A stretch of 64,000 nucleotides of DNA from positions 1 to 64,000 of the forward strand of contig CAIYTH010000036.1 of assembly GCA_903929135.1 (NCBI GenBank), read 5' to 3'. Position 1 is the stretch's first letter. Each line of letters starts with the position of its first letter. Shown here piece after piece: positions 1-64,000 of the stretch. The position numbers were made by a program, and so were the translations under genes. The DNA comes from an uncultured Chlorobiales bacterium (GTDB lineage Bacteria > Bacteroidota > Chlorobiia > Chlorobiales > Chlorobiaceae). A model generated the notes under the pieces. That model was not told the origin of the DNA, did no database searches, and saw only the letters and a list, made by a program, of their open reading frames with translations.

Positions 1-345
1 CGACTGTGAACGGGGCGATGATTTTCTCTTCGTGTCATGCTGAACGGAGTGAAGCATCCAGAAAAAGATGGATTCTTCGCCCGGCTGCGCCGGACTCAGA
101 ATGACAGGGAGAGATGCTGTGCCGGGTTCAGAATGACAGGGAGAGATGCTGTGCCGGGTTCAGAATGACTGGAGAGATGCTGTGCCTTGTCGACTGTGAA
201 CGGGGCGATGATTTTCTCTTCGTGTCATGCTGAACGGAGTGAAGCATCCAGAAAAAGATGGATTCTTCGCCCGGCTGCGCCGGACTCAGAATGACAGGGA
301 GAGATGCTGCGCCGGACTCAGAATGACGGGGAGCGTTGCTGTGCC
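1..345. repeat. Tandemly duplicated intergenic repeat region
   Basis: A block of about 119 bp at 1-119 is repeated almost exactly at 191-309. Each block contains an imperfect palindrome bounded by TGTCATGCTGA and TCAGAATGACA (33-106 and 223-296). Between and after the blocks lie extra partial units of about 32 bp ending in GGTTCAGAATGAC, around 121-180 and 310-350. I see no plausible gene. The same palindrome family recurs at 14193-14315 and 30661-30782. The stretch 359-390 adds short GTCACTCGTCAC-like repeats. Confidence 0.85.
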
Positions 346-462
346 GGGTTCAGAATAACCGTCACTCGTCACCTGTTACTCGTCACTCATTTTTCTTATA
401 TTAGACCTTTCATTTTCCGAGGTACCTGAACTCTCTGCGTTATCAGCTAGCAGCTCAAAGCC

Positions 463-933
463 ATGAATATAGAAGCCCTTCTTTCCGAACGGTATATCGT
501 CCTGAACCTCGAGTCGGCATCAAAACATGAGGTGATCGAAGCCATGCTCTCACTGGTTGCCGAGCATGAACACGTGACTGATCACGAAAAGCTCATCGAG
601 GATGTATGGAAGCGCGAAAAGGAGATGTCGACCGGAATCGGCAAGAACATCGGCCTTCCGCATGCAAAGACCGGAGCCGTTGCCCGGCCGGTGCTCGCCA
701 TGGCCACGATCCGGCAGGAGATCGATTTCGATTCGATCGACAGCCAGCCGGTATCTCTCGTGTTTCTGCTGGCTACTCCCGAGACCATGCTTGCCGAACA
801 CCTGAAGCTTCTCGGGCGCCTCACGAGAATCGCGGGGAGGGATGAGGTCAGGCAGAAGATCGTGCAGGCCTTGACGGCAAGCGAGGTGCTCGAACTTTTC
901 CGGGAAGAGGAGAAGGATTTACCCCAGATTTAA
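463..933 (+). CDS. ptsN: PTS EIIA(Ntr)-like phosphotransfer protein
   Basis: A 156-residue single-domain protein of the PTS EIIA type 2 family, the class of nitrogen-regulatory EIIA (PtsN). The phospho-acceptor histidine is His67 in GLPHAKT, preceded by the STGIGKNIG loop normal for the family. Length matches PtsN. In that family the protein takes phosphate from NPr and acts in the cytoplasm as a regulator rather than a sugar transporter; no membrane EIIB/EIIC gene lies nearby, which supports a regulatory role. The ATG at 463 has no strong ribosome binding site. hisS starts 26 bp downstream, so the two are probably co-transcribed. Its regulatory target cannot be told from the sequence. Confidence 0.85.
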
Positions 934-958
934 TTTTCCGATACCAGCAAGGCAGGAT

Positions 959-2236
959 ATGGCGCAGTTCCAGGCAGTCAAGGGCGCGAAGGACATTTTT
1001 CCGGATGAGATCGTCAGGTGGCACTACATCGAGGGGGTCATCCGCTCGGTAACCTCCCTTTACGGGTTCAGCGAGATCCGGACTCCGGCCTTCGAGTACA
1101 CCGAACTTTTCCAGCGGGGCATCGGTTCGACGACAGATATCGTCGGCAAGGAGATGTTCTCCTTTCTCCCTGATCCCAACGGCCGTTCCATTACACTCAG
1201 GCCAGAGATGACTGCAGGCGTGATGCGTGCGTTTCTGCAGAAGAATCCCGGTGGCGGTGTGCCTGTGCACAAGCTGTTCTACATCGCCGACCTGTTCAGG
1301 AAGGAGCGTCCCCAGGCTGGACGGCAGCGCCAGTTCACGCAGTTCGGCGCCGAGCTTATCGGCGTCGCCAATCCTGCGGCCGTCGTCGAGGCGGTTTCGC
1401 TGATGATGCAGGTGTTCGACACGCTCGGCCTGCACGGCCTCAGGCTGCGCATCAACAGCCTTGGCGACCTCGAAGACCGTATGCGTTACCGCGAAGAGTT
1501 GAGGAGTTATCTCGAACCGTACCGGAACGACCTTGACGAGGCCTCCCGAGAGCGGTTCGAAAAGAACCCGATGAGGATCCTCGATTCGAAGAATCCTGCG
1601 GTTCAGGAGATCGTGGCCGGGGCCCCGAAACTGCTCGATTGCATCAAACCCGAAGGCCGGCAGGAGTTCGAAAAGGTGCTGGGGTACCTTTCCGACCGCC
1701 AGATCGCCTTCGAGGTCGACCATCTGCTCGTCAGGGGCCTCGACTATTACGGCCACACAGCTTTCGAGGTGGTCAGTCCGGAACTCGGTGCCCAGGACGC
1801 CATCGGTGGAGGTGGCCGTTACGATGCCCTGTCGAAGGAGCTGGGCAGTTCCGCTGAGATCCCGGCTGTCGGCTTTGCCGTAGGCATGGAGCGCCTGATC
1901 ATCACCATGGAGAAGCAGGGGCTGTTCGCCACGCTCTCCCCGCACGGTCCGCAGGTGTTCATTGTGCTTCAGGACGCAGGCCTCGAGGATCACGCCATGC
2001 GCATCGCCGACAGGCTCCGCCGTTCGGGTATCATGACCGAGACCGACCTTGCCGGTCGCAGCATGAAGGCCCAGATGCGTGAAGCGAACAGGCTTCTGGC
2101 CGGTTTTGCGCTGTTTGTCGGCCAGGACGAGGTTGCCTCCGGGAGTTACACGCTGAGGAACCTCCGCACCTCGGAACAGGTCGCGCTGGAGCTCGATGCG
2201 ATCCCCGGCGTGCTGCACGAATCGTCGAAACCGTAA
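959..2236 (+). CDS. hisS: Histidyl-tRNA synthetase
   Basis: A class II aminoacyl-tRNA synthetase of 425 residues, the usual length, charging tRNA-His in the cytoplasm. Visible signatures: the N-terminal [10 protein letters not shown] segment, motif 2 around residues 113-130 (FRKERPQAG then the QFTQFG strand), the histidine-specific [12 protein letters not shown] at 259-270, the GGGGRYD loop, and motif 3 GFAVGMERL. The C-terminal anticodon-binding domain follows. The ATG at 959 is followed directly by the expected conserved N-terminus. It lies 26 bp after ptsN and is followed by a glutaredoxin-like gene. Confidence 0.97.
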
Positions 2237-2254
2237 CGCAAACAGGGAGTGTCC

Positions 2255-2494
2255 ATGCATGTGCTGACGCTTTACGGAGCCAGGGAGTGCTGCCTGTGCG
2301 ATGATGCCAAGGTGGTGCTCGACCGGGTCAGGAAGAGCATGCCGTTCAACCTGGAGATGGTCGACATTTCGACAGATCCGGAGCTGGTCGAGCGCTACGG
2401 CACCGAAATACCGGTGCTCTGCATCGACGGAGTCAAGGTCTTCAGGTACAGGATCCATGAGAAAAAGCTGCTGCAGCTGCTCTCACGGGGGTGA
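2255..2494 (+). CDS. Glutaredoxin-like (DUF836-type) thiol protein
   Basis: A small (79-residue) thioredoxin-fold protein. The N-terminal strand VLTLYGARECCLCDDA carries a CxxC-type motif in the DUF836/glutaredoxin-like position, followed by the cis-proline segment TEIPVLCIDG. Such proteins are expected to be cytoplasmic thiol-disulfide exchangers, but the substrate is unknown. I choose ATG 2255 over GTG 2249 because AGGGA at 2244-2248 lies 6 nt upstream of it. It sits 18 bp after hisS on the same strand. Confidence 0.75.
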   Translation: MHVLTLYGARECCLCDDAKVVLDRVRKSMPFNLEMVDISTDPELVERYGTEIPVLCIDGVKVFRYRIHEKKLLQLLSRG

Positions 2495-2586
2495 ACGGTT
2501 GAGGCCGCGTCGGGAACGAACGCACCTGGCGGTTGGTTGTTTCAGGCATGCAGGTCGCTCCGGCGGCCTGGTTTCCACTTTTGAAC

Positions 2587-2796
2587 ATGATCATCATACT
2601 ACGCTTTCTTCTTGTCCTCCTGTTCCTTTTCCTGGCCGTAAGGATGCTCCTCAGGCTGGTGTTCAGGGTATTCAGGATTTCCGGGGTGTTTTCCTCCTCG
2701 GGTGAACCTCAGGCACCTCCGATACAGCAGGGATCGCGAAAGTCCGAAGAAGCGGAGTACGAGGTGATCGACAGTCATATCAGGGATGACCGCTGA
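2587..2796 (+). CDS. Small single-span membrane protein, unknown function
   Basis: A short protein starting with a hydrophobic stretch (IIILRFLLVLLFLFLAV), then a basic segment, then a hydrophilic tail ending in an acidic EYEVIDSHIRDDR. This predicts one N-terminal transmembrane helix with a cytoplasmic tail. The start is uncertain: ATG 2587 gives 69 residues; ATG 2548 or TTG 2533 would add up to 18 more, and none has a good ribosome binding site. I do not recognise the family. The rimP promoter begins 17 bp downstream. Confidence 0.5.
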   Translation: MIIILRFLLVLLFLFLAVRMLLRLVFRVFRISGVFSSSGEPQAPPIQQGSRKSEEAEYEVIDSHIRDDR

Positions 2797-2812
2797 GGGG
2801 CGCGATTCCTTT

Positions 2813-2843
2813 TTGACATGTGTGCAGTTTTTTTGTACATTAT
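2813..2843 (+). promoter_or_regulatory. Sigma-70-type promoter of the rimP-nusA-infB operon
   Basis: A perfect -35 box TTGACA at 2813-2818 is followed after 17 bp by TACATT at 2836-2841. It lies just after the preceding stop codon and predicts a transcript start near 2848, about 90 nt before rimP. Confidence 0.7.
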
Positions 2844-2882
2844 CGCAGACCGGAGCTCTGGCCTTTACGGACGGTATTCAGA

Positions 2883-2912
2883 AAGTGGGGACTCCCCACT
2901 TTTTTGTTTTTT
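2883..2912 (+). terminator. Intrinsic terminator inside the rimP leader
   Basis: An 8-bp perfect stem AAGTGGGG / CCCCACTT (2883-2890 and 2894-2901) with loop ACT runs directly into TTTTGTTTTTTG. It lies between the promoter at 2813-2843 and the rimP start at 2937, so it is placed to act as an attenuator of the operon rather than as the end of the gene before it. Confidence 0.7.
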
Positions 2913-2936
2913 GTAACTTGATAGCGATGCGAAGGA

Positions 2937-3449
2937 ATGGAGCAGAAGATCAGAAAGGCAATCGATGAGGCGATAGCCGAAGTGCTGGCCGGAACCGGAG
3001 AGGAGATTTACCTGGTGGAGGCGGCCATAAGGGGCGGAGGAAGGAAGATCGAACTTGCGGTCGATACCGACCGGGGCATCAGCATCGACCTTTGCGCGAA
3101 GCTGAGCCGCAGGATACGTGAGCGACTCGAGAGCGATGAAGAGTTCGAGCCGCTGGCCGGGGGCGATTTCGACCTGATGGTCTCTTCGCCCGGAATCGGC
3201 GAGCCGATCAGGGTCAGCAGGCAGTACCGGCGGCATCTGGGCCGGTTGTTCAAGGTCGTCTACCTCGATTCCGAAGAGGAGCGGCAGGAGGTGGCGGGTC
3301 GCCTGCTGGAGGCCGTCATCGAAGGCGACGAGCCCGGCATTATACTTGAGCCGGTGACGTCGGCGAAGAAAAAGAAGAAGGCGGAGGTTCCGCCCATTAC
3401 CCTTCGCCTTGCCGACATCGTCAAGGCTGAGGTGCAGATCGAACTGTAG
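2937..3449 (+). CDS. rimP: Ribosome maturation factor RimP
   Basis: A 170-residue RimP/YlxS-family protein needed for 30S subunit maturation. It shows the two expected domains: an N-terminal alpha/beta domain with VEAAIRGGGRKIELAVDTDRG and the SSPGIGEPI signature, then an SH3-like C-terminal barrel (RRHLGRLFKVVYLD onward) with a lysine-rich insertion. First gene of the classical rimP-nusA-infB-rbfA-truB order. The ATG at 2937 overlaps the GGAATGGAG context. Expression is probably governed by the leader terminator just upstream. Confidence 0.93.
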   Translation: MEQKIRKAIDEAIAEVLAGTGEEIYLVEAAIRGGGRKIELAVDTDRGISIDLCAKLSRRIRERLESDEEFEPLAGGDFDLMVSSPGIGEPIRVSRQYRRHLGRLFKVVYLDSEEERQEVAGRLLEAVIEGDEPGIILEPVTSAKKKKKAEVPPITLRLADIVKAEVQIEL

Positions 3450-3513
3450 TGCAGGTTTTGGATTCGGCCATACCGGTCGCACACTTTTTTATAAAAACAA
3501 GGATCACACAGCG

Positions 3514-5079
3514 ATGCCAAGAAAGCAAGTGAAAGGCGAAACCCAGGATCAGAAAGCGTTGATTGCCAGTGCTTTCGGAGAGATCGAGCAGTCGAAGATT
3601 TTTCTTGACAAACGTTCCGAAAGTGCAGCGGTCAAGATGGATATCGCCGACCTGCTGAAGGAGATCATCCAGAAGCAGCTCAGAAAGGACTACGATCCCG
3701 AGGTGGATGCGAACATCTTCATCAACCCCGAACGTGGCGATTTCGAGGTGTACCTCCTGAAAAAGGTGGTTGACGAAGTCGATCTTCCGACCATCGAGAT
3801 CAGCCTTGACGAGATCCGCAAGATCGATGATTCACTTGAGATCGGCGACTTTTACGAAGAGGGGCCGATCAAGCTGGATGACTTCCTTACCAGGAAATCG
3901 ATACAGATCATCAAGCAGTCGGTCCAGAAGAAGGTTCGCGACCTCGAACGGCTCGTTGTCTACGAAGACTGCCTGGAGAAGGTCGGCGAAGTGGTCGCCG
4001 GCGAAGTTTACCAGGTACGTCCGAACGAAGTGATCTTCACCTACAACACCTCGAAGGACCACCGGGTCGAACTGGTGCTCCCGAAAGCCGAAATGATGAA
4101 GAAGGACAATCCCCGCCGGACGCCGAGGATGAAGCTCTACGTCAAGCGCATCGAGCGCGAGAAGGTGAAGGTTCGCCTGGACGACGGCTCGGTGGTCGAG
4201 CGCGAGAAACCGGACGGCGGCATGAAGGTCATCGTATCGAGGGTCGACGACCGCTTCCTCTACAAGCTTTTCGAAAGTGAAGTGCCTGAAATCCTCGACG
4301 GCCTGATCGTGATCAAGGGCATTGCCCGCGTGCCGGGCGAGAGGGCGAAGGTTGCCGTCGAATCGACGAGTTCGCGGATCGACCCTGTCGGTGCCACCGT
4401 CGGTTACCGCGGCAAGCGCATCCAGAGCATCGTCAAGGAGCTGAACAACGAGAACATCGACGTCATCTACTATACCGACGAGCCGCAGATATTCATTGCT
4501 CGTGCCCTCCAGCCGGCCAAGATCGACCCGATGACGGTCCACGCAGACATGAAGACCCGCAAGGCGAGGGTCATGCTCAAGCCGGACCAGATCAAGTACG
4601 CCATCGGCAAGAACGGCAACAATATCCACCTTGCCGAAAAGCTGACCGGTTATGAGATCGATGTCTACAGGGATGTGATCGACAAGTCGATGGAAGATCC
4701 GAACGACATCGATATCATCGAATTCCGCGAGGAGTTCGGCGACGACATGATCTACCAGCTGCTCGACGGCGGCCTCGACACGGCAAAGAAGATCCTGAAG
4801 GCCGGTGTCGATGAAATCGAAGAGGCGCTTGTCGGCTCGCAGAAGACAGAAGAGCTTTTTGTCTTCAACAAGGGGCGCAAGCCGGTCAAGCCGAAAGAGC
4901 GCAGGGTTTCCGACGAGGAGAAGCGCTACTGGAGGAAAATTGCCGAAACGATCTACAGGACTGTCAGGGAACAGTTCAATGAAGAGGATCTGGCCTCGCT
5001 GCTCGACGACAGCCGCGACCGCCTGCTTTCTGGTGAAGGGCTGTTTTCCGACGATCACCAGGAAGAAGAAACAAATTGA
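3514..5079 (+). CDS. nusA: Transcription termination/antitermination factor NusA
   Basis: NusA binds RNA polymerase and nascent RNA and modulates pausing, termination and antitermination. The 521 residues contain the polymerase-binding N-terminal domain (ALIASAFGEIEQSK onward), the S1 domain, and two KH domains, including VGATVGYRGKRIQSIVKEL and YAIGKNGNNIHLAEKLTGY. The acidic repeats typical of proteobacterial NusA are absent, leaving only a short C-terminal helical tail. I use ATG 3514 (MPRKQVKG), preceded by AAGGA, rather than an upstream in-frame ATG at 3409 that would overlap rimP. infB follows after 33 bp; the ylxR gene often found between them is missing. Confidence 0.96.
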   Translation: MPRKQVKGETQDQKALIASAFGEIEQSKIFLDKRSESAAVKMDIADLLKEIIQKQLRKDYDPEVDANIFINPERGDFEVYLLKKVVDEVDLPTIEISLDEIRKIDDSLEIGDFYEEGPIKLDDFLTRKSIQIIKQSVQKKVRDLERLVVYEDCLEKVGEVVAGEVYQVRPNEVIFTYNTSKDHRVELVLPKAEMMKKDNPRRTPRMKLYVKRIEREKVKVRLDDGSVVEREKPDGGMKVIVSRVDDRFLYKLFESEVPEILDGLIVIKGIARVPGERAKVAVESTSSRIDPVGATVGYRGKRIQSIVKELNNENIDVIYYTDEPQIFIARALQPAKIDPMTVHADMKTRKARVMLKPDQIKYAIGKNGNNIHLAEKLTGYEIDVYRDVIDKSMEDPNDIDIIEFREEFGDDMIYQLLDGGLDTAKKILKAGVDEIEEALVGSQKTEELFVFNKGRKPVKPKERRVSDEEKRYWRKIAETIYRTVREQFNEEDLASLLDDSRDRLLSGEGLFSDDHQEEETN

Positions 5080-5112
5080 ATTACTAGAGGATAACCATCC
5101 AGGGAGAAGGTA

Positions 5113-7890
5113 ATGGCCATAGAGGAAAAGCAGATTAGGTTCAGAATCAGTGATATAGCCAGGGAGCTGCAGGTCAGCCCTCAGGAAGTCCTGCTTTTTG
5201 TCAAGCAGGAAGGGGGCAAGGTAGCTTCCACCTCCTCCATGGTGGAAGATGGTATGCGGGACATGATCTTCGGCCATTTCAGCCAGGAGAAGAAACAGGT
5301 CGATGAAACCCGGAAGATCAGGGCGGAAAAGCAGAAGAGGCTGACCAGGCTCGAGGAGCAGTCCAAGAAGGCCTACGAGAAGGAGCAGCAGCTCAAGGAG
5401 ACGCTCAGCACCGCGGTACCGGTGGCTCATGCCGCCGAGGCGAAGCGCGATCCCCATGTCGACGTGTTCCATCAGCCGGCCCCGATACCCGTTCCGGCTC
5501 CGGTTTTTCACGAAACGCCCGTCGAGCATCCGGAGGAGGCTGTCGTCGAAGCCGGTCCGGTCGCCGGCGAGATCGTGCCGCCTGTCGAGCCCTCTGTTCC
5601 TGCCCTGGAGACCGAGCCGGTGGAGGTCGAAGCAGTTGTGCCTGAGACATCCGGTTACGTCGTACAGACGCTTCCAGAATCGATGAATACCTACGAGGCG
5701 CCGCAGAAGATCGGCGGCCTGACGGTGCTTGGCACCATCGAAGTGCTGAGCGAGGCTGAGCGCAAGAAGAAGGCGCGAAAGAAGAGCTTCAAGGAGAAGG
5801 CCGATGAGCTCAAGGACGAGCTCGAGGCCGCCGGCACCACCACAACCGTCACCGAGGGAGGCGAAGAGGTTCGCAAGAAGGCAGTGAAAACCGGTGATGG
5901 CGAAACCGCTACGGTCAGCAGCGAAGACGCGGGCTCCAAGAAAAAGAAGGGAAAGAAGAAGAAGAAGCCGGAGGTGGACGACAAGGTCATCTCGCAGAAT
6001 ATCAAGAACACGATCAGCGGTATGGACGACAGCGGAAGCTCGGCTTCCCGTCAGAAGTTCCGCAAGATGCGCCGGATGGAGCGTGAGCGTGAAAACGAAG
6101 AAGCGGAGGCTATTCGCGAGGCCGAGCGCTCGATCGTTCGCGTGACCGAATATGCATCGCCCCACGAACTCGCCGAACTGATGGGCGTGACGGCAAAGGA
6201 GATCATCCAGAAATGCTTCTCCATGGGCAAGTTCGTCACCATCAACCAGCGACTCGACAAGGAGAGCATCGAGCTGATCGCGCTCGAGTTCGGCTTCGAG
6301 GCCGAGTTCATCTCCGAGATCGAGGCCACCTCTGTCATAGAGCAGCACGACAACCCGGATGACATGCAGATTCGCCCGCCGGTCGTGACCATCATGGGCC
6401 ATGTCGACCACGGCAAGACCTCGCTGCTCGACTACATCCGCCGGAGCAATGTGGTTGCCGGTGAATCGGGCGGCATCACCCAGCATATCGGCGCCTACGA
6501 AGTGACGGTCGACGGCGAAAGCGACAGGCACATCACCTTCCTCGATACGCCTGGTCACGAGGCCTTCACGGCCATGCGTGCCCGTGGCGCCCAGGTGACT
6601 GACATCGTCATCCTCGTGGTTGCGGCCGACGACAGCGTCATGCCCCAGACCATCGAGGCGATCAACCATGCCAAGGCGGCAGGCGTTCCGATTGTCGTGG
6701 CATTGAACAAGATCGACAAGCCCGAAGCCAACCCGGAGAAGATCAAGACCCAGCTTTCCGAAGCCGGAGTGCTGGTCGAAGACTGGGGTGGCGAGTGCCA
6801 GTGCCAGGAGATTTCCGCCAAGAAAGGCATCGCCATCAAGGAACTGATGGACAAGGTGCTGACAGAAGCCGAGATCAGGGAACTCAAGGGCAACTATTCG
6901 CGGACCATTCCCGCCAGCGGCATCATCGTTGAGTCCGAGCTCGACAAGGGCAAGGGCGTCGTCTCGACCGTGCTCGTGCAGCGCGGCTTCCTGAAGGTCG
7001 GCGATCCCTTCGTTGCCGGAAACACGATGGGAAAGGTCAGGGCGCTTATGGATGAAAGGGGCAAGAGGATTCCCGAAGCCGGCCCGTCCCGTCCCGTGCG
7101 CGTCCTTGGTTTCGAGGATCTTCCGCAGTCGGGCGACGCACTGACCGTCATGGTCACCGACCGCGAGGCGCGCGATGTCGCCCAGAAACGCCAGGTGATC
7201 CGGCGTGAGCATGAGTTCCGTCGCAGCACGCGAGTCAAGCTCGACAGTATCGCCCGCCAGATCAAGGAGGGCCTGAAGAAGGAACTGAGCGTCATCATCA
7301 AGGCCGATACCGATGGTTCGATCCAGGCGCTTGCCGACGGCCTGATGAAGATCCACAACGAAGAGGTGAAGGTACAGATCATCCACCAGGGCGTCGGGCA
7401 GATCACCGAGACCGACGTGCTGCTTGCCGCGGCATCGGATGCCATCATCATCGGCTTCAGGGTGAGGCCGAACGTGAACGCCAAGAAGCTTGCCGAAAAG
7501 GAGGACCTCGACGTTCGTTTCTACAGCGTCATCTATCACGTGCTCGAGGATGTGGAGAAGGCCCTCGAGGGCATGCTTTCGCCGGAACTGCACGAGGAGA
7601 GCCTCGGATCGATCGAGATCCGCCAGGTGTTCAGGGTGCCCAAGGTCGGCAATGTCGGAGGCGCCTACGTGCTCGATGGCAGGGTTTTCCGCGACTCCAA
7701 GATCCGCCTGCTGCGCGACGGCGTGCAGATTTTCGACGGCCAGCTCGACTCGCTCAAGCGTTTCAGGGACGATGTCAAGGAGGTCGATGCCGGGTACGAG
7801 TGCGGCTTGAGCATCAAGGGGTATGACGATATCAAGGTCGGCGACGTGGTCGAGGCTTACAAGATCGTGGAAAAGAAACGTAAACTTTGA
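5113..7890 (+). CDS. infB: Translation initiation factor IF-2
   Basis: A GTPase of 925 residues that places initiator tRNA on the 30S subunit and promotes subunit joining. The N-terminal ~350 residues are an IF2-N helix domain followed by low-complexity Pro/Glu/Lys-rich linker with poly-lysine runs ([12 protein letters not shown]). A second IF2-N motif precedes the G domain: G1 GHVDHGKT at 429-436, G3 DTPGHEAF, G4 NKID, G5 SAKKG. Domains II-IV follow to the end. The ATG at 5113 is preceded by GAGAAGG. Middle gene of the operon, followed 18 bp later by rbfA. Confidence 0.97.
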
Positions 7891-7908
7891 GCAGGGAAGG
7901 GGTGTGCC

Positions 7909-8280
7909 ATGTCGATCAGGACCGATAAAGTCGCTTCGCTCCTCCTGAGGGAGCTGAGCGATATCCTGCAGAAGGAGCTGCCGAGAAACGGTGCGCTGGC
8001 CACGGTCGTGGAGGTGAAAGTCACCCCCGACCTGGGGATTGCCCGCGCCTATATTTCGGTCATCGGTGCCGACAAGGAGCGCGAGGCCGTCATGGAGTAC
8101 CTGAAGTCCGAGACCAAGAGCCTTCGCAAGCTGCTCTCCGCAAGGATCAGGAACCAGTTCAGGCGTATTCCCGAACTCGAGTTTTACGAGGATCGGCTGT
8201 TCGAGCAGGCAAGCAGGATCGAGCAGTTACTGAAATCGGTCAGGAGTTCCGCCACCGAAGGGCCGACCGAAGGGGAATAA
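7909..8280 (+). CDS. rbfA: Ribosome-binding factor A
   Basis: A 123-residue KH-type protein that binds immature 30S subunits and helps 16S rRNA 5'-end maturation. It begins with the conserved SIRTDKVASLLLRELSDILQKEL helix, continues with VTPDLGIARAYISV, and ends with the RIPELEFYEDR segment diagnostic of RbfA plus a short polar tail. It sits between infB and truB as in most bacteria; the GGAAGGGG upstream of the ATG is a good ribosome binding site. Confidence 0.95.
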   Translation: MSIRTDKVASLLLRELSDILQKELPRNGALATVVEVKVTPDLGIARAYISVIGADKEREAVMEYLKSETKSLRKLLSARIRNQFRRIPELEFYEDRLFEQASRIEQLLKSVRSSATEGPTEGE

Positions 8281-8308
8281 CCATCTTTTTCGTTCCGGAG
8301 TTGTAACC

Positions 8309-9028
8309 ATGGCAACTGAAGGCAGCATTTCCGTCCTCAGTGAAGAGGGCGATTTTCTTCTGGTCGACAAGCCGCTTGACTGGACATCGTTCGACGTGGT
8401 CGCCAGGGTCCGGGGCGCTTACAAACGCAACGGGTCTCCCAGGAAGGTCGGCCATTGCGGTACGCTCGATCCGAAGGCGACCGGGTTGCTGATCCTTGCA
8501 ACGGGCAGGAAAACCAAGTCCATCTCATCGCTCGAGATACTCGACAAGGAGTATGACGGGGTAATCAGGCTCGGCGCACGAACGGCAAGCCACGACTCCG
8601 AATCCCCCGAATTCGATCATTGCGATACCAACCATCTTTCCGAAGAGCAGCTCAAGGCCGTTGCGGCATCGTTCGTGGGCATGCGGATGCAGCAGCCTCC
8701 GATGCACTCGGCTGTCTGGCATAACGGCATACGCCTCTACGAGCTTGCCAGGCGGGGGCATGAGGTCAAAGAGCGCAAGTCTCGCCAGATCGAGATCCAC
8801 CGGTTCGAGATCACGGCGGTATCGCTTCCTGATGTCCATTTCACCCTCAGGGTCTCCAAGGGCGCCTATGTCCGGGTGATCGCCCATGAGTTCGGAGAAC
8901 TGCTCGGGGTGGGCGGATATCTCGGGTCCTTGCGCCGGGTCGCCATCGGGGAGTACGGAATTGAGGGAGCCATGAGCGTTACCGGGCTGGTCGAGGAGAT
9001 TTCCCGTGCCGCCGCCATCGAAGGGTAA
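8309..9028 (+). CDS. truB: tRNA pseudouridine(55) synthase TruB
   Basis: Converts U55 of the tRNA T-loop to pseudouridine. The catalytic aspartate is Asp54 in GHCGTLDPKATGLL. KPLDWTSFDVV near the N-terminus and the SKGAYVRVIAHEFGELLGVGGYL segment are family signatures. Its 239 residues correspond to the short form, without a long C-terminal PUA extension. ATG 8309 lies 28 bp after rbfA, and the end of the gene approaches ribF with only a 13-bp gap to the favoured ribF start. Confidence 0.95.
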   Translation: MATEGSISVLSEEGDFLLVDKPLDWTSFDVVARVRGAYKRNGSPRKVGHCGTLDPKATGLLILATGRKTKSISSLEILDKEYDGVIRLGARTASHDSESPEFDHCDTNHLSEEQLKAVAASFVGMRMQQPPMHSAVWHNGIRLYELARRGHEVKERKSRQIEIHRFEITAVSLPDVHFTLRVSKGAYVRVIAHEFGELLGVGGYLGSLRRVAIGEYGIEGAMSVTGLVEEISRAAAIEG

Positions 9029-9041
9029 AACAGAGGAAGGT

Positions 9042-10007
9042 ATGCGTATTCTTGCATTGCACGGTTCGAAGATATGCGGCTATCGAAGCGGCAAGCAGGA
9101 GGATTTCCCGCCACTCCCTTCGGCGGTTACCGTGGGTTCCTACGACGGGCTGCATGTTGGCCACCGGAAAATCATCGACGCCATGATCGTCAGGGCCGGG
9201 GAAAAGAGCCTGAGGAGCGTGGTCGTCACGTTCGAACCCCATCCCCGCCTTGTGCTCGACAGGACATCGTCATGTCCTGTCAGCCTGTTGACCACCCTCG
9301 AGGAGAAGATCAGCCACCTGGAGTCCATGGGCGTCGACCTGCTGCTCGTCGTCCGTTTCGACCGCGAGTTTGCCGACAGGAGTTCCGAATCGTTTATCCG
9401 CGAGGTGCTGGTCGGCCTTCTCTGCTCAGCTCATGTCGTCGTCGGCTACGACCACGGTTTCGGCCACGACCGGAGCGGCAGCGGCGTTACCCTGCAGGCG
9501 CTCGGCGCCGAATGCGGTTTTGACGTCGATGTGGTCGAGGAGGTGCTCGTCGGCGATGAGCCCGTTTCGAGCACCCGCATAAGGAAGCTGCTTCTGGAAG
9601 GAGGTGTACGTGAGGCCAATGCCTGCCTCGGAGCCCCCTACCTGGTCAGCGGAACGGTCGTCGACGGCCAGAAGCGTGGACGCCGGATCGGGTTTCCCAC
9701 GGTAAACCTCCGCCCTGCAGAGCCCTGCAAGCTCATACCCGCTCACGGCGTTTACGTTGCCAGGACCTCCATCGACGGCAAAGCCTGGCCGGCAATGATG
9801 AACATCGGTGTACGGCCTACCGTCTCGGATGACGAAACCGTGACGGTCGAAGCCCACATCCTGGGTTTCACGGGAGATCTTTACGGACGCGAGATGATGT
9901 TCAGCATGCTGGAGTATGTCAGGGAAGAGCGGCGGTTCGGTTCCATCGGAGAACTGCAGGAGCAGCTTGAACGGGATAAAAAAATGGTGGAGTTGTATCG
10001 GGAATAA
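9042..10007 (+). CDS. ribF: Bifunctional riboflavin kinase/FAD synthetase
   Basis: Makes FMN and FAD from riboflavin in two ATP-dependent steps. The N-terminal FAD synthetase (nucleotidyltransferase) domain has the VGSYDGLHVGHRKII motif and, further on, VGYDHGFGHDRSGS and SSTRIRKLL. The C-terminal riboflavin kinase domain has the GxxxGRRIGFPTVNL signature and the GVYVARTSIDG strand. I prefer ATG 9042 (321 residues), with GAGG 5 nt upstream, to an ATG at 9006 that would overlap truB. There is no FMN riboswitch-like leader; expression presumably follows the truB operon. Confidence 0.95.
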   Translation: MRILALHGSKICGYRSGKQEDFPPLPSAVTVGSYDGLHVGHRKIIDAMIVRAGEKSLRSVVVTFEPHPRLVLDRTSSCPVSLLTTLEEKISHLESMGVDLLLVVRFDREFADRSSESFIREVLVGLLCSAHVVVGYDHGFGHDRSGSGVTLQALGAECGFDVDVVEEVLVGDEPVSSTRIRKLLLEGGVREANACLGAPYLVSGTVVDGQKRGRRIGFPTVNLRPAEPCKLIPAHGVYVARTSIDGKAWPAMMNIGVRPTVSDDETVTVEAHILGFTGDLYGREMMFSMLEYVREERRFGSIGELQEQLERDKKMVELYRE

Positions 10008-10066
10008 TATTATATTGCAGGTCACTTTGTTTCGTACGTATTTTTAACGTTTTCTAACATACAATC

Positions 10067-10336
10067 ATGGGTCTGACAAAAGAACACAAAACAGAGATTA
10101 TCGGAAAGTTTGGTGATTCTGCGACGGATACCGGAAAAGCGGAAGTGCAGGTTGCCCTGTTCAGCCGCAGGATCACAGATCTTACCGGTCATCTCCAGCA
10201 GCATCCGAAGGACAAGCACTCGCGTCGCGGGCTGATGATGCTGGTCGGTAAGCGCAAGAGCGTCCTGAACTACCTCAAGAAAGTCGATATCGAGCGTTAC
10301 CGCAAGGTTCTTGCCGATCTCGATCTTCGCAAGTAA
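10067..10336 (+). CDS. rpsO: 30S ribosomal protein S15
   Basis: The 89-residue primary rRNA-binding protein of the 30S platform. The sequence is full length and shows the family core DTGKAEVQVALFSRRI, LTGHLQQHPKDKHSRRGLMMLVGKRK and LNYLKK. It follows ribF after 59 bp of AT-rich DNA that could hold its own weak promoter (TTGCAG at 10015, TATTTT at 10039), and is closed by a strong hairpin at 10344-10401. Confidence 0.97.
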   Translation: MGLTKEHKTEIIGKFGDSATDTGKAEVQVALFSRRITDLTGHLQQHPKDKHSRRGLMMLVGKRKSVLNYLKKVDIERYRKVLADLDLRK

Positions 10337-10343
10337 GCGAACA

Positions 10344-10401
10344 AAAACGGCGGCATTGTAGCCGGAGGCCAGCGGGGGGCATGCCCCGCGGCCGTTTTTT
10401 T
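10344..10401 (+). terminator. Intrinsic terminator after rpsO
   Basis: An outer stem AAAACGGC / GCCGTTTT (10344-10351 and 10391-10398) encloses an inner hairpin GCGGGG...CCCCGC (10372-10377 and 10384-10389) and runs into seven Ts. It marks the end of the rimP-to-rpsO operon. Confidence 0.85.
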
Positions 10402-10426
10402 CAATGAATGTAACAGGGGTGGAAGT

Positions 10427-11314
10427 ATGTTGGAAAGCATGACCGGTTATGGCAGCGCCGAGCGTATAGAAAGCGGCATCAGGGTGCTTGTCGAATTGCG
10501 GTCCGTCAACAATCGATTCGCCGAAATCAGCGTCAAGCTCCCACGGCAGTTGCTCTCCTTCGAACTGGAGGTGAGGGAACTGGTCCGCACCAATTTCCAG
10601 AGAGGCAAGATTTCCGCATTCGTCCAGCTGCAGCTCGAGGAGGCGGAGCAGCTTCCCTTGACGGTCAACCACGCCAAGGTGAGCGGCTACAAGGCGCTGC
10701 TCGATGCAGTCCGCCATGAAGCCGGCATCGAAGCCCCCGTGACGCTTGACCATCTTCTTCGCTTTTCGGAGATTTTCGAAACCGACCACTCGATCCTCGA
10801 GCGTCCTGAAGAGATCTGGCCCATCGCGCGCCAGTCGCTTCTTGATGCCATCGAAAGCCTCAAGGAGATGCGCAGGAAGGAGGGTGAGGAACTGGCCGGT
10901 GATTTCACTGCGAGGATCACTGAAATCGAGGAGACCCTCAGTGTCATCAAGACGATCGCTTCGGACAACCTGGAGACGATCCGCAAGCGGTTGTCGGGCA
11001 AGATATCGGCGATTGCAGGGCGTGACGTCGAGTACAGCAAGGACCGGCTCGAAATGGAGCTCGTCATGGCGGCCGAGCGGCTCGACATTACCGAAGAGTG
11101 CATCCGGTTCAACAGCCACAACAAGTTTTTCATCGAGGAACTGAACAACAGCGCGAGCGGTTCTGGCAGGAAGCTCAATTTCCTCCTGCAGGAGCAGCTT
11201 CGCGAAGCCAATACCATCGCCTCCAAGTCCCAGAACGCCGATATTTCCCAGAAGGTGGTCCACATCAAGGAGGAGCTTGAAAAGGTCCGGGAACAGCTGC
11301 AAAACATCGAATAG
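10427..11314 (+). CDS. yicC: YicC family endoribonuclease
   Basis: A 295-residue YicC-family protein. It begins with the hallmark MTGYGSAE near the N-terminus (after MLES), followed by VELRSVNNRFAEISVKLP, and ends with the conserved SHNKFFIEEL...GRKLNFLLQEQLREANTIASKSQNADIS block of the DUF1732 C-terminal domain. Members are reported to be endoribonucleases involved in RNA turnover and stress survival. It is 5 bp upstream of gmk, a pairing conserved in many bacteria. Confidence 0.9.
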   Translation: MLESMTGYGSAERIESGIRVLVELRSVNNRFAEISVKLPRQLLSFELEVRELVRTNFQRGKISAFVQLQLEEAEQLPLTVNHAKVSGYKALLDAVRHEAGIEAPVTLDHLLRFSEIFETDHSILERPEEIWPIARQSLLDAIESLKEMRRKEGEELAGDFTARITEIEETLSVIKTIASDNLETIRKRLSGKISAIAGRDVEYSKDRLEMELVMAAERLDITEECIRFNSHNKFFIEELNNSASGSGRKLNFLLQEQLREANTIASKSQNADISQKVVHIKEELEKVREQLQNIE

Positions 11315-11319
11315 GTTCA

Positions 11320-11907
11320 ATGGCTGTCGAGTGCGTTTCTAACAGGGGAAGGCTGGTCGTTTTCTCCGCTCCGTCAGGGACCGGAAAATCGACGGTGGCA
11401 AGGATGGTAAGGGAGCGGATCGTCGATCTCGGGTTTTCGGTTTCTGCGACGACGCGTGCCATGCGGTCCGGCGAGCAGGACGGAGTCGATTACCATTTTC
11501 TGAGTCGGGAAACCTTCGAGCAGAAAATTCTTGAAGGCGGGTTTATCGAGCATGAGTTCTTTTTCGGCAACTTCTACGGGACACTGCTCGACAAGACCAT
11601 GGAGGTTGTCGATTCAGGAAAGAACCTGCTGCTCGACCTGGATGTGAAGGGCGCCCTGAACCTCAAGAAACTTTTCGGCGACCAGGCACTGCTGGTTTTT
11701 CTCAAACCCCCGAGCCTTGAGGTGCTGGCAAGCAGGCTGGAGGGCCGGAGCAGTGAAGGCCCGGAAGCACTCAGGATACGTCTTGAGCGTGCTGCAATGG
11801 AACTCTCCCTTGCCGACAGGTTCGATTACGTCGTGGTCAACGATGACCTGGAAGAGACGGTCGAAGCCGTAACGGCAAGGATCAGTCAATTTCTCTCACA
11901 ATCATAA
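11320..11907 (+). CDS. gmk: Guanylate kinase
   Basis: Phosphorylates GMP to GDP using ATP. P-loop SAPSGTGKST at residues 16-25; GMP-binding segment with SATTRAMRSGEQDGVDYHF and the IEHEFFFGNFYGT lid region. The 195-residue length is typical. It is translationally close to yicC (5 bp) and to rpoZ (12 bp), forming a yicC-gmk-rpoZ unit. Confidence 0.96.
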   Translation: MAVECVSNRGRLVVFSAPSGTGKSTVARMVRERIVDLGFSVSATTRAMRSGEQDGVDYHFLSRETFEQKILEGGFIEHEFFFGNFYGTLLDKTMEVVDSGKNLLLDLDVKGALNLKKLFGDQALLVFLKPPSLEVLASRLEGRSSEGPEALRIRLERAAMELSLADRFDYVVVNDDLEETVEAVTARISQFLSQS

Positions 11908-11919
11908 TGCATAGTTGAT

Positions 11920-12273
11920 ATGTCGGTGAAACCAGTCGATCTGAACATGCTGAGAAGCACGCATGCCAACCTCTACGAAACCGTCGTGGCGATTTCCAAG
12001 AAAGCTCGCGAGATTCACGAGGAAGAGCGTGCAGAACTCGAGGAGAGGCTTCTGCCTTACAAGGAGATGATCAGGAATCCGACCTCGGAGTCCGAGTCGG
12101 AGAAGGTTTTCCCTGAGCAGATCGCCATCAGCGTCGAGTTCGAGGTCCGTGACAAACCTGCCCTGCAGGCTGTCGCGCAGTATTTTGACGAGAAGTACGA
12201 TTATATTCTGGAAAAGCACTCCGAAACAAAGACAGCAGATTCTGAAGAAGATGATGAAACTGACGGGGATTAA
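11920..12273 (+). CDS. rpoZ: RNA polymerase omega subunit
   Basis: A 117-residue omega-like protein. The core NLYETVVAISKKAREIHEE matches the omega helix that wraps the beta-prime C-terminus and aids RNA polymerase assembly. The C-terminal half is divergent and ends in a very acidic tail ([11 protein letters not shown]), as in the Bacteroidota/Chlorobiota forms. Position directly after gmk is the common place for rpoZ and supports the call. The end overlaps the next gene by 23 bp. Confidence 0.85.
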   Translation: MSVKPVDLNMLRSTHANLYETVVAISKKAREIHEEERAELEERLLPYKEMIRNPTSESESEKVFPEQIAISVEFEVRDKPALQAVAQYFDEKYDYILEKHSETKTADSEEDDETDGD

Positions 12274-12748
12274 CCAGATCACGCTTCGAGTCAACGATGT
12301 TCGTCTGGCCGAAGATTTCTATGCAGGCATCCTGGGCTTTCGGGTCGATCACCGGGCCGGAGCGAACATTTCCTACCTGCGCATCAATTCCGATCTTCTC
12401 GTACTCGTCAAAGCTGAAACCCCAGGTTCGGCCGACGCGAGGGACATCAGGGTCGACCATTTCGGATTCAGGCTCTCATCTGACGAAGAAGTCGACAGAT
12501 CGGCCATATACCTCAGCGACCGGGGGGTTCATCTCCTGACTCAGCCGGCGCATCGCCGCGAAGGTCGCGCCTTTTTCGTGATGGATCCCGACGGCAACCT
12601 CATCGAGTTCTATTCGATGCATTCCGAAGGCCTGCAGGAAGGTCCGGGACACCTCGACACCCGCTCTGCAAGCGAAATCGCTACCGACTCACGCAAGGAA
12701 GCATCAGCCGAAGGCGATGCCAAAAAAACAAGGCGCTCCCGCAAATAG
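12251..12748 (+). CDS. VOC (glyoxalase/bleomycin-resistance fold) protein
   Basis: A vicinal-oxygen-chelate fold protein. [25 protein letters not shown] is the first beta-alpha-beta module; DHFGFRL and [15 protein letters not shown] supply the usual metal-ligand positions (His and Glu). Such proteins act as lyases, dioxygenases or resistance proteins; the substrate here cannot be inferred. I start at ATG 12251, which overlaps the rpoZ end and has GAAGAAG before it, because the upstream in-frame extension does not resemble the family. The C-terminus is a charged tail rich in Lys/Arg/Glu. Confidence 0.7.
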
Positions 12749-12779
12749 CGCTGTTTCCAACGTTCGAAGGAATCCGTCC

Positions 12780-13952
12780 ATGAATATCGGCGTGCTGACA
12801 GGCGGAGGCGATGCGCCCGGCATCAATGCATGCATCAAGACCATCGTCACGATCGGTGCCGAAGAGGGTTACCGCGTCACGGGCATACGCCGTGGCTGGA
12901 ACGGCCTGCTTGCATTCAACCCTGCAGATCCGGAAAGCCGCGAAGAGCATGTGCTCGATCTCGACAGGGAGCTTGTCCGCAAGATCGACCGGACAGGCGG
13001 TACGCTTCTGCATACCAGCCGCATTCATCCCGGCAACCTCCTGAAAAACGAGATTCCGCCGTTCCTTCGTGACTCTTCGACCATCAAGCGGGCCGGCCTG
13101 CATCATTCCGCTAATTTTGACCTTACCGACCAGATACTCAGGAGCATCGAGGAGCTTGAGATCGATGTGATCATCGTCATCGGGGGCGACGACACCATTG
13201 CCTATGCCCAGCATCTTGCCGGGCGTGGCGTGAGGGTGATTGCCGTACCGAAGACGATGGACAACGACGTGTACGGGTCCGACTACTGCATCGGTTTCGG
13301 TACGGCGGTCACCAGGAGCGTTCAGTACATCCATCAGCTACGCACCAGCTCCGGCTCCCATGAACGGATCACCATCGTCGAGCTGTTCGGCCGCAGCACC
13401 GGCGAAACCTGCCTGATCAGCTCCTACCTTGCCGGTGTGGACCGTGCGCTCATTCCCGAGGTGCCGTTCGATCCTGAAACGCTTGCCGAATACGTCCTCG
13501 GGGACAAGGCCGGCAATGCGAGCCGTTATGTGATGGTGGCCATCAGCGAGGGGGCAAGAATGGTCGGGAGCAAGATGATCGAATACTGCGGGCACCGGTA
13601 TGACGAGAACGGTACGCAGCCTGCAGGTATCGGGCAGATCACCAGGGAGACCATCGCCATGCTGACCGGCCAGGATGTGATCTGCCAGCCTCTCGGCTAC
13701 CTGATGCGATCCGGTATTCCGGATGCACTCGACCTGATGGTGGGCTTCAATTTCGCCCAGCTCGCGGTCGAACTGATCAAAAAAAGGGTTGATGGCGTCA
13801 TGGTCGCCCTGCAGCACGGCATCTACACCTACCTGCCGCTCGAAGAGGTTTCCGGCAACAGCAAGCAGGTCGATCTCAGGGAGCTTTACGACACCGCGCA
13901 TTATCGCCCGAAGATGAGGAGTGTGCTGGGCAAGCCGATGTTCCTGTACTAG
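12780..13952 (+). CDS. pfk: 6-phosphofructokinase, PPi-dependent signature
   Basis: Phosphorylates fructose 6-phosphate in glycolysis. The N-terminal [17 protein letters not shown] is the phosphate-donor site. The two donor-specificity positions read GGDDT (135-139) and PKTMDND (157-163); ATP enzymes normally have GGDGS and PGTIDND, so the sequence argues for a pyrophosphate-dependent and probably reversible enzyme. 390 residues, longer than classic ATP-PFK. ATG 12780 has GAAGGA 8 nt upstream. The TAG stop at 13950-13952 is followed with no gap by a 141-bp palindromic repeat. Confidence 0.88.
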
Positions 13953-14093
13953 CGGCAGCGCCTCGATCTGCTGCGCAACCGGAGAGCTTCGTTGTGAGGT
14001 GCTCGAAATCCTCATGTACTGGGTGTACACTCCGGTTTCTGCGCTCCATCCGCCTTGTTCTCCGGCTGCCCGCGACGATCGGAGACGTTGCCG
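13953..14093 (+). repeat. 140-bp imperfect palindrome, copy A (after pfk)
   Basis: Begins at the base after the pfk stop codon. Outer arms CGGCAGCG...CGTTGCCG pair with one mismatch and continue inward with a bulge (CTCGATC opposite GATCGGAG). A second stem pairs CCGGA (13979-13983) with TCCGG (14061-14065). The central core GTGCTCGAAATCCTCATGTACT...GTGTACA is nearly identical to copies at 21592-21731 and 50300-50440. TTTTCC follows the closing arm. Confidence 0.8.
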
Positions 14094-14192
14094 TTTTCCG
14101 TTCCTCTCCCCAGGTTGAAACCCGGAGCAATCGAAGAAAAATGGGCTGTGTCAGGAGCATGTTTTTCAACATGTATTCGACCGCTCTTTTCT

Positions 14193-14315
14193 TGTCATCC
14201 TGAGTGAAACGAAGGATCCAGCACGTTCCGGGATCAGATCTCATCAGTTAAAAAATAAGAATATACGAGACCACGGATGGATTTTTCACCCGACTTCGCC
14301 GGGTTCAGAATGACA
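14193..14315. repeat. TGTCATNCTGA dispersed palindrome, copy
   Basis: Bounded by TGTCATCCTGA and TCAGAATGACA, which are mutually complementary, with inner GAAACGAAGGATCC and CCCGACTTCGCCGGG hairpins. Same family as 33-106, 223-296 and 30661-30782. Together with copy A and the terminator at 14345-14392 it fills the gap between pfk and the glmU-like gene; I see no gene here. Confidence 0.75.
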
Positions 14316-14344
14316 GAGAAGAGATCAGCGAAAAAGTATGACCA

Positions 14345-14392
14345 AAAGAAAAGGCTGTCTCAGAAGCAAATCCGAGGCAGCCTTTTCTTTTG
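14345..14392. terminator. Bidirectional terminator hairpin (GGCTGTCTCAG type)
   Basis: GAAAAGGCTGTCTCAG pairs with CGAGGCAGCCTTTTC around a short loop, with T-rich flanks on both strands. It lies about 20 bp beyond the 3' end of the minus-strand glmU-like gene. An almost identical hairpin is at 30593-30636. Confidence 0.75.
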
Positions 14393-14410
14393 GTATGCCG
14401 GCTCGCTGTC

Positions 14411-15157
14411 TTACGATGCGTAGTGCTCGGTCTGGAGCAGCAGTTCCGCTTCCCTGAGCTGCTCGGGGGTGTTGATGCCACGGATCTCGTTGGGGTCGTC
14501 GACCTTGAAAGCGCAGACCTTCAGTCCCTTGCCGAAGCAGATGCCGAAGACGTCGGTGAGGTAGTACTCCTGCTGTGCATTGGTGTTGGTGATGCCCTTG
14601 AGCGCCGCGAAAAGTTCGCGAGCGTCGAATACGTAGACCCCCGAATTGATTTCAGTGACGGCCTTTTCAGCATCGGATGCGTCCTTCTGCTCGACGATCC
14701 TGAGCACCTCATCTCCGCCATGGTTCCTGATGACCCTTCCGTAGCCGGTAGGGTCGGCCATATCGGCGGTCAGCACGGTGGCAACAGCATGGTGCGAGCG
14801 ATGAAACGCGAGCAGCCCCTTGAGGGTCCTGGTGGTGAAGAGCGGGGCATCTCCGGAGAGGATGATCACCTCACCTTCGAACCTCTTCAGCAGCGGCTCG
14901 GTCTGCATGACAGCATGACCGGTTCCAAGTTGCGGCTGCTGGAGTGCGTATGAGACGGGGAATCGTCCGGTCGCCTGGCGCACCAGCTCAGCCTGGTGCC
15001 CTATGACCAGGACTATCGCCTCAGGTTCGAGCGACAGCGATTTTTCAATGACATATTCGACCACAGGCCTGTCGTTTGCAGGATGAAGCACTTTCGGAAG
15101 GTCCGATTTCATCCGGGTGCCTTTGCCCGCTGCCATGATAACTACTGCAAGACTCAT
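14411..15157 (-). CDS. glmU: UDP-GlcNAc pyrophosphorylase, GlmU N-domain only
   Basis: A sugar-phosphate nucleotidyltransferase with the GlmU signature AAGKGTRMKSDLPKVLHP at the N-terminus, followed by QLGTGHAV, LSGDAPL and the EINSGVYVFD strand. The likely reaction is UTP + GlcNAc-1-P to UDP-GlcNAc, feeding peptidoglycan and lipid A. It is only 248 residues, so the whole left-handed beta-helix acetyltransferase domain of standard GlmU (about 450 residues) is absent; another gene must acetylate GlcN-1-P. The stop is clean and there is no sign of a decayed downstream half. panD lies upstream on the same strand. Confidence 0.85.
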   Translation of the reverse strand: MSLAVVIMAAGKGTRMKSDLPKVLHPANDRPVVEYVIEKSLSLEPEAIVLVIGHQAELVRQATGRFPVSYALQQPQLGTGHAVMQTEPLLKRFEGEVIILSGDAPLFTTRTLKGLLAFHRSHHAVATVLTADMADPTGYGRVIRNHGGDEVLRIVEQKDASDAEKAVTEINSGVYVFDARELFAALKGITNTNAQQEYYLTDVFGICFGKGLKVCAFKVDDPNEIRGINTPEQLREAELLLQTEHYAS

Positions 15158-15188
15158 GAATGTCTCTGTTTAACGGTGGATTGAGCCT

Positions 15189-15575
15189 TCAACCCAGATA
15201 TTCGTTCTCTTCGCCAACGCGGTGCCGCCGCTTCGGATTGTTCATCCTGTCCACGATCAACACCATGGGTTTCCAGGCCTTCGCTTCTTCGCGCTCCATT
15301 TCGGCGAAGGTCATGATGATGATCTCGTCGCCCGGCAGTGCGCATCGGGCCGCAGCTCCGTTCAACTGGATTTCACGGAGGCCGTGGGTTCCCTCGATGA
15401 TATAGGTCTCAAAGCGTTCGCCGTTGTTGTTGTTGACGACCAGCACCTTTTCGTTGGCGATCATCTCCACCATGTCAAGCAACTCCTTGTCAATGGTGAT
15501 ACTACCCTCGTATTCGAGGTCACCGCTGGTGACGATGGCGTTGTGGATCTTCGATTTGAGCATGTGCAGTTTCAT
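15189..15575 (-). CDS. panD: Aspartate 1-decarboxylase
   Basis: Makes beta-alanine from aspartate for pantothenate and coenzyme A. A pyruvoyl enzyme made as a proenzyme cut between Gly24 and Ser25, visible here as YEGSI; the catalytic [18 protein letters not shown] block is also present. 128 residues, normal for the family. It lies 31 bp upstream of the glmU-like gene and 21 bp downstream of lptC on the minus strand, so likely part of one transcript. Confidence 0.95.
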
Positions 15576-15596
15576 ACTGATAGAAATAAATCGTTG

Positions 15597-16142
15597 TTAT
15601 TTTGAAACGGCTTCGCCGCTGGCCTTGAAAATTTTGTACCGTTTCATGCCGTCGTCGCTTTCGAAGCCATATCCCCGAATAGTCTGAGACGGTTTGGTGA
15701 TGGTGACGAATTTCTCCGACCTGAGCATCTGGTCGCTGCTGGTCCGGATGATATGTTCTGTGCTGACGGTCGTGCCGTCACCCGAGCGGATGAGTACCTT
15801 GTCGAATGCCTCGATGTCCTGGTTGTCGTGCAGGAGGCCCCGTCCTGCGGTCATGAGCGTCGGTGGTCCGCCTCTCCGGTCATAGAGCGTTACGGCGACT
15901 CCCCCGTCGATGACCAGCTCCTTTTTTTCACCCTGATGGTATTCGGCGGCATGTCCGGCCTTGATCAAGGCCTCCTGCCGTCCGGAATCCGAAATCGCAA
16001 CCCGGATATCCCAGCTTTCCTGCGCCGGCAGCTGCCGGACTGAAACGCCTGAAGCCGGTGCAGGGCGCCCCTTGCCAGGAGCGCCACAGCCGGCGGTACA
16101 CGAAAGTATGGCCAGAAGGATAACCGTTTTCAGATGAGGCAA
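15597..16142 (-). CDS. lptC: LptC-like lipopolysaccharide export lipoprotein
   Basis: Predicted 181-residue lipoprotein: hydrophobic signal KTVILLAILSCTAGC with the lipobox cysteine at Cys19. The rest resembles the LptC/OstA beta-jellyroll: VAISDSGRQEALIKAGHAAEY, a YDRRGGPPTLMTAGRGLLHDNQDI strand set and VLIRSGDGTTVSTEHI. LptC links the LptBFG transporter to the periplasmic LPS bridge. The only in-frame start near the signal is TTG 16142, which is unusual. It lies 13 bp after the skp-like gene. Identification rests on fold-like features and the skp/lpt context. Confidence 0.75.
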   Translation of the reverse strand: MPHLKTVILLAILSCTAGCGAPGKGRPAPASGVSVRQLPAQESWDIRVAISDSGRQEALIKAGHAAEYHQGEKKELVIDGGVAVTLYDRRGGPPTLMTAGRGLLHDNQDIEAFDKVLIRSGDGTTVSTEHIIRTSSDQMLRSEKFVTITKPSQTIRGYGFESDDGMKRYKIFKASGEAVSK

Positions 16143-16155
16143 GGCACAATGGTCA

Positions 16156-16683
16156 TTACTTGATGTTCAGCTGGTCCATGACCTTGAAGGTGATGTCATA
16201 TTCCGCATCACCGTAGACTCTTGCGCCTTTTTCGAAGATCAGGCTGTAACCATCTTTCTTGGAGATCGATTCGATGGCGGAGTCGATTTTCTGCCTGATG
16301 GGAGCGATAAGATCCTGCTCTTTCTTGGCCAGGGCATTCTGCCTCTCCGCGACGGTTTTTCTGAAGCTCTCTTCCTGGTCGCGCAGCGCTTTTTCTTTTG
16401 CAGGGTTCGGCTTGCCGGCTTTCTGGTATGCCTGGACAGCGCTCTGGAGGGCTGCCTGCTGCTTGCCGAGTTCGGTGTTTGTCTGGTTTCTCGCAGTCTG
16501 CAATGCCTGGTCGGCTGATTTGGTTTCAGGCATCTGCTGGAAGATCTTTCCGTAGTCGACCACTCCTATTTTCTGGGGTGAGCCTGAGGCCGCAAAAGCC
16601 CCGGGAATCGAAATCAGCATGCAGAGGGCAAGTGCCGGAACAATGCGCAGGGAAATCTTCTTAAATTTTTTCAGGTATGGCAT
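16156..16683 (-). CDS. skp: OmpH/Skp-family periplasmic chaperone
   Basis: A 175-residue Skp/OmpH-like protein: a signal peptide ending near GAFA (about residue 31), the strand KIGVVDYGKIFQQMPETKSAD, then a long alpha-helical hairpin rich in Lys, Gln and Glu (KEKALRDQEESFRKTVAERQNALAKKEQDLI), and a final strand pair ending in DITFKVMDQLNIK. Skp trimers carry unfolded outer-membrane proteins to the BAM complex. The bamA gene is in this window but in a different operon. Confidence 0.88.
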   Translation of the reverse strand: MPYLKKFKKISLRIVPALALCMLISIPGAFAASGSPQKIGVVDYGKIFQQMPETKSADQALQTARNQTNTELGKQQAALQSAVQAYQKAGKPNPAKEKALRDQEESFRKTVAERQNALAKKEQDLIAPIRQKIDSAIESISKKDGYSLIFEKGARVYGDAEYDITFKVMDQLNIK

Positions 16684-16744
16684 TGATTTGTCAGTTATGG
16701 TTGTAAGTGAAACTTCGTGGTCTGGTTAGTAAGCATACGTGAAC

Positions 16745-16772
16745 ATAATACCCTGCAAGGTAATAATTTCAC
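16745..16772 (-). promoter_or_regulatory. Candidate promoter for skp-lptC-panD-glmU
   Basis: On the minus strand GTGAAA (16767-16772) is followed after 16 bp by TATTAT (16745-16750), about 62 bp before the skp-like start. The -10 fits well and the -35 only moderately. Confidence 0.4.
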
Positions 16773-16838
16773 GGTAAAATAACTATGTCGGCAGAAAAAT
16801 GGCTGTCCCGAAACGACCTGTTTTCCTGTGGTTCCGGT

Positions 16839-17996
16839 TCATCCTGTCCGTGTCTGAGCTCTCCTGAAAATCTGGCCCGACTCCTGCACGACGATCCCTT
16901 TCATTTCGAGATCGAACAGTCGGACGAGAAGCGTTTCGACGGTGAGGCGGGTGTTTTCCGCGATGAAGTCGATGTGCAGAGACTCCTGGCCAAGTGTGTC
17001 GAGGATCATGACCTCTTCCCGGTCGAGGCCTGAGGGGAAAGGAATATCCTGCCGGGTCTGCTGGCGGTTCATGGTGCCGGACGGACGGAGCTCCTCGAAG
17101 ATGTCGCAAGCCGATTGCACCGGGTTTGCCTGGCACTGCCGGATCAGCCGGTTCGTGCCGCGCGAGTTACGTGAGAAGATGCTTCCGGGAACGGCGAACA
17201 CCTCGCGGTTCTGTTCAATGGCGCTTGCGGCCGTGATCATCGATCCGCCCCTGATGTCCGATTCGACGATGAGCGTTCCGGCGGCGAGTCCCGAGATCAG
17301 GCGGTTCCTCCTCGGGAAATTCCCCGGAGCCGGGTCGCGTCCGATCCACTCTTCAGCGACGATGGCGCCCCGTTCGAGTATTTTCGGCCAGAGCTTGCCG
17401 GCAGGATCAGTGTAGATGGTGTCGACTCCACAGCCGAGCACCGCGATGGTCGAACCTCCGTTGTCGATCGCAGATCGGTGTGCCGTCATGTCGATGCCGT
17501 AGGCCAGGCCGCTGACGATGGAGTACCCTCCAAGCACGAGATCCCTGCAGAAGAGCTCCGTGGCCTGTTTCCCATAGGATGACGCCTTGCGTGTACCTAC
17601 CACGGCAATCGCAGGAATGGAGAGCGCATCGGGGTTCCCACGGACGAAGAGCAGCGGCGGCGGGTCGTAGATCTCTCTGAGCAGTGGTGGGTAGCGAGGG
17701 TCGAGGATGGTCAGGACGATGGCGCCAAGGCGTTCGGCAAGATCAAGCTGGTCACTGGCTGCCTTGAGGGACCTGCGCCGCCAGTCGGCGCTCCCGAGGA
17801 ATGCGGCGATTTCACCGGCAAGGATCTCACCGACGCCGGGCACTTCGGCGAAGCTTCGGGCACCGGCATCGAGAAGGGCTTCGTCGGCACCGAACCGGTC
17901 AATGATGGCGTTTGTCCTTGTCGGGCCGATGCCCGGAAGCTGAGAGAGGACGAGCAGCAGGAGTGCCCTGCCGCGTTCCGGGGGGAGAACGCTCAT
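16839..17996 (-). CDS. dprA: DNA processing protein DprA
   Basis: The DprA/Smf protein that protects incoming single-stranded DNA and loads RecA during natural transformation. 385 residues: an N-terminal helix-hairpin-helix-like region (LPGIGPTRTNAIIDRFG), the Rossmann-fold core with YGKQATELFCRDL, IVSGLAYGIDMTAHRSAI and GGSTIAVLGCGVDTIY, the FPRRNRLISGLA segment, and a C-terminal winged-helix tail. I choose ATG 17996 (MSVLPPERG), with GAGGTGA before it, over GTG 18002. It follows the polyprenyl synthase gene after a repeat-filled gap. Confidence 0.95.
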   Translation of the reverse strand: MSVLPPERGRALLLLVLSQLPGIGPTRTNAIIDRFGADEALLDAGARSFAEVPGVGEILAGEIAAFLGSADWRRRSLKAASDQLDLAERLGAIVLTILDPRYPPLLREIYDPPPLLFVRGNPDALSIPAIAVVGTRKASSYGKQATELFCRDLVLGGYSIVSGLAYGIDMTAHRSAIDNGGSTIAVLGCGVDTIYTDPAGKLWPKILERGAIVAEEWIGRDPAPGNFPRRNRLISGLAAGTLIVESDIRGGSMITAASAIEQNREVFAVPGSIFSRNSRGTNRLIRQCQANPVQSACDIFEELRPSGTMNRQQTRQDIPFPSGLDREEVMILDTLGQESLHIDFIAENTRLTVETLLVRLFDLEMKGIVVQESGQIFRRAQTRTG

Positions 17997-18061
17997 GGTC
18001 ACCTCGTTGGTATGGAAATGATGCCTTATTTACCCCGGCCTTCAGCCTCCCATAATCAGGA

Positions 18062-18136
18062 GTCCCGATATGTCGGGACGACGGGCGTTGACTTCTTGCA
18101 TTTTCTTCAATTGCCGCGGGCTTCAGCCCGGGGAGA
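18062..18136 (-). repeat. Two-hairpin repeat, copy 1
   Basis: Hairpin GTCCCGATATGTCGGGAC at 18062-18079, a spacer containing TTGCATTTTCTTCAATTGCC, then CGGGCTTCAGCCCG at 18117-18130. It begins about 10 nt after the stop of the minus-strand polyprenyl synthase. A second copy with a different first stem is at 21765-21840. An imperfect related CCGGCCTTCAGCC lies near 18033. The gap to dprA holds nothing else I can support. Confidence 0.75.
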
Positions 18137-18140
18137 GAAA

Positions 18141-19136
18141 TCAGAAATCCCTCTTCATCAGGATGCAGGCAAATCCCTTCAGGTACTCCCTGCCTTCGCC
18201 GGGCAGGCTCTCGAGGGCCGAAAGGGCCGCCTCGGTATCGCTGTTGATGCGCTGCCGGGTCTCTTCGAGCACCCCGCACCGTTCGAATATTTCCCGGACG
18301 ACAGGCACCTGGTCAGGTGATGTCCCGTTGTTGTCGATGATCGCCTGCAGGAGCTGGCGGTCGCTTCCCGTGGCGAGTTCGATCGATCGGAGCAGCAGCA
18401 GTGTTTTTTTACCGTTGATGACGTCGCCTCCGGGCACCTTGCCCGATTTGCCGTCGTCGGCCATGATGTCGAGGTAGTCGTCCTGGATCTGGAATGCCCG
18501 TCCGATCTTTTCGCCGAAGGTGACCAGGGCCGCAATCTGTTCGGGGGTGCCGTTGCCGGCTACGCCTCCTGCTTCGAGGGCTGCCGAAATCAGGCGGCCT
18601 GTTTTTTTCGAGATCATGTCGAGGTAGTCGGCGATCGAAACCTGCTTGCGTGTTTCGAGCTCCATATCGAGTGCCTGCCCTTCGCAGACCGTGATGTTGG
18701 CGTCGTTGAAAATGTGGACGAGCTCCAGATGGCGTCCGCAGGGGGCCTTCATTGCAAGTTCGTAGGCGTAGGCGATCATCATGTCGCCGGAAAGGATGGC
18801 CGAATTGACGTCCCACTGCTTGTGCACCGTCGGACGTCCGTGCCTGAGGTCGGCATGGTCCATGATGTCGTCGTGCATCAGCGTGAAGTTGTGCAGCACC
18901 TCGATACCGAGCGCGACGCTGAGCGCGCTGTCAGCGGTGCTTCCGACCGCTTCGGCAGCAAGCAGGGTCAGGAAGGGGCGGATCCTTTTGCCTTTTCCTT
19001 CGAGGATGTATCGTGCGGGACCGTAGAGCGTAACCGGGCTTTCCTGGGAGAAGCACCCTGCGAGGGCTTCGTTGATGCTTGCATGGTACCTGTTGTACCT
19101 CGATTCGACCTGTTCTTGGGTAATCTGTAACGTCAT
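18141..19136 (-). CDS. Polyprenyl (geranylgeranyl-type) diphosphate synthase
   Basis: A trans-prenyltransferase that condenses isopentenyl diphosphate with an allylic primer. The first aspartate-rich motif is DDIMD at 89-93 with RHGRPTVHK just after; the second is DDYLD at 219-223. It has 331 residues. The product chain length is not certain from the sequence; in a phototroph a C15/C20 product for chlorophyll tails, carotenoids or quinones is likely. I use ATG 19136 rather than TTG 19151, which overlaps the idi stop. Immediately downstream of idi, forming an isoprenoid pair. Confidence 0.88.
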   Translation of the reverse strand: MTLQITQEQVESRYNRYHASINEALAGCFSQESPVTLYGPARYILEGKGKRIRPFLTLLAAEAVGSTADSALSVALGIEVLHNFTLMHDDIMDHADLRHGRPTVHKQWDVNSAILSGDMMIAYAYELAMKAPCGRHLELVHIFNDANITVCEGQALDMELETRKQVSIADYLDMISKKTGRLISAALEAGGVAGNGTPEQIAALVTFGEKIGRAFQIQDDYLDIMADDGKSGKVPGGDVINGKKTLLLLRSIELATGSDRQLLQAIIDNNGTSPDQVPVVREIFERCGVLEETRQRINSDTEAALSALESLPGEGREYLKGFACILMKRDF

Positions 19137-19147
19137 GACGCCGAGGC

Positions 19148-20254
19148 TCAATGTTTATGGTGAATGGGTGCTTGTTTCAGCTTTTCGATGGTTGCAGATC
19201 CGGTCAGGAACATGACGGCCCGCAGATCGTTCATCCAGGTTTCGATGGTCCGTTCGATCGTCCCGTTATGAAGTGCTTTCAGCAGTTGCTGGGCCGAGGC
19301 GGCCAGATCGGCGCCAAGTGCGATCGATTTGGCGATGTCGATGCCGTTGCGGATACCGCCCGAGGCCACGACGCCGAGCGTTCCGTACTTCGGTTGTTCA
19401 AACTTGAGCTTTTGAATTGCCGACAGGCAGGATGCGGTCGGTATGCCCCAGTTCAGCAGCTCGTCGAGTGCAGAAGGGCTGAAGCGGTCCTCTTCGGGGA
19501 ATTGCGAAAGGTAGCGGCACTCTTCGACCTTCTGCCAGCTGATGCCGCCGGCCCCGGCGACGTCGACGGCCCTCACCCCTGCATCTGCCAGCCGTGCGGC
19601 GACCCTTGCCGATATGCCGCATCCGACCTCCTTGGCGATGACCGGAACCGGAATGGTGGAGGTGATGTCATGCAGCTTGTCGAGGAAGCCGCTGAAAGCC
19701 GTGTTGCCTTCCGGCTGGAAAAGCTCCTGGGCCGGATTGAGGTGCACGATCAGCGCATCGGCCCCGATCAGGTCGATCATGGTCGAGAGCTGGTCGCGGG
19801 TGAGGCCCGAGGCCACTTCCGGAGCGCCGATGTTTGCGAATACGGGCGCGGTGGGCGCGGCTTTACGGACGATGGCGAAACTGTCGCGGTGCGATGTGCC
19901 TTCGAGGGCCTGCCTCATGCTGCCCACGCCGAGCGGGATCGAATATTTTTCTGCGACCTCCGCAAGTGTGCGGTTCAGGGCCAGGGCATCCCCATAGCCT
20001 CCGGTCATCGAGGAGATCATGAGCGGCAGGCCGATCCTCTTTCCGAGGAAAACGGTCGAAAGGTCGATCCTCGCGGCATCGATCTCGGGGGCGGCGTTGT
20101 GTTCGAAGCGGTACTCCTCCAGCCCGGTGGACATCGCGTCGAAACAGACTTCCCGGTGAAGGCATATCTCGACGTGGCTGTGTTTGCGTTCAGCCGTTAT
20201 GGTGGCGCTGGTCTGCTGCATGGCGACGGGAAAGGCGCGGTGAAGATTTGTCAT
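19148..20254 (-). CDS. fni: Isopentenyl-diphosphate delta-isomerase, type 2 (FMN)
   Basis: Interconverts IPP and DMAPP using reduced FMN in a TIM-barrel fold. Signatures: [10 protein letters not shown] near the N-terminus, [35 protein letters not shown] with the QP(E/x)G motif, [18 protein letters not shown] and ASGGIRNG. 368 residues, slightly long; an in-frame ATG at 20221 would trim 11 residues. It supplies DMAPP to the adjacent prenyl synthase; ispH, which makes IPP/DMAPP by the MEP route, is at 48341-49330. Confidence 0.95.
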
Positions 20255-20323
20255 ACTGTTGGTTAAAAGTATAACTTATACAAAACATACCATAATTTTT
20301 TTGAGGCTTACGGTTCCTCCTGA

Positions 20324-21592
20324 ATGTTCAGAACCCTCTTCGACATAGCCCTGCGGCACATTCTCGGACGCAAGCGCCAGACGCTGACGACCATGACGGG
20401 GGTTGCGGTCAGTACGATGGTGCTCATCACCACCATTTCGCTGACCAGGGGGTTGCTTGATTCGTTCACCGAAACCATCATCGACGTCGCCCCCCATATC
20501 ACCGTGAAAGGGGAGAAGCTTGATCTGGTTCCTGTCGACCTCATGGAGGGCAATACCCTGCAACGCCGTGCTTTCGTCGAAGACCACATCGGACGTGACG
20601 ACCGGGAAGAGGTTCGCAATTACGGGGAGATCCTCGACATTCTTGCCTCCCCGGCATTCCGTGGCGAGGTGCTTGCGGCATCCCCTTACGTGGCTTCGCA
20701 GGTCATGGCGGTCAAAGGGATCCGAAACCAGCCGGTGCTGGTCAAGGGCGTGATTCTCGACAGGGAGGAGAAGATCAGCCGTATCGGAAGGAGTCTGACC
20801 TCGGGGGATCTCAACCTGTTCAGGAAGAGTCCGGATGCGATTCTCGTGGGGCGCACCGTGGCGCGTGATCTGGATCTCAGGCTCAACGACGCGTTGACGG
20901 TCGTTTCGGTTGACGGCAAGAGCCGGCAGTGCAAGGTCGCCGGAGTGTTTTTCACGGGGGTCAACGCGGCCGACAACAGCGTCCTTTCGTCGCTCAAGTT
21001 CGCACAGATCCTTGAAGGGTTTCCGGCCAACAAGGTTACGGGCATCGCCCTCAAGATCCGGGATCCCCTCAGGGACGAAGGCCTGGCCAGCGACCTTCAG
21101 CGGATTACCGGCTATACCTGCCTGACCTGGCAGAAGGAGAACTCGAGCATCCTCATGCTGTTCGCCAGGATCGGTTACATCGTGTTATCCCTTGTGGCCT
21201 TCGTCGGCATCGTTTCAGGGTTCGGTGTGGCGAACATCCTGGTGACCACCGTCTTCGAGAAGAGCCGTGACATCGCCATCATGAAGTCTTTCGGATTCTC
21301 TTCGGGTCAGATGGTGGGGCTGTTCGTTTTCGAGGGGTTCCTTGTGGGCCTTGCCGGCGCCCTGTTCGGCGGCCTGCTTTCTGTCGGCTCCATCAGTCTC
21401 CTTGCCAGCCTGCCGATCGAAAGCTCACAGGGGCCGCTGACCAAAACCGGTTTCAGCATGTCGTGGAACCCGTGGTACTTCTTCTTCGTGATCGCCGTAA
21501 CCGTTCTTATCAGCACCATCGCCGCCGCGCTTCCGTCGGCAAGGGCTGCGAAGCTGGAGCCGGTCAAGGTGCTGCGCGACGCCAACCTTTGA
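20324..21592 (+). CDS. ABC transporter permease, LolC/MacB (FtsX) type
   Basis: A 422-residue integral membrane protein of the MacB/LolC/FtsX superfamily: an N-terminal helix after RHILGRKRQTLTTMTGVAVSTMVLI, a large extracytoplasmic domain (about residues 45-270) and three C-terminal helices in the FtsX domain (IVLSLVAFVGIVSGFGVANILVTTVFEKSRDIAIMKSFGF region, then two more). LolC/E members release lipoproteins from the inner membrane; others export peptides. No ATPase partner gene adjoins it, so it presumably uses one encoded elsewhere. Divergent from idi. Its TGA stop overlaps by one base a 140-bp palindrome. Confidence 0.85.
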   Translation: MFRTLFDIALRHILGRKRQTLTTMTGVAVSTMVLITTISLTRGLLDSFTETIIDVAPHITVKGEKLDLVPVDLMEGNTLQRRAFVEDHIGRDDREEVRNYGEILDILASPAFRGEVLAASPYVASQVMAVKGIRNQPVLVKGVILDREEKISRIGRSLTSGDLNLFRKSPDAILVGRTVARDLDLRLNDALTVVSVDGKSRQCKVAGVFFTGVNAADNSVLSSLKFAQILEGFPANKVTGIALKIRDPLRDEGLASDLQRITGYTCLTWQKENSSILMLFARIGYIVLSLVAFVGIVSGFGVANILVTTVFEKSRDIAIMKSFGFSSGQMVGLFVFEGFLVGLAGALFGGLLSVGSISLLASLPIESSQGPLTKTGFSMSWNPWYFFFVIAVTVLISTIAAALPSARAAKLEPVKVLRDANL

Positions 21593-21731
21593 GTATCGTT
21601 ATCAACCTGTTGCGCGATTCGATTGCTGCGTTGGTCGGTGCTCGAAATCCTCATGTACTTCGTGTACATTCCGGTTTCTGCGCTCCGTCCGCCTTCCACT
21701 CGAACCGCTCACGACGGTTGATAACGATACT
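21592..21731 (+). repeat. 140-bp imperfect palindrome, copy B (after LolC-like gene)
   Basis: Perfect 16-bp inverted ends AGTATCGTTATCAACC (21592-21607) and GGTTGATAACGATACT (21716-21731). Inside, TTCGA (21618-21622) pairs with TCGAA (21700-21704), and the core folds as ATGTAC / GTACAT around TTCGT. The first base is the last base of the gene's TGA stop. No protein-coding content; small open frames in it are by-products of the repeat. Confidence 0.85.
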
Positions 21732-21764
21732 TATATCAACCTGCGCAGAACAGTTCCACATTCA

Positions 21765-21840
21765 GCAGGGGTTCAACCCTGCGGAAATTCAACCTCTTAC
21801 ATTTTCTTGAGTTGCCCCGGGCTTCAGCCCGGGGGGAGAG
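21765..21840 (-). repeat. Two-hairpin repeat, copy 2
   Basis: Hairpin GCAGGGGTTCAACCCTGC at 21765-21782, spacer with TTACATTTTCTTGAGTTG, then CCCCGGGCTTCAGCCCGGGG at 21815-21834. It lies 8 nt after the stop of the minus-strand ABC exporter. The spacer and second hairpin match 18080-18136; the first hairpin has the same 18-nt size but a different stem sequence. Confidence 0.78.
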
Positions 21841-21842
21841 GA

Positions 21843-23672
21843 TCAGTTCTCTTCCATGCGGCTGCGTTCCGGGTGCTGGAGCAGATAGAGTTTGTGGTAG
21901 AGGCCCTTGCGGGCGAGCAGCTCCTGGTGCGTGCCGGTTTCGCGGATGGTGCCTTTGTGCAGGACGATGATGTTGTCGGCGTGCTGGATGGTCGACAGGC
22001 GGTGGGCGATGATGATCGATGTCCGGTGTTTCATGAGCCGGTCGGTCGCCTGCTCGATAAGCGATTCGGTCTCCGTATCGACCGAACTGGTCGCCTCGTC
22101 GAGCACGAGGATGTCAGGATTGTACAGGAGGGCCCTGACGAATGCGATGAGCTGTTTCTGGCCGACCGAAAGTCCCGAGCCGTTTTCGCGTATCCGGTAG
22201 TCGTATCCGCCGGGCAGCTGTTCGATGAACCGATCGGCGCCGACGATGCGTGCCGCCTCCCGTATCTTTTCGTCAGGGACCGACGGGTCCCCGAAACAGA
22301 GGTTCTCGCGCACCGTACCCGAGAAGAGGACGACGTCCTGCATGACCACGCCGATGAGCCTGCGGAGGGCGTGTCCGGGGATATTGTCGAGTGAGGTGCC
22401 GTCGATGGTGACCGAACCCTTCCGGACGGGATAGAACCTCGAAAGGATGTTGATGAGTGTCGTTTTGCCGCTGCCGGTTGCGCCCACGATGGCCACGGTC
22501 TGTCCAGCCCTGATCTCCATATTGATGTCGCGGAGCACCCAGTTCTCCTCGTCATAGGCGAAAGAAACGTCACTGAAGACGATCCGGTCGGCGAACCTCT
22601 CCGGGACCTTTCCGGCCTCCTCGAGCGGTTCCGGTGTCACCGGCTCTTCGAGCAGCCGGAAGATGCGGTCAGAACTGGTAACGGCGTTCTGCATGATGTT
22701 GAACCGGTCGGACAGGTGCTGGAGCGGACGGAAGAACAGCCAGATGTACTGTACGAACGAGACGACCACTCCGACCGTGAGGTCCGACCTGAAGATCCTG
22801 GTCGCGCTGTACCATATCACGAAACCGGCCGTCAGCGAACTCAGGAACTCGATCAGCGGGTAGTAGATTGAAAAATAGAAGACGGTCCTGACGTTGGCGT
22901 CCCGGTGGTCGGCGTTGATCTCGGCATGTCGCTGAAATTCGGTCTGCTCCCTTCCGAAGAGCTGGACGATCTTCATGCCGGTGATATGCTCCTGGAAAAA
23001 TGAGTTGAGGCGCGCCAGGTGCGTCCTGACGTCGAGATAAGCCTGGCGGACGCGGTTCTTGAAGGCGACGGTCGAGTAGATCATGATCGGCAGCACGCTC
23101 AGCACCAGGAGCGTCAACCGCCAGTCGATCCAGATCATCATGACCACGATGAACACGAGCTGCAGTATGTCCCCGATGACCGTGATCAGTCCGCTGGAGA
23201 GCATTTCGTCGAGCGCTTCCACGTCGTTGGTGGTCCTGGTGATGATTCTTCCGACCGGATTTCGGTCGAAATAACGGATAGGCAGGCGCTGCAGGTGCTT
23301 GAAGATGTCCATGCGGAGGTTGAAGACCGCTTTCTGCCCGATGAGCTCGGTGAGCCAGGTGACCTGGTATTGCTTGAGGCCGTCGAGGATGACCACGGCA
23401 AGCATGATAAGGCTGACGACGGCGAGTCCCTGGTGGTCTCCGCGTCTGATGAAGTCGTCAATGGCGATCTTGGTAAGCCATGGCCTGAGCGGCCCGAGCA
23501 GAGCTCCGGCGGCTGTCAGCAGGACCGCACCGGTGACGAGCCCCTTGAAAGGCTTGACGTATCCGAACAGCCGCTTGACGATATACAGGTCGACCGAGCC
23601 TTTCTGTTTTCCGCCGAGTGTTTCGTCACGTTGCGTACGGAAGCCGGTCGCCGGTTTCGCTGCTCCACTCAC
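21843..23672 (-). CDS. ABC exporter, fused permease-ATPase (MsbA/MdlB type)
   Basis: A 609-residue half-transporter that works as a dimer in the inner membrane. Six transmembrane helices in the first ~320 residues (VTGAVLLTAAGALLG, LAVVSLIMLAVVILDG, VIGDILQLVFIVVMM and others). The ATPase domain has Walker A GATGSGKTT, signature LSVGQKQL and Walker B ILVLDEATSSVD. Substrate unknown; lipid A or lipid-linked molecules are typical of this group. The start is chosen as GTG 23672: AGGGG lies 8 nt upstream and it avoids a long overlap with the phosphohexomutase gene, whose stop it overlaps slightly on the upstream side. Confidence 0.88.
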   Translation of the reverse strand: MSGAAKPATGFRTQRDETLGGKQKGSVDLYIVKRLFGYVKPFKGLVTGAVLLTAAGALLGPLRPWLTKIAIDDFIRRGDHQGLAVVSLIMLAVVILDGLKQYQVTWLTELIGQKAVFNLRMDIFKHLQRLPIRYFDRNPVGRIITRTTNDVEALDEMLSSGLITVIGDILQLVFIVVMMIWIDWRLTLLVLSVLPIMIYSTVAFKNRVRQAYLDVRTHLARLNSFFQEHITGMKIVQLFGREQTEFQRHAEINADHRDANVRTVFYFSIYYPLIEFLSSLTAGFVIWYSATRIFRSDLTVGVVVSFVQYIWLFFRPLQHLSDRFNIMQNAVTSSDRIFRLLEEPVTPEPLEEAGKVPERFADRIVFSDVSFAYDEENWVLRDINMEIRAGQTVAIVGATGSGKTTLINILSRFYPVRKGSVTIDGTSLDNIPGHALRRLIGVVMQDVVLFSGTVRENLCFGDPSVPDEKIREAARIVGADRFIEQLPGGYDYRIRENGSGLSVGQKQLIAFVRALLYNPDILVLDEATSSVDTETESLIEQATDRLMKHRTSIIIAHRLSTIQHADNIIVLHKGTIRETGTHQELLARKGLYHKLYLLQHPERSRMEEN

Positions 23673-23676
23673 GCCG

Positions 23677-25125
23677 TCACCCCTGTTTATCCCTGCCGGT
23701 GCCGAGCGATTCGGAAGCATTTCTGATCTCGCCGATGAAACGGTCGGCCAGGCTGTCGGCAAGCTCTTTCGAACCGGCTTCCGTATAGATCCGGACGATC
23801 GGCTCGGTGTTTGATGGCCGCATGTGGACCCACCCTTCGGGGAAGTCGAGCTTCAGGCCGTCGAGCCTGCTTGCGGATGCTTCGGGGTGGCTGGACGCCA
23901 CCGTGGTGAAAATGGCTTCGAGGGTCGCTTTCGACATCCCGTCGAGCACCACCTTCTTTTTCGACATGAAGTAGGTCGGGAACGTTCTCCTGAAGTCAGA
24001 CAGGGAACCTCCTCCGTTGGCCGTTTTCCATTCGGCGAACGCCTGCACGAACAGGGCTGTGCCGACCAGGGCGTCGCGGCCGTAATGCAGCTCCGGCAGG
24101 ATGACTCCGCCGTTGCCCTCTCCGCCGATGGTGGCGCCGCGCTCTTTCATGACATCGGTCACGTTGGCTTCGCCGACCTTGGCGCTGAAGCATTCCACAT
24201 GGTGTCGCCGTGCGATGTCCGAAAGGGCGCGGCTGCTCGAGAGGTTGTTCACGACCGGGCCGGGCCGGTGCTTCAGGTAGAAGTCGGCGCAGGCGACCAG
24301 GGTGTACTCTTCGCCGAAGAGGGATCCGTCTTCGCAGACCAGCGCCAGCCGGTCCACGTCGGGATCGACGATGATGCCGAAGTCGCAGCTCTCGCGGCGC
24401 AGGATATCCATCGTCTCTTTCAGGTTCTCCTCCACGGGCTCCGGATTACGGGGAAAGATGCCGGTTCCGTGACAGGCGAACGTTTTGACTTCTGCGATGC
24501 CGAGCTGACGGCAGAGTTCGGGAATCACGAACGATCCGGCCCCCTCGACACCGTCGACCAGTACGCGGAAGTTCATGCCGGAAATGATGTCGCGGTCGAT
24601 GCAGGAGAGCTTCAGGATAGCTTCGATGTGTCTTGCATCCCAGGAGCTGTTGGTCGTGATGCCGCCGATTCGCTCCCATCCGGCAGGCTCGAACAAACGG
24701 TTGCCGGCAATTTCGAGAAGCAGTTCGACGTCCGGTGCGGACAGGAACTCCCCCTTTTCGTTGAGCATTTTCAAGGCGTTCCACTCGACCGGGTTGTGGG
24801 ATGCCGTGACGATAAGTCCGCCGTCGGCATCTTCGCCGGCCGTAGCGAGCTCGACGGTAGGGGTGGTTGCCACACCGAGGTCCACGACATCGCAGCCGCA
24901 GAGACCAAGGGTGCTTGCCACCAGTTCGGTGACCAGGCTGCCTGTCGGGCGGGTATCCCTGCCGATGACGATTTTCGGTTTATCCATCGCATCCGCTCCG
25001 CCCCGGCTTTTCTTTCGCTGCGAGATCCATGCGGCGAATGCCATGGTGAAAGAGGTAAGGTTTTCGGGGGTCAGGCTTTTTCCGACGACTCCCCGGATGC
25101 CGGAGACGCTGATCATCAGGCTCAT
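23677..25125 (-). CDS. glmM: Phosphoglucosamine mutase/phosphomannomutase (GlmM-like)
   Basis: An alpha-D-phosphohexomutase of 482 residues. The catalytic phosphoserine is Ser109 in TASHNP (107-112); the Mg2+ loop is DPDVDRL; the sugar-specificity loop reads GEGNGG, and the phosphate-binding loop near the end is RPSNTEP. GEGNGG is the form seen in many GlmM-like enzymes rather than in GEESG phosphoglucomutases such as the one at 43235-44617, so glucosamine-phosphate conversion for cell wall precursors is the best guess, with mannose-phosphate possible. It is co-oriented and translationally tight with the ABC exporter. Confidence 0.82.
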
Positions 25126-25254
25126 GGTGGCGGTGGTTTGCGGTGATTGGTGATACGCCTATCGGTGATGCGTGAATATAATAAAAACCTTCGACGCCGG
25201 AGCGCAAAAGGGGGCTTCGCCGGAAACAATTCCGGAATAATTGTGTCGATACGT

Positions 25255-25283
25255 TTTATCTTTTCAAAGCTTTCTCGTATATT
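25255..25283 (+). promoter_or_regulatory. Candidate rpsT promoter
   Basis: TATATT at 25278-25283 makes a good -10 box; TTTATC 17 bp upstream at 25255-25260 is only a weak -35. Located 72 bp before the rpsT start in an AT-rich stretch. Confidence 0.4.
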
Positions 25284-25354
25284 ACATGCCTTTTGTTGCG
25301 GATATCGCATCAGTTCAACGAGACTTCATACACAGACACTAACAGCACAAGGTT

Positions 25355-25630
25355 ATGCCTTTACACAAATCAGCCGAAAAAAGACTCAGACAGGCATCAC
25401 GCAAGAACGCCAGGAACAGGGCAAGGAAGAAAGAGCTCAAGGTCCTGTTGAAGGACATGCAGAAGCTGATCGATGCGAAAGCCCAGAACAGCGAAGTTGA
25501 GGCTGCATACCGTTCGGCAGTGCAGAAGCTCGACCGCCTCGGCGTCAAGAATTACATCCATGCCAACAAGGCTTCCCGCAAGAAAGCCCAGCTGACGAGG
25601 ATCTTCAACAATTACACGAAGGCCGTTTGA
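25355..25630 (+). CDS. rpsT: 30S ribosomal protein S20
   Basis: A 91-residue three-helix 16S rRNA-binding protein. The start [25 protein letters not shown] and the end [19 protein letters not shown] are typical. Full length, ATG 25355. The gene is alone on its transcript or leads into ruvA (124 bp downstream). Confidence 0.96.
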
Positions 25631-25754
25631 GCCTTTCCGGCCTGCCCGGCGCATGCGTCGGGTGAACCTTCTTTTCAGTATTTCCGGTCTTCGCTCCTGA
25701 ACCGTTTGTGGTTTCAGAGCAGACGAAGGCCGGGTACCGTCCATCCAGTCCGTC

Positions 25755-26360
25755 ATGTTTGCATTTATAAGGGGTGAGCTGATAACGGCTTCGCAGGACG
25801 AAGCGGTTATCGAGGCGTCCGGTATCGGATACCGGCTTCACATCTCGGCGGGGACCAGCCGCAAGTTGCCGGCCCCGGGTGCGCAAGTCTGTCTGTATAC
25901 CCACTATCAGGTCCGCGAAGACGCCCATCAGCTGTTCGGATTTCCGGATCAGGAGGAGCTCCAGCTCTTCAGGCTGCTGCTTTCTATTTCCGGCGTGGGT
26001 CCGAAGCTGGCAATCGCCGTGCTTTCCGGACTTTCGGTCGGCCAGATTCAGGAATCGATCGTTTCGAACCGGCCCGAAACTCTCTACGGCATCAGTGGCG
26101 TGGGAAAGAAGACCGCCGCACGCATTATCCTCGAACTGAGGGACAAGATCCTGAAGATTCAGCCGGCGGTTTCCGGTCAGACCAGCCCCGGAGGGCGTGA
26201 CCTGCAGCTTACGGAGGACGCGGTCGCAGCGCTGATGACCCTCGGGTTTGCCCGGGCGCTTGCACAGAAGGCGGTTTCGGGCGTACTTGAGGCTACTCCG
26301 GGCCTGTCTGTCGAAGAGACCGTGAAATCCGCCCTTGCCGCCATTCGCAATAACCCTTGA
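25755..26360 (+). CDS. ruvA: Holliday junction DNA helicase subunit RuvA
   Basis: A 201-residue RuvA: an N-terminal OB-fold domain (MFAFIRGELITASQDEAVIEASGIGYRLHIS), tandem helix-hairpin-helix motifs (LLSISGVGPKLAIAVLSG and LYGISGVGKKTAARIILELRDK), and the C-terminal RuvB-contacting helical domain (EDAVAALMTLGF). It tetramerises on four-way junctions and recruits RuvB for branch migration. The TGA stop at 26358-26360 forms part of the ribosome binding site of folC. ruvB and ruvC are not in the window. Confidence 0.96.
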   Translation: MFAFIRGELITASQDEAVIEASGIGYRLHISAGTSRKLPAPGAQVCLYTHYQVREDAHQLFGFPDQEELQLFRLLLSISGVGPKLAIAVLSGLSVGQIQESIVSNRPETLYGISGVGKKTAARIILELRDKILKIQPAVSGQTSPGGRDLQLTEDAVAALMTLGFARALAQKAVSGVLEATPGLSVEETVKSALAAIRNNP

Positions 26361-26367
26361 GGTCCAC

Positions 26368-27669
26368 GTGGAGTATCAGGAAGCCATCGAATTTCTTTTT
26401 CCCCTTCATCGCTTCGGCATCAAGCCTGGACTTGACCGTATCCGCGAGCTGCTGCGGGTGCTCGGTTCTCCTGAAAAGAGGCTCGGCAAGGTCGTGCACA
26501 TTGCAGGCACCAACGGGAAAGGGACCGTCGCAGCCTGCATGGCGTCGATATTCGAGGCTTCAGGCAGAAAGACCGGGCTCTTCACCTCGCCGCATCTTGT
26601 CGATTTCACCGAAAGAATGCGCATCAATGGACGTCAGATACCAAGAGAGACCATCGCCGAGTGCTGTACGCGCTTGAAACCGGCGGTTATTGAGCTGGGT
26701 GCGACCTTTTTCGAGGTGACCACAGCCATCGCATTCGCATTCTTTGCTGAAGAGGAGGTCGAGGTGTCCGTGATCGAAACAGGTATGGGCGGTCGTCTCG
26801 ATGCGACGAACGTCGTCACTCCGGAGATGGTGATCATACCGACGATCGGGATCGACCACACGGTGTGGCTTGGTGCGACCATCAGGGAGATCGCCGCCGA
26901 AAAGGCTGCCATCATCAAGCGGGGTTCAAGGGTCTACACTGCAGTGGACGAAGGGGCAGGGCTCGACGAAATCAGGGCGGCAGCGGATCGTTGCGGTGTG
27001 CAGCTCGCCATTTCCGGGAGGGAAGCCTCGTTCCGCGTCAACGATGTCCAGCCCGGGCTGCTCGACCTCGATGTCCTGCTGGAAGGGGAGCGCCGGAACC
27101 TGAAGGTGCCGCTGACCGGGTCGTTTCATGCCTCGAACGTGACGCTTGCGGTTATGGCAGCCAGGTCCGAAGGGATAGGCTGGGCCGAGATACAGGCAGG
27201 GTTGTCCCGCCTGTCGGCAACAGGTTACCGGGCGAGACTGGAACAGATCTCCGCGAGCCCGTTCGTCATGCTCGATGTGTCCCACAACCCTGACGGCATG
27301 GAGAAGAGTGTTCAGGCATTGCGGGAGATACGTGCTGCGTTCCGCGATCTCTATGTGCTGATCGGAATTGCTGCGGACAAGGATGCGGCCGGTATGGTCA
27401 GTCCACTCGCGGAGCTCGCGCACATGGTCGTCGCTGTGGACCTGCCTTCCGAGCGGAGTCTTCCCGCAGATGAACTCGGTGAGCTGTGCCGCAAGGTCGG
27501 GGCAGCCGAGGTGCAGGTTCGCCGGACTGCCTCGGAGGGCCTGGACCTGCTCTGCTCAAGGGCTGGTCCGGAAGACATGATCCTGGTGACGGGTTCGTTC
27601 TTTCTTGCCGGGGAGGTTGCGGCGGATTGCACCAGATTCGGCAGTGCTGAAACGGCTTGCCGGACATGA
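26368..27669 (+). CDS. folC: Folylpolyglutamate/dihydrofolate synthase
   Basis: A Mur-ligase-family enzyme that adds glutamate to folates. P-loop HIAGTNGKGTVAA, the folate-site segment TSPHLVDFTERMRINGR, VIETGMGGRLDATNVV and the ATPase loop ALDVSHNPDG-like LDVSHNPDG. 433 residues. I choose GTG 26368 because TGAGG sits 5 nt before it; an ATG at 26335 would lie within ruvA. A few residues of the C-terminal domain are cysteine-containing but nothing looks broken. Confidence 0.93.
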   Translation: MEYQEAIEFLFPLHRFGIKPGLDRIRELLRVLGSPEKRLGKVVHIAGTNGKGTVAACMASIFEASGRKTGLFTSPHLVDFTERMRINGRQIPRETIAECCTRLKPAVIELGATFFEVTTAIAFAFFAEEEVEVSVIETGMGGRLDATNVVTPEMVIIPTIGIDHTVWLGATIREIAAEKAAIIKRGSRVYTAVDEGAGLDEIRAAADRCGVQLAISGREASFRVNDVQPGLLDLDVLLEGERRNLKVPLTGSFHASNVTLAVMAARSEGIGWAEIQAGLSRLSATGYRARLEQISASPFVMLDVSHNPDGMEKSVQALREIRAAFRDLYVLIGIAADKDAAGMVSPLAELAHMVVAVDLPSERSLPADELGELCRKVGAAEVQVRRTASEGLDLLCSRAGPEDMILVTGSFFLAGEVAADCTRFGSAETACRT

Positions 27670-27955
27670 ATCGTGGAGTAGAAGAAATTTTTTTATATCT
27701 TAATGTACTTCTCTGAAATTCTCCAGAAAATCGGTCTCAGAGCCAGTCATGGTCACTGTTCTGTCGATTCCGGTTTAACTAACCGTCTTCCTCATTTAGC
27801 TTCTTTATCTGGCTTTCATATCGTTCTCTAAGCAATGCAGGTTTTTCCCATAGTCTCCACGTGGTCATCAATCATGATCCCGTTATTTCCCCGTGATCAG
27901 CACGAGGCAGAGCTTTTGCTGCATATTTAACCACTAAGCGTTGAAAGAATCCATA

Positions 27956-29245
27956 ATGTCGAACACTTCGGTATCAAAAGGTCTGGACATCAATATGCTC
28001 CAGAAGAAAAAGGTTCATGAGCTGAACGCCATGGCCAAGGAACTCGGTGTGACGACTGCCGGCTTCCGAAAGGAGGAACTGATCTACAAGATCATCGAGG
28101 CCCAGTCGCTGAAGAACACCGATCCCGAGAGCGGGCAGGTGATGGTCAACACCGGCGTTCTTCAGGTCATTCCCGAAGGGTACGGTTTCCTCCGCTCCTC
28201 GAACTACAACTACCTCTCTTCCCCTGACGATATCTACGTTTCCCCCTCCCAGATCAAGCGGTTCAACATGCGTACCGGCGACACCGTTTCCGGTCAGGTC
28301 AGGGCACCGAAGGAGGGAGAGCGCTTTTTCGCGTTGCTCAAGATCAACACCATCAATGACAAGGATCCCGAAGTCACCAGGGATCGCCCATTCTTCGAGA
28401 ACCTGACGCCGCTGTTCCCGCACGACCGCCTGAAGCTCGAAACGAGGCAGAACGAATATTGCGGCCGCATCATGGACATCTTCACGCCGATCGGCAAAGG
28501 GCAGCGCGGACTCATCGTCGCCCAGCCGAAAACCGGTAAGACCATTCTGCTCCAGATGATCGCCAATGCCATCATCAAGAACCATCCGGAGGTGTACCTG
28601 ATCATACTGCTGGTCGACGAGCGCCCGGAAGAGGTGACCGACATGGCCCGAAGCGTTGAGGCAGAAGTGGTCAGCTCGACCTTCGACGAAGATCCCGAAC
28701 GCCACGTGCAGGTTGCCGACATGGTGCTCGAGAAGGCAAAGCGAATGGTCGAGGTCGGCCGTGACGTCGTGATCCTCCTCGATTCGATCACCCGCCTTGC
28801 ACGCGCGCACAACACGATCATTCCTCATTCCGGAAAGATTCTTTCCGGCGGTATCGATGCCAACGCCCTGACCAAGCCCAAACGCTTTTTCGGAGCTGCA
28901 CGAAACATCGAGGAGGGGGGCAGCCTGACCATCATCGCCACGGCGCTTGTCGATACCGGTTCGCGAATGGACGATGTCATTTTCGAAGAGTTCAAGGGAA
29001 CCGGCAACATGGAGCTCTGCCTCGACAGGCGGCTTTCCGAACGCCGCATCTTTCCCGCCATCGATATCCTCCGTTCCGGCACCCGAAAGGAGGAGCTGCT
29101 GTTCAGTCAGGAGGAGCTTTCACGCACCTGGCTGCTCCGTAAATACCTGGGCGACAAGAACCCGATCGAATGCATGGAGTTCATGCGCGAGAAGATCGTG
29201 GAGACGAAGGACAACAGGGAGTTCTTCAAGTACATGAACGCGTAA
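27956..29245 (+). CDS. rho: Transcription termination factor Rho
   Basis: The hexameric RNA helicase that ends untranslated transcripts. 429 residues: an N-terminal Rho_N helix domain ([16 protein letters not shown]), the RNA-binding cold-shock-like domain with GYGFLRS, and the RecA-like ATPase with P-loop AQPKTGKT, then [13 protein letters not shown] and the Q/R-loop region ending in [22 protein letters not shown] use ATG 27956, not TTG 27941. The 286-bp upstream gap is AT-rich and unassigned; autoregulatory leader control is known for rho in other bacteria. A long hairpin starts 2 nt after the stop. Confidence 0.97.
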
Positions 29246-29247
29246 GG

Positions 29248-29322
29248 TCGTGACGCGAGACTTGTAGTAACACGTGAGAGATGTTGAGCCTCGTGTCACG
29301 AGTTACGAGTCTCGCATCACGA
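29248..29322 (+). repeat. Long imperfect hairpin directly after rho
   Basis: TCGTGACGCGAGACT (29248-29262) pairs with AGTCTCGCATCACGA (29308-29322) with one mismatch. Inside, GTAACACGTGA pairs with TCACGAGTTAC with one mismatch. It starts 2 nt after the rho stop. It is not followed by a T-run, so it is not a standard terminator. Confidence 0.75.
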
Positions 29323-29387
29323 TTATCGTTGGATCCATACGGTGTGTACCCTGTGTGACAAGAAAAAAACTATAGGGCATTTTTTGC

Positions 29388-29416
29388 TTGTTAGTAAGTG
29401 CCAAAGTCCCTATATT
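29388..29416 (+). promoter_or_regulatory. Promoter of the mS38-like gene and tRNA pair
   Basis: TTGTTA at 29388-29393 and TATATT at 29411-29416 with 17-bp spacing, about 37 bp before the start of the small basic protein gene. The two tRNAs follow on the same strand before the terminator at 29791-29815. Confidence 0.6.
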
Positions 29417-29452
29417 ATTTGCCTTTAAAAACTGAGGAAAGACCTTACATTC

Positions 29453-29560
29453 ATGCCCTGCGGAAAAAAAAGAAAACGCCATAAAATGGCCGTACACAAA
29501 CGCAAAAAGATGCGCCGTAAGAACAGGCACAAGAAGCGTTTGAGGTACCAGAACAAGTAG
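29453..29560 (+). CDS. Mini basic ribosomal-type protein (AURKAIP1/COX24, mS38-like)
   Basis: A 35-residue protein, MPCGKKRKRHKMAVHKRKKM then RRKNRHKKRLRYQNK. More than half the residues are Lys or Arg. It matches the short AURKAIP1/COX24-domain proteins annotated in Bacteroidota and Chlorobiota, whose mitochondrial relative mS38 is a small-subunit ribosomal protein. It has its own good promoter at 29388-29416, AGGAAAG about 14 nt before the ATG, and two tRNA genes directly downstream, all consistent with a translation role. I infer a ribosomal location from the family; the sequence alone shows only an RNA-binding composition. Confidence 0.85.
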   Translation: MPCGKKRKRHKMAVHKRKKMRRKNRHKKRLRYQNK

Positions 29561-29583
29561 GCCTGACAGCCTGGAGCTTGGTT

Positions 29584-29657
29584 GAGAATATAGCTCAGTT
29601 GGTTAGAGCATCTGCCTTTTAAGCAGAGGGTCGAAGGTTCGAGTCCTTCTATTCTCA
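29584..29657 (+). tRNA. tRNA-Lys (anticodon UUU)
   Basis: A 74-nt cloverleaf: acceptor GAGAATA/TATTCTC, D-arm GCTC...GAGC, anticodon stem TCTGC/GCAGA with loop CTTTTAA, T-arm GAAGG TTCGAGT CCTTC, discriminator A. CCA is not encoded. Confidence 0.96.
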
Positions 29658-29695
29658 CGAAGGATACCGTATGTTCTCTGGAATTTAATATCGAT

Positions 29696-29777
29696 GCCCG
29701 AGTGGTGGAATTGGTAGACACACCATCTTGAGGGGGTGGCGCCGCGAGGTGTAGGAGTTCGAATCTCCTCTCGGGCA
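29696..29777 (+). tRNA. tRNA-Leu (anticodon GAG)
   Basis: An 82-nt class II tRNA with a long variable arm: acceptor GCCCGAG/CTCGGGC, anticodon loop TTGAGGG between CCATC and GGTGG, variable arm around GCGCCGCGAGGTGT, T-arm with TTCGAAT, discriminator A. CCA is not encoded. Lies 38 bp after tRNA-Lys. Confidence 0.94.
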
Positions 29778-29790
29778 CATCGAAGACAGG

Positions 29791-29815
29791 AAAGCCGCAG
29801 CATGCGGCTTTTTTG
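29791..29815 (+). terminator. Intrinsic terminator after the tRNA genes
   Basis: Perfect stem AAAGCCGCA / TGCGGCTTT with loop GCA, ending in a run of Ts (AAAGCCGCAGCATGCGGCTT then TTTTG). Confidence 0.9.
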
Positions 29816-29944
29816 TTGTCCTTTACTCCCGTTCCTGAACCGGGTAGGACGGATTTTTTGAACTAGAAATGTTTAGCGGTACTTTACAGTTAATAGTCAG
29901 GGGATTAGTGTGATCCCGCTGCAACGTTTTAATGTTCCCGAATT

Positions 29945-30547
29945 ATGGATAAACTTCAGGTAGATATCCTTGGACTGTCGACAAGTCCTCATACCAACGG
30001 CGCATATGCGCTCATCCTGTATGAAGTTGAAGGCAAACGCAAGCTTCCGATCATCATCGGTGGATTCGAGGCCCAGGCAATAGCCCTCAAGCTCGAGAAC
30101 ATCAAGCCTCCGCGACCATTTACCCACGACCTGTTCAAGCACATCGCCGATGCCTTCAACCTCCATGTGAACGAGGTGTACATCGACGAGCTGCATAACG
30201 AGACATTCTATGCCAAGGTCATCTGCGAGATGGGAGGCGTGGTGCATGAGATCGATGCCCGGCCGAGTGACGCAATAGCAATCGCCGTAAGGTTCAATGC
30301 GCCGATTTTCGTTTCCGAAGAGATCATGAACGAGGCGGGAATCGTCGAGGAGCAACCCAAGGAGGGCGAACCTGCTCCTGAAGAGGAGGAGGAAGAGGTT
30401 GTTGCAAAAGAGCCCGTTCCGGAACCGGCCAGCGACGAGACCCTTGCCGATGAGCTGAACCGGAAACTCGAAGAGGCGATTAACCGGGAGGATTATGAGG
30501 AAGCTGCCAGGCTGCGTGACGAACTGGGCCGTCTGAAGAGGCCCTGA
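29945..30547 (+). CDS. Bifunctional nuclease (BFN, DUF151) domain plus UVR motif
   Basis: 200 residues in three parts: an N-terminal BFN/DUF151 domain (about 1-135; LYEVEGKRKLPIIIGGFEAQAI, RPFTHDL and the VHEIDARPSDAIAIAVRF signature), an acidic linker of Glu/Pro (about 136-165), and a C-terminal UVR-like helical hairpin (LNRKLEEAINREDYEEAARLRDEL) as in UvrB/UvrC-type and McsA proteins. BFN proteins have reported nuclease activity; the UVR motif mediates protein-protein contact. The combined role, possibly DNA repair or stress related, is an inference. A GGCTGTCTCAG hairpin follows. Confidence 0.85.
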   Translation: MDKLQVDILGLSTSPHTNGAYALILYEVEGKRKLPIIIGGFEAQAIALKLENIKPPRPFTHDLFKHIADAFNLHVNEVYIDELHNETFYAKVICEMGGVVHEIDARPSDAIAIAVRFNAPIFVSEEIMNEAGIVEEQPKEGEPAPEEEEEEVVAKEPVPEPASDETLADELNRKLEEAINREDYEEAARLRDELGRLKRP

Positions 30548-30592
30548 TGTGAAGGCCTGCTGTCATCAGGACGACATCAGAATTTTCAAGAG

Positions 30593-30636
30593 AGGCTGTC
30601 TCAGAAGTAAAACTGAGGCAGCCTTTTCTTTTTGTT
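30593..30636 (+). terminator. Terminator hairpin (GGCTGTCTCAG type) after the BFN gene
   Basis: GAGAGGCTGTCTCAG pairs with CTGAGGCAGCCTTTTC around a short A-rich loop, followed by TTTTCTTTTTG. Near-identical to 14345-14392. Confidence 0.8.
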
Positions 30637-30660
30637 GTACCGTTCAGCAGTTCTCCTGTC

Positions 30661-30782
30661 TGTCATTCTGAGCCCGGCGAAGCCGGGTGAAGAATCCATT
30701 CGAACTGTGGTAAGTTCTTTCTGTTTATTCAATAAGAGCCAAGTCGAGAGAATGCCGGATCCTTCGCTTTGCTCAGGATGAC
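30661..30782. repeat. TGTCATNCTGA dispersed palindrome, copy
   Basis: Bounded by TGTCATTCTGAG and CTCAGGATGAC, with an inner CCCGGCGAAGCCGGG hairpin and paired GAATCC/GGATCC segments. As at 14193-14392, it adjoins a GGCTGTCTCAG terminator. The 329-bp gap between the BFN gene and bamA is filled by these elements and the bamA terminator; no gene is seen. Confidence 0.75.
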
Positions 30783-30827
30783 TGTAAGAGAGTTTTCCTC
30801 ACCACGGTGCCCGGCCGGTAAAACAGA

Positions 30828-30858
30828 AAAGCCATGGAGAGGCTCTCTCCATGGCTTT
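30828..30858 (-). terminator. Intrinsic terminator of bamA
   Basis: A perfect 14-bp stem AAAGCCATGGAGAG / CTCTCCATGGCTTT with loop GCT. Read on the minus strand it runs into TTCTGTTTT, 19 nt after the bamA stop. Confidence 0.88.
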
Positions 30859-30876
30859 GTGCAGTGGTCGGGACGG

Positions 30877-33405
30877 TTAATCGAATGACTGGCCGAAAGA
30901 GAAGAGGAAGTTCCAGCCCTGTCGTTGCTTGCTGGGCTCCGATGGAACTGCGTTGAAACCGTAGCCGTAATCGATGCCGATCTGTCCGATGATGGGGACG
31001 AAGAGGCGGAGGCCTACGCCAGCCGCTTTCTTGAGGTCCGAAATGCGGACTGACGAGACACTCTCCCAGAGGCCGCCGGCTTCGGCGAAGGTAAGGGCAT
31101 AGATGCTCGCGGAAGGGTTCAAGGACAGCGGGTAGCGGACTTCAGCCGTGTATTTCGAATAGACCTTGCCGCCGTAGAGGTTGGTTTCCCCGGCGAACAG
31201 TTGTCCGAGGCTGCGGTCGGGATAGCCGCGTAGCGGGACTGTGGGCAGTGTCGACATGCCGCTGCCGCCCATGAAGAAATAGTCGGTGTAGGGGATGTAG
31301 TCGCTTTGATGGAACGGTGAGAGATACCCGTGCTGGGTCGAAAGGTTGATCACCAGGTTTTTCTTCAGCGGGAAGTACCAGCTCGAGCTCCCGGTGAACT
31401 TGTAGAAATTGATGGTGCCCGGTAGCGGCCCGCCGGCGAGCTGTGCGGTGATGACGTTCTTGCTGCCGTGGCGCGGATAGACAGGGTTGTCGATGCTGTT
31501 CCTCGAAATCGACTGGGTGATGGAGTACTCGTCGGCTTTGTCAGGCGAGTTGGATTCGCTGAGGAAGCTGACGAAACCACCCTTGGTGTGCAGGTACTGC
31601 ACACGCCAGCTGATGGCGAAATAGTCGTCCGGCCAGGTGAGCCTGCGACCGATGTTGAGGTTTGTACCGTACTGATCGATCTGCTTCGGGTCGTAGATGC
31701 CGTTGTTCGAATAATCGTAGCTCGTGTGAGTTTTGAAAACCGTGAAACCGACGGAAGTCGGGGTTCCGAATGCCCATGGATCGCTGAGCGACATCGACAG
31801 GGTACGGTAGTTGTCTGCACCGAACTGCCACTGGAAGTTGAGTTTCTGTCCATCGCCGTGCGGCAGGGGCTTGTAGGCCTCACCCTTGAAGATGTCGCCG
31901 AGCGAGAAATTGTTGAACGTCAGGCCGAGTGCGCCGGTCATTCCGGTCGAGGCGCTGTATCCGACTGCTGCGTTGAAGGTGTCCGACTGTTTTTCGGCAA
32001 CGCTGTAGGTCAGGTCGACCGTGTTCGATTCCGGGTTGGGCTGGATGTCCGGGGTGATCGATTCCGGGTCGAAGTAGTTCAGCATCGAGAGTTCCCGGAT
32101 GCTGCGCACGACGTTTTTCCTGCTGAAGGTCTCGCCGGGAAGCGTGTAGAGCTCCCGCCTGATGACGTGGTCCTTCGTCTTGGTGTTGCCCTTGATGCTG
32201 ATGTTGTTGAGCGTGTAGGGATCCCCCTCGGTAAGGGCGATGATGAGGTCGACCTGGTTCGGCCGGATCACTTTCTCTTCGAGCTTCGCCCTGAAGGAGA
32301 GGTACCCGCGGTCGAGGTAGAGCGAGCTGACATCCGTATGTTCCGACGAGAAGTTGAGTCGCTCGTTGATCTTGCTGGCGTTGTAGATATCCCCCTGCTT
32401 GATGTCGAAGGTGGTATTGAGGTTTTCTGTTGTTGCGAACTCCTTGGTATTTCCGAGCCAGACGACGTTACGGATGGTATATCTGGGACCTTCGTCAACG
32501 AATACATCGAGAATCAGTCCCTTCTTGTCCGGAGTGTACGAGATCGAATCGCGCTGGACGCGCGCGTCGCGGTAACCGTTGTTGCGATAGAAATCGGTCA
32601 GAAAGTTTTTGTCTTCAGCAAACTTTTCCGTGTTGAGCTTCGGCTGTCCGAAGATTTTTCTCCACCAGGAGTTCTGCGATGTTTCCTTGAAGGTACTGCG
32701 GAGCTTCTTGTCACTGAAGGATTTGTTGCCGTGGAAACGGATCTTTTCAATGACGACCTTCGATCCTTCATTAATCGTGAAATGTACCTTGACCTTGTTG
32801 TTGCCGATGTCAATCAGTTTGTACTCCGCGCCGGCCGAGAGATAGCCTTTGTCGGAGTACTGCTTTTCGATTCTTGTCGAGGCGTTGAGCAGATCCTGCC
32901 CGGAGATCCTGCGGCCTGTTTTCAGGGCGATTGTCTTGTTGAGTTCCTTGGCGTCGTATTTGCGGTTTCCCTCGAAATCGACGGCATCGAGAACAGGGAG
33001 CTCCCTGACGACGAACTTCAGGCTGATCGAGTTGCCGCCAAGTTCGGTTTTTTCAACCTTGATGTCGCTGAAGTACTGCAGGTTCCAGAGGTACTGCAGG
33101 GCGCCGGGCAGCTCGGGTCCCGGAATGCTGATTTTATCGTACATCTTTACCGGCAGGCTTTTGAGCAGGTCGGCCTCCTTGAGGGAGTTCAGTCCCGAAA
33201 AGGATATTCCGCGTACGATTCGCACCCGGTCTTTCAGGGCAGGGTTATCGACGGCGGGTGCTTTGACGGCGCTCACCGTCCCGTTGACCGTCGTGGCTTT
33301 TTTTGTGCCGCTTTTTGCAGCCGCTCCGGCTGTCGTGCAGTTGATCAGGACCAGGAGAATCAGGAGACCGGATGTTCTGGCTGATCTATGAGATGCTTTT
33401 TTCAT
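30877..33405 (-). CDS. bamA: Outer membrane protein assembly factor BamA
   Basis: The Omp85-family core of the outer-membrane protein insertion machine. 842 residues: a signal peptide (MKKASHRSARTSGLLILLVL onward), a short Lys/Thr/Ala-rich linker, five POTRA repeats (for example RIVRGISFSGLNSLKEADL, LDAVDFEGNRKYDAKELN, VIEKIRFHGNKSFSDKKL, YTIRNVVWLGNTKEF, YTLNNISIKGNTKTKDHVI), then a 16-strand barrel domain with the RGYPDRSLG motif that corresponds to the conserved (V/I)RG(F/Y) lock and a C-terminal aromatic strand ending FSFGQSFD. ATG 33405 fits the signal peptide; longer in-frame starts lie inside uppS. 28 bp downstream of uppS. Confidence 0.96.
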   Translation of the reverse strand: MKKASHRSARTSGLLILLVLINCTTAGAAAKSGTKKATTVNGTVSAVKAPAVDNPALKDRVRIVRGISFSGLNSLKEADLLKSLPVKMYDKISIPGPELPGALQYLWNLQYFSDIKVEKTELGGNSISLKFVVRELPVLDAVDFEGNRKYDAKELNKTIALKTGRRISGQDLLNASTRIEKQYSDKGYLSAGAEYKLIDIGNNKVKVHFTINEGSKVVIEKIRFHGNKSFSDKKLRSTFKETSQNSWWRKIFGQPKLNTEKFAEDKNFLTDFYRNNGYRDARVQRDSISYTPDKKGLILDVFVDEGPRYTIRNVVWLGNTKEFATTENLNTTFDIKQGDIYNASKINERLNFSSEHTDVSSLYLDRGYLSFRAKLEEKVIRPNQVDLIIALTEGDPYTLNNISIKGNTKTKDHVIRRELYTLPGETFSRKNVVRSIRELSMLNYFDPESITPDIQPNPESNTVDLTYSVAEKQSDTFNAAVGYSASTGMTGALGLTFNNFSLGDIFKGEAYKPLPHGDGQKLNFQWQFGADNYRTLSMSLSDPWAFGTPTSVGFTVFKTHTSYDYSNNGIYDPKQIDQYGTNLNIGRRLTWPDDYFAISWRVQYLHTKGGFVSFLSESNSPDKADEYSITQSISRNSIDNPVYPRHGSKNVITAQLAGGPLPGTINFYKFTGSSSWYFPLKKNLVINLSTQHGYLSPFHQSDYIPYTDYFFMGGSGMSTLPTVPLRGYPDRSLGQLFAGETNLYGGKVYSKYTAEVRYPLSLNPSASIYALTFAEAGGLWESVSSVRISDLKKAAGVGLRLFVPIIGQIGIDYGYGFNAVPSEPSKQRQGWNFLFSFGQSFD

Positions 33406-33433
33406 GAAAAGGCGAAGTGAAACTTTGGAAATG

Positions 33434-34261
33434 TTAAGCCTGTCTTTTGAATGATTTTGTGCCAAGCTGTTCGCTTGTCTGGCCGAAGCGGCGTTCCCGG
33501 CTCTGGAACTCCCTGATGGCTTCGTAGAGCTGGGGGCGTCTGAAGTCGGGCCAGTAGGTGTTCGTGAAATAAATTTCCGAGTAGGCGCTCTGCCAGAGCA
33601 TGAAGTTGCTGATGCGGAACTCACCGCTGGTTCGGATCAGCAGTTCAGGATCGGGCATCATGGAGGTTGAAAGGAGTGATTCGATAAGGTTTTCATCGAT
33701 CGATTGCGGGTCGATTGCCCCCGAACGCACTTGTTCCGCAATGTTCCTGCAAGCCTGAACGATGTCCCATTTGCCGCTGTAGCTCAATGCGATGTTCAGC
33801 ATCATGGCGTTGTTGTTCTTTGTCAGTTCCATGGTGTCGGTGAGCGTCCTCATGACCTCGGTAGAGACCATGTTCAGGTCGCCGATGACGTGCAGGCGGA
33901 TGTTGTTGTCGTGCAGTTGCCTTGTCTCCTTTTTCAGCACCTTGATGAGGAGTCGCATCAGCGCCGAAATCTCGTTCTCTGGTCTTTTCCAGTTCTCGAT
34001 GGAAAAGGTGAACAGGGTCAGGCAGGAGATGCCGAGCTGGGAGGAGGCTTCGACGATGTCCCGTACCGACTCGACCCCGGCGACATGCCCCTCGACGCGG
34101 GATTTGCCTTTGAGTCTTGCCCATCTGCCGTTACCGTCCATGATGATGCCGACGTGGCGGGGAAGTTCACAGGAGGATTTCAGTTCGTTCTGGATCCGGA
34201 TGTCATCCTGACTTTGCTTTGACTTGAACCAGTGAGGCATGAAGGAAGAGGAATGAGCCAT
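33434..34261 (-). CDS. uppS: Undecaprenyl diphosphate synthase (isoprenyl transferase)
   Basis: A cis-prenyltransferase making the C55 lipid carrier for peptidoglycan and O-antigen. Catalytic Asp42 in GIIMDGNGRWA; TLFTFSIENWKRP, and the C-terminal ELLIRTSGEFRISNFMLWQ(S/A)YSE and WPDF signatures are intact. 275 residues with about 20 extra at the N-terminus. ATG 34261 is preferred although the ribosome binding site is weak. It has a strong promoter at 34358-34386 and is followed by bamA. Confidence 0.95.
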   Translation of the reverse strand: MAHSSSFMPHWFKSKQSQDDIRIQNELKSSCELPRHVGIIMDGNGRWARLKGKSRVEGHVAGVESVRDIVEASSQLGISCLTLFTFSIENWKRPENEISALMRLLIKVLKKETRQLHDNNIRLHVIGDLNMVSTEVMRTLTDTMELTKNNNAMMLNIALSYSGKWDIVQACRNIAEQVRSGAIDPQSIDENLIESLLSTSMMPDPELLIRTSGEFRISNFMLWQSAYSEIYFTNTYWPDFRRPQLYEAIREFQSRERRFGQTSEQLGTKSFKRQA

Positions 34262-34357
34262 GAATAGAACTTCGTGTCTGTGATCGTTGTCAAATCGTAG
34301 TCATACGCTGTCATGGAGCGCCTTGCAGGCCGGCGATCCGATAATCTATGAAATTGA

Positions 34358-34386
34358 ATTATAGACAGTAATTTAGTATTATACAA
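34358..34386 (-). promoter_or_regulatory. Sigma-70-type promoter of uppS-bamA
   Basis: On the minus strand TTGTAT (34381-34386) and a perfect TATAAT (34358-34363) are 17 bp apart, about 100 bp before the uppS start. The rest of the 243-bp divergent gap to gatA shows no other clear signal. Confidence 0.7.
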
Positions 34387-34504
34387 GCCTCATGACTGCA
34401 GGTCGCAACCTCTTTTGGCAGGCAGCTTCCAATACAGACAGCAACCGTCATCCGGCGCATCATGCAGCTGATTTCGCAATTCAAATCATCCATCCAGTAC
34501 AGAC

Positions 34505-35950
34505 GTGCAGTTTAGTGGTTATAAGGACCTCCGGTCCAGACTGGTCTCGCGTGAAATTTCCTGCGAACAGGTGGTCGAAGCCTATTTGCAGCGAATCGAT
34601 TCCCATCGTGACGATAATATTTTTACCGCCGTTTTATCCGAGGCCGCCCTTCGGCGAGCAAGGGAACTCGACGCAAAGCTTGCCCGTGGCGAAGCCATCG
34701 GGAAGCTGTTCGGCATGCCGATAGCCATCAAGGACAATATCTCCATGAACGGCGCGCCCCTGACCTGCGCCTCGAAAATCCTGAACGGTTACGAAAGCGT
34801 CTATGACGCCACGGCAATCATCCGGCTGGCCGCCGAGGATGCCATTTTCGTCGGTCGGACCAACATGGACGAGTTCGCCATGGGCAGTTCGAACGAGAAT
34901 TCGGCTTTGGGCCCCGTGCCCAATCCGTTCGACAGGAGCCGGGTTCCGGGCGGCAGTTCAGGCGGATCTGCGGCAGCGGTTGCCAATGACCTTGCCATGG
35001 TCGCCCTCGGTTCCGACACCGGCGGTTCAGTGCGCCAGCCGGCCGGGTTCTGCAACATCGTCGGCCTGAAGCCGACCTACGGACGCATCTCCCGCTACGG
35101 ACTTGTGGCTTTCGCTTCCTCCTTCGACCAGATCGGCATCCTTGCCGGCAACTGCGACGATGCGGCCATCGTGCTCCAGGTCATCGCAGGAAAGGACGAT
35201 CGTGATGCGACATCTTCGCGGCATGAGGTCGAGGACTATGAGTCCGCCATGGGGAAGATTTCGCTGAAAGGTCTGCGGATCGGCCTTCCTTCGGCATTTT
35301 TCCCGGAAAGCCTGAACGCCGATGTGGCTGCCGTGGTCAAGGCCGGCCTGAAGAAGCTCGAGGATGCCGGTGCTGAACTGGTCGAGATCGAACTTCCCGA
35401 AAGCGATTATGCCATTGCGGCTTATTATATCCTCGTGACTGCCGAAGCCTCTTCGAACCTCGCCCGTTTCGACGGTGCCCGTTACGGTTACCGCTCACCC
35501 TCATCGGAGGACCTGTCGAGCATGTACGTGAACTCCAGGACTGAAGGATTCGGGGCTGAAGTGAAACGGAGGATCATGCTCGGCACCTATGTGCTTTCGG
35601 CAGGCTATTACGATACCTACTACAAGAAAGCCCAGCAGGTCCGGCGCGTTTTCCAGGACCGCTACCGTGAGGCCCTCGAGAAGGTTGATGTCATTGCAGG
35701 GCCGACCTCTCCTTTCCCTCCCTTCGGTATTGGAGACAAGGTCGACAACCCGCTCGAAATGTACCTGGCTGATGTCTTCACGGTTCCGGCCAGCATTGTC
35801 GGCATGCCTGCCGTCAGTGTTCCTGTCGGCTTCGACAGCCTCGGGCTGCCGGTCGGCATCCACCTGATCAGCAATTTCTTCGAAGAGGGCAAGATGCTCG
35901 GCATCGCCCGTCACCTCCAGTCTTTCTGTCAGTCACTCCCGTCGAATTGA
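34505..35950 (+). CDS. gatA: Asp/Glu-tRNA amidotransferase subunit A
   Basis: An amidase-signature glutaminase that provides ammonia for converting Glu-tRNA(Gln) or Asp-tRNA(Asn). Ser-cisSer-Lys triad: Lys76 (AIKDN), Ser151 (GGSSGGS) and Ser175 ([10 protein letters not shown]). 481 residues, full length. The start codon is GTG 34505. gatB and gatC are not adjacent, so the complex is assembled from scattered genes. sucD follows by 35 bp. Confidence 0.95.
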
Positions 35951-35985
35951 CGGCATTTTTCATTCATCAAACAGGATAACCGTTT

Positions 35986-36888
35986 ATGAGCGTACTGGTC
36001 AATAAGGATACCCGCCTGGTCGTCCAGGGCATTACCGGCGGTGAGGGAACCTTTCATACCTCCCAGATCCTTGAATATGGCACCAATGTGGTGGCAGGTG
36101 TTACTCCCGGTAAGGGCGGAATACTCTATAACGGAAACGAAAAGGATGCCTTCTGCCGTCCGGTTCCGGTGTTCAATACGGTCAGGGAGGCGGTTGAGAA
36201 GGCAGAGGCCAACACCTCCGTCATCTTTGTTCCTGCCCCGTTTGCTGCCGACGCCATCATGGAGGCGGCTGACGCCGGACTCAAGGTGATCATCTGCATC
36301 ACCGAAGGCATTCCGGTCAATGACATGATGAAGGCCTACAGCTTTGTCAAGGAGAAAGGCGCCGTGCTGGTCGGTCCGAACTGTCCGGGCGTCATCACCC
36401 CCGGCGAAGCCAAGATCGGCATCATGCCCGGATTCATCCACAGGAAAGGTACGATCGGCGTCGTCTCCCGCAGCGGCACACTCACCTACGAGGCTGTCCA
36501 TCAGCTGACCCAGGTCGGGCTCGGCCAGTCGACCTGCATCGGCATCGGTGGCGACCCCATCATCGGCACCAGATTCATCGATGCCCTCAAGCTGTTCGCC
36601 AAAGACGACGAGACCGAAGGGCTGATCATGATCGGCGAGATCGGAGGCAGTGCCGAGGAAGAGGCTGCCGAATACATCAGGAAATATTTCAAGAAGCCGG
36701 TTGTCGGGTTCATCGCCGGACGTACTGCGCCTCCCGGCAGGAGGATGGGACATGCAGGAGCCATCGTTTCCGGCGGCAAGGGAACGGCCGAAGACAAGAT
36801 CAGGGCCATGGAGGCTGCCGGCATCCATGTCGTGGAAAATCCGGCGGACATAGGTCCGGCAATGCTGAAGGCTCTGGGACGGGCGTAA
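35986..36888 (+). CDS. sucD: Succinyl-CoA synthetase alpha subunit
   Basis: Interconverts succinate and succinyl-CoA; in green sulfur bacteria the reductive TCA cycle runs this step towards succinyl-CoA. 300 residues: a CoA-binding Rossmann domain ([30 protein letters not shown]), GPNCPGVI, then the phosphohistidine loop GHAGAI with His256. The beta subunit gene sucC is not adjacent. A strong terminator follows at 36905-36938. Confidence 0.95.
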
Positions 36889-36904
36889 TCAGCCGAGATC
36901 ATAG

Positions 36905-36938
36905 AGCAAAAGAGCGCCGATGGCGCTCTTTTGCTTTT
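36905..36938 (+). terminator. Intrinsic terminator after sucD
   Basis: A perfect 14-bp stem AGCAAAAGAGCGCC / GGCGCTCTTTTGCT with loop GAT, ending in TTTT. Confidence 0.92.
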
Positions 36939-36947
36939 AAGGAAGAA

Positions 36948-36983
36948 ATGGACGTGGTGGACTTTATGGACGGTATGGACTCG
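36948..36983 (+). repeat. TGGAC 9-bp array, single arm
   Basis: Four 9-bp units with the pattern RTGGACNNN: ATGGACGTG, GTGGACTTT, ATGGACGGT, ATGGACTCG. It lies between the convergent sucD and kdsD genes. No inverted partner arm is seen before the kdsD terminator, unlike the pairs at 46200-46327 and 54317-54437. Confidence 0.75.
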
Positions 36984-37081
36984 ACATCGAAGATCGGGAG
37001 AAAAATGATGGAGGGTTTTCATAAACGCCGCCACCCAACCTCTCGCGACGGTTTCCCCGTAAGGAATATTGATTATGGTTG

Positions 37082-37117
37082 AAAACAGAACCCCGCCAAC
37101 TGGCGGGGTTCTGTTTT
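37082..37117. terminator. Bidirectional terminator between sucD and kdsD
   Basis: A 16-bp stem AAAACAGAACCCCGCC / GGCGGGGTTCTGTTTT with loop AACT and T-runs on both strands; it serves the minus-strand kdsD gene ending at 37172. Confidence 0.9.
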
Positions 37118-37171
37118 TTATCCGGTGGCTTTAAAATCCACCTTTTCTGGACACTCTTGTCCTTTGTTGTG

Positions 37172-38146
37172 TTACAATCCCTGCGTCACCAGGTCGTGGA
37201 TGTGCACCAGGCCGACGGGACGGTTGTCGGCATCGCACACCAGGAGCTGGGTGATCCGGTAGGTTTCGAGGATTTCGAGGCAGTTCTTGGCAAGAAGGTC
37301 CGCGCTCACGGTTTTCGGATTGGCCGTCATGACCTCACGGGCCATCCTGTCGAGAAAATCGCCCCCCTGCTGTACGAGGCGACGCAGGTCGCCGTCCGTG
37401 AAGATGCCCGTGAGACGGCCCTCACGGTCCACGACTCCGCTCACGCCGTAGCGTTTCGAAGTCATTTCGAGGATGAGGTCCGAAACAGTTGCCTCTTCAT
37501 CGACGAGCGGCAGCGACTCTTCCCTGGCCATGAGGTCAGCGACCTTCATGGTCAGTTGTCTGCCGAGCGAGCCTTTGGGGTGGGTGAGCGCGAACTCGAG
37601 ATCGGTGAAATTCTTCCGCTTCATCAGGCAGATTGCCAGTGCGTCCCCCATGGCGAGCATCGCTGTCGTCGATGTGGTCGGTGCGAGGTCGTAGGGACAA
37701 GCCTCCTGCCCGACACCGACATCGAGCACGACGTCGGCATTCCTGGCAAGGAATGACCGCTGGTTGCCCGTGAAGGCGATGATCACTGCTTCGAGCTGCC
37801 TGAGCGGAGGGATGATGAAGTTGAGCTCTTCGGTCATGCCGCTTTTCGAGAGGCAGATGACCACGTCGTTCTTTGCCACGACGCCGAGGTCGCCGTGAGC
37901 GGCTTCAGCCGGATGGAGAAAGATCGCAGTCGTGCCGGTGGAGGAGAGGGTTGCGGCGATTTTCTGGCCGACGATACCCGATTTTCCCATGCCGGCGATG
38001 ATGATCTTGCCCTTGCAGGCAAGGAGAAGCTCCACGGCTTTGGCGAAGCTCTCATCGAGCCGTTCGGCCATGCTGCGGATGCCTTCAGCTTCCTGGATGA
38101 GGATGCCTCTGCCTTCCGAAACGGTCTGTGTTCGTTCTCCCGTCAT
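37172..38146 (-). CDS. kdsD: Arabinose-5-phosphate isomerase (KdsD/KpsF)
   Basis: Makes D-arabinose 5-phosphate, the precursor of the KDO sugar of LPS. 324 residues: an N-terminal SIS sugar-isomerase domain (GKIIIAGMGKSGIVGQKIAATLSSTGT, HPAEAAHGDLG, VICLSKSGMTEEL) followed by two CBS domains (around RYGVSGVVDREGRLTGIFTDGDLRR and the YRITQLLVCDADNRPVGLVHIHDL end). The length and order match KdsD. A single gene with its own terminator. Confidence 0.94.
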   Translation of the reverse strand: MTGERTQTVSEGRGILIQEAEGIRSMAERLDESFAKAVELLLACKGKIIIAGMGKSGIVGQKIAATLSSTGTTAIFLHPAEAAHGDLGVVAKNDVVICLSKSGMTEELNFIIPPLRQLEAVIIAFTGNQRSFLARNADVVLDVGVGQEACPYDLAPTTSTTAMLAMGDALAICLMKRKNFTDLEFALTHPKGSLGRQLTMKVADLMAREESLPLVDEEATVSDLILEMTSKRYGVSGVVDREGRLTGIFTDGDLRRLVQQGGDFLDRMAREVMTANPKTVSADLLAKNCLEILETYRITQLLVCDADNRPVGLVHIHDLVTQGL

Positions 38147-38396
38147 AAGTCTGCTACTTCGTTGGTGCCTTATTTATCCTGCGAGCCAGGAAAAGAAAGA
38201 ATATGTTTTTTAATCCAATATCCGCTAAAATCATAAAAAATCCCGTTATTTTCCTTGACGCGGCGAGCCTGTCTCCGGGGAAACCATCCGCGGTCCGGGT
38301 GTTCCGTATCCCGTTCCGAGGCACTGTTTCGCAACAGGCCGGAAGGTGGCCCGTCAAGGTTCAACAACGGTTTATGCCAATTTCAACGAGGGTGCT

Positions 38397-38750
38397 ATGA
38401 GCTGGATCTATCTTCTCGGTTTCGCTTTGTCGGTGTTCTTTGTTCTCGTGTATTTCCTTTCAAGGTTCGTCACCTACATGAAGGAGGAGCAGAACCTGGA
38501 GATCGAAACACTGAAGGATACCCTGATCGACAAGGACAATCCCGTCGGCCTCTCCGGCGAGGAGCTGGAGAAGCTCAAGAAGCAGCAGGCCGAAGCCCAG
38601 CAGCACCTGCGCGAGGTCATCTCGAAGATTCCCGTGATCCAGAAGGACGGCAAGTTCCAGGTCGATTACGAGGCCGTGAAGAGGCAGAAGGAGAGCAACG
38701 CCGACTCCTCCGTCAAAAACGGTGCCCAGGCCCAGAAGGGCGACAGTTAA
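38397..38750 (+). CDS. Small membrane-anchored coiled-coil protein, unknown
   Basis: 117 residues: one N-terminal transmembrane helix ([19 protein letters not shown]) and a charged helical body rich in Glu, Lys and Gln ([26 protein letters not shown]), ending in a polar tail. ATG 38397 has CGAGGG just upstream; longer in-frame starts lack this. I do not recognise the family. It is followed 25 bp later by a flippase gene, suggesting an envelope role. Confidence 0.65.
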
Positions 38751-38775
38751 CCCCATCGACAGAACCCGGCACCGG

Positions 38776-40326
38776 ATGTTCTCCAAACTCAAGCTTCTTG
38801 CCAAGGATACCGTTATCTACGGGACGAGCACCATTCTCTCCCGAAGCCTGAACTACATCCTCGTTCCGCTTTACGCCAACAAGCTGTCGACATTCGACAA
38901 CGGCATCCAGGCGGTCATCTACGCCAATATCGCCCTGGCCAACGTGCTCTTCTGCTATGGCCTCGAGACTTCGTACCTGAAGGTCGCCACTGATGCCATC
39001 AGGAACAATCGGGACGAACGCCCCTATTTCTCGACAGCCTTCATCAGTCTCCTGGCGACCTCGACCCTCTTCGCCCTGCTGATGGTGCTGCTCGCGCCGA
39101 CGCTGGCCGTAGCCATCGGACTTGCGCCCGAGTCCGGTACCTTCATACGCTTTGCCGCAATGATTCTCTGGCTCGATACGATGCTGGCCGTGCCTTTCGC
39201 CGAACTTCGGCTGAAGCGCAAGCCCATACCGTTTGCCCTGGCCAAGGTCATGGGTGTGGTCGGTGGCGTAGTCAGCACGTTTCTGCTCATCCTGGTTTTC
39301 AAGGCGGGCCTCTCCGGGGTGTTCATCGGCGAGGCGTTCGGTTCCCTGGTCAGCCTGCTGTTCATCCTGCCGGTGCTCAGGAACCTGAAGCCCTTCTTTT
39401 CGGTCGACATGTACAGGGATCTGCTGCGCATCGGCCTGCCTTATGTCCCGACCGGCATAGCCGGCCTGCTCATCCACCTGATCGACAGGAACCTGCTCAT
39501 CAGGATTCCGCAGGCAGATGTCGAACGGCTCTACGGCAGCGGTTTCCAGCCTTCGGACATCGTCGGCATCTACGGCCGGGTGGCGGCGTTCGGCGTCGCC
39601 CTGCAGATGTTTATCCAGATATTCAGGTTCGCCTGGCAGCCCTTTTTCCTGCAGCATGCGGAAGACCCGGATGCGAAGCAGCTCTTCAGGCAGGTGATGA
39701 ACCTCTCGAGCATCGCGGTCATCGTGCTTGCCGTGGCGTGCACATTTTTCGTTCCGGACATTGTGCGTTACCACTATGGCGGCCGGCTTTACCTCCTGCC
39801 GCCGAAATACTGGATGGGTATGTCCATCCTTCCATGGATTTTTTTCAGCTATGTGTTCGACATGATGTCGACGAACCTTTCGGCAGGGTTGCTGATTACC
39901 GGCAACACCCGCTACCTGCCGGTGGTGACCTTTGCCGGGGCAGCCGTCACCACGCTGTTCTGCTGGCTGCTGATTCCGGTCAGCGGCATGGACGGGGCAG
40001 CTATGGCCATCCTGGCCGGTACTGCGGTCATGTGTCTCTGCATGGGCTGGTATTCGGTGCGTTTCTATCCGGTCCGATACGACTGGGGGCGCCTGTCGCT
40101 GCTGCTCGGCGCAGGTCTCGTGTTTGCCGCCTGGCATGATGACCTCCTGCGGTTCCTCGTCGGTTACGGTGTTTCCGGCTGGGGCGCCCTGCTGATGAAG
40201 CTGCTGATCGTGTTGCTCTATCTCGGGCTGGGTACCCTCATTTTCCGAAACGAGGCCGTTCTGGTAGCGCAACGTCTGGCGACGAAGCTCCGTCCATCGT
40301 CCCGCGGAGGTGCCGGAGCGCCATGA
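38776..40326 (+). CDS. Polysaccharide/oligosaccharide flippase (Wzx-like)
   Basis: A 516-residue integral membrane protein of the MOP superfamily with about 12-14 hydrophobic helices ([25 protein letters not shown] at the start is the typical first helix). Such proteins flip lipid-linked sugars across the inner membrane for LPS O-antigen or exopolysaccharide. No glycosyltransferases lie nearby, so the substrate is open. ATG 38776 is chosen to match the family N-terminus. Its last codons overlap the next gene by 4 bp (ATGA), implying translational coupling. Confidence 0.85.
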
Positions 40327-41132
40327 TCCGGGTGGCCCTGATCCAGTATACGCCCATCCACGGCAGCAAGGGCGTAAACCTTCGGGCGATCTCCGACCTT
40401 CTCGAAGAGACCGTGGCCGATCTCATCGTGTTGCCGGAGTTGTGTACGACAGGATACTTTTTCACTTCCGGGGATGAACTGGCTCCGCTGGCGGAGGGAA
40501 CCCATGGCGAGGCATCCCGTCTCCTCGGCGATGCCGCCGTCTCGAAACGGGCGATCATCGTCGCCGGCATCGCGGAGGTCGCCGGAGATCTGCTGTACAA
40601 TTCGGTGTTCGTCTTCCGGCCAGAAGGCGGAGAGCCTCTGGTGTATCGAAAGTCCCATCTGTTCTACAAGGAGTCCATGGTGTTCGAGCAGGGTGATACC
40701 GGGTTTCCGGTGTTCACTGACCGCCGACTCGACGTGACGATCGGCATCATGCTCTGTTACGACTGGCGGTTTCCCGAGGCGGCGAGATGCCTCGCACTCG
40801 ACGGTGCCGACATCATCGTCTGCCCGTCGAACCTGGTTACCGATGCGTGGATGAAGGTCATGCCGGCGCGCGCTATCGAAAACAAGGTTTTCGTTGCCGT
40901 GGCCAACCGGGCGGGTTCCGAGACGAAGGAGGGGGAGACTCTTGAATTCAGGGGGCGATCTGCGCTTTACGATCCCCGGGGTGAACCGCTTCTCCAGGCC
41001 GATGCGACCGGTGACAGGGTCCTGGTGGCGGAGATCGATCCATCCATCTCCCGCGATAAACGCTTCAATGACCGTAACGACATCTTCCTTGACCGTCGTC
41101 CGGACCTCTATGGTCGTATCACCCGGACCTGA
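40323..41132 (+). CDS. Carbon-nitrogen hydrolase (nitrilase superfamily)
   Basis: A 269-residue nitrilase-superfamily amidase. The Glu-Lys-Cys triad is visible: Glu39 (VLPEL), Lys110 (YRKSHLF) and Cys145 ([10 protein letters not shown]). Substrates of related enzymes include omega-amides, N-carbamoyl compounds and nitriles; the sequence does not decide among them. Starts within the flippase stop codon (ATGA). It converges on the Spy-like gene, with a 61-bp gap that shows no clear terminator. Confidence 0.85.
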
Positions 41133-41193
41133 CAGGCTGGAACCTGGTGACGGATTCCGGTTATCGGCTTATTTCAGCTGACGGCAGCCATGA

Positions 41194-41757
41194 TCAAGGC
41201 TGCTGCTGATCGTGAGGCGGCGGGGGGCCATGGTGGTGAGGTCCTGGTTCGTCGACCGGTCGTATCTCCCTCGTCCAGCGTGATCCACGTTCGTATTTGC
41301 GGGAGTAGACATGACCGAGAAACGCCTTGAGCGAATCCCTCTGGGCAGGCGTGCAGAAACTCGACATCTCATGGAAATGAAGGGCGAGGCCTCGCTCAAG
41401 CCTGGCCTGCTGCTTGCCGATCCTGTCCGCGATCAGGGAGATTTTCGAGGTGTCGGGTGCCGGTTTGACCGCTTCGTCGATCAGCTCTTTCTTGAGTTCG
41501 ACGATCTTCTGGATTTCAGGCAGGCTTTTGCGGAAATGTTCACGCCGGAGGTTCATGAACTGCGTGCGCTGTTCAGGGCTGAACGACATTTCGGGATCCT
41601 GTGATGAGCTCCTGGAATAATACTCCCTGACCTCGATCGACCTGAAATTTCTCGACAGGAAATTCTGCCAGCACAGAACGCCGAGCAGGGTGACGTTGAG
41701 GATGCCCAGAAGCACCAGGGCAGTCGTTACGAATCGTTTTGAAGTCAGGAAATCCAT
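41194..41757 (-). CDS. Spy/CpxP-like periplasmic heavy-metal/stress protein
   Basis: 187 residues: an N-terminal membrane anchor or uncleaved signal (TTALVLLGILNVTLLGVLCW), then an all-helical periplasmic domain of the LTXXQ type (FSPEQRTQFMNLRREHFRKSLPEIQKIVELKKEL, then TPAQRDSLKAFLG), ending in a His/Pro-rich tail (GPHHHGPPPPH) that could bind metal. Relatives (Spy, CpxP, ZraP, CnrX) buffer or sense envelope or metal stress. Last gene of the sigma-factor cluster at 41194-43101. Confidence 0.75.
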   Translation of the reverse strand: MDFLTSKRFVTTALVLLGILNVTLLGVLCWQNFLSRNFRSIEVREYYSRSSSQDPEMSFSPEQRTQFMNLRREHFRKSLPEIQKIVELKKELIDEAVKPAPDTSKISLIADRIGKQQARLERGLALHFHEMSSFCTPAQRDSLKAFLGHVYSRKYERGSRWTREIRPVDEPGPHHHGPPPPHDQQQP

Positions 41758-41811
41758 TGCTTGTCGTTAATTTTGATCGTCAAATGAGGCTCGATTTACC
41801 GGTCTTGCCGT

Positions 41812-42090
41812 CTACTGGCAGTCGGAATCGTCATTGCCAGGGCTTTGGGCCATGCTTTCTCCAGCGTCCTTCGCCAATGCCTCCCTCTCCTTGGGGGTCA
41901 TGCGGGCTACCCGTTCTTGCCACTCTTTTCTGAATGCCTCCCTCGTCTTTTCCGGCTCGTGTTTCATTGAGGCTCTCAAAGCCGCCAGTTCATCGTTGGT
42001 CAGACTGCTGAAGTCCTGCGCCGCCATGGCTGAAGATCCGCAGGAGAGGAACAGTGCGGCTGCAAGGGCCGCTGTCGCGATTGATTTCAT
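41812..42090 (-). CDS. Small secreted protein, DUF1104-like
   Basis: 92 residues: signal peptide MKSIATAALAAALFLSC with cleavage near SAMA, then a helical charged domain beginning FSSLTNDELAALRASM and containing ARMTPKEREAL. The pattern resembles small periplasmic DUF1104 proteins. ATG 42090 is selected because it begins a clean signal peptide; the in-frame upstream extension overlaps the next gene in a non-natural way. It lies between the candidate anti-sigma gene and the Spy-like gene, with gaps of 19 and 54 bp. Confidence 0.65.
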   Translation of the reverse strand: MKSIATAALAAALFLSCGSSAMAAQDFSSLTNDELAALRASMKHEPEKTREAFRKEWQERVARMTPKEREALAKDAGESMAQSPGNDDSDCQ

Positions 42091-42109
42091 GGTATGACGC
42101 GTCGATGTG

Positions 42110-42466
42110 TTATTTGGTTGGTTCGCTTCCCTGGCTGTCAGGTGTTTGCTGATCGTAATAGGAGAGTGCCGGACTTCCGTAATCATCGCTGAACGATTCG
42201 GCCGTAGCGACCGGCCGGGCAGTCGTCTGCGGTTCCTGATGCAGGAACAGCAGCGTTCCCATGGCAATGTTGATGCCGAGCAGGAGGCCGAAGAAGGCCA
42301 GCCGTGGATTGAATCCGCCGGCAAAGGAGCGACTTTCCCCGGCAGCGTCGATGCGCTGCAGGAGGTGAGCCCTGAAGAGATGGTTCACCTTGATCGAGGG
42401 GATATTGTCCAGGATGCCCATGGTCTTCATGACCTCGGCGTCCCGCTGTTCCTTGCTTCTGTTCAT
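42110..42466 (-). CDS. Single-span membrane protein, candidate anti-sigma factor
   Basis: 118 residues: a cytoplasmic N-terminal region of about 50 residues (including ILDNIPSIKVNHLFRAHLLQRI), one transmembrane helix (LAFFGLLLGINIAMGTLLFL) and a polar periplasmic tail. Size and topology fit a membrane anti-sigma factor, and it directly follows the ECF sigma gene. The zinc-binding anti-sigma HxxxCxxC motif is absent, so this is inferred from context and topology only. Confidence 0.55.
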   Translation of the reverse strand: MNRSKEQRDAEVMKTMGILDNIPSIKVNHLFRAHLLQRIDAAGESRSFAGGFNPRLAFFGLLLGINIAMGTLLFLHQEPQTTARPVATAESFSDDYGSPALSYYDQQTPDSQGSEPTK

Positions 42467-42537
42467 TGCTGTTTCCGGTTGCTTTATTTTTTAGACGTCA
42501 ATAGCCGGTGAAACTTGTATTGTTTTTCATACTGTGT

Positions 42538-43101
42538 TCAGCGATCGGAATCATAGTATTTCTGCAGACGGCCCTGCAGGTTTTTTTTCGCCCTGTGGAC
42601 CAGCGATTCGACGGCAGGAACTGTCGTCTGGAGAATGTCTGCGATTTCCTGGTTGCTGTAACCGTCCTGCTTGCTCAGGAGGAACGCCGTCTTCTGGTTG
42701 TCTGGAAGCGAGTCGAGCGCATCCCTCATGACGGCCACCCGCTCCTTGTCGGTAAGCGCATCGGCCGGATTTTCCCGATCCGGGGCCGCAATCGAATCGG
42801 CAGGATCGTCGTCCACGCCGATGATCCGCCTGAGTGAGCTGAACCGCTTTTTCCGTTTCAGGCGCCGCAGGTGGTCAAGCGATTTGGTGACCGCTATCCG
42901 GTAAATCCAGGTTGAGAGTTTCGATTCTTCCCTGAACCTGTCAAGCGAACGGTGCACTTCGATGAAGACCTCCTGTGCGAGATCCTCAGCATCTTCACGG
43001 TTGAAGACGAAACGGTAGCAGGTGTTCACGACCATGTCCTGGTGTTCCGCGACAAGTTCGCTGAAGAAAAGGTCTTTTGATATGGGTTCCTGCTGCTCCA
43101 A
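42538..43101 (-). CDS. ECF-family RNA polymerase sigma factor
   Basis: 187 residues with the two regions of group 4 (ECF) sigma factors: sigma-2 ([50 protein letters not shown]) and sigma-4 ([45 protein letters not shown]). The start codon is TTG 43101 with AAGGA close upstream. It heads a four-gene minus-strand cluster. The 133-bp gap behind it includes GGAACT, an ECF-like -35, but no convincing -10, so autoregulation is not shown. Confidence 0.92.
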
Positions 43102-43234
43102 TGATCCTTGTTTTACATGAACGGGTTTCGACCCGGGGGGCGGTTATTCGATTTCCGTACTTCAGTTCCGGTTTGACGTCGAAATCCGCAGATTCTTCCG
43201 GTCAGGCAGGAAAAGCATTCCCGCCGCCGGTTGT

Positions 43235-44617
43235 TCAGCCGAGCCTGGATGCGAAGCTGAGCACTTTTTCAACCTTATCGCGGTCGTCCGCTTCGCAATA
43301 AATCCTCAGGACCGGTTCGGTTCCTGAAGGCCTGATGAGCAGCCAGCCGCCGTCGAAATGATATTTGAAGCCATCAAGGTCGCCGAACTCTGTCACGGCG
43401 TATCCTGCGATAGACGTAAGCTTGCCGCCTGCAGCCGCAGAGATGATCGCCTGCTTCCTTTCGTCAGACACGTGCAGGTCGAGACGGTTGTAGCTGAAGA
43501 AACCGTACTCCTCGAACAGCTCCTCGACAAGCCCTGAAAGCGTCTTCTGCCTGCGGGCCATGATCTCGAGTGTGAGGAGCCCGATATAGACGCCGTCGCG
43601 TTCAGGCAGGAACGAGGTGATGCCGATGCCTCCGGACTCTTCGCCACCGATCAGGATGTCGTTGGTGGTCATCAGTCGGCTGACATGTTTGAATCCGACC
43701 GGCAGGAGATGCATTTTCAGGTCGTGTTTGCTGCAGATTCGGTCGATGACGTCGGTCAGGGCAAATGTTTTGGCAACCTCTCCCCGCTGGCCTTTCACTT
43801 CGACAAGGTACTTGAGGATGATCGCAAACAGTTTATGCGAATCGACGAACTCCCCGTGCTCGTCGAGCATGCCGATGCGGTCGGCGTCACCGTCGTTGAT
43901 AATGCCGACGTCGGTCTTCACTTCGTTGAAGAATTCGACGAATTCGCCGATGTACTGGGGAATCGGTTCCGGGTTGATCCCGTCGAAGCCGGGGTTGACC
44001 GAACAGTGGTAACAGTTGACCATCGATTCGTCAAGCAGTCTGGTAATGATGTCCTGACCGGCACCGAACATGGCGTTGTGGGCGATTTTCAGGCGTGATT
44101 CGCGGATCAGCCCGAGGTCGAGCTTCGATTTGAGGTAATCGACGTAATGCGTCTTGATGTCGACCATCGTGATCAGGCTGGGTGCGGGCTGTGCGGGGTC
44201 GGCCGGATCGACTTCAGGCAGGTACCTTTCAATTTCATCGATGACCTCCGGATGAGCCGGGCCGCCGTAGGAGGCTTTCACCTTGAAGCCGTTATAGATC
44301 GGAGGATTGTGCGAAGCCGTGATCATGACGCCTCCGGCAAGCTTCTGGTCGCGGGTATAGAGCGACACGGCCGGCGTCGAAACGAAGCTGTCCGAGAGGA
44401 AGACCCTGAGGCCCAGGGAGGAGAGCACTTCTGCAGTGAACCGTGCGAACTCCTTTGACATGAACCGGGTGTCGTAGCCGACGCAAACGCCGTTGGCCTT
44501 GTCCGGATGGGAGAGGAAGTAGCGCCCCGAAGCGAGGGCGGCAAGTTTAAGGTTGTCGTAAGTATAGTCCCTGGCTATAATTGCCCTCCAACCATCAGTG
44601 CCGAATTTGACTTGCAT
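43235..44617 (-). CDS. Phosphoglucomutase/phosphomannomutase
   Basis: A 460-residue alpha-D-phosphohexomutase. Active-site phosphoserine in TASHNPPIYNGFK, Mg2+ loop DGDADR, sugar-specificity loop GGEESGG and phosphate loop RPSGTEP. The GEESG form is typical of phosphoglucomutase-type enzymes, so glucose-1-P/glucose-6-P conversion for glycogen or sugar nucleotides is likeliest; mannose is possible. A different subgroup from the GEGNGG enzyme at 23677-25125. Divergent from lpxB. Confidence 0.88.
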   Translation of the reverse strand: MQVKFGTDGWRAIIARDYTYDNLKLAALASGRYFLSHPDKANGVCVGYDTRFMSKEFARFTAEVLSSLGLRVFLSDSFVSTPAVSLYTRDQKLAGGVMITASHNPPIYNGFKVKASYGGPAHPEVIDEIERYLPEVDPADPAQPAPSLITMVDIKTHYVDYLKSKLDLGLIRESRLKIAHNAMFGAGQDIITRLLDESMVNCYHCSVNPGFDGINPEPIPQYIGEFVEFFNEVKTDVGIINDGDADRIGMLDEHGEFVDSHKLFAIILKYLVEVKGQRGEVAKTFALTDVIDRICSKHDLKMHLLPVGFKHVSRLMTTNDILIGGEESGGIGITSFLPERDGVYIGLLTLEIMARRQKTLSGLVEELFEEYGFFSYNRLDLHVSDERKQAIISAAAGGKLTSIAGYAVTEFGDLDGFKYHFDGGWLLIRPSGTEPVLRIYCEADDRDKVEKVLSFASRLG

Positions 44618-44721
44618 TCTGTCGTATATTTAATATAATGGTGTTCAAAAAAAAGGGGGCCAACTCTGTTTTGCTGGTCTTGCCGTTCCAAAGCTGTCCC
44701 TAAAATACAGTTTCCTTTCTG

Positions 44722-45891
44722 ATGATGCAATTACAGCGGGCGAAGCCTTCCGGGAAGCTCTTTGTGCTTGCCGGTGAGGTTTCCGGTGATCTTCATGCAG
44801 CAGGCGTCGTTCGTTCGCTTCTTGAAGCGCGTCCCGATGTCAGGGTGTTCGGCGTCGGGGGACCGAAGCTTCGCGAGCTGGGAGCAGAGCTGCTCTATAC
44901 GACCGACCAGATGAGCATCATGGGCTTTGTCGAGGTCCTCCGCCACGCATCGTTTCTCAGGAAGGTGATCGCCGATCTCAAGAGAGCGGTGTTGCGCGAA
45001 AAGCCGGATGCCGCACTCCTCATCGACTATCCGGGCATGAACCTCCATCTTGCGGCATTTTTCCGCAAGCAGGGCATCCCGGTCATCTATTACATCTCCC
45101 CGCAGGTCTGGGCCTGGAAAGAGGGGCGCGTCGAGAAAATCCGCAGATATGTGGACCGGTTGCTCGTGATTTTCGATTTCGAAGTCGATTTCTACCGAAA
45201 GCATGGAATCGTTGCCGAGTTCGTCGGCAACCCCGTGGTCGAGGAGCTCGCCGGTCTCGAGTTTCCCTCGCGTCAGCAGTTTCTGGAAGATGCAGGCATC
45301 GATCCTGGAAGCCGGGTTGTCGGCCTGCTTCCGGGAAGCCGGAAACAGGAGATCGAAAAGATTTTTCCGGAGATGCTCGGCGCGGCAGTGCAGCTTCAGA
45401 AGCACGATGGCAGGATGGCCTTCCTGCTCGGCAAGTCCCCGCATATCGACAGCTCGATCTACGAACGCCAGATCCTCAAGGCCGGATTGAAGCCGGTTGT
45501 CCGTCCCGCATACGACGTGATGCATTTCAGCGACCTGGTGCTGGTGACTTCTGGAACGGCAACCCTCGAGTCGCTCTGTTTCGGGGTGCCGATGGTCGTT
45601 CTCTACCGTACCGCACGTCTCAACTACATGATCGGCAAACGGCTGGTCAAGCTGAAGAACATCGCCCTGGCAAATATTGTCGCAGGCGGTCTTCATGCCG
45701 AAAACCAGGTCGTGCCTGAACTGATCCAGGAGAGGGCCAACGCACTCGACATCAGCATCGAGGCCAGCAAGATTCTCGATGACCCGGATGTTGCAGCCGC
45801 GATGAGGCAGGGGCTTCGGGATGCCCGTTCCCGCCTGTCGGCCGAATCTCCGTCCCGGCATGTGGCTGCTGTTCTGCTCGAATATCTCTAA
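44722..45891 (+). CDS. lpxB: Lipid-A-disaccharide synthase
   Basis: The GT19 glycosyltransferase that joins UDP-diacylglucosamine and lipid X at the membrane. 389 residues with LFVLAGEVSGDLHAAGV at the N-terminus, LIDYPGMNLHLA, YYISPQVWAWKEGRVEKI, GLLPGSRKQEI and VTSGTATLE. MM at the start leaves 44722 or 44725 equally possible. A small membrane protein gene begins 10 bp downstream. Shows that this organism makes lipid A. Confidence 0.96.
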   Translation: MMQLQRAKPSGKLFVLAGEVSGDLHAAGVVRSLLEARPDVRVFGVGGPKLRELGAELLYTTDQMSIMGFVEVLRHASFLRKVIADLKRAVLREKPDAALLIDYPGMNLHLAAFFRKQGIPVIYYISPQVWAWKEGRVEKIRRYVDRLLVIFDFEVDFYRKHGIVAEFVGNPVVEELAGLEFPSRQQFLEDAGIDPGSRVVGLLPGSRKQEIEKIFPEMLGAAVQLQKHDGRMAFLLGKSPHIDSSIYERQILKAGLKPVVRPAYDVMHFSDLVLVTSGTATLESLCFGVPMVVLYRTARLNYMIGKRLVKLKNIALANIVAGGLHAENQVVPELIQERANALDISIEASKILDDPDVAAAMRQGLRDARSRLSAESPSRHVAAVLLEYL

Positions 45892-45901
45892 CCATCCACT
45901 T

Positions 45902-46186
45902 ATGAAGAACTTCATTGATGCGCTTGTCGGAAATCCGGTGCTTTTTGTGGTTGCCGTGATCGTCTCGATCTTCATCGTGCTCTCCTTTGCGAGGAAGATC
46001 CTGCGGGCGGTCGTTGTGCTGATCGCCATTGCCGTACTCTATGCCGCCTGGCTGGTCTGGCACGGTGAGAATCCGGCCGAAAAGGCAGAGAAAGCTCGGA
46101 AAACGGCCGGCGAGACTGTAGAGAAGGGCAAGGCGGCGGTGAAGTTCATCGACGGAGTACGCAAGATGGGGGAAAAGGAGAAGTGA
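45902..46186 (+). CDS. Small membrane protein, unknown function
   Basis: 94 residues with two close hydrophobic stretches (PVLFVVAVIVSIFIVLSFA and AVVVLIAIAVLYAAWLVW) and a Lys/Glu-rich amphipathic C-terminus (NPAEKAEKARKTAGETVEKGKAAVKFI). ATG 45902 is chosen because it begins just before the first helix and 10 bp after lpxB; the upstream in-frame extension lies inside lpxB. I do not recognise the family. The TGGAC repeat pair at 46200-46327 follows. Confidence 0.6.
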   Translation: MKNFIDALVGNPVLFVVAVIVSIFIVLSFARKILRAVVVLIAIAVLYAAWLVWHGENPAEKAEKARKTAGETVEKGKAAVKFIDGVRKMGEKEK

Positions 46187-46199
46187 AGAGTTGAGGGAA

Positions 46200-46327
46200 A
46201 TGGACGCAATGGACTTAGTGGACGTTATGGACAATTCAAGATGACGTTCAGTTAAGGCTAAGAAAGGAACGTGCCCTCTTTAGCCATTCTTTCTGTCCAT
46301 TCTGTCCACATCGTCCATTCCGTCCAT
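46200..46327. repeat. TGGAC 9-bp arrays, inverted pair
   Basis: Left arm (46200-46235) has four RTGGACNNN units; the right arm (46292-46327) has four units on the opposite strand. The TGGAC cores pair in register, including the variant GTGGAC in the third position of both arms, while the three spacer bases do not pair. Located between the convergent small membrane protein and iron-sulfur flavoprotein genes. Confidence 0.8.
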
Positions 46328-46338
46328 TTCTTTTTTTC

Positions 46339-48300
46339 TCACTTCCCGCTGATCGCACCGGTAGGGCAGGAGTCGATCAGGGTGCGGAAATCGGCGGCGG
46401 AAACTCCTGATTTTTCGAGGTTCCTGACGCAGATGCCGCAGTCGACGCATTTTTCCCGCTCGAACCTGACCTCTTTCGTGCCGTCGATGGAGAACTCCCC
46501 TTCGACCGGGCTTTCCGCTTCCTGAGAGATCTCGAATGTCCCGGCGAGCTCACGCAGCCTGCAGGAATCGACCGCCCGGCAGCGGCACTGGAGGCAGCGG
46601 CGCGCCTCGCTCAAGGCCTCTCCGGGCCCATAACCGGTTACCGCTTCGGCGAAGCTGCGGCGGCGTTCCGAGGCCGGCAGTTCCGGCACGTGCACTCTCG
46701 CAGCAGGTCGTGCGCGTTCATAGAAGGGTGCAGGTGCATGGTCGCGTTCGCCGTAGGAGGAGTTGAACACGGAGGAAGCGCCTTCGGGCGGCAACCCGTT
46801 GAGGAACCGGTCGATGGCGTTTGACGCATTCCGTCCCTGTTCGACGGCGCGGATAGCCAGGTCCGGGCCGGTGACGCAGTCTCCGCACGCGAAAACGCCC
46901 GGCAATTCGCTCTGCAGTGAGGGGGTGTCGACCATGACCGTTCCGTTCCGCCTGATACCCAGGCCCGGCAGGGCCGATGCAGGAACCTCGACAGACTGCC
47001 CGGTTGCAGCGATGACCTGGTCGGCGGTCATCTCGAATCCGGACCCTTCCACGGGCACAGGGCTCCTCCGCCCGTCGGGGCCTGGTTCCCCGAGCCTCAT
47101 TTCGACAGCCCTGACCAGAAGGCCGTCGGATGTGCTGCAGATCTCAGTCGGCGCGGTGAGCAGTCGAAGTTCAACCCCTTCGGCAACCGCCTCCGCGATT
47201 TCGAGTGCGTTGGCCGGCATCTCGTCGAGACTCCTCCGGTACATGATCGCCACCTGTTCGGCGCCGAGCCTCAGCGCGGTGCGTGCGGCGTCGACGGCCG
47301 TGTTGCCGCCTCCGACCACGATGACCGTTTTCCCGGCGCGTTCCCCTTTTCCGGAAGCGGCACTCCTCAGGAAGTCGATGCCGCTCACGACGCCCGCTGA
47401 CTCCTCGCCGGGGATGCCCATGCGGGAGGCTACGCTCGCCCCGACGCTCAGCAGGAGTGCATCGTGATCACGTGAGAGGGCAGGCCAGTCGATGTCGCTG
47501 CCGAAGCGGGTGGACATCCTGAATCGTGCGCCCATCTCGCGGATGGGTCGGATGTCCGCTTCGATGACCTCTTCGGGCAACCTGAACCGCGGGATGCCGT
47601 AGCGCATCATCCCGCCCGGCTGCTCATTGGCGTCGATGACCGTCACGCCGTGTCCTGCGGCAAGCAGGTAATAGGCAGCGGTCAGGCCGGCTGGTCCGGC
47701 CCCGACGATGGCCACACGCTTGCCGGAGAGCTCTTTCCTGGCCGGAACGAACGGGTCCGGGGACAACGCGTCACGGTCGGCGGCGAAACGTTTCAGGGCG
47801 CAGATCGAGACGGGATCGTCCACACCGTGGCGGCGGCAGGCATCTTCGCATGGGGCGGGGCAGACGCGACCGAGGATGCCCGGCAACGGAATGGTCTCCA
47901 TGATGATCCCCATGGCATCGCGGTCACGTCCGGAAGCGATGGCCGAGACGAATCCCGGAATGTTGCATCCTGCCGGGCAGGATACCTCGCATGGGCCGAG
48001 GCAGTCTCCGCAGTGCTGGGCGATGATGCGTTCGAGGCTCTGGCGCCGCATCCCTCTGAGCTCGGCGTTGTCGGTTTCGACCACCATGCCTTCGGATACC
48101 TTCGTATTGCAGGCAGGGATGAAGCGGTTCTGCCCTTTGAGCTCGACGATGCAGAGCCAGCAGGAGCCCCGTTCCGGCAACGCTTCATGGAAGCAGAGGG
48201 TCGGAATGTCGAAGCCGTTCAGGCGGGCAGCCTCAAGGATCGAGAGTTCAGGGGCGACCGATACGCTGCGGCCGTCGATGGTGATGGTGACGGGTTTCAT
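46339..48300 (-). CDS. NAD(P)-linked iron-sulfur flavoprotein (2Fe-2S + GltD + ferredoxin fusion)
   Basis: A 653-residue soluble electron-transfer protein. Residues 1-80 form a NuoG/HydA-type [2Fe-2S] domain with Cys36, Cys47, Cys50 and Cys64. A Cys-rich segment (about 97-112; HCGDCLGPCEVSCPAGC) matches the [4Fe-4S] part of GltD-like proteins. A FAD/NAD(P) domain has AIVGAGPAGLTAAYYL and IVVGGGNTAVDAARTA, then FACGDCVTGPDLAIRAVEQGRNA. The C-terminus carries a ferredoxin-like CVDCGIC...CPTGAI cluster. It could pass electrons between NAD(P)H and ferredoxin or another partner; glutamate synthase large subunit is not nearby. ATG 48300 is chosen to begin the [2Fe-2S] domain. Confidence 0.82.
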   Translation of the reverse strand: MKPVTITIDGRSVSVAPELSILEAARLNGFDIPTLCFHEALPERGSCWLCIVELKGQNRFIPACNTKVSEGMVVETDNAELRGMRRQSLERIIAQHCGDCLGPCEVSCPAGCNIPGFVSAIASGRDRDAMGIIMETIPLPGILGRVCPAPCEDACRRHGVDDPVSICALKRFAADRDALSPDPFVPARKELSGKRVAIVGAGPAGLTAAYYLLAAGHGVTVIDANEQPGGMMRYGIPRFRLPEEVIEADIRPIREMGARFRMSTRFGSDIDWPALSRDHDALLLSVGASVASRMGIPGEESAGVVSGIDFLRSAASGKGERAGKTVIVVGGGNTAVDAARTALRLGAEQVAIMYRRSLDEMPANALEIAEAVAEGVELRLLTAPTEICSTSDGLLVRAVEMRLGEPGPDGRRSPVPVEGSGFEMTADQVIAATGQSVEVPASALPGLGIRRNGTVMVDTPSLQSELPGVFACGDCVTGPDLAIRAVEQGRNASNAIDRFLNGLPPEGASSVFNSSYGERDHAPAPFYERARPAARVHVPELPASERRRSFAEAVTGYGPGEALSEARRCLQCRCRAVDSCRLRELAGTFEISQEAESPVEGEFSIDGTKEVRFEREKCVDCGICVRNLEKSGVSAADFRTLIDSCPTGAISGK

Positions 48301-48340
48301 GCTCAGTATGGTTTCATGGGTGCACCGGGCTTGTACAGCA

Positions 48341-49330
48341 TCATGCACCCTTACTTGCTGCAGAGTCGTTGCCGAACTTTTCCTCGATATGTATCGCCAC
48401 CTTTTCGAGCAGCCACATCGGGGTCGAGGTGGCGCCGCAGATGCCGACGCTGCCTGCCTGTTTGCCGTTTTCGAGGGTGAACCATGCAGGGTCTATGTCG
48501 CCGATGTCCTCGATGAAATAGCTGCGCGGGTTGGCTTCCCTGCAGATCAGATAGAGCACCTGGCCGTTCGAGCTTTTCTTTCCTGCCACGAACACGATGC
48601 AGTCGTTGGCCAGTGCGAAGTCGTGCAGCTTGTCGTTCCGGCTGGAAACCTGGCGGCAGATCGTGTCCTTGAAGACCAGATGCGGCATGGCACGGATGCC
48701 GGTCATCTCGGCAGTGATGTCGATGTCCCGTATGGCCAGCCAGGGGTTGGAGGCTTCGCCCGCATGTGCCGCGAACAGCCTTTCGAGGTTGGATTTCAGC
48801 TCGTAAAAGCCGGGTACATCCATGGTGGTCTGCGAGATCAGGGCCGTTTTCCGGTTGAGGTCGAGTGCGGCCATCTCCACTGGATCGGAGAGGTCGGCAT
48901 GCTTGATGATAACGCCCTGGTTGTCGCACTGACCGTTGATGCCGATCACCTCCGGATGGGTGCTCTTGCCGTAGATCACGACCTGGTAGCCGATTTCGTG
49001 CAGCAGGCGCGCCGTGCGCTGCAGCTTCGAGACGACCGGACAGGTGGTGTCGGTGATGGAGAGGTTGTTCTTCCTTGCCGTTTCATAGGTCGACGGCGGT
49101 TCTCCATGGGCCCTGATCAGCACGCCCGTGTTCGAGAGGCTTTCGAAGCTCTTTTCGTCGATGGTCTCGAGGCCGAGCGCCTCGAGCCTGCGCACTTCGA
49201 CTTCGTTGTGCACGATGTCTCCGAGCGAATAGAGGCTGCCGGACTCCCTGAGCTTCTCTTCCGCGACATGGATCGTGCCCTGCACGCCGATGCAGAATCC
49301 GGATGATGTTCTGTCAAGGTTAACTTTCAC
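48341..49330 (-). CDS. ispH: 4-hydroxy-3-methylbut-2-enyl diphosphate reductase
   Basis: The last enzyme of the MEP pathway, an oxygen-sensitive [4Fe-4S] protein giving IPP and DMAPP. The first cluster cysteine is Cys13 ([10 protein letters not shown]); the DTTCPVVSK motif carries the second and the later [10 protein letters not shown] the third. [13 protein letters not shown] and [10 protein letters not shown] are further signatures. Start GTG 49330 with GAGG 5 nt before it. Partner pathway gene idi is at 19148-20254. The flavoprotein gene follows 40 bp downstream, a possible electron source. Confidence 0.95.
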
Positions 49331-49426
49331 GTGAGCCTCGTTCGTCTAAAGGGAAGGTCGTCGGTAAATCTGGTTCTGAGGCAGAAAAGATACGATTAGA
49401 AAAAGGGAATACAAAGATACCCAGGC

Positions 49427-50245
49427 CTAGATGCCGACAAGCTCGACGTCCGGAAGTTCGGTGCCCATGAACAGGCGGTAAAGCTCGCGGAACTTCTGGG
49501 GAAGGTCGCTCACCATGAGGTGCGGCAGGGCTTTGCCGGTGCCCGGGTTCAGCATGCCCTGGGCGGAGAGGAGTTCTCTCGCCTTGCCGGCGACGGCTTC
49601 GGCCGAATCGATGATCGAAATGCCCGGTCCGGTGATCTGTTCGATCACCCTGCGCAGGATCGGGTAGTGGGTGCAGCCGAGCACGAGGGTGTCGATCTCG
49701 CTTCCTGCGATGCCCGAAAGGTACTCCTCGGCCACCAGCCGGGTGGCAGGATGGTCGATGAACCCCTCTTCGGCCAGCGGCACGAAAAGCGGGCAGGCCT
49801 TCGAGACGACCTCGAACTCACGGTTCTCCTCGTTGATCGCACAGGCGTAAGCGTTCGAGAGGATGGTGGCCTGGGTGCCTATGACCCCGATCTTTCCTGA
49901 TCTTGTCCTGCGGGCAGCCAGTTCCGCCCCGGCTTTCAGTACGCCGATGACCGGGATATCTCCAGCGGTCTGTTCGACGACGTCGAGCGCAAGGGCCGAG
50001 ACGGTGTTGCAGGCGACGATGATCATTTTCGGCTGGTGCTTCAGCAGGATCTCCGTGTCCTCGCGGGCGTACCTCCTGATGGTGACCTGGGATTTGGGGC
50101 CGTAAGGCACGCGGGCCGTGTCACCGAAGTAGATGATGCGCTCGGCCGGAAGGCAGGCCTGCACGGCCTTGACCACGGTCAGGCCGCCGATGCCCGAGTC
50201 GAAGATCCCGATCGGGCTGTCGGGTGAAATCTTGTGCTGAGACAT
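49427..50245 (-). CDS. murI: Glutamate racemase
   Basis: Makes D-glutamate for peptidoglycan. 272 residues with [21 protein letters not shown], the catalytic cysteine in [10 protein letters not shown], and the second in [12 protein letters not shown] 50245 (MSQHKISPD) is preferred over an upstream ATG at 50281. It lies 54 bp from copy C of the 140-bp palindrome. Confidence 0.95.
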
Positions 50246-50299
50246 AAGCTGCAATTTCAGGAAAAAATTTCTGCCCTTCAAGGAATTCAGTTATCTGAA

Positions 50300-50440
50300 G
50301 AAACGCCGTGCAACCGTCGTGAGCGGTTCGAGTGCAAGGCGGCCGGAGCGGAGAATCCGGAGTGTACAGACGGTGCATGAGGATTTCGAGCACTTGACCA
50401 ACGCAGCAATCGAATTGCGCAACAGGTTAAACCGCGTTTC
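50300..50440 (-). repeat. 140-bp imperfect palindrome, copy C (after ychF)
   Basis: Ends GAAACGCCGTGCAACC (50300-50315) and GGTTAAACCGCGTTTC (50425-50440) are complementary at 13 of 16 positions. The minus-strand core (GTGCTCGAAATCCTCATG) matches copies A and B, and the inner TTCGA/TCGAA stem matches copy B. It begins 1 nt after the minus-strand ychF stop codon, on the same strand as ychF. Confidence 0.82.
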
Positions 50441-50441
50441 A

Positions 50442-51533
50442 TTACACGTTGAATCTGAAGACGATCACATCCCCGTCCTTCACGATGTACTCCTTTCCTT
50501 CGGAGCGCATCTTGCCGGCCTCCCGCACCTTCTGTTCTGAGCCGAGGGCAATCAGGTCGGCGTAGTGCATGACCTCGGCCCTGATGAACCCTTTTTCAAA
50601 GTCGGAGTGGATGGCCGCCGCAGCTTCAGGTGCGGCAGCTCCCTTGCGGATCGTCCATGCATGGACTTCCTTGACGCCTGCCGTGAAGTAGTTGTGCAGC
50701 CCGAGCAGGTCGTAGGCTGTCCTGATCAGGCGGTCCAGGCCGGACATCTCAAGGCCGAGGCTCTCGAGGAAGTCGGGGCGTTCCTCTTCGGGAAGCTCTG
50801 CGATGTCTGCTTCGGCCTTCGCGCTGATGATCAGCATTTTCGAACCGGTCGCAGCCGCGATCTCCGCAACCTTTGCGGTATAGTCGTTGCCGTCCGGCAG
50901 GTCGCTTTCGGCCACGTTGGCCGCATACAGCTCCGGCTTGGCGGTCAGCAGGAAGAACTGTTTCGCCATTTCGCGCTCGTCGTCGGTCTCGAGGATCCGG
51001 CGCACCGGGATGCCTTCGCCCAGCCCGGTCACGATCTTTTCGCCGAGGTCGACCAGCAACTGCTGCTCCTTCTCCTTGCGGGCCCCTTTCCGGAGCTTGT
51101 CCATCTTCTTCTCCATGCTGTCGAGGTCGGCAAGCATGAGTTCGGTTTCGATGGTGGCGATATCGCCGGCAGGGTCGATCTTGCCTTCGACATGGATGAT
51201 GTTCGGGTCGTCGAAACAACGCACGACATGGATGATCGCATCCACCTCGCGGATATGCGACAGGAACTGGTTGCCGAGACCTTCACCTTTGCTCGCGCCC
51301 CTGACGAGGCCGGCGATATCGACGATGTCGAGCACTGCAGGTACGAGCACCGGCGTCTTGACGACGTTTGCAATCTCCCTGAGACGATGATCCGGAACCA
51401 GAACGCTGCCGACGTTCGGTTCGATGGTGCAGAACGGATAATTGGCGGCTTCGGCCTGTTTGGCCGTGATGGCATTGAAGAGCGTTGATTTGCCGACGTT
51501 GGGCAAACCGACAATGCCGCAGCGAAGTGACAT
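50442..51533 (-). CDS. ychF: Redox-regulated ribosome-associated ATPase YchF
   Basis: An Obg-family P-loop NTPase of 363 residues that binds ribosomes and prefers ATP. G1 [10 protein letters not shown]2/G3 FCTIEPNVG and [20 protein letters not shown], a coiled-coil insert (about 125-200) and the C-terminal TGS domain ending in [16 protein letters not shown]. The NKID-like G4 is altered as usual for YchF. Its stop is followed by copy C of the palindrome, then murI. Confidence 0.97.
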
Positions 51534-51646
51534 GGTGGGGCTGGTTTGATGACTGAAAAACCGCTTCTTCCGCGGTTTTAACTGTAATTAATATGTTTGG
51601 AAAAAGCAAATATTTTTAATAAAATGACAGGCTAAAGTAAAATGCT

Positions 51647-52345
51647 GTGGAGAATCGAATCGGAACACGACCCATCATTATAGCCATAGACGGTCCAGCC
51701 GCGTCAGGCAAGAGTACGACGGCAAAGATCGTCGCAGGAAAACTGGGCTACACCTACATCGATACCGGGGCCATGTATCGCTCCGTGACCCTCAGGGTGC
51801 TTCGGTCAGGGCTTCTCGACGCACTGCGCCGGGATGCCGGGCAGGTCGCCGGATTGCTCCGTGACCTGACGATCGAATTCCGGGGCGACAGGGTTTTCCT
51901 CGACGGCGAGGATGTCTCCGAAGCGATCAGGGAGAATCTGGTGAGCCGTGAAGTGAGTTTCGTCAGTTCGCTCAAGCCGGTCAGGGACCGGCTTCTTGAA
52001 CTCCAGCAGTCGATGGGGGCTGCACGCGGTGTCGTCATGGACGGCCGCGACATCGGTACCGTCGTATTTCCCGATGCCGAGCTCAAGATATTTCTCGTTG
52101 CCGATCCCCGCGAGCGGGCCAGGCGCCGACATGCCGAGCTCGCCAAGAAGGGCGGAAGCGCCACGGTTCCGACCGTCGAGGAGCTCGAGGAGGAGATCAG
52201 ACAGCGCGACCGTGAAGACGAGCAGCGCACCCATGCGCCGCTGAAGCGTCATCCGGACGCAGTGGTGGTCGATACGTCGATCCTGACTATAGAGGAGCAG
52301 GTCGCACAGGTGTACGGCCTTGCCGTGAAAGTGTTGGAAGGGTAA
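51647..52345 (+). CDS. cmk: Cytidylate kinase
   Basis: Phosphorylates CMP/dCMP. P-loop [17 protein letters not shown] at the N-terminus, [35 protein letters not shown] and the [13 protein letters not shown] lid. 232 residues. GTG 51647 is the only start that preserves the family N-terminus. Upstream of rpsA, as in many bacteria. Confidence 0.95.
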
Positions 52346-52459
52346 TGTCATCCGGGCCTTTCCGACCCGCTTTTTACCGGATGCATCAATAACTCTAAAA
52401 CCGGCAGCTTAAATCTCTCGCAGCTGACGGTACATCACCAGAGAGGAAGGAAAACATTA

Positions 52460-54214
52460 ATGTCAGAAACACAAACGCTGGAAATCCCGCAGCAGAAAAT
52501 CGTGCCGGGCAGGAAGAAGATCAAGATTTTCGCTCATTACGAGCCCGCCGAGCTCGCGCAGATGGAGTCGCTCTACACGAGCACCCTCTCCGAGATCACC
52601 GAAGAGGAGATCGTAAAGGGTCGCATCGTTTCGATTTCCAACAAAGACGTAACGATCGACGTTGGCTTCAAGTCCGAAGGTATCGTGTCGCTCCTCGAGT
52701 TCAGGGACGATGACGAAATCAAGGTCGGAGACGAAGTCGAAGTTTACCTCGAGAACATCGAGGACAAGATGGGTCAGCTCATCCTCTCCAAGAGGAAGGC
52801 AGACGTTCTCAGGATCTGGGACAAGATCTATGATTCAATCGAGAACGACACCATCATCAACGGCAAGATTATCAACAGGGTCAAGTGCGGCATGACAGTT
52901 TCGCTCTCCGGCGTCGAGGCGTTCCTTCCCGGTTCGCAGATCGATGTCAAGCCGGTCCGCGACTTCGATGCCCTCGTCGGAAGGACGATGGACTTCAGGG
53001 TCGTCAAGATCAACCCGGTCACCCAGAACATCGTCGTCAGCCATAAGGTCATCCTCGAAGAGGAGTATGCGGCCAAGCGTGAGGAGATGCTCGCCAGCAT
53101 CAAGGTCGGCATGGTCCTCGAAGGCACGGTCAAGAACATCACCGATTTCGGTATCTTTGTCGATCTCGGCGGTCTCGACGGCCTTGTCCATATCACCGAT
53201 ATCACCTGGTGCATGATCAAGCATCCGTCCGAGGTTGTCGAGCTCGACCAGCCGATCAAGGTTGTGGTCGTCGGCTTCGACGAGAACACCAAGCGTGTCT
53301 CTCTCGGCATGAAGCAGCTCGAAGCCCATCCGTGGGAAAACATCGAAATCAAATACCCTGTCGGCATCAAGGCGAAAGGCCGCGGTGTGTCGATCACCGA
53401 TTACGGCGCGTTCGTCGAAATCGAGAAGGGAATCGAAGGCCTGGTGCACATCTCCGAAATGAGCTGGACACAGCACATCAAGCACCCGAGCCAGTTTGTG
53501 TCGCTCGACCAGGAAGTCGAGTGCGTCATCCTGAACATCGACAAGGAGCACACCAAGCTGTCGCTCTCCATGAAGCGCGTCAATGAAGATCCGTGGATCG
53601 CCCTCTCCGAGAAGTACGTCGAGGGGACGCTGCACAAGGGCGTAGTGAGCAACATCACCGACTTCGGCGTCTTCGTCGAGCTCGAGCCCGGTGTCGACGG
53701 TCTGGTGCACATCTCCGACCTGTCGTGGACCAAGAAGATCCGCCACCCCAGTGAACTGGTCAAGAAGAACCAGGAACTCGAAGTCAAGGTGCTGAAGTTC
53801 GACGTGAACGCGCGCCGTATCGCCCTGGGCCACAAGCAGATCAATTCAGATCCGTGGGGCGAGTTCGAGCAGAAGTATGCCGTGGGCGCCGAGACCCCCG
53901 GCCAGATCTCGCAGATCATCGAGAAGGGCGTCATTGTGATCCTCCCCGGCGATGTCGACGGCTTCGTGCCGGTTTCGCATCTCCTGCAGGGCGGTGTCAA
54001 GGACATCCACTCATCGTTCAAGGTCGGCGACGAACTGCCGCTGCGGGTCATCGAGTTCGACAAGGAGAACAAGCGCATCATCCTCTCCGCCCTCGAGTAC
54101 TTCAAGGACAAGAGCAAGGAGGAGATCGAGGCCTATCTCCAGGCCCATCCCAATGAGAAGAAAGAGATCGAGGACGCCAGCGCCGAGCTGGAGCCGCAGC
54201 CGAAAGGCCGCTGA
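52460..54214 (+). CDS. rpsA: 30S ribosomal protein S1
   Basis: The mRNA-binding 30S protein with six S1 (OB-fold) domains in its 584 residues. Repeats include [74 protein letters not shown] and [31 protein letters not shown]; the first two domains bind the ribosome. The ATG is preceded by GAGAGGAAGG. The leader contains CTCTC upstream of GAGAG, which could fold over the ribosome binding site; S1 autoregulation is known elsewhere. A strong terminator follows at 54241-54272. Confidence 0.97.
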
Positions 54215-54240
54215 TCACTTGATTCTGCTGCAGGCAACGC

Positions 54241-54272
54241 AAAAAACCCTTCCGTCACCGGAAGGGTTTTTT
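54241..54272 (+). terminator. Intrinsic terminator after rpsA
   Basis: A perfect 14-bp stem AAAAAACCCTTCCG / CGGAAGGGTTTTTT with loop TCAC and a T-run. Confidence 0.93.
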
Positions 54273-54316
54273 CGTTTGAGGGCGAAGAGGTGAAGGGGCG
54301 AAGAGGTGAAGAGTAA

Positions 54317-54437
54317 ATGGACGGAATGGACGAAGAAAGAGTGGACTTGATGGACGTTATGGACAAGACAAAAACAGCGAAGACTCCCTGGCGCTGTCCA
54401 TTCCGTCCATGTCGTCCATTCCGTCCATCACGTCCAT
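54317..54437. repeat. TGGAC 9-bp arrays, inverted pair
   Basis: Left arm 54317-54367: five RTGGACNNN units interrupted after the second by GAAAGA. Right arm 54394-54437: five units on the opposite strand. The arms are separated by 26 bp. Between the convergent rpsA and era genes, 13 bp from the era stop. Confidence 0.8.
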
Positions 54438-54450
54438 GCTGTTTGCGCTC

Positions 54451-55401
54451 TTAGTACCCGTAGCTTTTCAGCAGGGTCTTCTTCTTCCTCCAGTCGGGCC
54501 TGATCTTGACGAAGATCTCCAGGAATACCGGTCTGCCGAGAAGCTCCTCGATATCGAGTCGCGCAGCCTGGCCGAGCCTTTTCAGGGCCGCGCCCTTTGC
54601 TCCGACGACGATCTGTTTCTGGCTGTTGCGTTCGACGATGATCGAGCAGCGGATCAGCTCCTTTTTTCTCGGTTCACTCTCATGCTGCTCCCTGAATTCG
54701 TCGATGACGACTTCGGTCGAATAGGGGATCTCCCTTCCGTACTGCAGGAATATCTTCTCCCGGATGATCTCGGCGGCAAAGAACCTTTCCGGTTCCGTGC
54801 TCAGCATCTCTTCAGGATAGAGCGGTTCGTCGAGGGGCAGGTGAGGCCTGATGAGCTCGACCAGTTCCTCGACATGGCTGCCCTGCAGGGCGGAGAGGGC
54901 AGGGGCTGCGACGGGAGCATAGGCTGCCGTCATCTCCTGCTGCACTTTCCTGGCGGTCTCTTCAGAGACGAGATCAGATTTGTTGAGGGCGATGATGAAC
55001 GGTTTTCCTGCCTGACGGACCCACTGGCCGATCAGCTCGTCGGCAAATTTCCGGTCGACAGGTTCATCTCCTTTGGCGAAAGGGATGAGCGCAACGATAA
55101 CGTCGGCTTCACGCAGCGCCTGGCGTGTCGTTTCGAGCATGGATTCGTGGAGGAACTGTCTCGGCTCCATGATGCCCGGCGTGTCGAGGATGATGATCTG
55201 GCTGCGGTCGTCATGGAAGATACCGGTTATTTTTTTTCTTGTTGTTTGCGGTTTTGGCGTTACAATAGATAGTTTGTGATCGAGCAGACGGTTGAGCAGT
55301 GTCGATTTTCCGGCGTTCGGAGCCCCGACGAAGGCTGCGTGGCCGCATGAGAATGAAGATGGCTGCACTGAATTGGTTCTGTTGTATGGTTCGGCAGGCA
55401 T
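54451..55401 (-). CDS. era: GTPase Era
   Basis: Binds the 3' end of 16S rRNA and guides 30S assembly. 316 residues: G1 [10 protein letters not shown]2 with PQTTRKKI, G3 DTPG, G4 NKSD, then the KH domain with [35 protein letters not shown] and VKIRPDWR. About 15 extra N-terminal residues compared with short forms. Divergent from rodA with a 65-bp gap. Confidence 0.96.
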
Positions 55402-55466
55402 GCCAGGAGCCGCAAAGGGAACGGCGTTTTTTTACAAGATAACATCATGGACTCCCGGTTCAAGAG

Positions 55467-56702
55467 ATGGAAAAGATTAACAGACTCGATCCCTGGCTCA
55501 TCATTGCGATGGCCGGCGCGATCATCATGGGGTTGTCGGCCATATACAGCGCCACGCACAACTCCACCCATGGCCCCGAAGATACGGCGTTGTTCCTGAG
55601 GCAACTTTCCTCGGCGATGATCGGAACCATGGTCGTTGGCGTGATGTATTTCATCGATTACCGGAGGATACGGGAAAACTCCTACTTCATGTACGGTGGC
55701 GGCATCATCCTGCTGCTCGCCGTACTTGTGCTTGGCAAGAAAGTAGCCGGTAACGCCGGCTGGTTCCGGTTCGGGATGTTCAGTTTCCAGCCCTCCGAAC
55801 TGGTCAAGATGATCACCGTCATCACGCTCGCACGTTTTTTATCCGACGACCAGACTGACATAAGCAACCCCCTGCACCTTGCGACAGCCGTTGCCATTCC
55901 GCTGCTTCCTGCAAGCCTCGTTCTCCTGGAACCCGATACCGGCACGACGCTCACGTGCCTTTCGTTCATCGTGCCCATGATCGTGCTTGCCGGATTCGAT
56001 CCCTACAAAATCCTGCTGTTCGTCGTGCCCCTTGTTCTGCTGGTATCCGGCTTTTTCAACATGACGTTCCTTCTCGTATTTGCCGTGTTGTCCCTGGCCG
56101 CGTTCATCTTCGTCAGGAAGAAGGCGGAGCTGCATCAGTTCCTTGTCGTCGGCGGAGGGGTGGCGGGAGGGCTCATGACCTGGAAATTCACCTCGCTGAT
56201 CCTGAAGCCCCATCAGATCAAACGTATCCAGATCTTTCTCGATCCCATGTCCGATCCGAGGGGGGCAGGCTATAATGCACTGCAGGCGAAGATCGCCATT
56301 GCTTCCGGAGGTTTGCTGGGAAAAGGGTATCTTCACGGCACCCAGACTCAGTTGCGCTATATACCGGCACAATGGACCGATTTCATATTCTGCGTTATTG
56401 CCGAGGAGCGCGGCCTTATCGGTGCGACATTGCTGATCGCCTGTTATCTCGTTCTCGTACTTCGACTTGTATGGATGGTCGGCGCCATAAGGAACAAGTT
56501 TGTGGAGCTGGTGATTACAGGATATGCAACGCTCCTGATGACTCACGTTATCATCAATATCGGCATGACAATAGGCGTCATGCCTGTTATAGGTGTTCCT
56601 CTTCCGTTTGTTTCGTATGGCGGTTCATCCCTTATAGCAAATATGATGATGGTGGCGCTGGCCATGAACTTTTTCCGGAACAGGCGGAATATCGGTTATT
56701 GA
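55467..56702 (+). CDS. rodA: Rod shape-determining SEDS protein RodA
   Basis: A peptidoglycan glycosyltransferase of the SEDS family with about ten transmembrane helices in 411 residues. Visible motifs: [99 protein letters not shown]. GxGAGYN-type and QPSE motifs favour RodA over FtsW. The partner PBP2 (mrdA) is not adjacent. A perfect terminator follows. Confidence 0.92.
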
Positions 56703-56716
56703 TTTATTCTACGGGA

Positions 56717-56755
56717 AAACAGAGAAGGCTGCCTTGCCGGCAGCCTTCTCTGTTT
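56717..56755. terminator. Bidirectional terminator after rodA
   Basis: A perfect 17-bp stem AAACAGAGAAGGCTGCC (56717-56733) / GGCAGCCTTCTCTGTTT (56739-56755) with a 5-nt loop, T-rich on both strands. It serves rodA and the minus-strand gene ending at 56793. Confidence 0.9.
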
Positions 56756-56792
56756 GTCGATTTCAGGAGTCGGTTGTCAATCCGTTCCGCGA

Positions 56793-57239
56793 TCAGCGCC
56801 TGGCTTTGTAGATAAAACGCTTTCCGCCTTCTCCGACAGGGATACGTTCGATCTCAGGGTCGTTGTTGCCGTACTTGTTGAACCAGAGGCTTACGGCAGT
56901 GCCTTTCGTCTGTAATGCAGCCGCGATATCCTTGGGCTTGAACTCCTTGTCGGGGTTCGCCTTGAGCAGGCTCTTGATGGATGCGCCAAGCTTGCCGCGG
57001 CCGAACTTGGCTGTTCCTGTTTTTGCGGCAGGTGTGCCCTCTATCTTCGCAAGATTGAGTTCGAGCTTCCTGACAACGGCGCTTAATTCATTTTCGAGAG
57101 GTTTGATCTTTTCTTCGAATTCAAGGCGCATGGATGCAATTTTATCCTTAAGATCATTTTTTTCTTTGTTCAAGGCCTTGAAATCATCGACATTCAGAAT
57201 GTAGAGATCAAATTTGTCTGGTGAAGTCTTCGTGCTCAT
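56793..57239 (-). CDS. Coiled-coil plus winged-helix-like protein, unknown function
   Basis: 148 residues: an N-terminal half predicted as a coiled coil (LNKEKNDLKDKIASMRLEFEEKIKPLENELSAVVRKLEL), a short basic linker with Ala/Gly/Thr (TGTAKFGRGKLG), and a C-terminal half resembling a small helix-turn-helix (SIKSLLKANPDKEFKPKDIAAALQTKGTAVSLWFNKYG then a basic wing IERIPVGEGGKRFIYKARR). I infer a dimeric nucleic-acid-binding protein. The family is not recognised by me. The upstream 200 bp (57240-57442) is notably AT-rich compared with the rest of the window and separates it from the divergent mtaB. Confidence 0.6.
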   Translation of the reverse strand: MSTKTSPDKFDLYILNVDDFKALNKEKNDLKDKIASMRLEFEEKIKPLENELSAVVRKLELNLAKIEGTPAAKTGTAKFGRGKLGASIKSLLKANPDKEFKPKDIAAALQTKGTAVSLWFNKYGNNDPEIERIPVGEGGKRFIYKARR

Positions 57240-57442
57240 ATTGACCTGTTGTTATGTTTAAGACGAAAAATATTATCTCCGGAAATAATATAATGTGAAG
57301 AATCGAATTAATGCAATAAATAAATAAGCGGGTACAATCGATACGATGAAAAGAGGTGTTTATATACAAAAAAAATGTATGGAAACGCGTTGCTTTGTCC
57401 GGATGATTGTCATAAAAGAATGCTTTTTCCAGGTCAGGAAAT

Positions 57443-58804
57443 ATGAATGAAAAGAAACAGAAAAGCGTTGCGGCAATCACTCTCGGATGTAAACTGAATT
57501 ATGCTGAAACATCGTCCATACTTGATATGCTGGTTTCGCAGGGCTGGAGCCTTGCTGCGATAGATGAGGGGGCAGACCTTATCATCGTGCATACCTGTGC
57601 GGTCACCGGCCAGGCCGAACAGAAGTCCCGGCAACAGATCAGGAAGATCATCCGGAAGAATCCGGGAAGCCGCGTGGCGGTCATCGGGTGTTATTCACAG
57701 CTCGATCCGGCTCGGCTTGCCGATATCGAAGGTGTCTCTCTCGTACTCGGTACCACCGACAAGTTCGAGCCGGGATATTACCTCGCTGATCCGGATGCCG
57801 AGCAGCCGGTTCCCCTGGTGAAAGTCTCCCCGGTCAGGGAGCTTGATGTGGCCCTTCCAGGCAGCTCCATGCTTTGCCGGCCTGAAAAGGGGCGGACAAG
57901 GGCATTCCTGAAGATCCAGGACGGTTGCAGCTTCGGCTGCGCCTATTGTACGATTCCGAATATCAGGGGCCGATCGAGGTCAGTGCCGCTTCACCAGGTC
58001 ATTGAGCGTGCGGCCAGGATCGCCGATGCCGGCTATCATGAAATCGTCCTGACCGGAGTGAACATTGCCGACTACCGCGATGGAGATACCGGCTTTTCAG
58101 GACTGCTGCAACGACTCGAGGAGATCGACATCAGGCGGATCCGGATCGGTTCGGTCGAACCGGACCTTCTCGACGACGAGGTGATCGGCGTCGTGGCAGG
58201 CTCGCAAAAGATCATGCCACATTTCCACCTGCCGCTGCAGAGCGGATCTGACGCCATCCTGAAGGCCATGGGTCGTCATTACGATACGAAAACCTACAGG
58301 CAAAGGTTCATGAAGGCCGTCGAAGCAATTCCCGGCTGCGGCATCGGTGCTGACGTCATGACCGGCTATCCGGGAGAGGGCGAACGGGAGTTCGGGGAGA
58401 TGTACCGGTTCCTCGAAGCACTTCCGGCCGCCTATCTGCATGTGTTCACCTGTTCGGTCAGGCCCGGCACGGCGCTTTCACGGCAGGTCGCCGGAAAGGA
58501 GCTCGACCCGGTACCGCACGCCGTGGCTGCAACACGGGCATCGCAGCTGGCCGAACTTGGCGGGCGCATGGAACGAAGATTCGCCTCGGCGTTTTGCGGC
58601 GGCGAGCTGCAGGTGCTGTTCGAGGAGAGCTCCGCCAACGACGACGGTACGACGCGCTGGAGCGGCTACAGCGGCAACTATCTCAGGGTTGATGTCAATG
58701 TCGATGCGGGGGTAGATCCCGACCTGATGAAAGGGTTCATCCATAATGTCCTGGTCGAAGGGTTCGGAGAGGATTTGCATTTACAAGGCAGACTGTTATT
58801 TTGA
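57443..58804 (+). CDS. mtaB: tRNA t6A methylthiotransferase MtaB
   Basis: A radical-SAM methylthiotransferase that converts t6A37 to ms2t6A37 in tRNA. The N-terminal UPF0004 domain has cluster cysteines in LGCKLNYAE, VHTCAVTGQAEQKSRQ and VIGCYSQLDP; the radical-SAM triad is CSFGCAYC; the C-terminal TRAM-like region ends the protein. 453 residues. AGGTCAGGAA precedes the ATG. MtaB rather than MiaB because of the CKLN and TGQAEQKSRQ forms. Confidence 0.92.
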   Translation: MNEKKQKSVAAITLGCKLNYAETSSILDMLVSQGWSLAAIDEGADLIIVHTCAVTGQAEQKSRQQIRKIIRKNPGSRVAVIGCYSQLDPARLADIEGVSLVLGTTDKFEPGYYLADPDAEQPVPLVKVSPVRELDVALPGSSMLCRPEKGRTRAFLKIQDGCSFGCAYCTIPNIRGRSRSVPLHQVIERAARIADAGYHEIVLTGVNIADYRDGDTGFSGLLQRLEEIDIRRIRIGSVEPDLLDDEVIGVVAGSQKIMPHFHLPLQSGSDAILKAMGRHYDTKTYRQRFMKAVEAIPGCGIGADVMTGYPGEGEREFGEMYRFLEALPAAYLHVFTCSVRPGTALSRQVAGKELDPVPHAVAATRASQLAELGGRMERRFASAFCGGELQVLFEESSANDDGTTRWSGYSGNYLRVDVNVDAGVDPDLMKGFIHNVLVEGFGEDLHLQGRLLF

Positions 58805-58855
58805 CCTGTTTCTTTTCAGCACCACTTTCCACCAACAACATCAACAGCTATCGCC

Positions 58856-59389
58856 ATGCCCATCAAATCCAGGATCCGTACGGTGCCAGATTATCCCAAG
58901 AAAGGGATCATGTTCCGTGACATCACCACCCTCATCAAGGATCCGGTCGGATTCCGCCTGGTGATCGACACCATGACCCAGCATTACCTTTCGGCGGGGC
59001 TGGATTTCGATATCGTCGTCGGCATCGAGGCCAGGGGCTTCATCCTTGGAGGTGCGCTCGCCTACACGCTCGGCAAAGGATTCGTGCCGGTCAGGAAGCC
59101 GGGCAAGCTGCCGGCCGACGTCGTCAAGCTCGAGTATGAGCTCGAATATGGCAGCGACACCATCGAGATGCATATCGATGCCCTCGGCAAGGGCCAGAAG
59201 GTGCTGCTTGTGGACGATCTTCTCGCGACAGGCGGAACGGCACTTGCGGCGGCGGCCCTGGTGGAAAAGGTGGGTGGAGAGGTTGCAGGCATGGCCTTCA
59301 TCGTCAATCTTCCCGACGTGGGGGGCGAGAAGAAGATACGCGACAAGGGTTACAACATCTATTGCGTGACAGAGTTCGAAGGGGACTGA
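58856..59389 (+). CDS. apt: Adenine phosphoribosyltransferase
   Basis: Salvages adenine to AMP with PRPP. 177 residues, typical. Signatures: IRTVPDYPKKGIMFRDITTL at the N-terminus and the PRPP-binding VLLVDDLLATGGTA. It lies 51 bp after mtaB on the same strand. Confidence 0.96.
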   Translation: MPIKSRIRTVPDYPKKGIMFRDITTLIKDPVGFRLVIDTMTQHYLSAGLDFDIVVGIEARGFILGGALAYTLGKGFVPVRKPGKLPADVVKLEYELEYGSDTIEMHIDALGKGQKVLLVDDLLATGGTALAAAALVEKVGGEVAGMAFIVNLPDVGGEKKIRDKGYNIYCVTEFEGD

Positions 59390-59425
59390 TCCTTTATTAT
59401 CTCCCGAAAACCAGGGGACAATGCC

Positions 59426-60880
59426 ATGAATCCGCCGCCATTCCGGTCGAGTGGGGCCCTCTGCGGAACCGTTGCCGCCGTTGTTGCGGCACTGCTTCCG
59501 TTGCCGGTCTTCGCCTCCGGAACAGCGGCGGCAGGCGGATCATCGGCCGTCATGCCTCCTGTATGGCTGGTGACGCCGTTCATGCTCCTGCTCCTGATGA
59601 TCGCCACCGGCCCCATCCTGTATCCGAGGTTCTGGGAGCATCATTACCGGAAGGTTTCCATCTTTCTCGGGTCCCTGGTGGCGCTTTACTATGCTGTCCG
59701 GGTCGACAACGGCATACGGCTTCTTGAACACACGTTCGAGGAGTACCTGTCGTTCATCTCCCTTATCGCAGCCCTTTTCGTGGTGGCTGGCGGCATCCTC
59801 ATCAGGATCGAACGCAGAGGCACGCCGCTGGTGAATGCTCTTCTGCTCTTCTTCGGCGCCGTCCTGGCGAATATCGTGGGTACGACGGGGGCCTCGATGC
59901 TGCTGATCCGTCCTTACCTCAGGATCAACGCCGGGCGTCTCAGGGCGTTCCACACTGTTTTTTTCATTTTCATCGTCAGCAATGCGGGCGGCTGCCTGAC
60001 GCCGGTCGGCGATCCACCGCTGTTTCTCGGTTTTCTCCGGGGAGTGCCATTTTTCTGGGTTCTCCGGCACCTCTGGCTGCCCTGGCTCCTGACCGTCCTG
60101 ATGCTGTGCCTGATCCTGATGGCCCTCGATGCCCGGACCGCCGGCCGAGCGGCTGAATCCGAGCCGCTTTCCGGCCGGATCGTCGTCAGGGGGTCGAGGA
60201 ATTTCCTGTATCTTGCGCTCCTGATGCTTTCGGTGTTCCTGGACCCCTCGGTGATCCCCGGGTTTCCGAGCCTGCACGACCGGTTTCATCTGCCTTTCGG
60301 CATCAGGGAGGCGATCATGGTGATTGTGGCGTTCACGGCTTACAAGACCTCCGACAGGGAAGCGCTCGAAGGCAACGGGTTCAATTTCGAGCCGATCATC
60401 GAGGTAGGGTTTCTTTTCGTCGGGATCTTTGCCACCATGATACCGGCGCTCCAGCTGATCGGCGACTGGGCCGGGAATCATGCCGGCGAGTTCACCGTCA
60501 CGAAGTTCTACTGGTGCACCGGCCTTCTTTCCGGTTTTCTCGACAATGCGCCGACCTATCTCAACTTCCTTGCCGGAGCAACCGGCAAATTCGGCCTTGA
60601 TGCCGGAAACCCTTCACATGTCAGGCTTTTTTCAGAGGGGCTGCCGTCGCCTGTTCCCGGAGACGCCTCTTCTACGATTTACCTTATGGCAATTTCGATG
60701 GCTTCGGTCCTTTTCGGGGCGTTCACCTATATCGGTAACGCACCGAATTTCATGGTCAGGAATATCGCCCTCCAGTCGGATGCCGAGGTTCCGGGTTTCC
60801 TGGAGTACCTCTACAGGTATTCCATCCCTGTGCTGATTCCGTTGCTTGCAGTGCTCTGGTTCTTCCAGTTCAATTATTAG
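59426..60880 (+). CDS. Ion transporter superfamily protein (NhaD/CitMHS type)
   Basis: 484 residues. It begins with a signal-like hydrophobic stretch (CGTVAAVVAALLPLPVFA) and has about 11-12 membrane helices. IVGTTGASMLLIRPYLRINAGR, NAGGCLTPVGDPPLFLGFLRGVPFFW and the later SGFLDNAPTYLNFLAGATG and FGAFTYIGNAPNFMVRNIA repeat are the pseudo-symmetric motifs of the ion transporter superfamily, as in NhaD Na+/H+ antiporters. The most likely function is sodium/proton antiport; citrate or another anion is possible. Confidence 0.82.
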   Translation: MNPPPFRSSGALCGTVAAVVAALLPLPVFASGTAAAGGSSAVMPPVWLVTPFMLLLLMIATGPILYPRFWEHHYRKVSIFLGSLVALYYAVRVDNGIRLLEHTFEEYLSFISLIAALFVVAGGILIRIERRGTPLVNALLLFFGAVLANIVGTTGASMLLIRPYLRINAGRLRAFHTVFFIFIVSNAGGCLTPVGDPPLFLGFLRGVPFFWVLRHLWLPWLLTVLMLCLILMALDARTAGRAAESEPLSGRIVVRGSRNFLYLALLMLSVFLDPSVIPGFPSLHDRFHLPFGIREAIMVIVAFTAYKTSDREALEGNGFNFEPIIEVGFLFVGIFATMIPALQLIGDWAGNHAGEFTVTKFYWCTGLLSGFLDNAPTYLNFLAGATGKFGLDAGNPSHVRLFSEGLPSPVPGDASSTIYLMAISMASVLFGAFTYIGNAPNFMVRNIALQSDAEVPGFLEYLYRYSIPVLIPLLAVLWFFQFNY

Positions 60881-60907
60881 GAACCGACGATCCTTAAAGG
60901 CGTTGAC

Positions 60908-61228
60908 GTGGCGACTGCCGCCGGCTCGAAAAGAGTCGTTCCGGCAGTATCTTCCAGGCAGGCGGGCAGGCGGGAATCGACCTGCCCGGTGGATGCGAAC
61001 GGTGATGTGGTGATCGATTACGGCAACGGATATAGACACGCAGGCATGGATGCCGTCGGGGCGGGACGCGTCCTTTTCAGTCAGGAGCAACGTCATGATG
61101 ACCTTATCGGTTTCGCGACGATTCAAAAAGGGAAATCCATCGGGATCTTCGATGATACCGTTCAGCTCCCAACCGGCCTGAAGGCCGGTTCAGCTTTTTG
61201 TCAGGATTCCACCGAGGCATGGAGATGA
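60908..61228 (+). other. Doubtful open frame in a gene-poor 408-bp gap
   Basis: The stretch 60881-61288 between the transporter and HU contains one GTG-initiated 106-codon frame on the plus strand with no recognisable domain and no ribosome binding site. It ends across the hairpin at 61171-61190. It may be a remnant or chance frame. I would not count it as a gene without outside evidence. Confidence 0.15.
61171..61200 (+). terminator. Hairpin with T-rich tail
   Basis: A perfect 8-bp stem AACCGGCC / GGCCGGTT with loop TGAA (61171-61190), then CAGCTTTTTG. On the minus strand the loop reads TTCA, as in the GGGCTTCAGCCC hairpins at 18117 and 21815. It is about 290 bp beyond the transporter gene. 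Confidence 0.55.
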
Positions 61229-61288
61229 TCGGCCCGGTTTGCGAAAAGCCCGGGGATTGTCAGCCGTAAAGGGCGTGTCGAAAGCTTT

Positions 61289-61591
61289 TTACGACGTTTT
61301 CAGGCTTTCGCTGACGGCGTGCTTGAATTCCTTCGAAATCTTGAAGGTCGGCACGTTTTTCGGGTTGACCGTCACCTTCTCGCCGGTGCGGGGGTTTCTG
61401 GCCTGCCGCAGGTTCTTGTAGCGGATGTTGAAGGACCCGAAACCGCGGATTTCGATTCTCTTGCCCGACTTGAGCGAATCGATGATGCTCTCGAACAGGC
61501 AATCGACGACCGCTTCCGTCTCGTTTTTTGTCAGACCCGTTCGTTGGGCAATCACGTTCACCAGATCGGCTTTTGTGGTTGTTTGTCCCAT
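61289..61591 (-). CDS. HU/IHF-family DNA-binding protein
   Basis: A 100-residue histone-like protein that bends and packages DNA as a dimer. The helical body TKADLVNVIAQRTGLTKNETEAVVDCLFESIIDSLKSGKRIEIRGFGSF is followed by the arm RNPRTGEKVTVNPKNVPTFKISKEFK. The arm PKNVP and the GxGxF region fit HU/IHF; which of the two cannot be settled. It is a single gene, 39 bp from the TauE-like gene on the same strand. Confidence 0.92.
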   Translation of the reverse strand: MGQTTTKADLVNVIAQRTGLTKNETEAVVDCLFESIIDSLKSGKRIEIRGFGSFNIRYKNLRQARNPRTGEKVTVNPKNVPTFKISKEFKHAVSESLKTS

Positions 61592-61630
61592 GGTAGTGTG
61601 TGCTTATGTTATAGGTATGCCAACTGTGTT

Positions 61631-61993
61631 TCAAATCCAGAGCCGAATTGCGACGAGTACCAGAAATATTGCGAATCCCCTGCGAAGCATCTCGCCCGAC
61701 ATGCCGAGAGCGATCTTGGCGCCGAAGAGCGCCCCGGCGAAAAGGCCGAGGGCGATGACCAGTCCGAACCAGACGTTGTCGATCGATATCTTTCCGGAAC
61801 GGAAGTATTCGATGACCCCGAGAATCCCTACGGGAAGGAGGAGCGCCATAAGCGAGGTTCCTGTTGCGGTCTGCTGGCTCATGCCGAAGAGCAGCACGAG
61901 GGCCGGCACGATGATCACGCCACCACCCACGCCGAACATGCCGGAGAGCATTCCTGCGGCGATTCCGATCGCGAAAAGGTAGACAAACTGCAT
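61631..61993 (-). CDS. TauE/SafE-family membrane protein, half-size
   Basis: A 120-residue protein with four hydrophobic segments and the TauE/SafE (DUF81) start signature GIAAGMLSGMFGVGGGVIIVPALVLLFGMSQQTATGTSL. Family members are putative sulfite/sulfur-compound exporters of about 240-260 residues; this is one repeat only, ending naturally in VLVAIRLWI. It could dimerise. It lies 15 bp after ftsH on the same strand. A sulfur link would suit a sulfide-oxidising phototroph but is only a guess. Confidence 0.8.
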   Translation of the reverse strand: MQFVYLFAIGIAAGMLSGMFGVGGGVIIVPALVLLFGMSQQTATGTSLMALLLPVGILGVIEYFRSGKISIDNVWFGLVIALGLFAGALFGAKIALGMSGEMLRRGFAIFLVLVAIRLWI

Positions 61994-62008
61994 TTCAGGT
62001 CCTTTATT

Positions 62009-63994
62009 TTACGCCATTGCGCCAGCTGCAGCTCCATTGGCTGAGATGATGGCTTCAATGTCGCCGGCGTCGAGCGACTCTTTTTCGACAAGCTGCATGG
62101 CCAGGGCGTGCAGGGTCTTCGTGTGCGAGAGAAGAATCCTGCGTGCATTATCCATGCACTCGGTCACGATTTTCCTGACCTCGATGTCAATCAAGAGGGC
62201 CGTCTCCTCGCTGTACTCCCTGACATGGGAATAGTCCTTTCCGAGGAAGACCTCCTTGTGGCTGTCCCCGTAGTTGATCGGCCCGAGCTTCTCGCTCATG
62301 CCCCAGCTCCTGACCATTTTGCGTGCGATCTCGGTCGCCTTTTCGATATCGTTGGCCGCGCCGGTGCTGCTCTCCTTGAAGATCAGCTCCTCGGCTGCCC
62401 TGCCGCCGAGCGCATAGGTGATCATGGCCACCAGGTAGTTCCTGTTATGGGTGTATCGGTCCTCCAGCGGCAGGTAAGCCGTTTGTCCCAGGCTTCTGCC
62501 TCTCGGGATGATGGTGACCTTGTGGATGGGATCCGAGCCCGGGGTGAATTTCGAAACGAGTACATGCCCGGCTTCATGGTATGCGGTCAGCTGCTTCTGG
62601 TCAGGCGAAATGAACATGCTTTTTCTTTCCGGTCCCATGAGCACCTTGTCCCTTGCCTGTTCGAAATTATCGCTCGTGATGGTCTGCTGATCCTGCCTTG
62701 CGGCCAGGAGGACAGCTTCGTTGACCAGGTTGGCCAGGTCCGCCCCGGAGAACCCCGGGGTGCTTTTGGCAATGACGGCGATATCCACGTCGCCCGCAAG
62801 AGGCGTGTGCCGGGTATGAATTTTCAGGATGGCCTCGCGGCCCCTGATGTCAGGCTTGTCGATGACCACCTGCCGGTCGAACCTGCCCGGACGGAGGAGG
62901 GCCGTGTCTAGCACGTCCGGCCTGTTGGTCGCGGCGATGAGGATCACGTTGTCCTTGGTCGTGAACCCGTCCATTTCGACAAGCAGCTGGTTGAGCGTCT
63001 GTTCCCGCTCGTCATGGCCTCCTCCGAGTCCGGCTCCGCGGCTTCTGCCGACGGCATCGATCTCGTCGATGAAGACAATGCAGGGGGAGTTTTTCTTGGC
63101 GGTATCGAAGAGGTCGCGTACCCTGGCCGCGCCGACCCCGACGAACATCTCGACGAAATCGGCGCCGGAGATCGAAAAGAAGGGCACCTTGGCTTCGCCG
63201 GCAATCGCTTTTGCCATCAGCGTCTTCCCTGTGCCCGGAGGTCCGAGGAGCAGCACCCCTTTCGGGATCTTGCCGCCGATTTTCTGGAATTTTTCGGGAT
63301 TCATGAGGAACTCGACGGTCTCCTTCAGTTCCTCGACGGCCTCATCCACGCCCGCGACATCCTTGAACGTGACCTGTACGTCGAACTCGCTGATGAGCTT
63401 CGCCCGGCTCTTTCCGAAACTGAAGATGTTCTTCGACGCGCCTCCATTCTGGAGTGACATCTTTCTGAAGATGAAGAAATAGGCCGTGCCGAAAAGCAGC
63501 CAGGGCATGAAGAGCATGATGAAGCTGGAGATGTCGTCAGTGCCCTGCAGCACCTTGAGCTGCACGCCGCTGTCGGTCAGACGGTCGGCCTGGGTCAGAT
63601 CGAATCCCGGGACCCTGACCATGAACCGGTCGCTCTGGGTAACGGTGCCGTTGGCAAGCGGCAAACGGGCAGGAGCTTTCAGCTTGCCTGTAAGGATAGC
63701 GGATTTGTCCTGGTTGGTCTTGACGGTCACCTCGGTCACGAGGCTGCCGCCAAGCATCGAACGGTACTGGTTGTAGGAGATTTCGGGAGCCGTATCCTGC
63801 ATGAAGAATCTCTGGAACACAAACAGTGCCATGAGTCCCAGCATGAGGAAGACGAGGAATTTCGGAAAGTTTCCCCCATCCCGCTCCTCCTTTTCCGTCG
63901 TGCGTTCCGGCGATTGGCGGTCCTTTCCCGGCGGCAGAAACCTGTTGCCGGGCCGGCTTTTCGGGGCCTTTTCGCTGTCATTTTGATTCTGCAT
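62009..63994 (-). CDS. ftsH: ATP-dependent zinc metalloprotease FtsH
   Basis: A membrane-anchored AAA+ protease that degrades damaged membrane and regulatory proteins. 661 residues, complete, with ATG at 63994 six bases from the window edge. Two transmembrane helices ([20 protein letters not shown] and [19 protein letters not shown]) flank a periplasmic domain. Walker [16 protein letters not shown], Walker [13 protein letters not shown], the second region of homology [20 protein letters not shown] and the zinc motif HEAGH are all intact. The charged N-terminal tail of about 40 residues is longer than usual. Confidence 0.97.
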
Positions 63995-64000
63995 CGGAAG

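Follow-up and report, generated by a model that had tools for sequence, protein, structure and literature searches.

A hairpin MITE of the Chlorobiaceae with co-drifting arms, its sense copies retained at stop codons and probably active at mRNA 3' ends

The window, meaning the whole stretch of 64,000 nucleotides analysed here, carries three copies of a hairpin element that we take, with rather more confidence than doubt, to be a MITE whose sense copies at stop codons are retained while their arms drift together, likely serving as the 3'-end hairpin of the upstream mRNA. The pairing of sequence-divergent arms noticed by the initial annotation was confirmed and holds well outside the window too. 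Sequence alone would offer a view of how a bacterial MITE becomes domesticated, with intact-duplication insertions showing no clear orientation bias at stop codons and old insertions being biased.

Copies of the element in the window

The three copies, A to C, were found where the initial annotation had placed them, each starting at a stop codon on its own strand. Their positions, and the parts of copy B, are as follows.

13953 to 14093, plus strand: copy A of the hairpin element, directly behind the TAG stop codon of a phosphofructokinase-like gene (12717-13952)
21592 to 21731, plus strand: copy B of the hairpin element, starting on the last base of the TGA stop codon of a LolC/E-type permease gene (20324-21592)
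50300 to 50440, minus strand: copy C of the hairpin element, one base past the TAA stop codon of ychF (51533-50442)
21592 to 21607, plus strand: left arm of copy B, AGTATCGTTATCAACC, complementary to the right arm at 16 of 16 positions
21716 to 21731, plus strand: right arm of copy B, complementary to the left arm at 16 of 16 positions
21608 to 21715, plus strand: conserved core of copy B, from the consensus structure and the genome-wide matches, most of which span about 21604-21719 of the window (about 25-140 of the query)
21653 to 21669, plus strand: terminal hairpin of copy B, ATGTAC-loop-GTACAT (helix 4), with one covarying pair, T-A / C-G, at columns 68/83

The arm pairing was as had been claimed. 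In the ungapped 16-bp register the arms were complementary at 16/16 positions in copy B, 13/16 in copy C and 10/16 in copy A, whose arms pair well in the fold only with a bulge. Among the 63,859 window positions at a spacing of 140, complementarity of 16/16 was found at one and of 13/16 at two. The shared core was likewise borne out, a 20-base core sequence matching three times in the window at up to three mismatches against an expectation of 0.00, as was the compensatory change in the inner stem, in which TTCGA/TCGAA of copies B and C is replaced by CCGGA/TCCGG in copy A. Fold z-scores were -8.17 for copy B, -4.37 for copy A and -1.64 for copy C, the energy of the last being unremarkable taken singly, with 12 of 200 shuffles folding equally well.

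Several copies are adjoined by another palindromic repeat (CCCGGGTTGAAACCCGGG / GCCCCGGGCTTCAGCCCGGGG type), which is present in the window at about 21770-21845 and 14110-14130. It was also seen at loci L021, L025 and L136, and in one relative (G028; the window's own genome is G000) it occupies the expected left-arm place of the ortholog of copy A.

Distribution of the element

A search of the window's genome (2.14 Mb in 62 contigs) with copy B returned 20 places including copy B itself, all at E values of 4.1e-12 or better, and 19 full copies from this genome were taken into the tables. Matches were present in 41 of 61 Chlorobiaceae genomes. R1, a model built from 63 Chlorobiaceae copies, matched 38 genomes in a 247-genome draw from the phylum, 35 of them from the same family and three from one other family. 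The full copies gathered numbered 228 (167 from 30 genomes, then 61 more); counts of arms and orientation omit copies near a contig end or with core coverage falling short of model positions <=8 to >=108.

A pattern scan of named genomes returned at least 116 stretches. Among the 80 stretches listed, most were from Burkholderiales, Gallionella-type, Rhodocyclales and other beta- and gammaproteobacteria, joined by one Candidatus Troglogloeales and by Chlorobiaceae. R1 scores were 147.5 bits in Methylovulum, 115.9 bits in Comamonas and 53.3-72.1 bits at four distinct E. coli loci. Our best explanation is that hairpin MITEs of about 140 bp make up a family present in several bacterial groups, of which the element represents the Chlorobiaceae branch, a reading that, taken as a whole, we consider somewhat better than evenly probable. 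Among the papers listed from the open-access literature searched, none dealt with the repeat in green sulfur bacteria.

Some copies had unusual arrangements. Locus L096 of G044 (contig C5) holds three copies and one partial copy arrayed head to tail with a repeat unit of 147 bp (9104-9585). In G012 (C5:18705-18876) and G010 (C1:35687-35833) the two halves of the element give separate matches, which would fit a replaced terminal hairpin or an insertion in the loop. In Pseudomonas sp. HMWF032, two matches to the guanidine-I riboswitch (L325, 2439-2547 and 3858-3982) lie near an element copy.

Arm pairing and covariation

Within-copy arm pairing exceeded that of swapped arms in all five sets tested, with 0 of 2000 permutations reaching the observed value in each. 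For the 19 copies of the window's genome it was 10.37 of 14 positions against 5.69 when swapped, so that arms unpaired within their own copies, the outcome to which the initial annotation had tied the failure of its claim, were not what was found; some single copies are badly paired, such as G000:C14:28907 of the window's genome with 6/14. The corresponding values were 10.43/14 against 6.88 for all 167 copies and 9.36/14 against 5.27 for the 66 copies whose left arm is unlike the terminal repeat described below. In a set of 62 mostly proteobacterial copies, comprising 57 hand-picked from 85 R1 matches plus five more and leaving out partial, opposite-strand, shortened and lengthened ones, pairing was 14.35/18 against 7.45, again with 0 of 2000 permutations as high.

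The whole element forms one long stem, and two-sided pair changes were present in all four helices. The covariation asserted by the initial annotation proved strong, with a score of 0.348 in 63 copies (set A1) compared to 0.127 when shuffled and at most 0.094 with slid partners, controls that only partly remove shared ancestry and of which the slid versions are at a disadvantage because the tested structure derives from copies of the same set. This structure was obtained from averaged single-sequence pair probabilities, which replaced the poor structure given by RNAalifold on the full alignment, and was tested on A1. A further set, A2, has opposite-strand matches of some copies and therefore inflated counts, and the covariation result rests on A1.

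Terminal repeats and mobility

A consensus terminal inverted repeat (TIR), GGGCACCTCTAWW, forms the arms in G044, G034 and other genomes and is gone from most copies in the window's genome. The element ends in GGG..CCC, and its 4-bp flank duplications are mixed in sequence. Among the 101 copies with a TIR-like left arm, the duplication was perfect (4/4) in 35 and 3/4 in 20; among the 66 divergent-arm copies it was perfect in two, both in one tandem array. Seven sites were inspected for emptiness, of which one was clean, four retained remnants and two were unclear. At the clean site, G056 has a single ATCT and G044 has the element between two ATCT. Because a consensus terminal repeat, common 4-bp duplications and a clean empty site were all found, that is, the shared terminal inverted repeats, target site duplication and empty site by which a MITE is recognized, it is concluded that the element moves or has moved as a MITE. 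No autonomous insertion sequence with the same ends was detected among the 30 loci examined (of 155 repeat matches in three genomes), all 30 of which carry at least part of the core.

The same consensus repeats, duplications and clean empty site in relatives allow the divergent arms of the window to be read as old, decayed terminal repeats. The arms of locus B in G044, CGGTATTTTTGTT, are near the consensus, with differences that are mainly transitions and an opposite side that is paired. That the element had instead inserted into pre-existing terminator palindromes, its arms being target sequence, would account for unrelated yet paired arms at gene ends, but we find this barely credible: the arms in relatives are the consensus repeat with target duplications outside it, no such palindrome exists at the clean empty site, and the divergent arm of locus B is still consensus-like in G044. 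On these grounds existing terminators were rejected as the source of the arms.

Orientation and age at stop codons

The 228 copies were collapsed by orthology to 185 locations. A stop codon was scored at the arm edge where an open frame of at least 80 codons, used in place of curated genes, ended 25 to 8 bases ahead of the core, which corresponds to the outer edge of the arm. Copies that were TIR-like and had at least three of the four duplication bases were classed as young (n=82) and the others as old (n=103).

In the young copies, a stop codon lay at the arm edge in sense only in 11, in antisense only in nine and on both edges in two, whereas the old copies had 53 in sense only, six in antisense only and five with both (11/9 against 53/6, both-edge copies excluded; Fisher p 0.0016). 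A weaker contrast was obtained without collapsing orthologs and with a perfect duplication as the mark of youth (9 vs 5 against 68 vs 9; Fisher p 0.037). In three windows lying 43-140 bases out, old copies showed no sense excess (8 vs 15, 2 vs 10 and 3 vs 11). In the window's genome, 12 copies were sense and one antisense when 100-codon frames were used, and the 62 mostly proteobacterial copies had an edge stop in sense in 38 and in antisense in 13, counts that may overlap. The selective retention of sense copies at stop codons over long times is thus shown statistically. Since young copies are even in orientation and old ones are sense-biased, the pattern points to retention as a hairpin at the mRNA 3' end, where an effect on the mRNA would be expected.

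A stable stem directly behind stop codons is also what an ordinary intrinsic transcription terminator would provide. No clear T-tract was found, the T fraction in the 10 bases past the arm being 0.31 in divergent-arm copies and 0.35 in TIR-like copies against a background of 0.27, and a terminator needs no conserved core of such length. We consider this reading very improbable.

Evolution in place at orthologous loci

Loci B and C are common to two genera. At locus B, a copy or remnant was present at the same stop codon in at least eight of the 29 genomes shown, namely the window's (G000) and seven others: G044, G015 and G035, G020 (half of the element), G056 and G051 (both truncated) and G003 (a remnant, by judgement). 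G026 is possibly another holder, and the contig of G028 ends 52 bases on. The arms at this locus differ among G000, G044, G015 and G035, pairing at 16/16 in the window and more poorly elsewhere. The core of locus B is 93% identical between the genera and the neighbouring gene 71% identical. Copy C has an ortholog in G044 with both flanks matching. Copies A and B are missing from most of the relatives shown, giving a patchy presence. In G006, G022 and others the element is absent after the orthologs of the genes preceding A and B, and in some relatives the gene end is taken up by different short hairpins or by low-complexity repeats (GGGACAGCAAGGACAGC, GGTCTTATAAGACC).

Across 16 deep ortholog comparisons, which are non-independent, 61 arm pairs had changed on both sides and were still paired, 41 had changed on one side and 18 had changed on both sides and were unpaired. 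One pair at one locus is T-A, C-G and A-T in three genomes. In several ortholog pairs the core diverges more than the flank, so that some arm changes may represent replacements of the element; between G012 and G022 at one locus (78% vs 90%), element replacement is as likely as change in place.

Paired changes of this kind could be explained without function if the element were a neutral MITE and mutation rather than selection maintained the complementarity of its arms, template switching in the hairpin (quasipalindrome correction) copying changes from one arm to the other. Mismatches without strand polarity and the similar folding of both strands agree with such a process. Against this, eight TIR-like ortholog pairs, which are on the whole younger (flank identity 84-97% vs 71-91% in the deep pairs), had 17 one-sided arm changes, one two-sided paired change and no two-sided unpaired change. 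The same uncorrected C-A mismatch also persists in G018 and G022, whose flanks are 83-88% identical, and template switching gives no reason to expect a sense bias at stop codons that depends on age. We therefore regard the neutral explanation as rather unlikely.

Strand symmetry and the proposed role of retained copies

Plain selection on a sense RNA stem would predict an excess of G-U over A-C mismatches. No such excess was observed in well-paired arms, with G-U against A-C counts of 12 vs 15 in 32 divergent-arm copies and 13 vs 37 in 79 TIR-like copies, nor in a separate mismatch count (14 vs 20 and 25 vs 47). A count by alignment columns on the poor structure leans the opposite way for divergent arms (G-U 32 vs A-C 20). 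The plus strand folds slightly worse than the minus strand. The lack of a G-U excess, a sense fold that is no better and the patchy presence all stand against a reading at the RNA level. The surplus of A-C over G-U mismatches on the plus strand of the 79 TIR-like well-paired copies may reflect a mutational strand bias.

The absence of an RNA-type mismatch bias and the similar folding of the strands are compatible with a function at the DNA level, in which a structure-specific protein, be it a transposase, nucleoid protein or nuclease, binds the element in its extruded hairpin or cruciform form and pairing matters in both strands; the conserved letters of the core fit this too. A cruciform offers no ready reason for the sense orientation at stop codons, however, and we judge such a function improbable.

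The reading we prefer remains that of a hairpin MITE acting in the upstream mRNA. The element spreads, or has spread, as a non-autonomous transposon with short terminal inverted repeat ends and a 4-bp target duplication, as the observations above show. Copies landing in sense exactly at a stop codon are kept for long, as the statistics of old copies show, and in these retained copies the terminal repeats drift while the arms tend to stay paired and so keep the stem closed, as seen with exceptions at orthologous sites. Most probably such copies serve as the hairpin at the 3' end of the upstream gene's mRNA, where they may set the trimming, processing or stabilization of the transcript. The core would be the orientation-specific signal, the arms supplying only the closing stem. 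Because orientation matters despite a nearly symmetric stem, the asymmetric core must, on this argument, be read on the transcribed strand, from which we infer that a retained copy acts in the upstream mRNA. The initial annotation had offered an RNA 3' element or mobile DNA as alternatives, and each holds in part: the terminal repeats, duplications and one empty site mark a MITE, and the old copies have the behaviour expected of a conserved 3' element.

Relationship to known systems

In the window, cmscan at the gathering threshold returned two tRNAs only. The view that no named family matches the element was nevertheless mistaken, as Rfam sX9 (RF02228) matches 18 of the 19 full copies in the window's genome, though below its cut-off. 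At E values up to 1 there were 19 sX9 matches in this genome, of which 18 were element copies; the best scored 37.5 bits (E 2.8e-5), the weakest match to an element copy had an E value of 0.26, and the full copy missed was C33:39203. Copy A was matched at 14014-14087 with 37.2 bits. In addition, sX9 matched 4/4 Chlorobiaceae test loci and, at E values up to 0.1, 5/9 other loci. Its gathering cut-off of 44 bits was reached nowhere, scores ranging from 19.8 to 40.9 bits with the best in Comamonas.

All 76 positions of the sX9 model align, but only to the element's right half, so that part of the hairpin lies outside the model. It is annotated as a Xanthomonas sRNA, a stand-alone sRNA gene, unlike the present element, a mobile repeat scattered over gene ends. 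PMC9029176 counts sX9 with the most prevalent sRNAs of bacterial genomes, and PMC10924375 describes Xanthomonas sX9 genes as up-regulated under copper. The match suggests that what is called sX9 may in many cases be no sRNA gene but a piece of a dispersed repeat.

The likeness to ERIC that had been proposed received weak support from sequence. R1 scored low on six ERIC loci (27.7, 23.7, 16.2, 13.6, 13.6 and 10.2 bits; E 3e-5 to 0.29 in 5.3 kb), its best match being the ERIC copy on the same strand in 6/6 loci, and plain alignment to ERIC barely exceeded 300 shuffles (23.5 vs 23.0). A relationship to ERIC is thus suggestive. ERIC/IRU (RU-1) of enterobacteria is likewise a long imperfect palindrome of similar length, intergenic and MITE-like. 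Its termini are given as TA in Table 1 of PMC2229807, and the present element instead has GGG ends with 4-bp duplications. According to the same review (PMC2229807), ERIC acts on mRNA, altering in Yersinia the stability of upstream transcripts, with orientation being crucial; this is the nearest tested precedent we found for an mRNA role.

REP/BIME elements, as outlined in the descriptions consulted, are RAYT-linked palindromes of 20-40 bp with a GTAG/CGTC tag, from which the present element differs in length and anatomy. NEMIS/Correia, RUP, YPAL, BOX and REPIN are also short, hairpin-forming and mobile in trans, a likeness by description only, and those descriptions mention no sequence-free, co-varying arms.

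In E. coli, 5374 of 5426 genomes had at least one match to the core, at a median of two places, about 53 core bases being 80-90% identical. R1 scored 53-72 bits across the whole hairpin of this repeat, the arms and outer core of which differ from those of the element. The unannotated copies (loci L244, L245/L246, L247 and L248) lie between glrK (qseE) and qseG, ucpA and cysP, pheM and pheS, and ycbX and rlmKL. RU-3, of the review cited above for ERIC, and RSA were considered as possible published names for the repeat. With about two copies in nearly every genome, E. coli offers a testable model. It is conceivable, at a little short of an even chance, that sX9, the E. coli repeat, ERIC and the Chlorobiaceae element belong to one ancient superfamily of mobile hairpins, with a conserved core and sequence-free arms co-evolving by pairing, that has repeatedly been made into mRNA 3'-end modules at stop codons.
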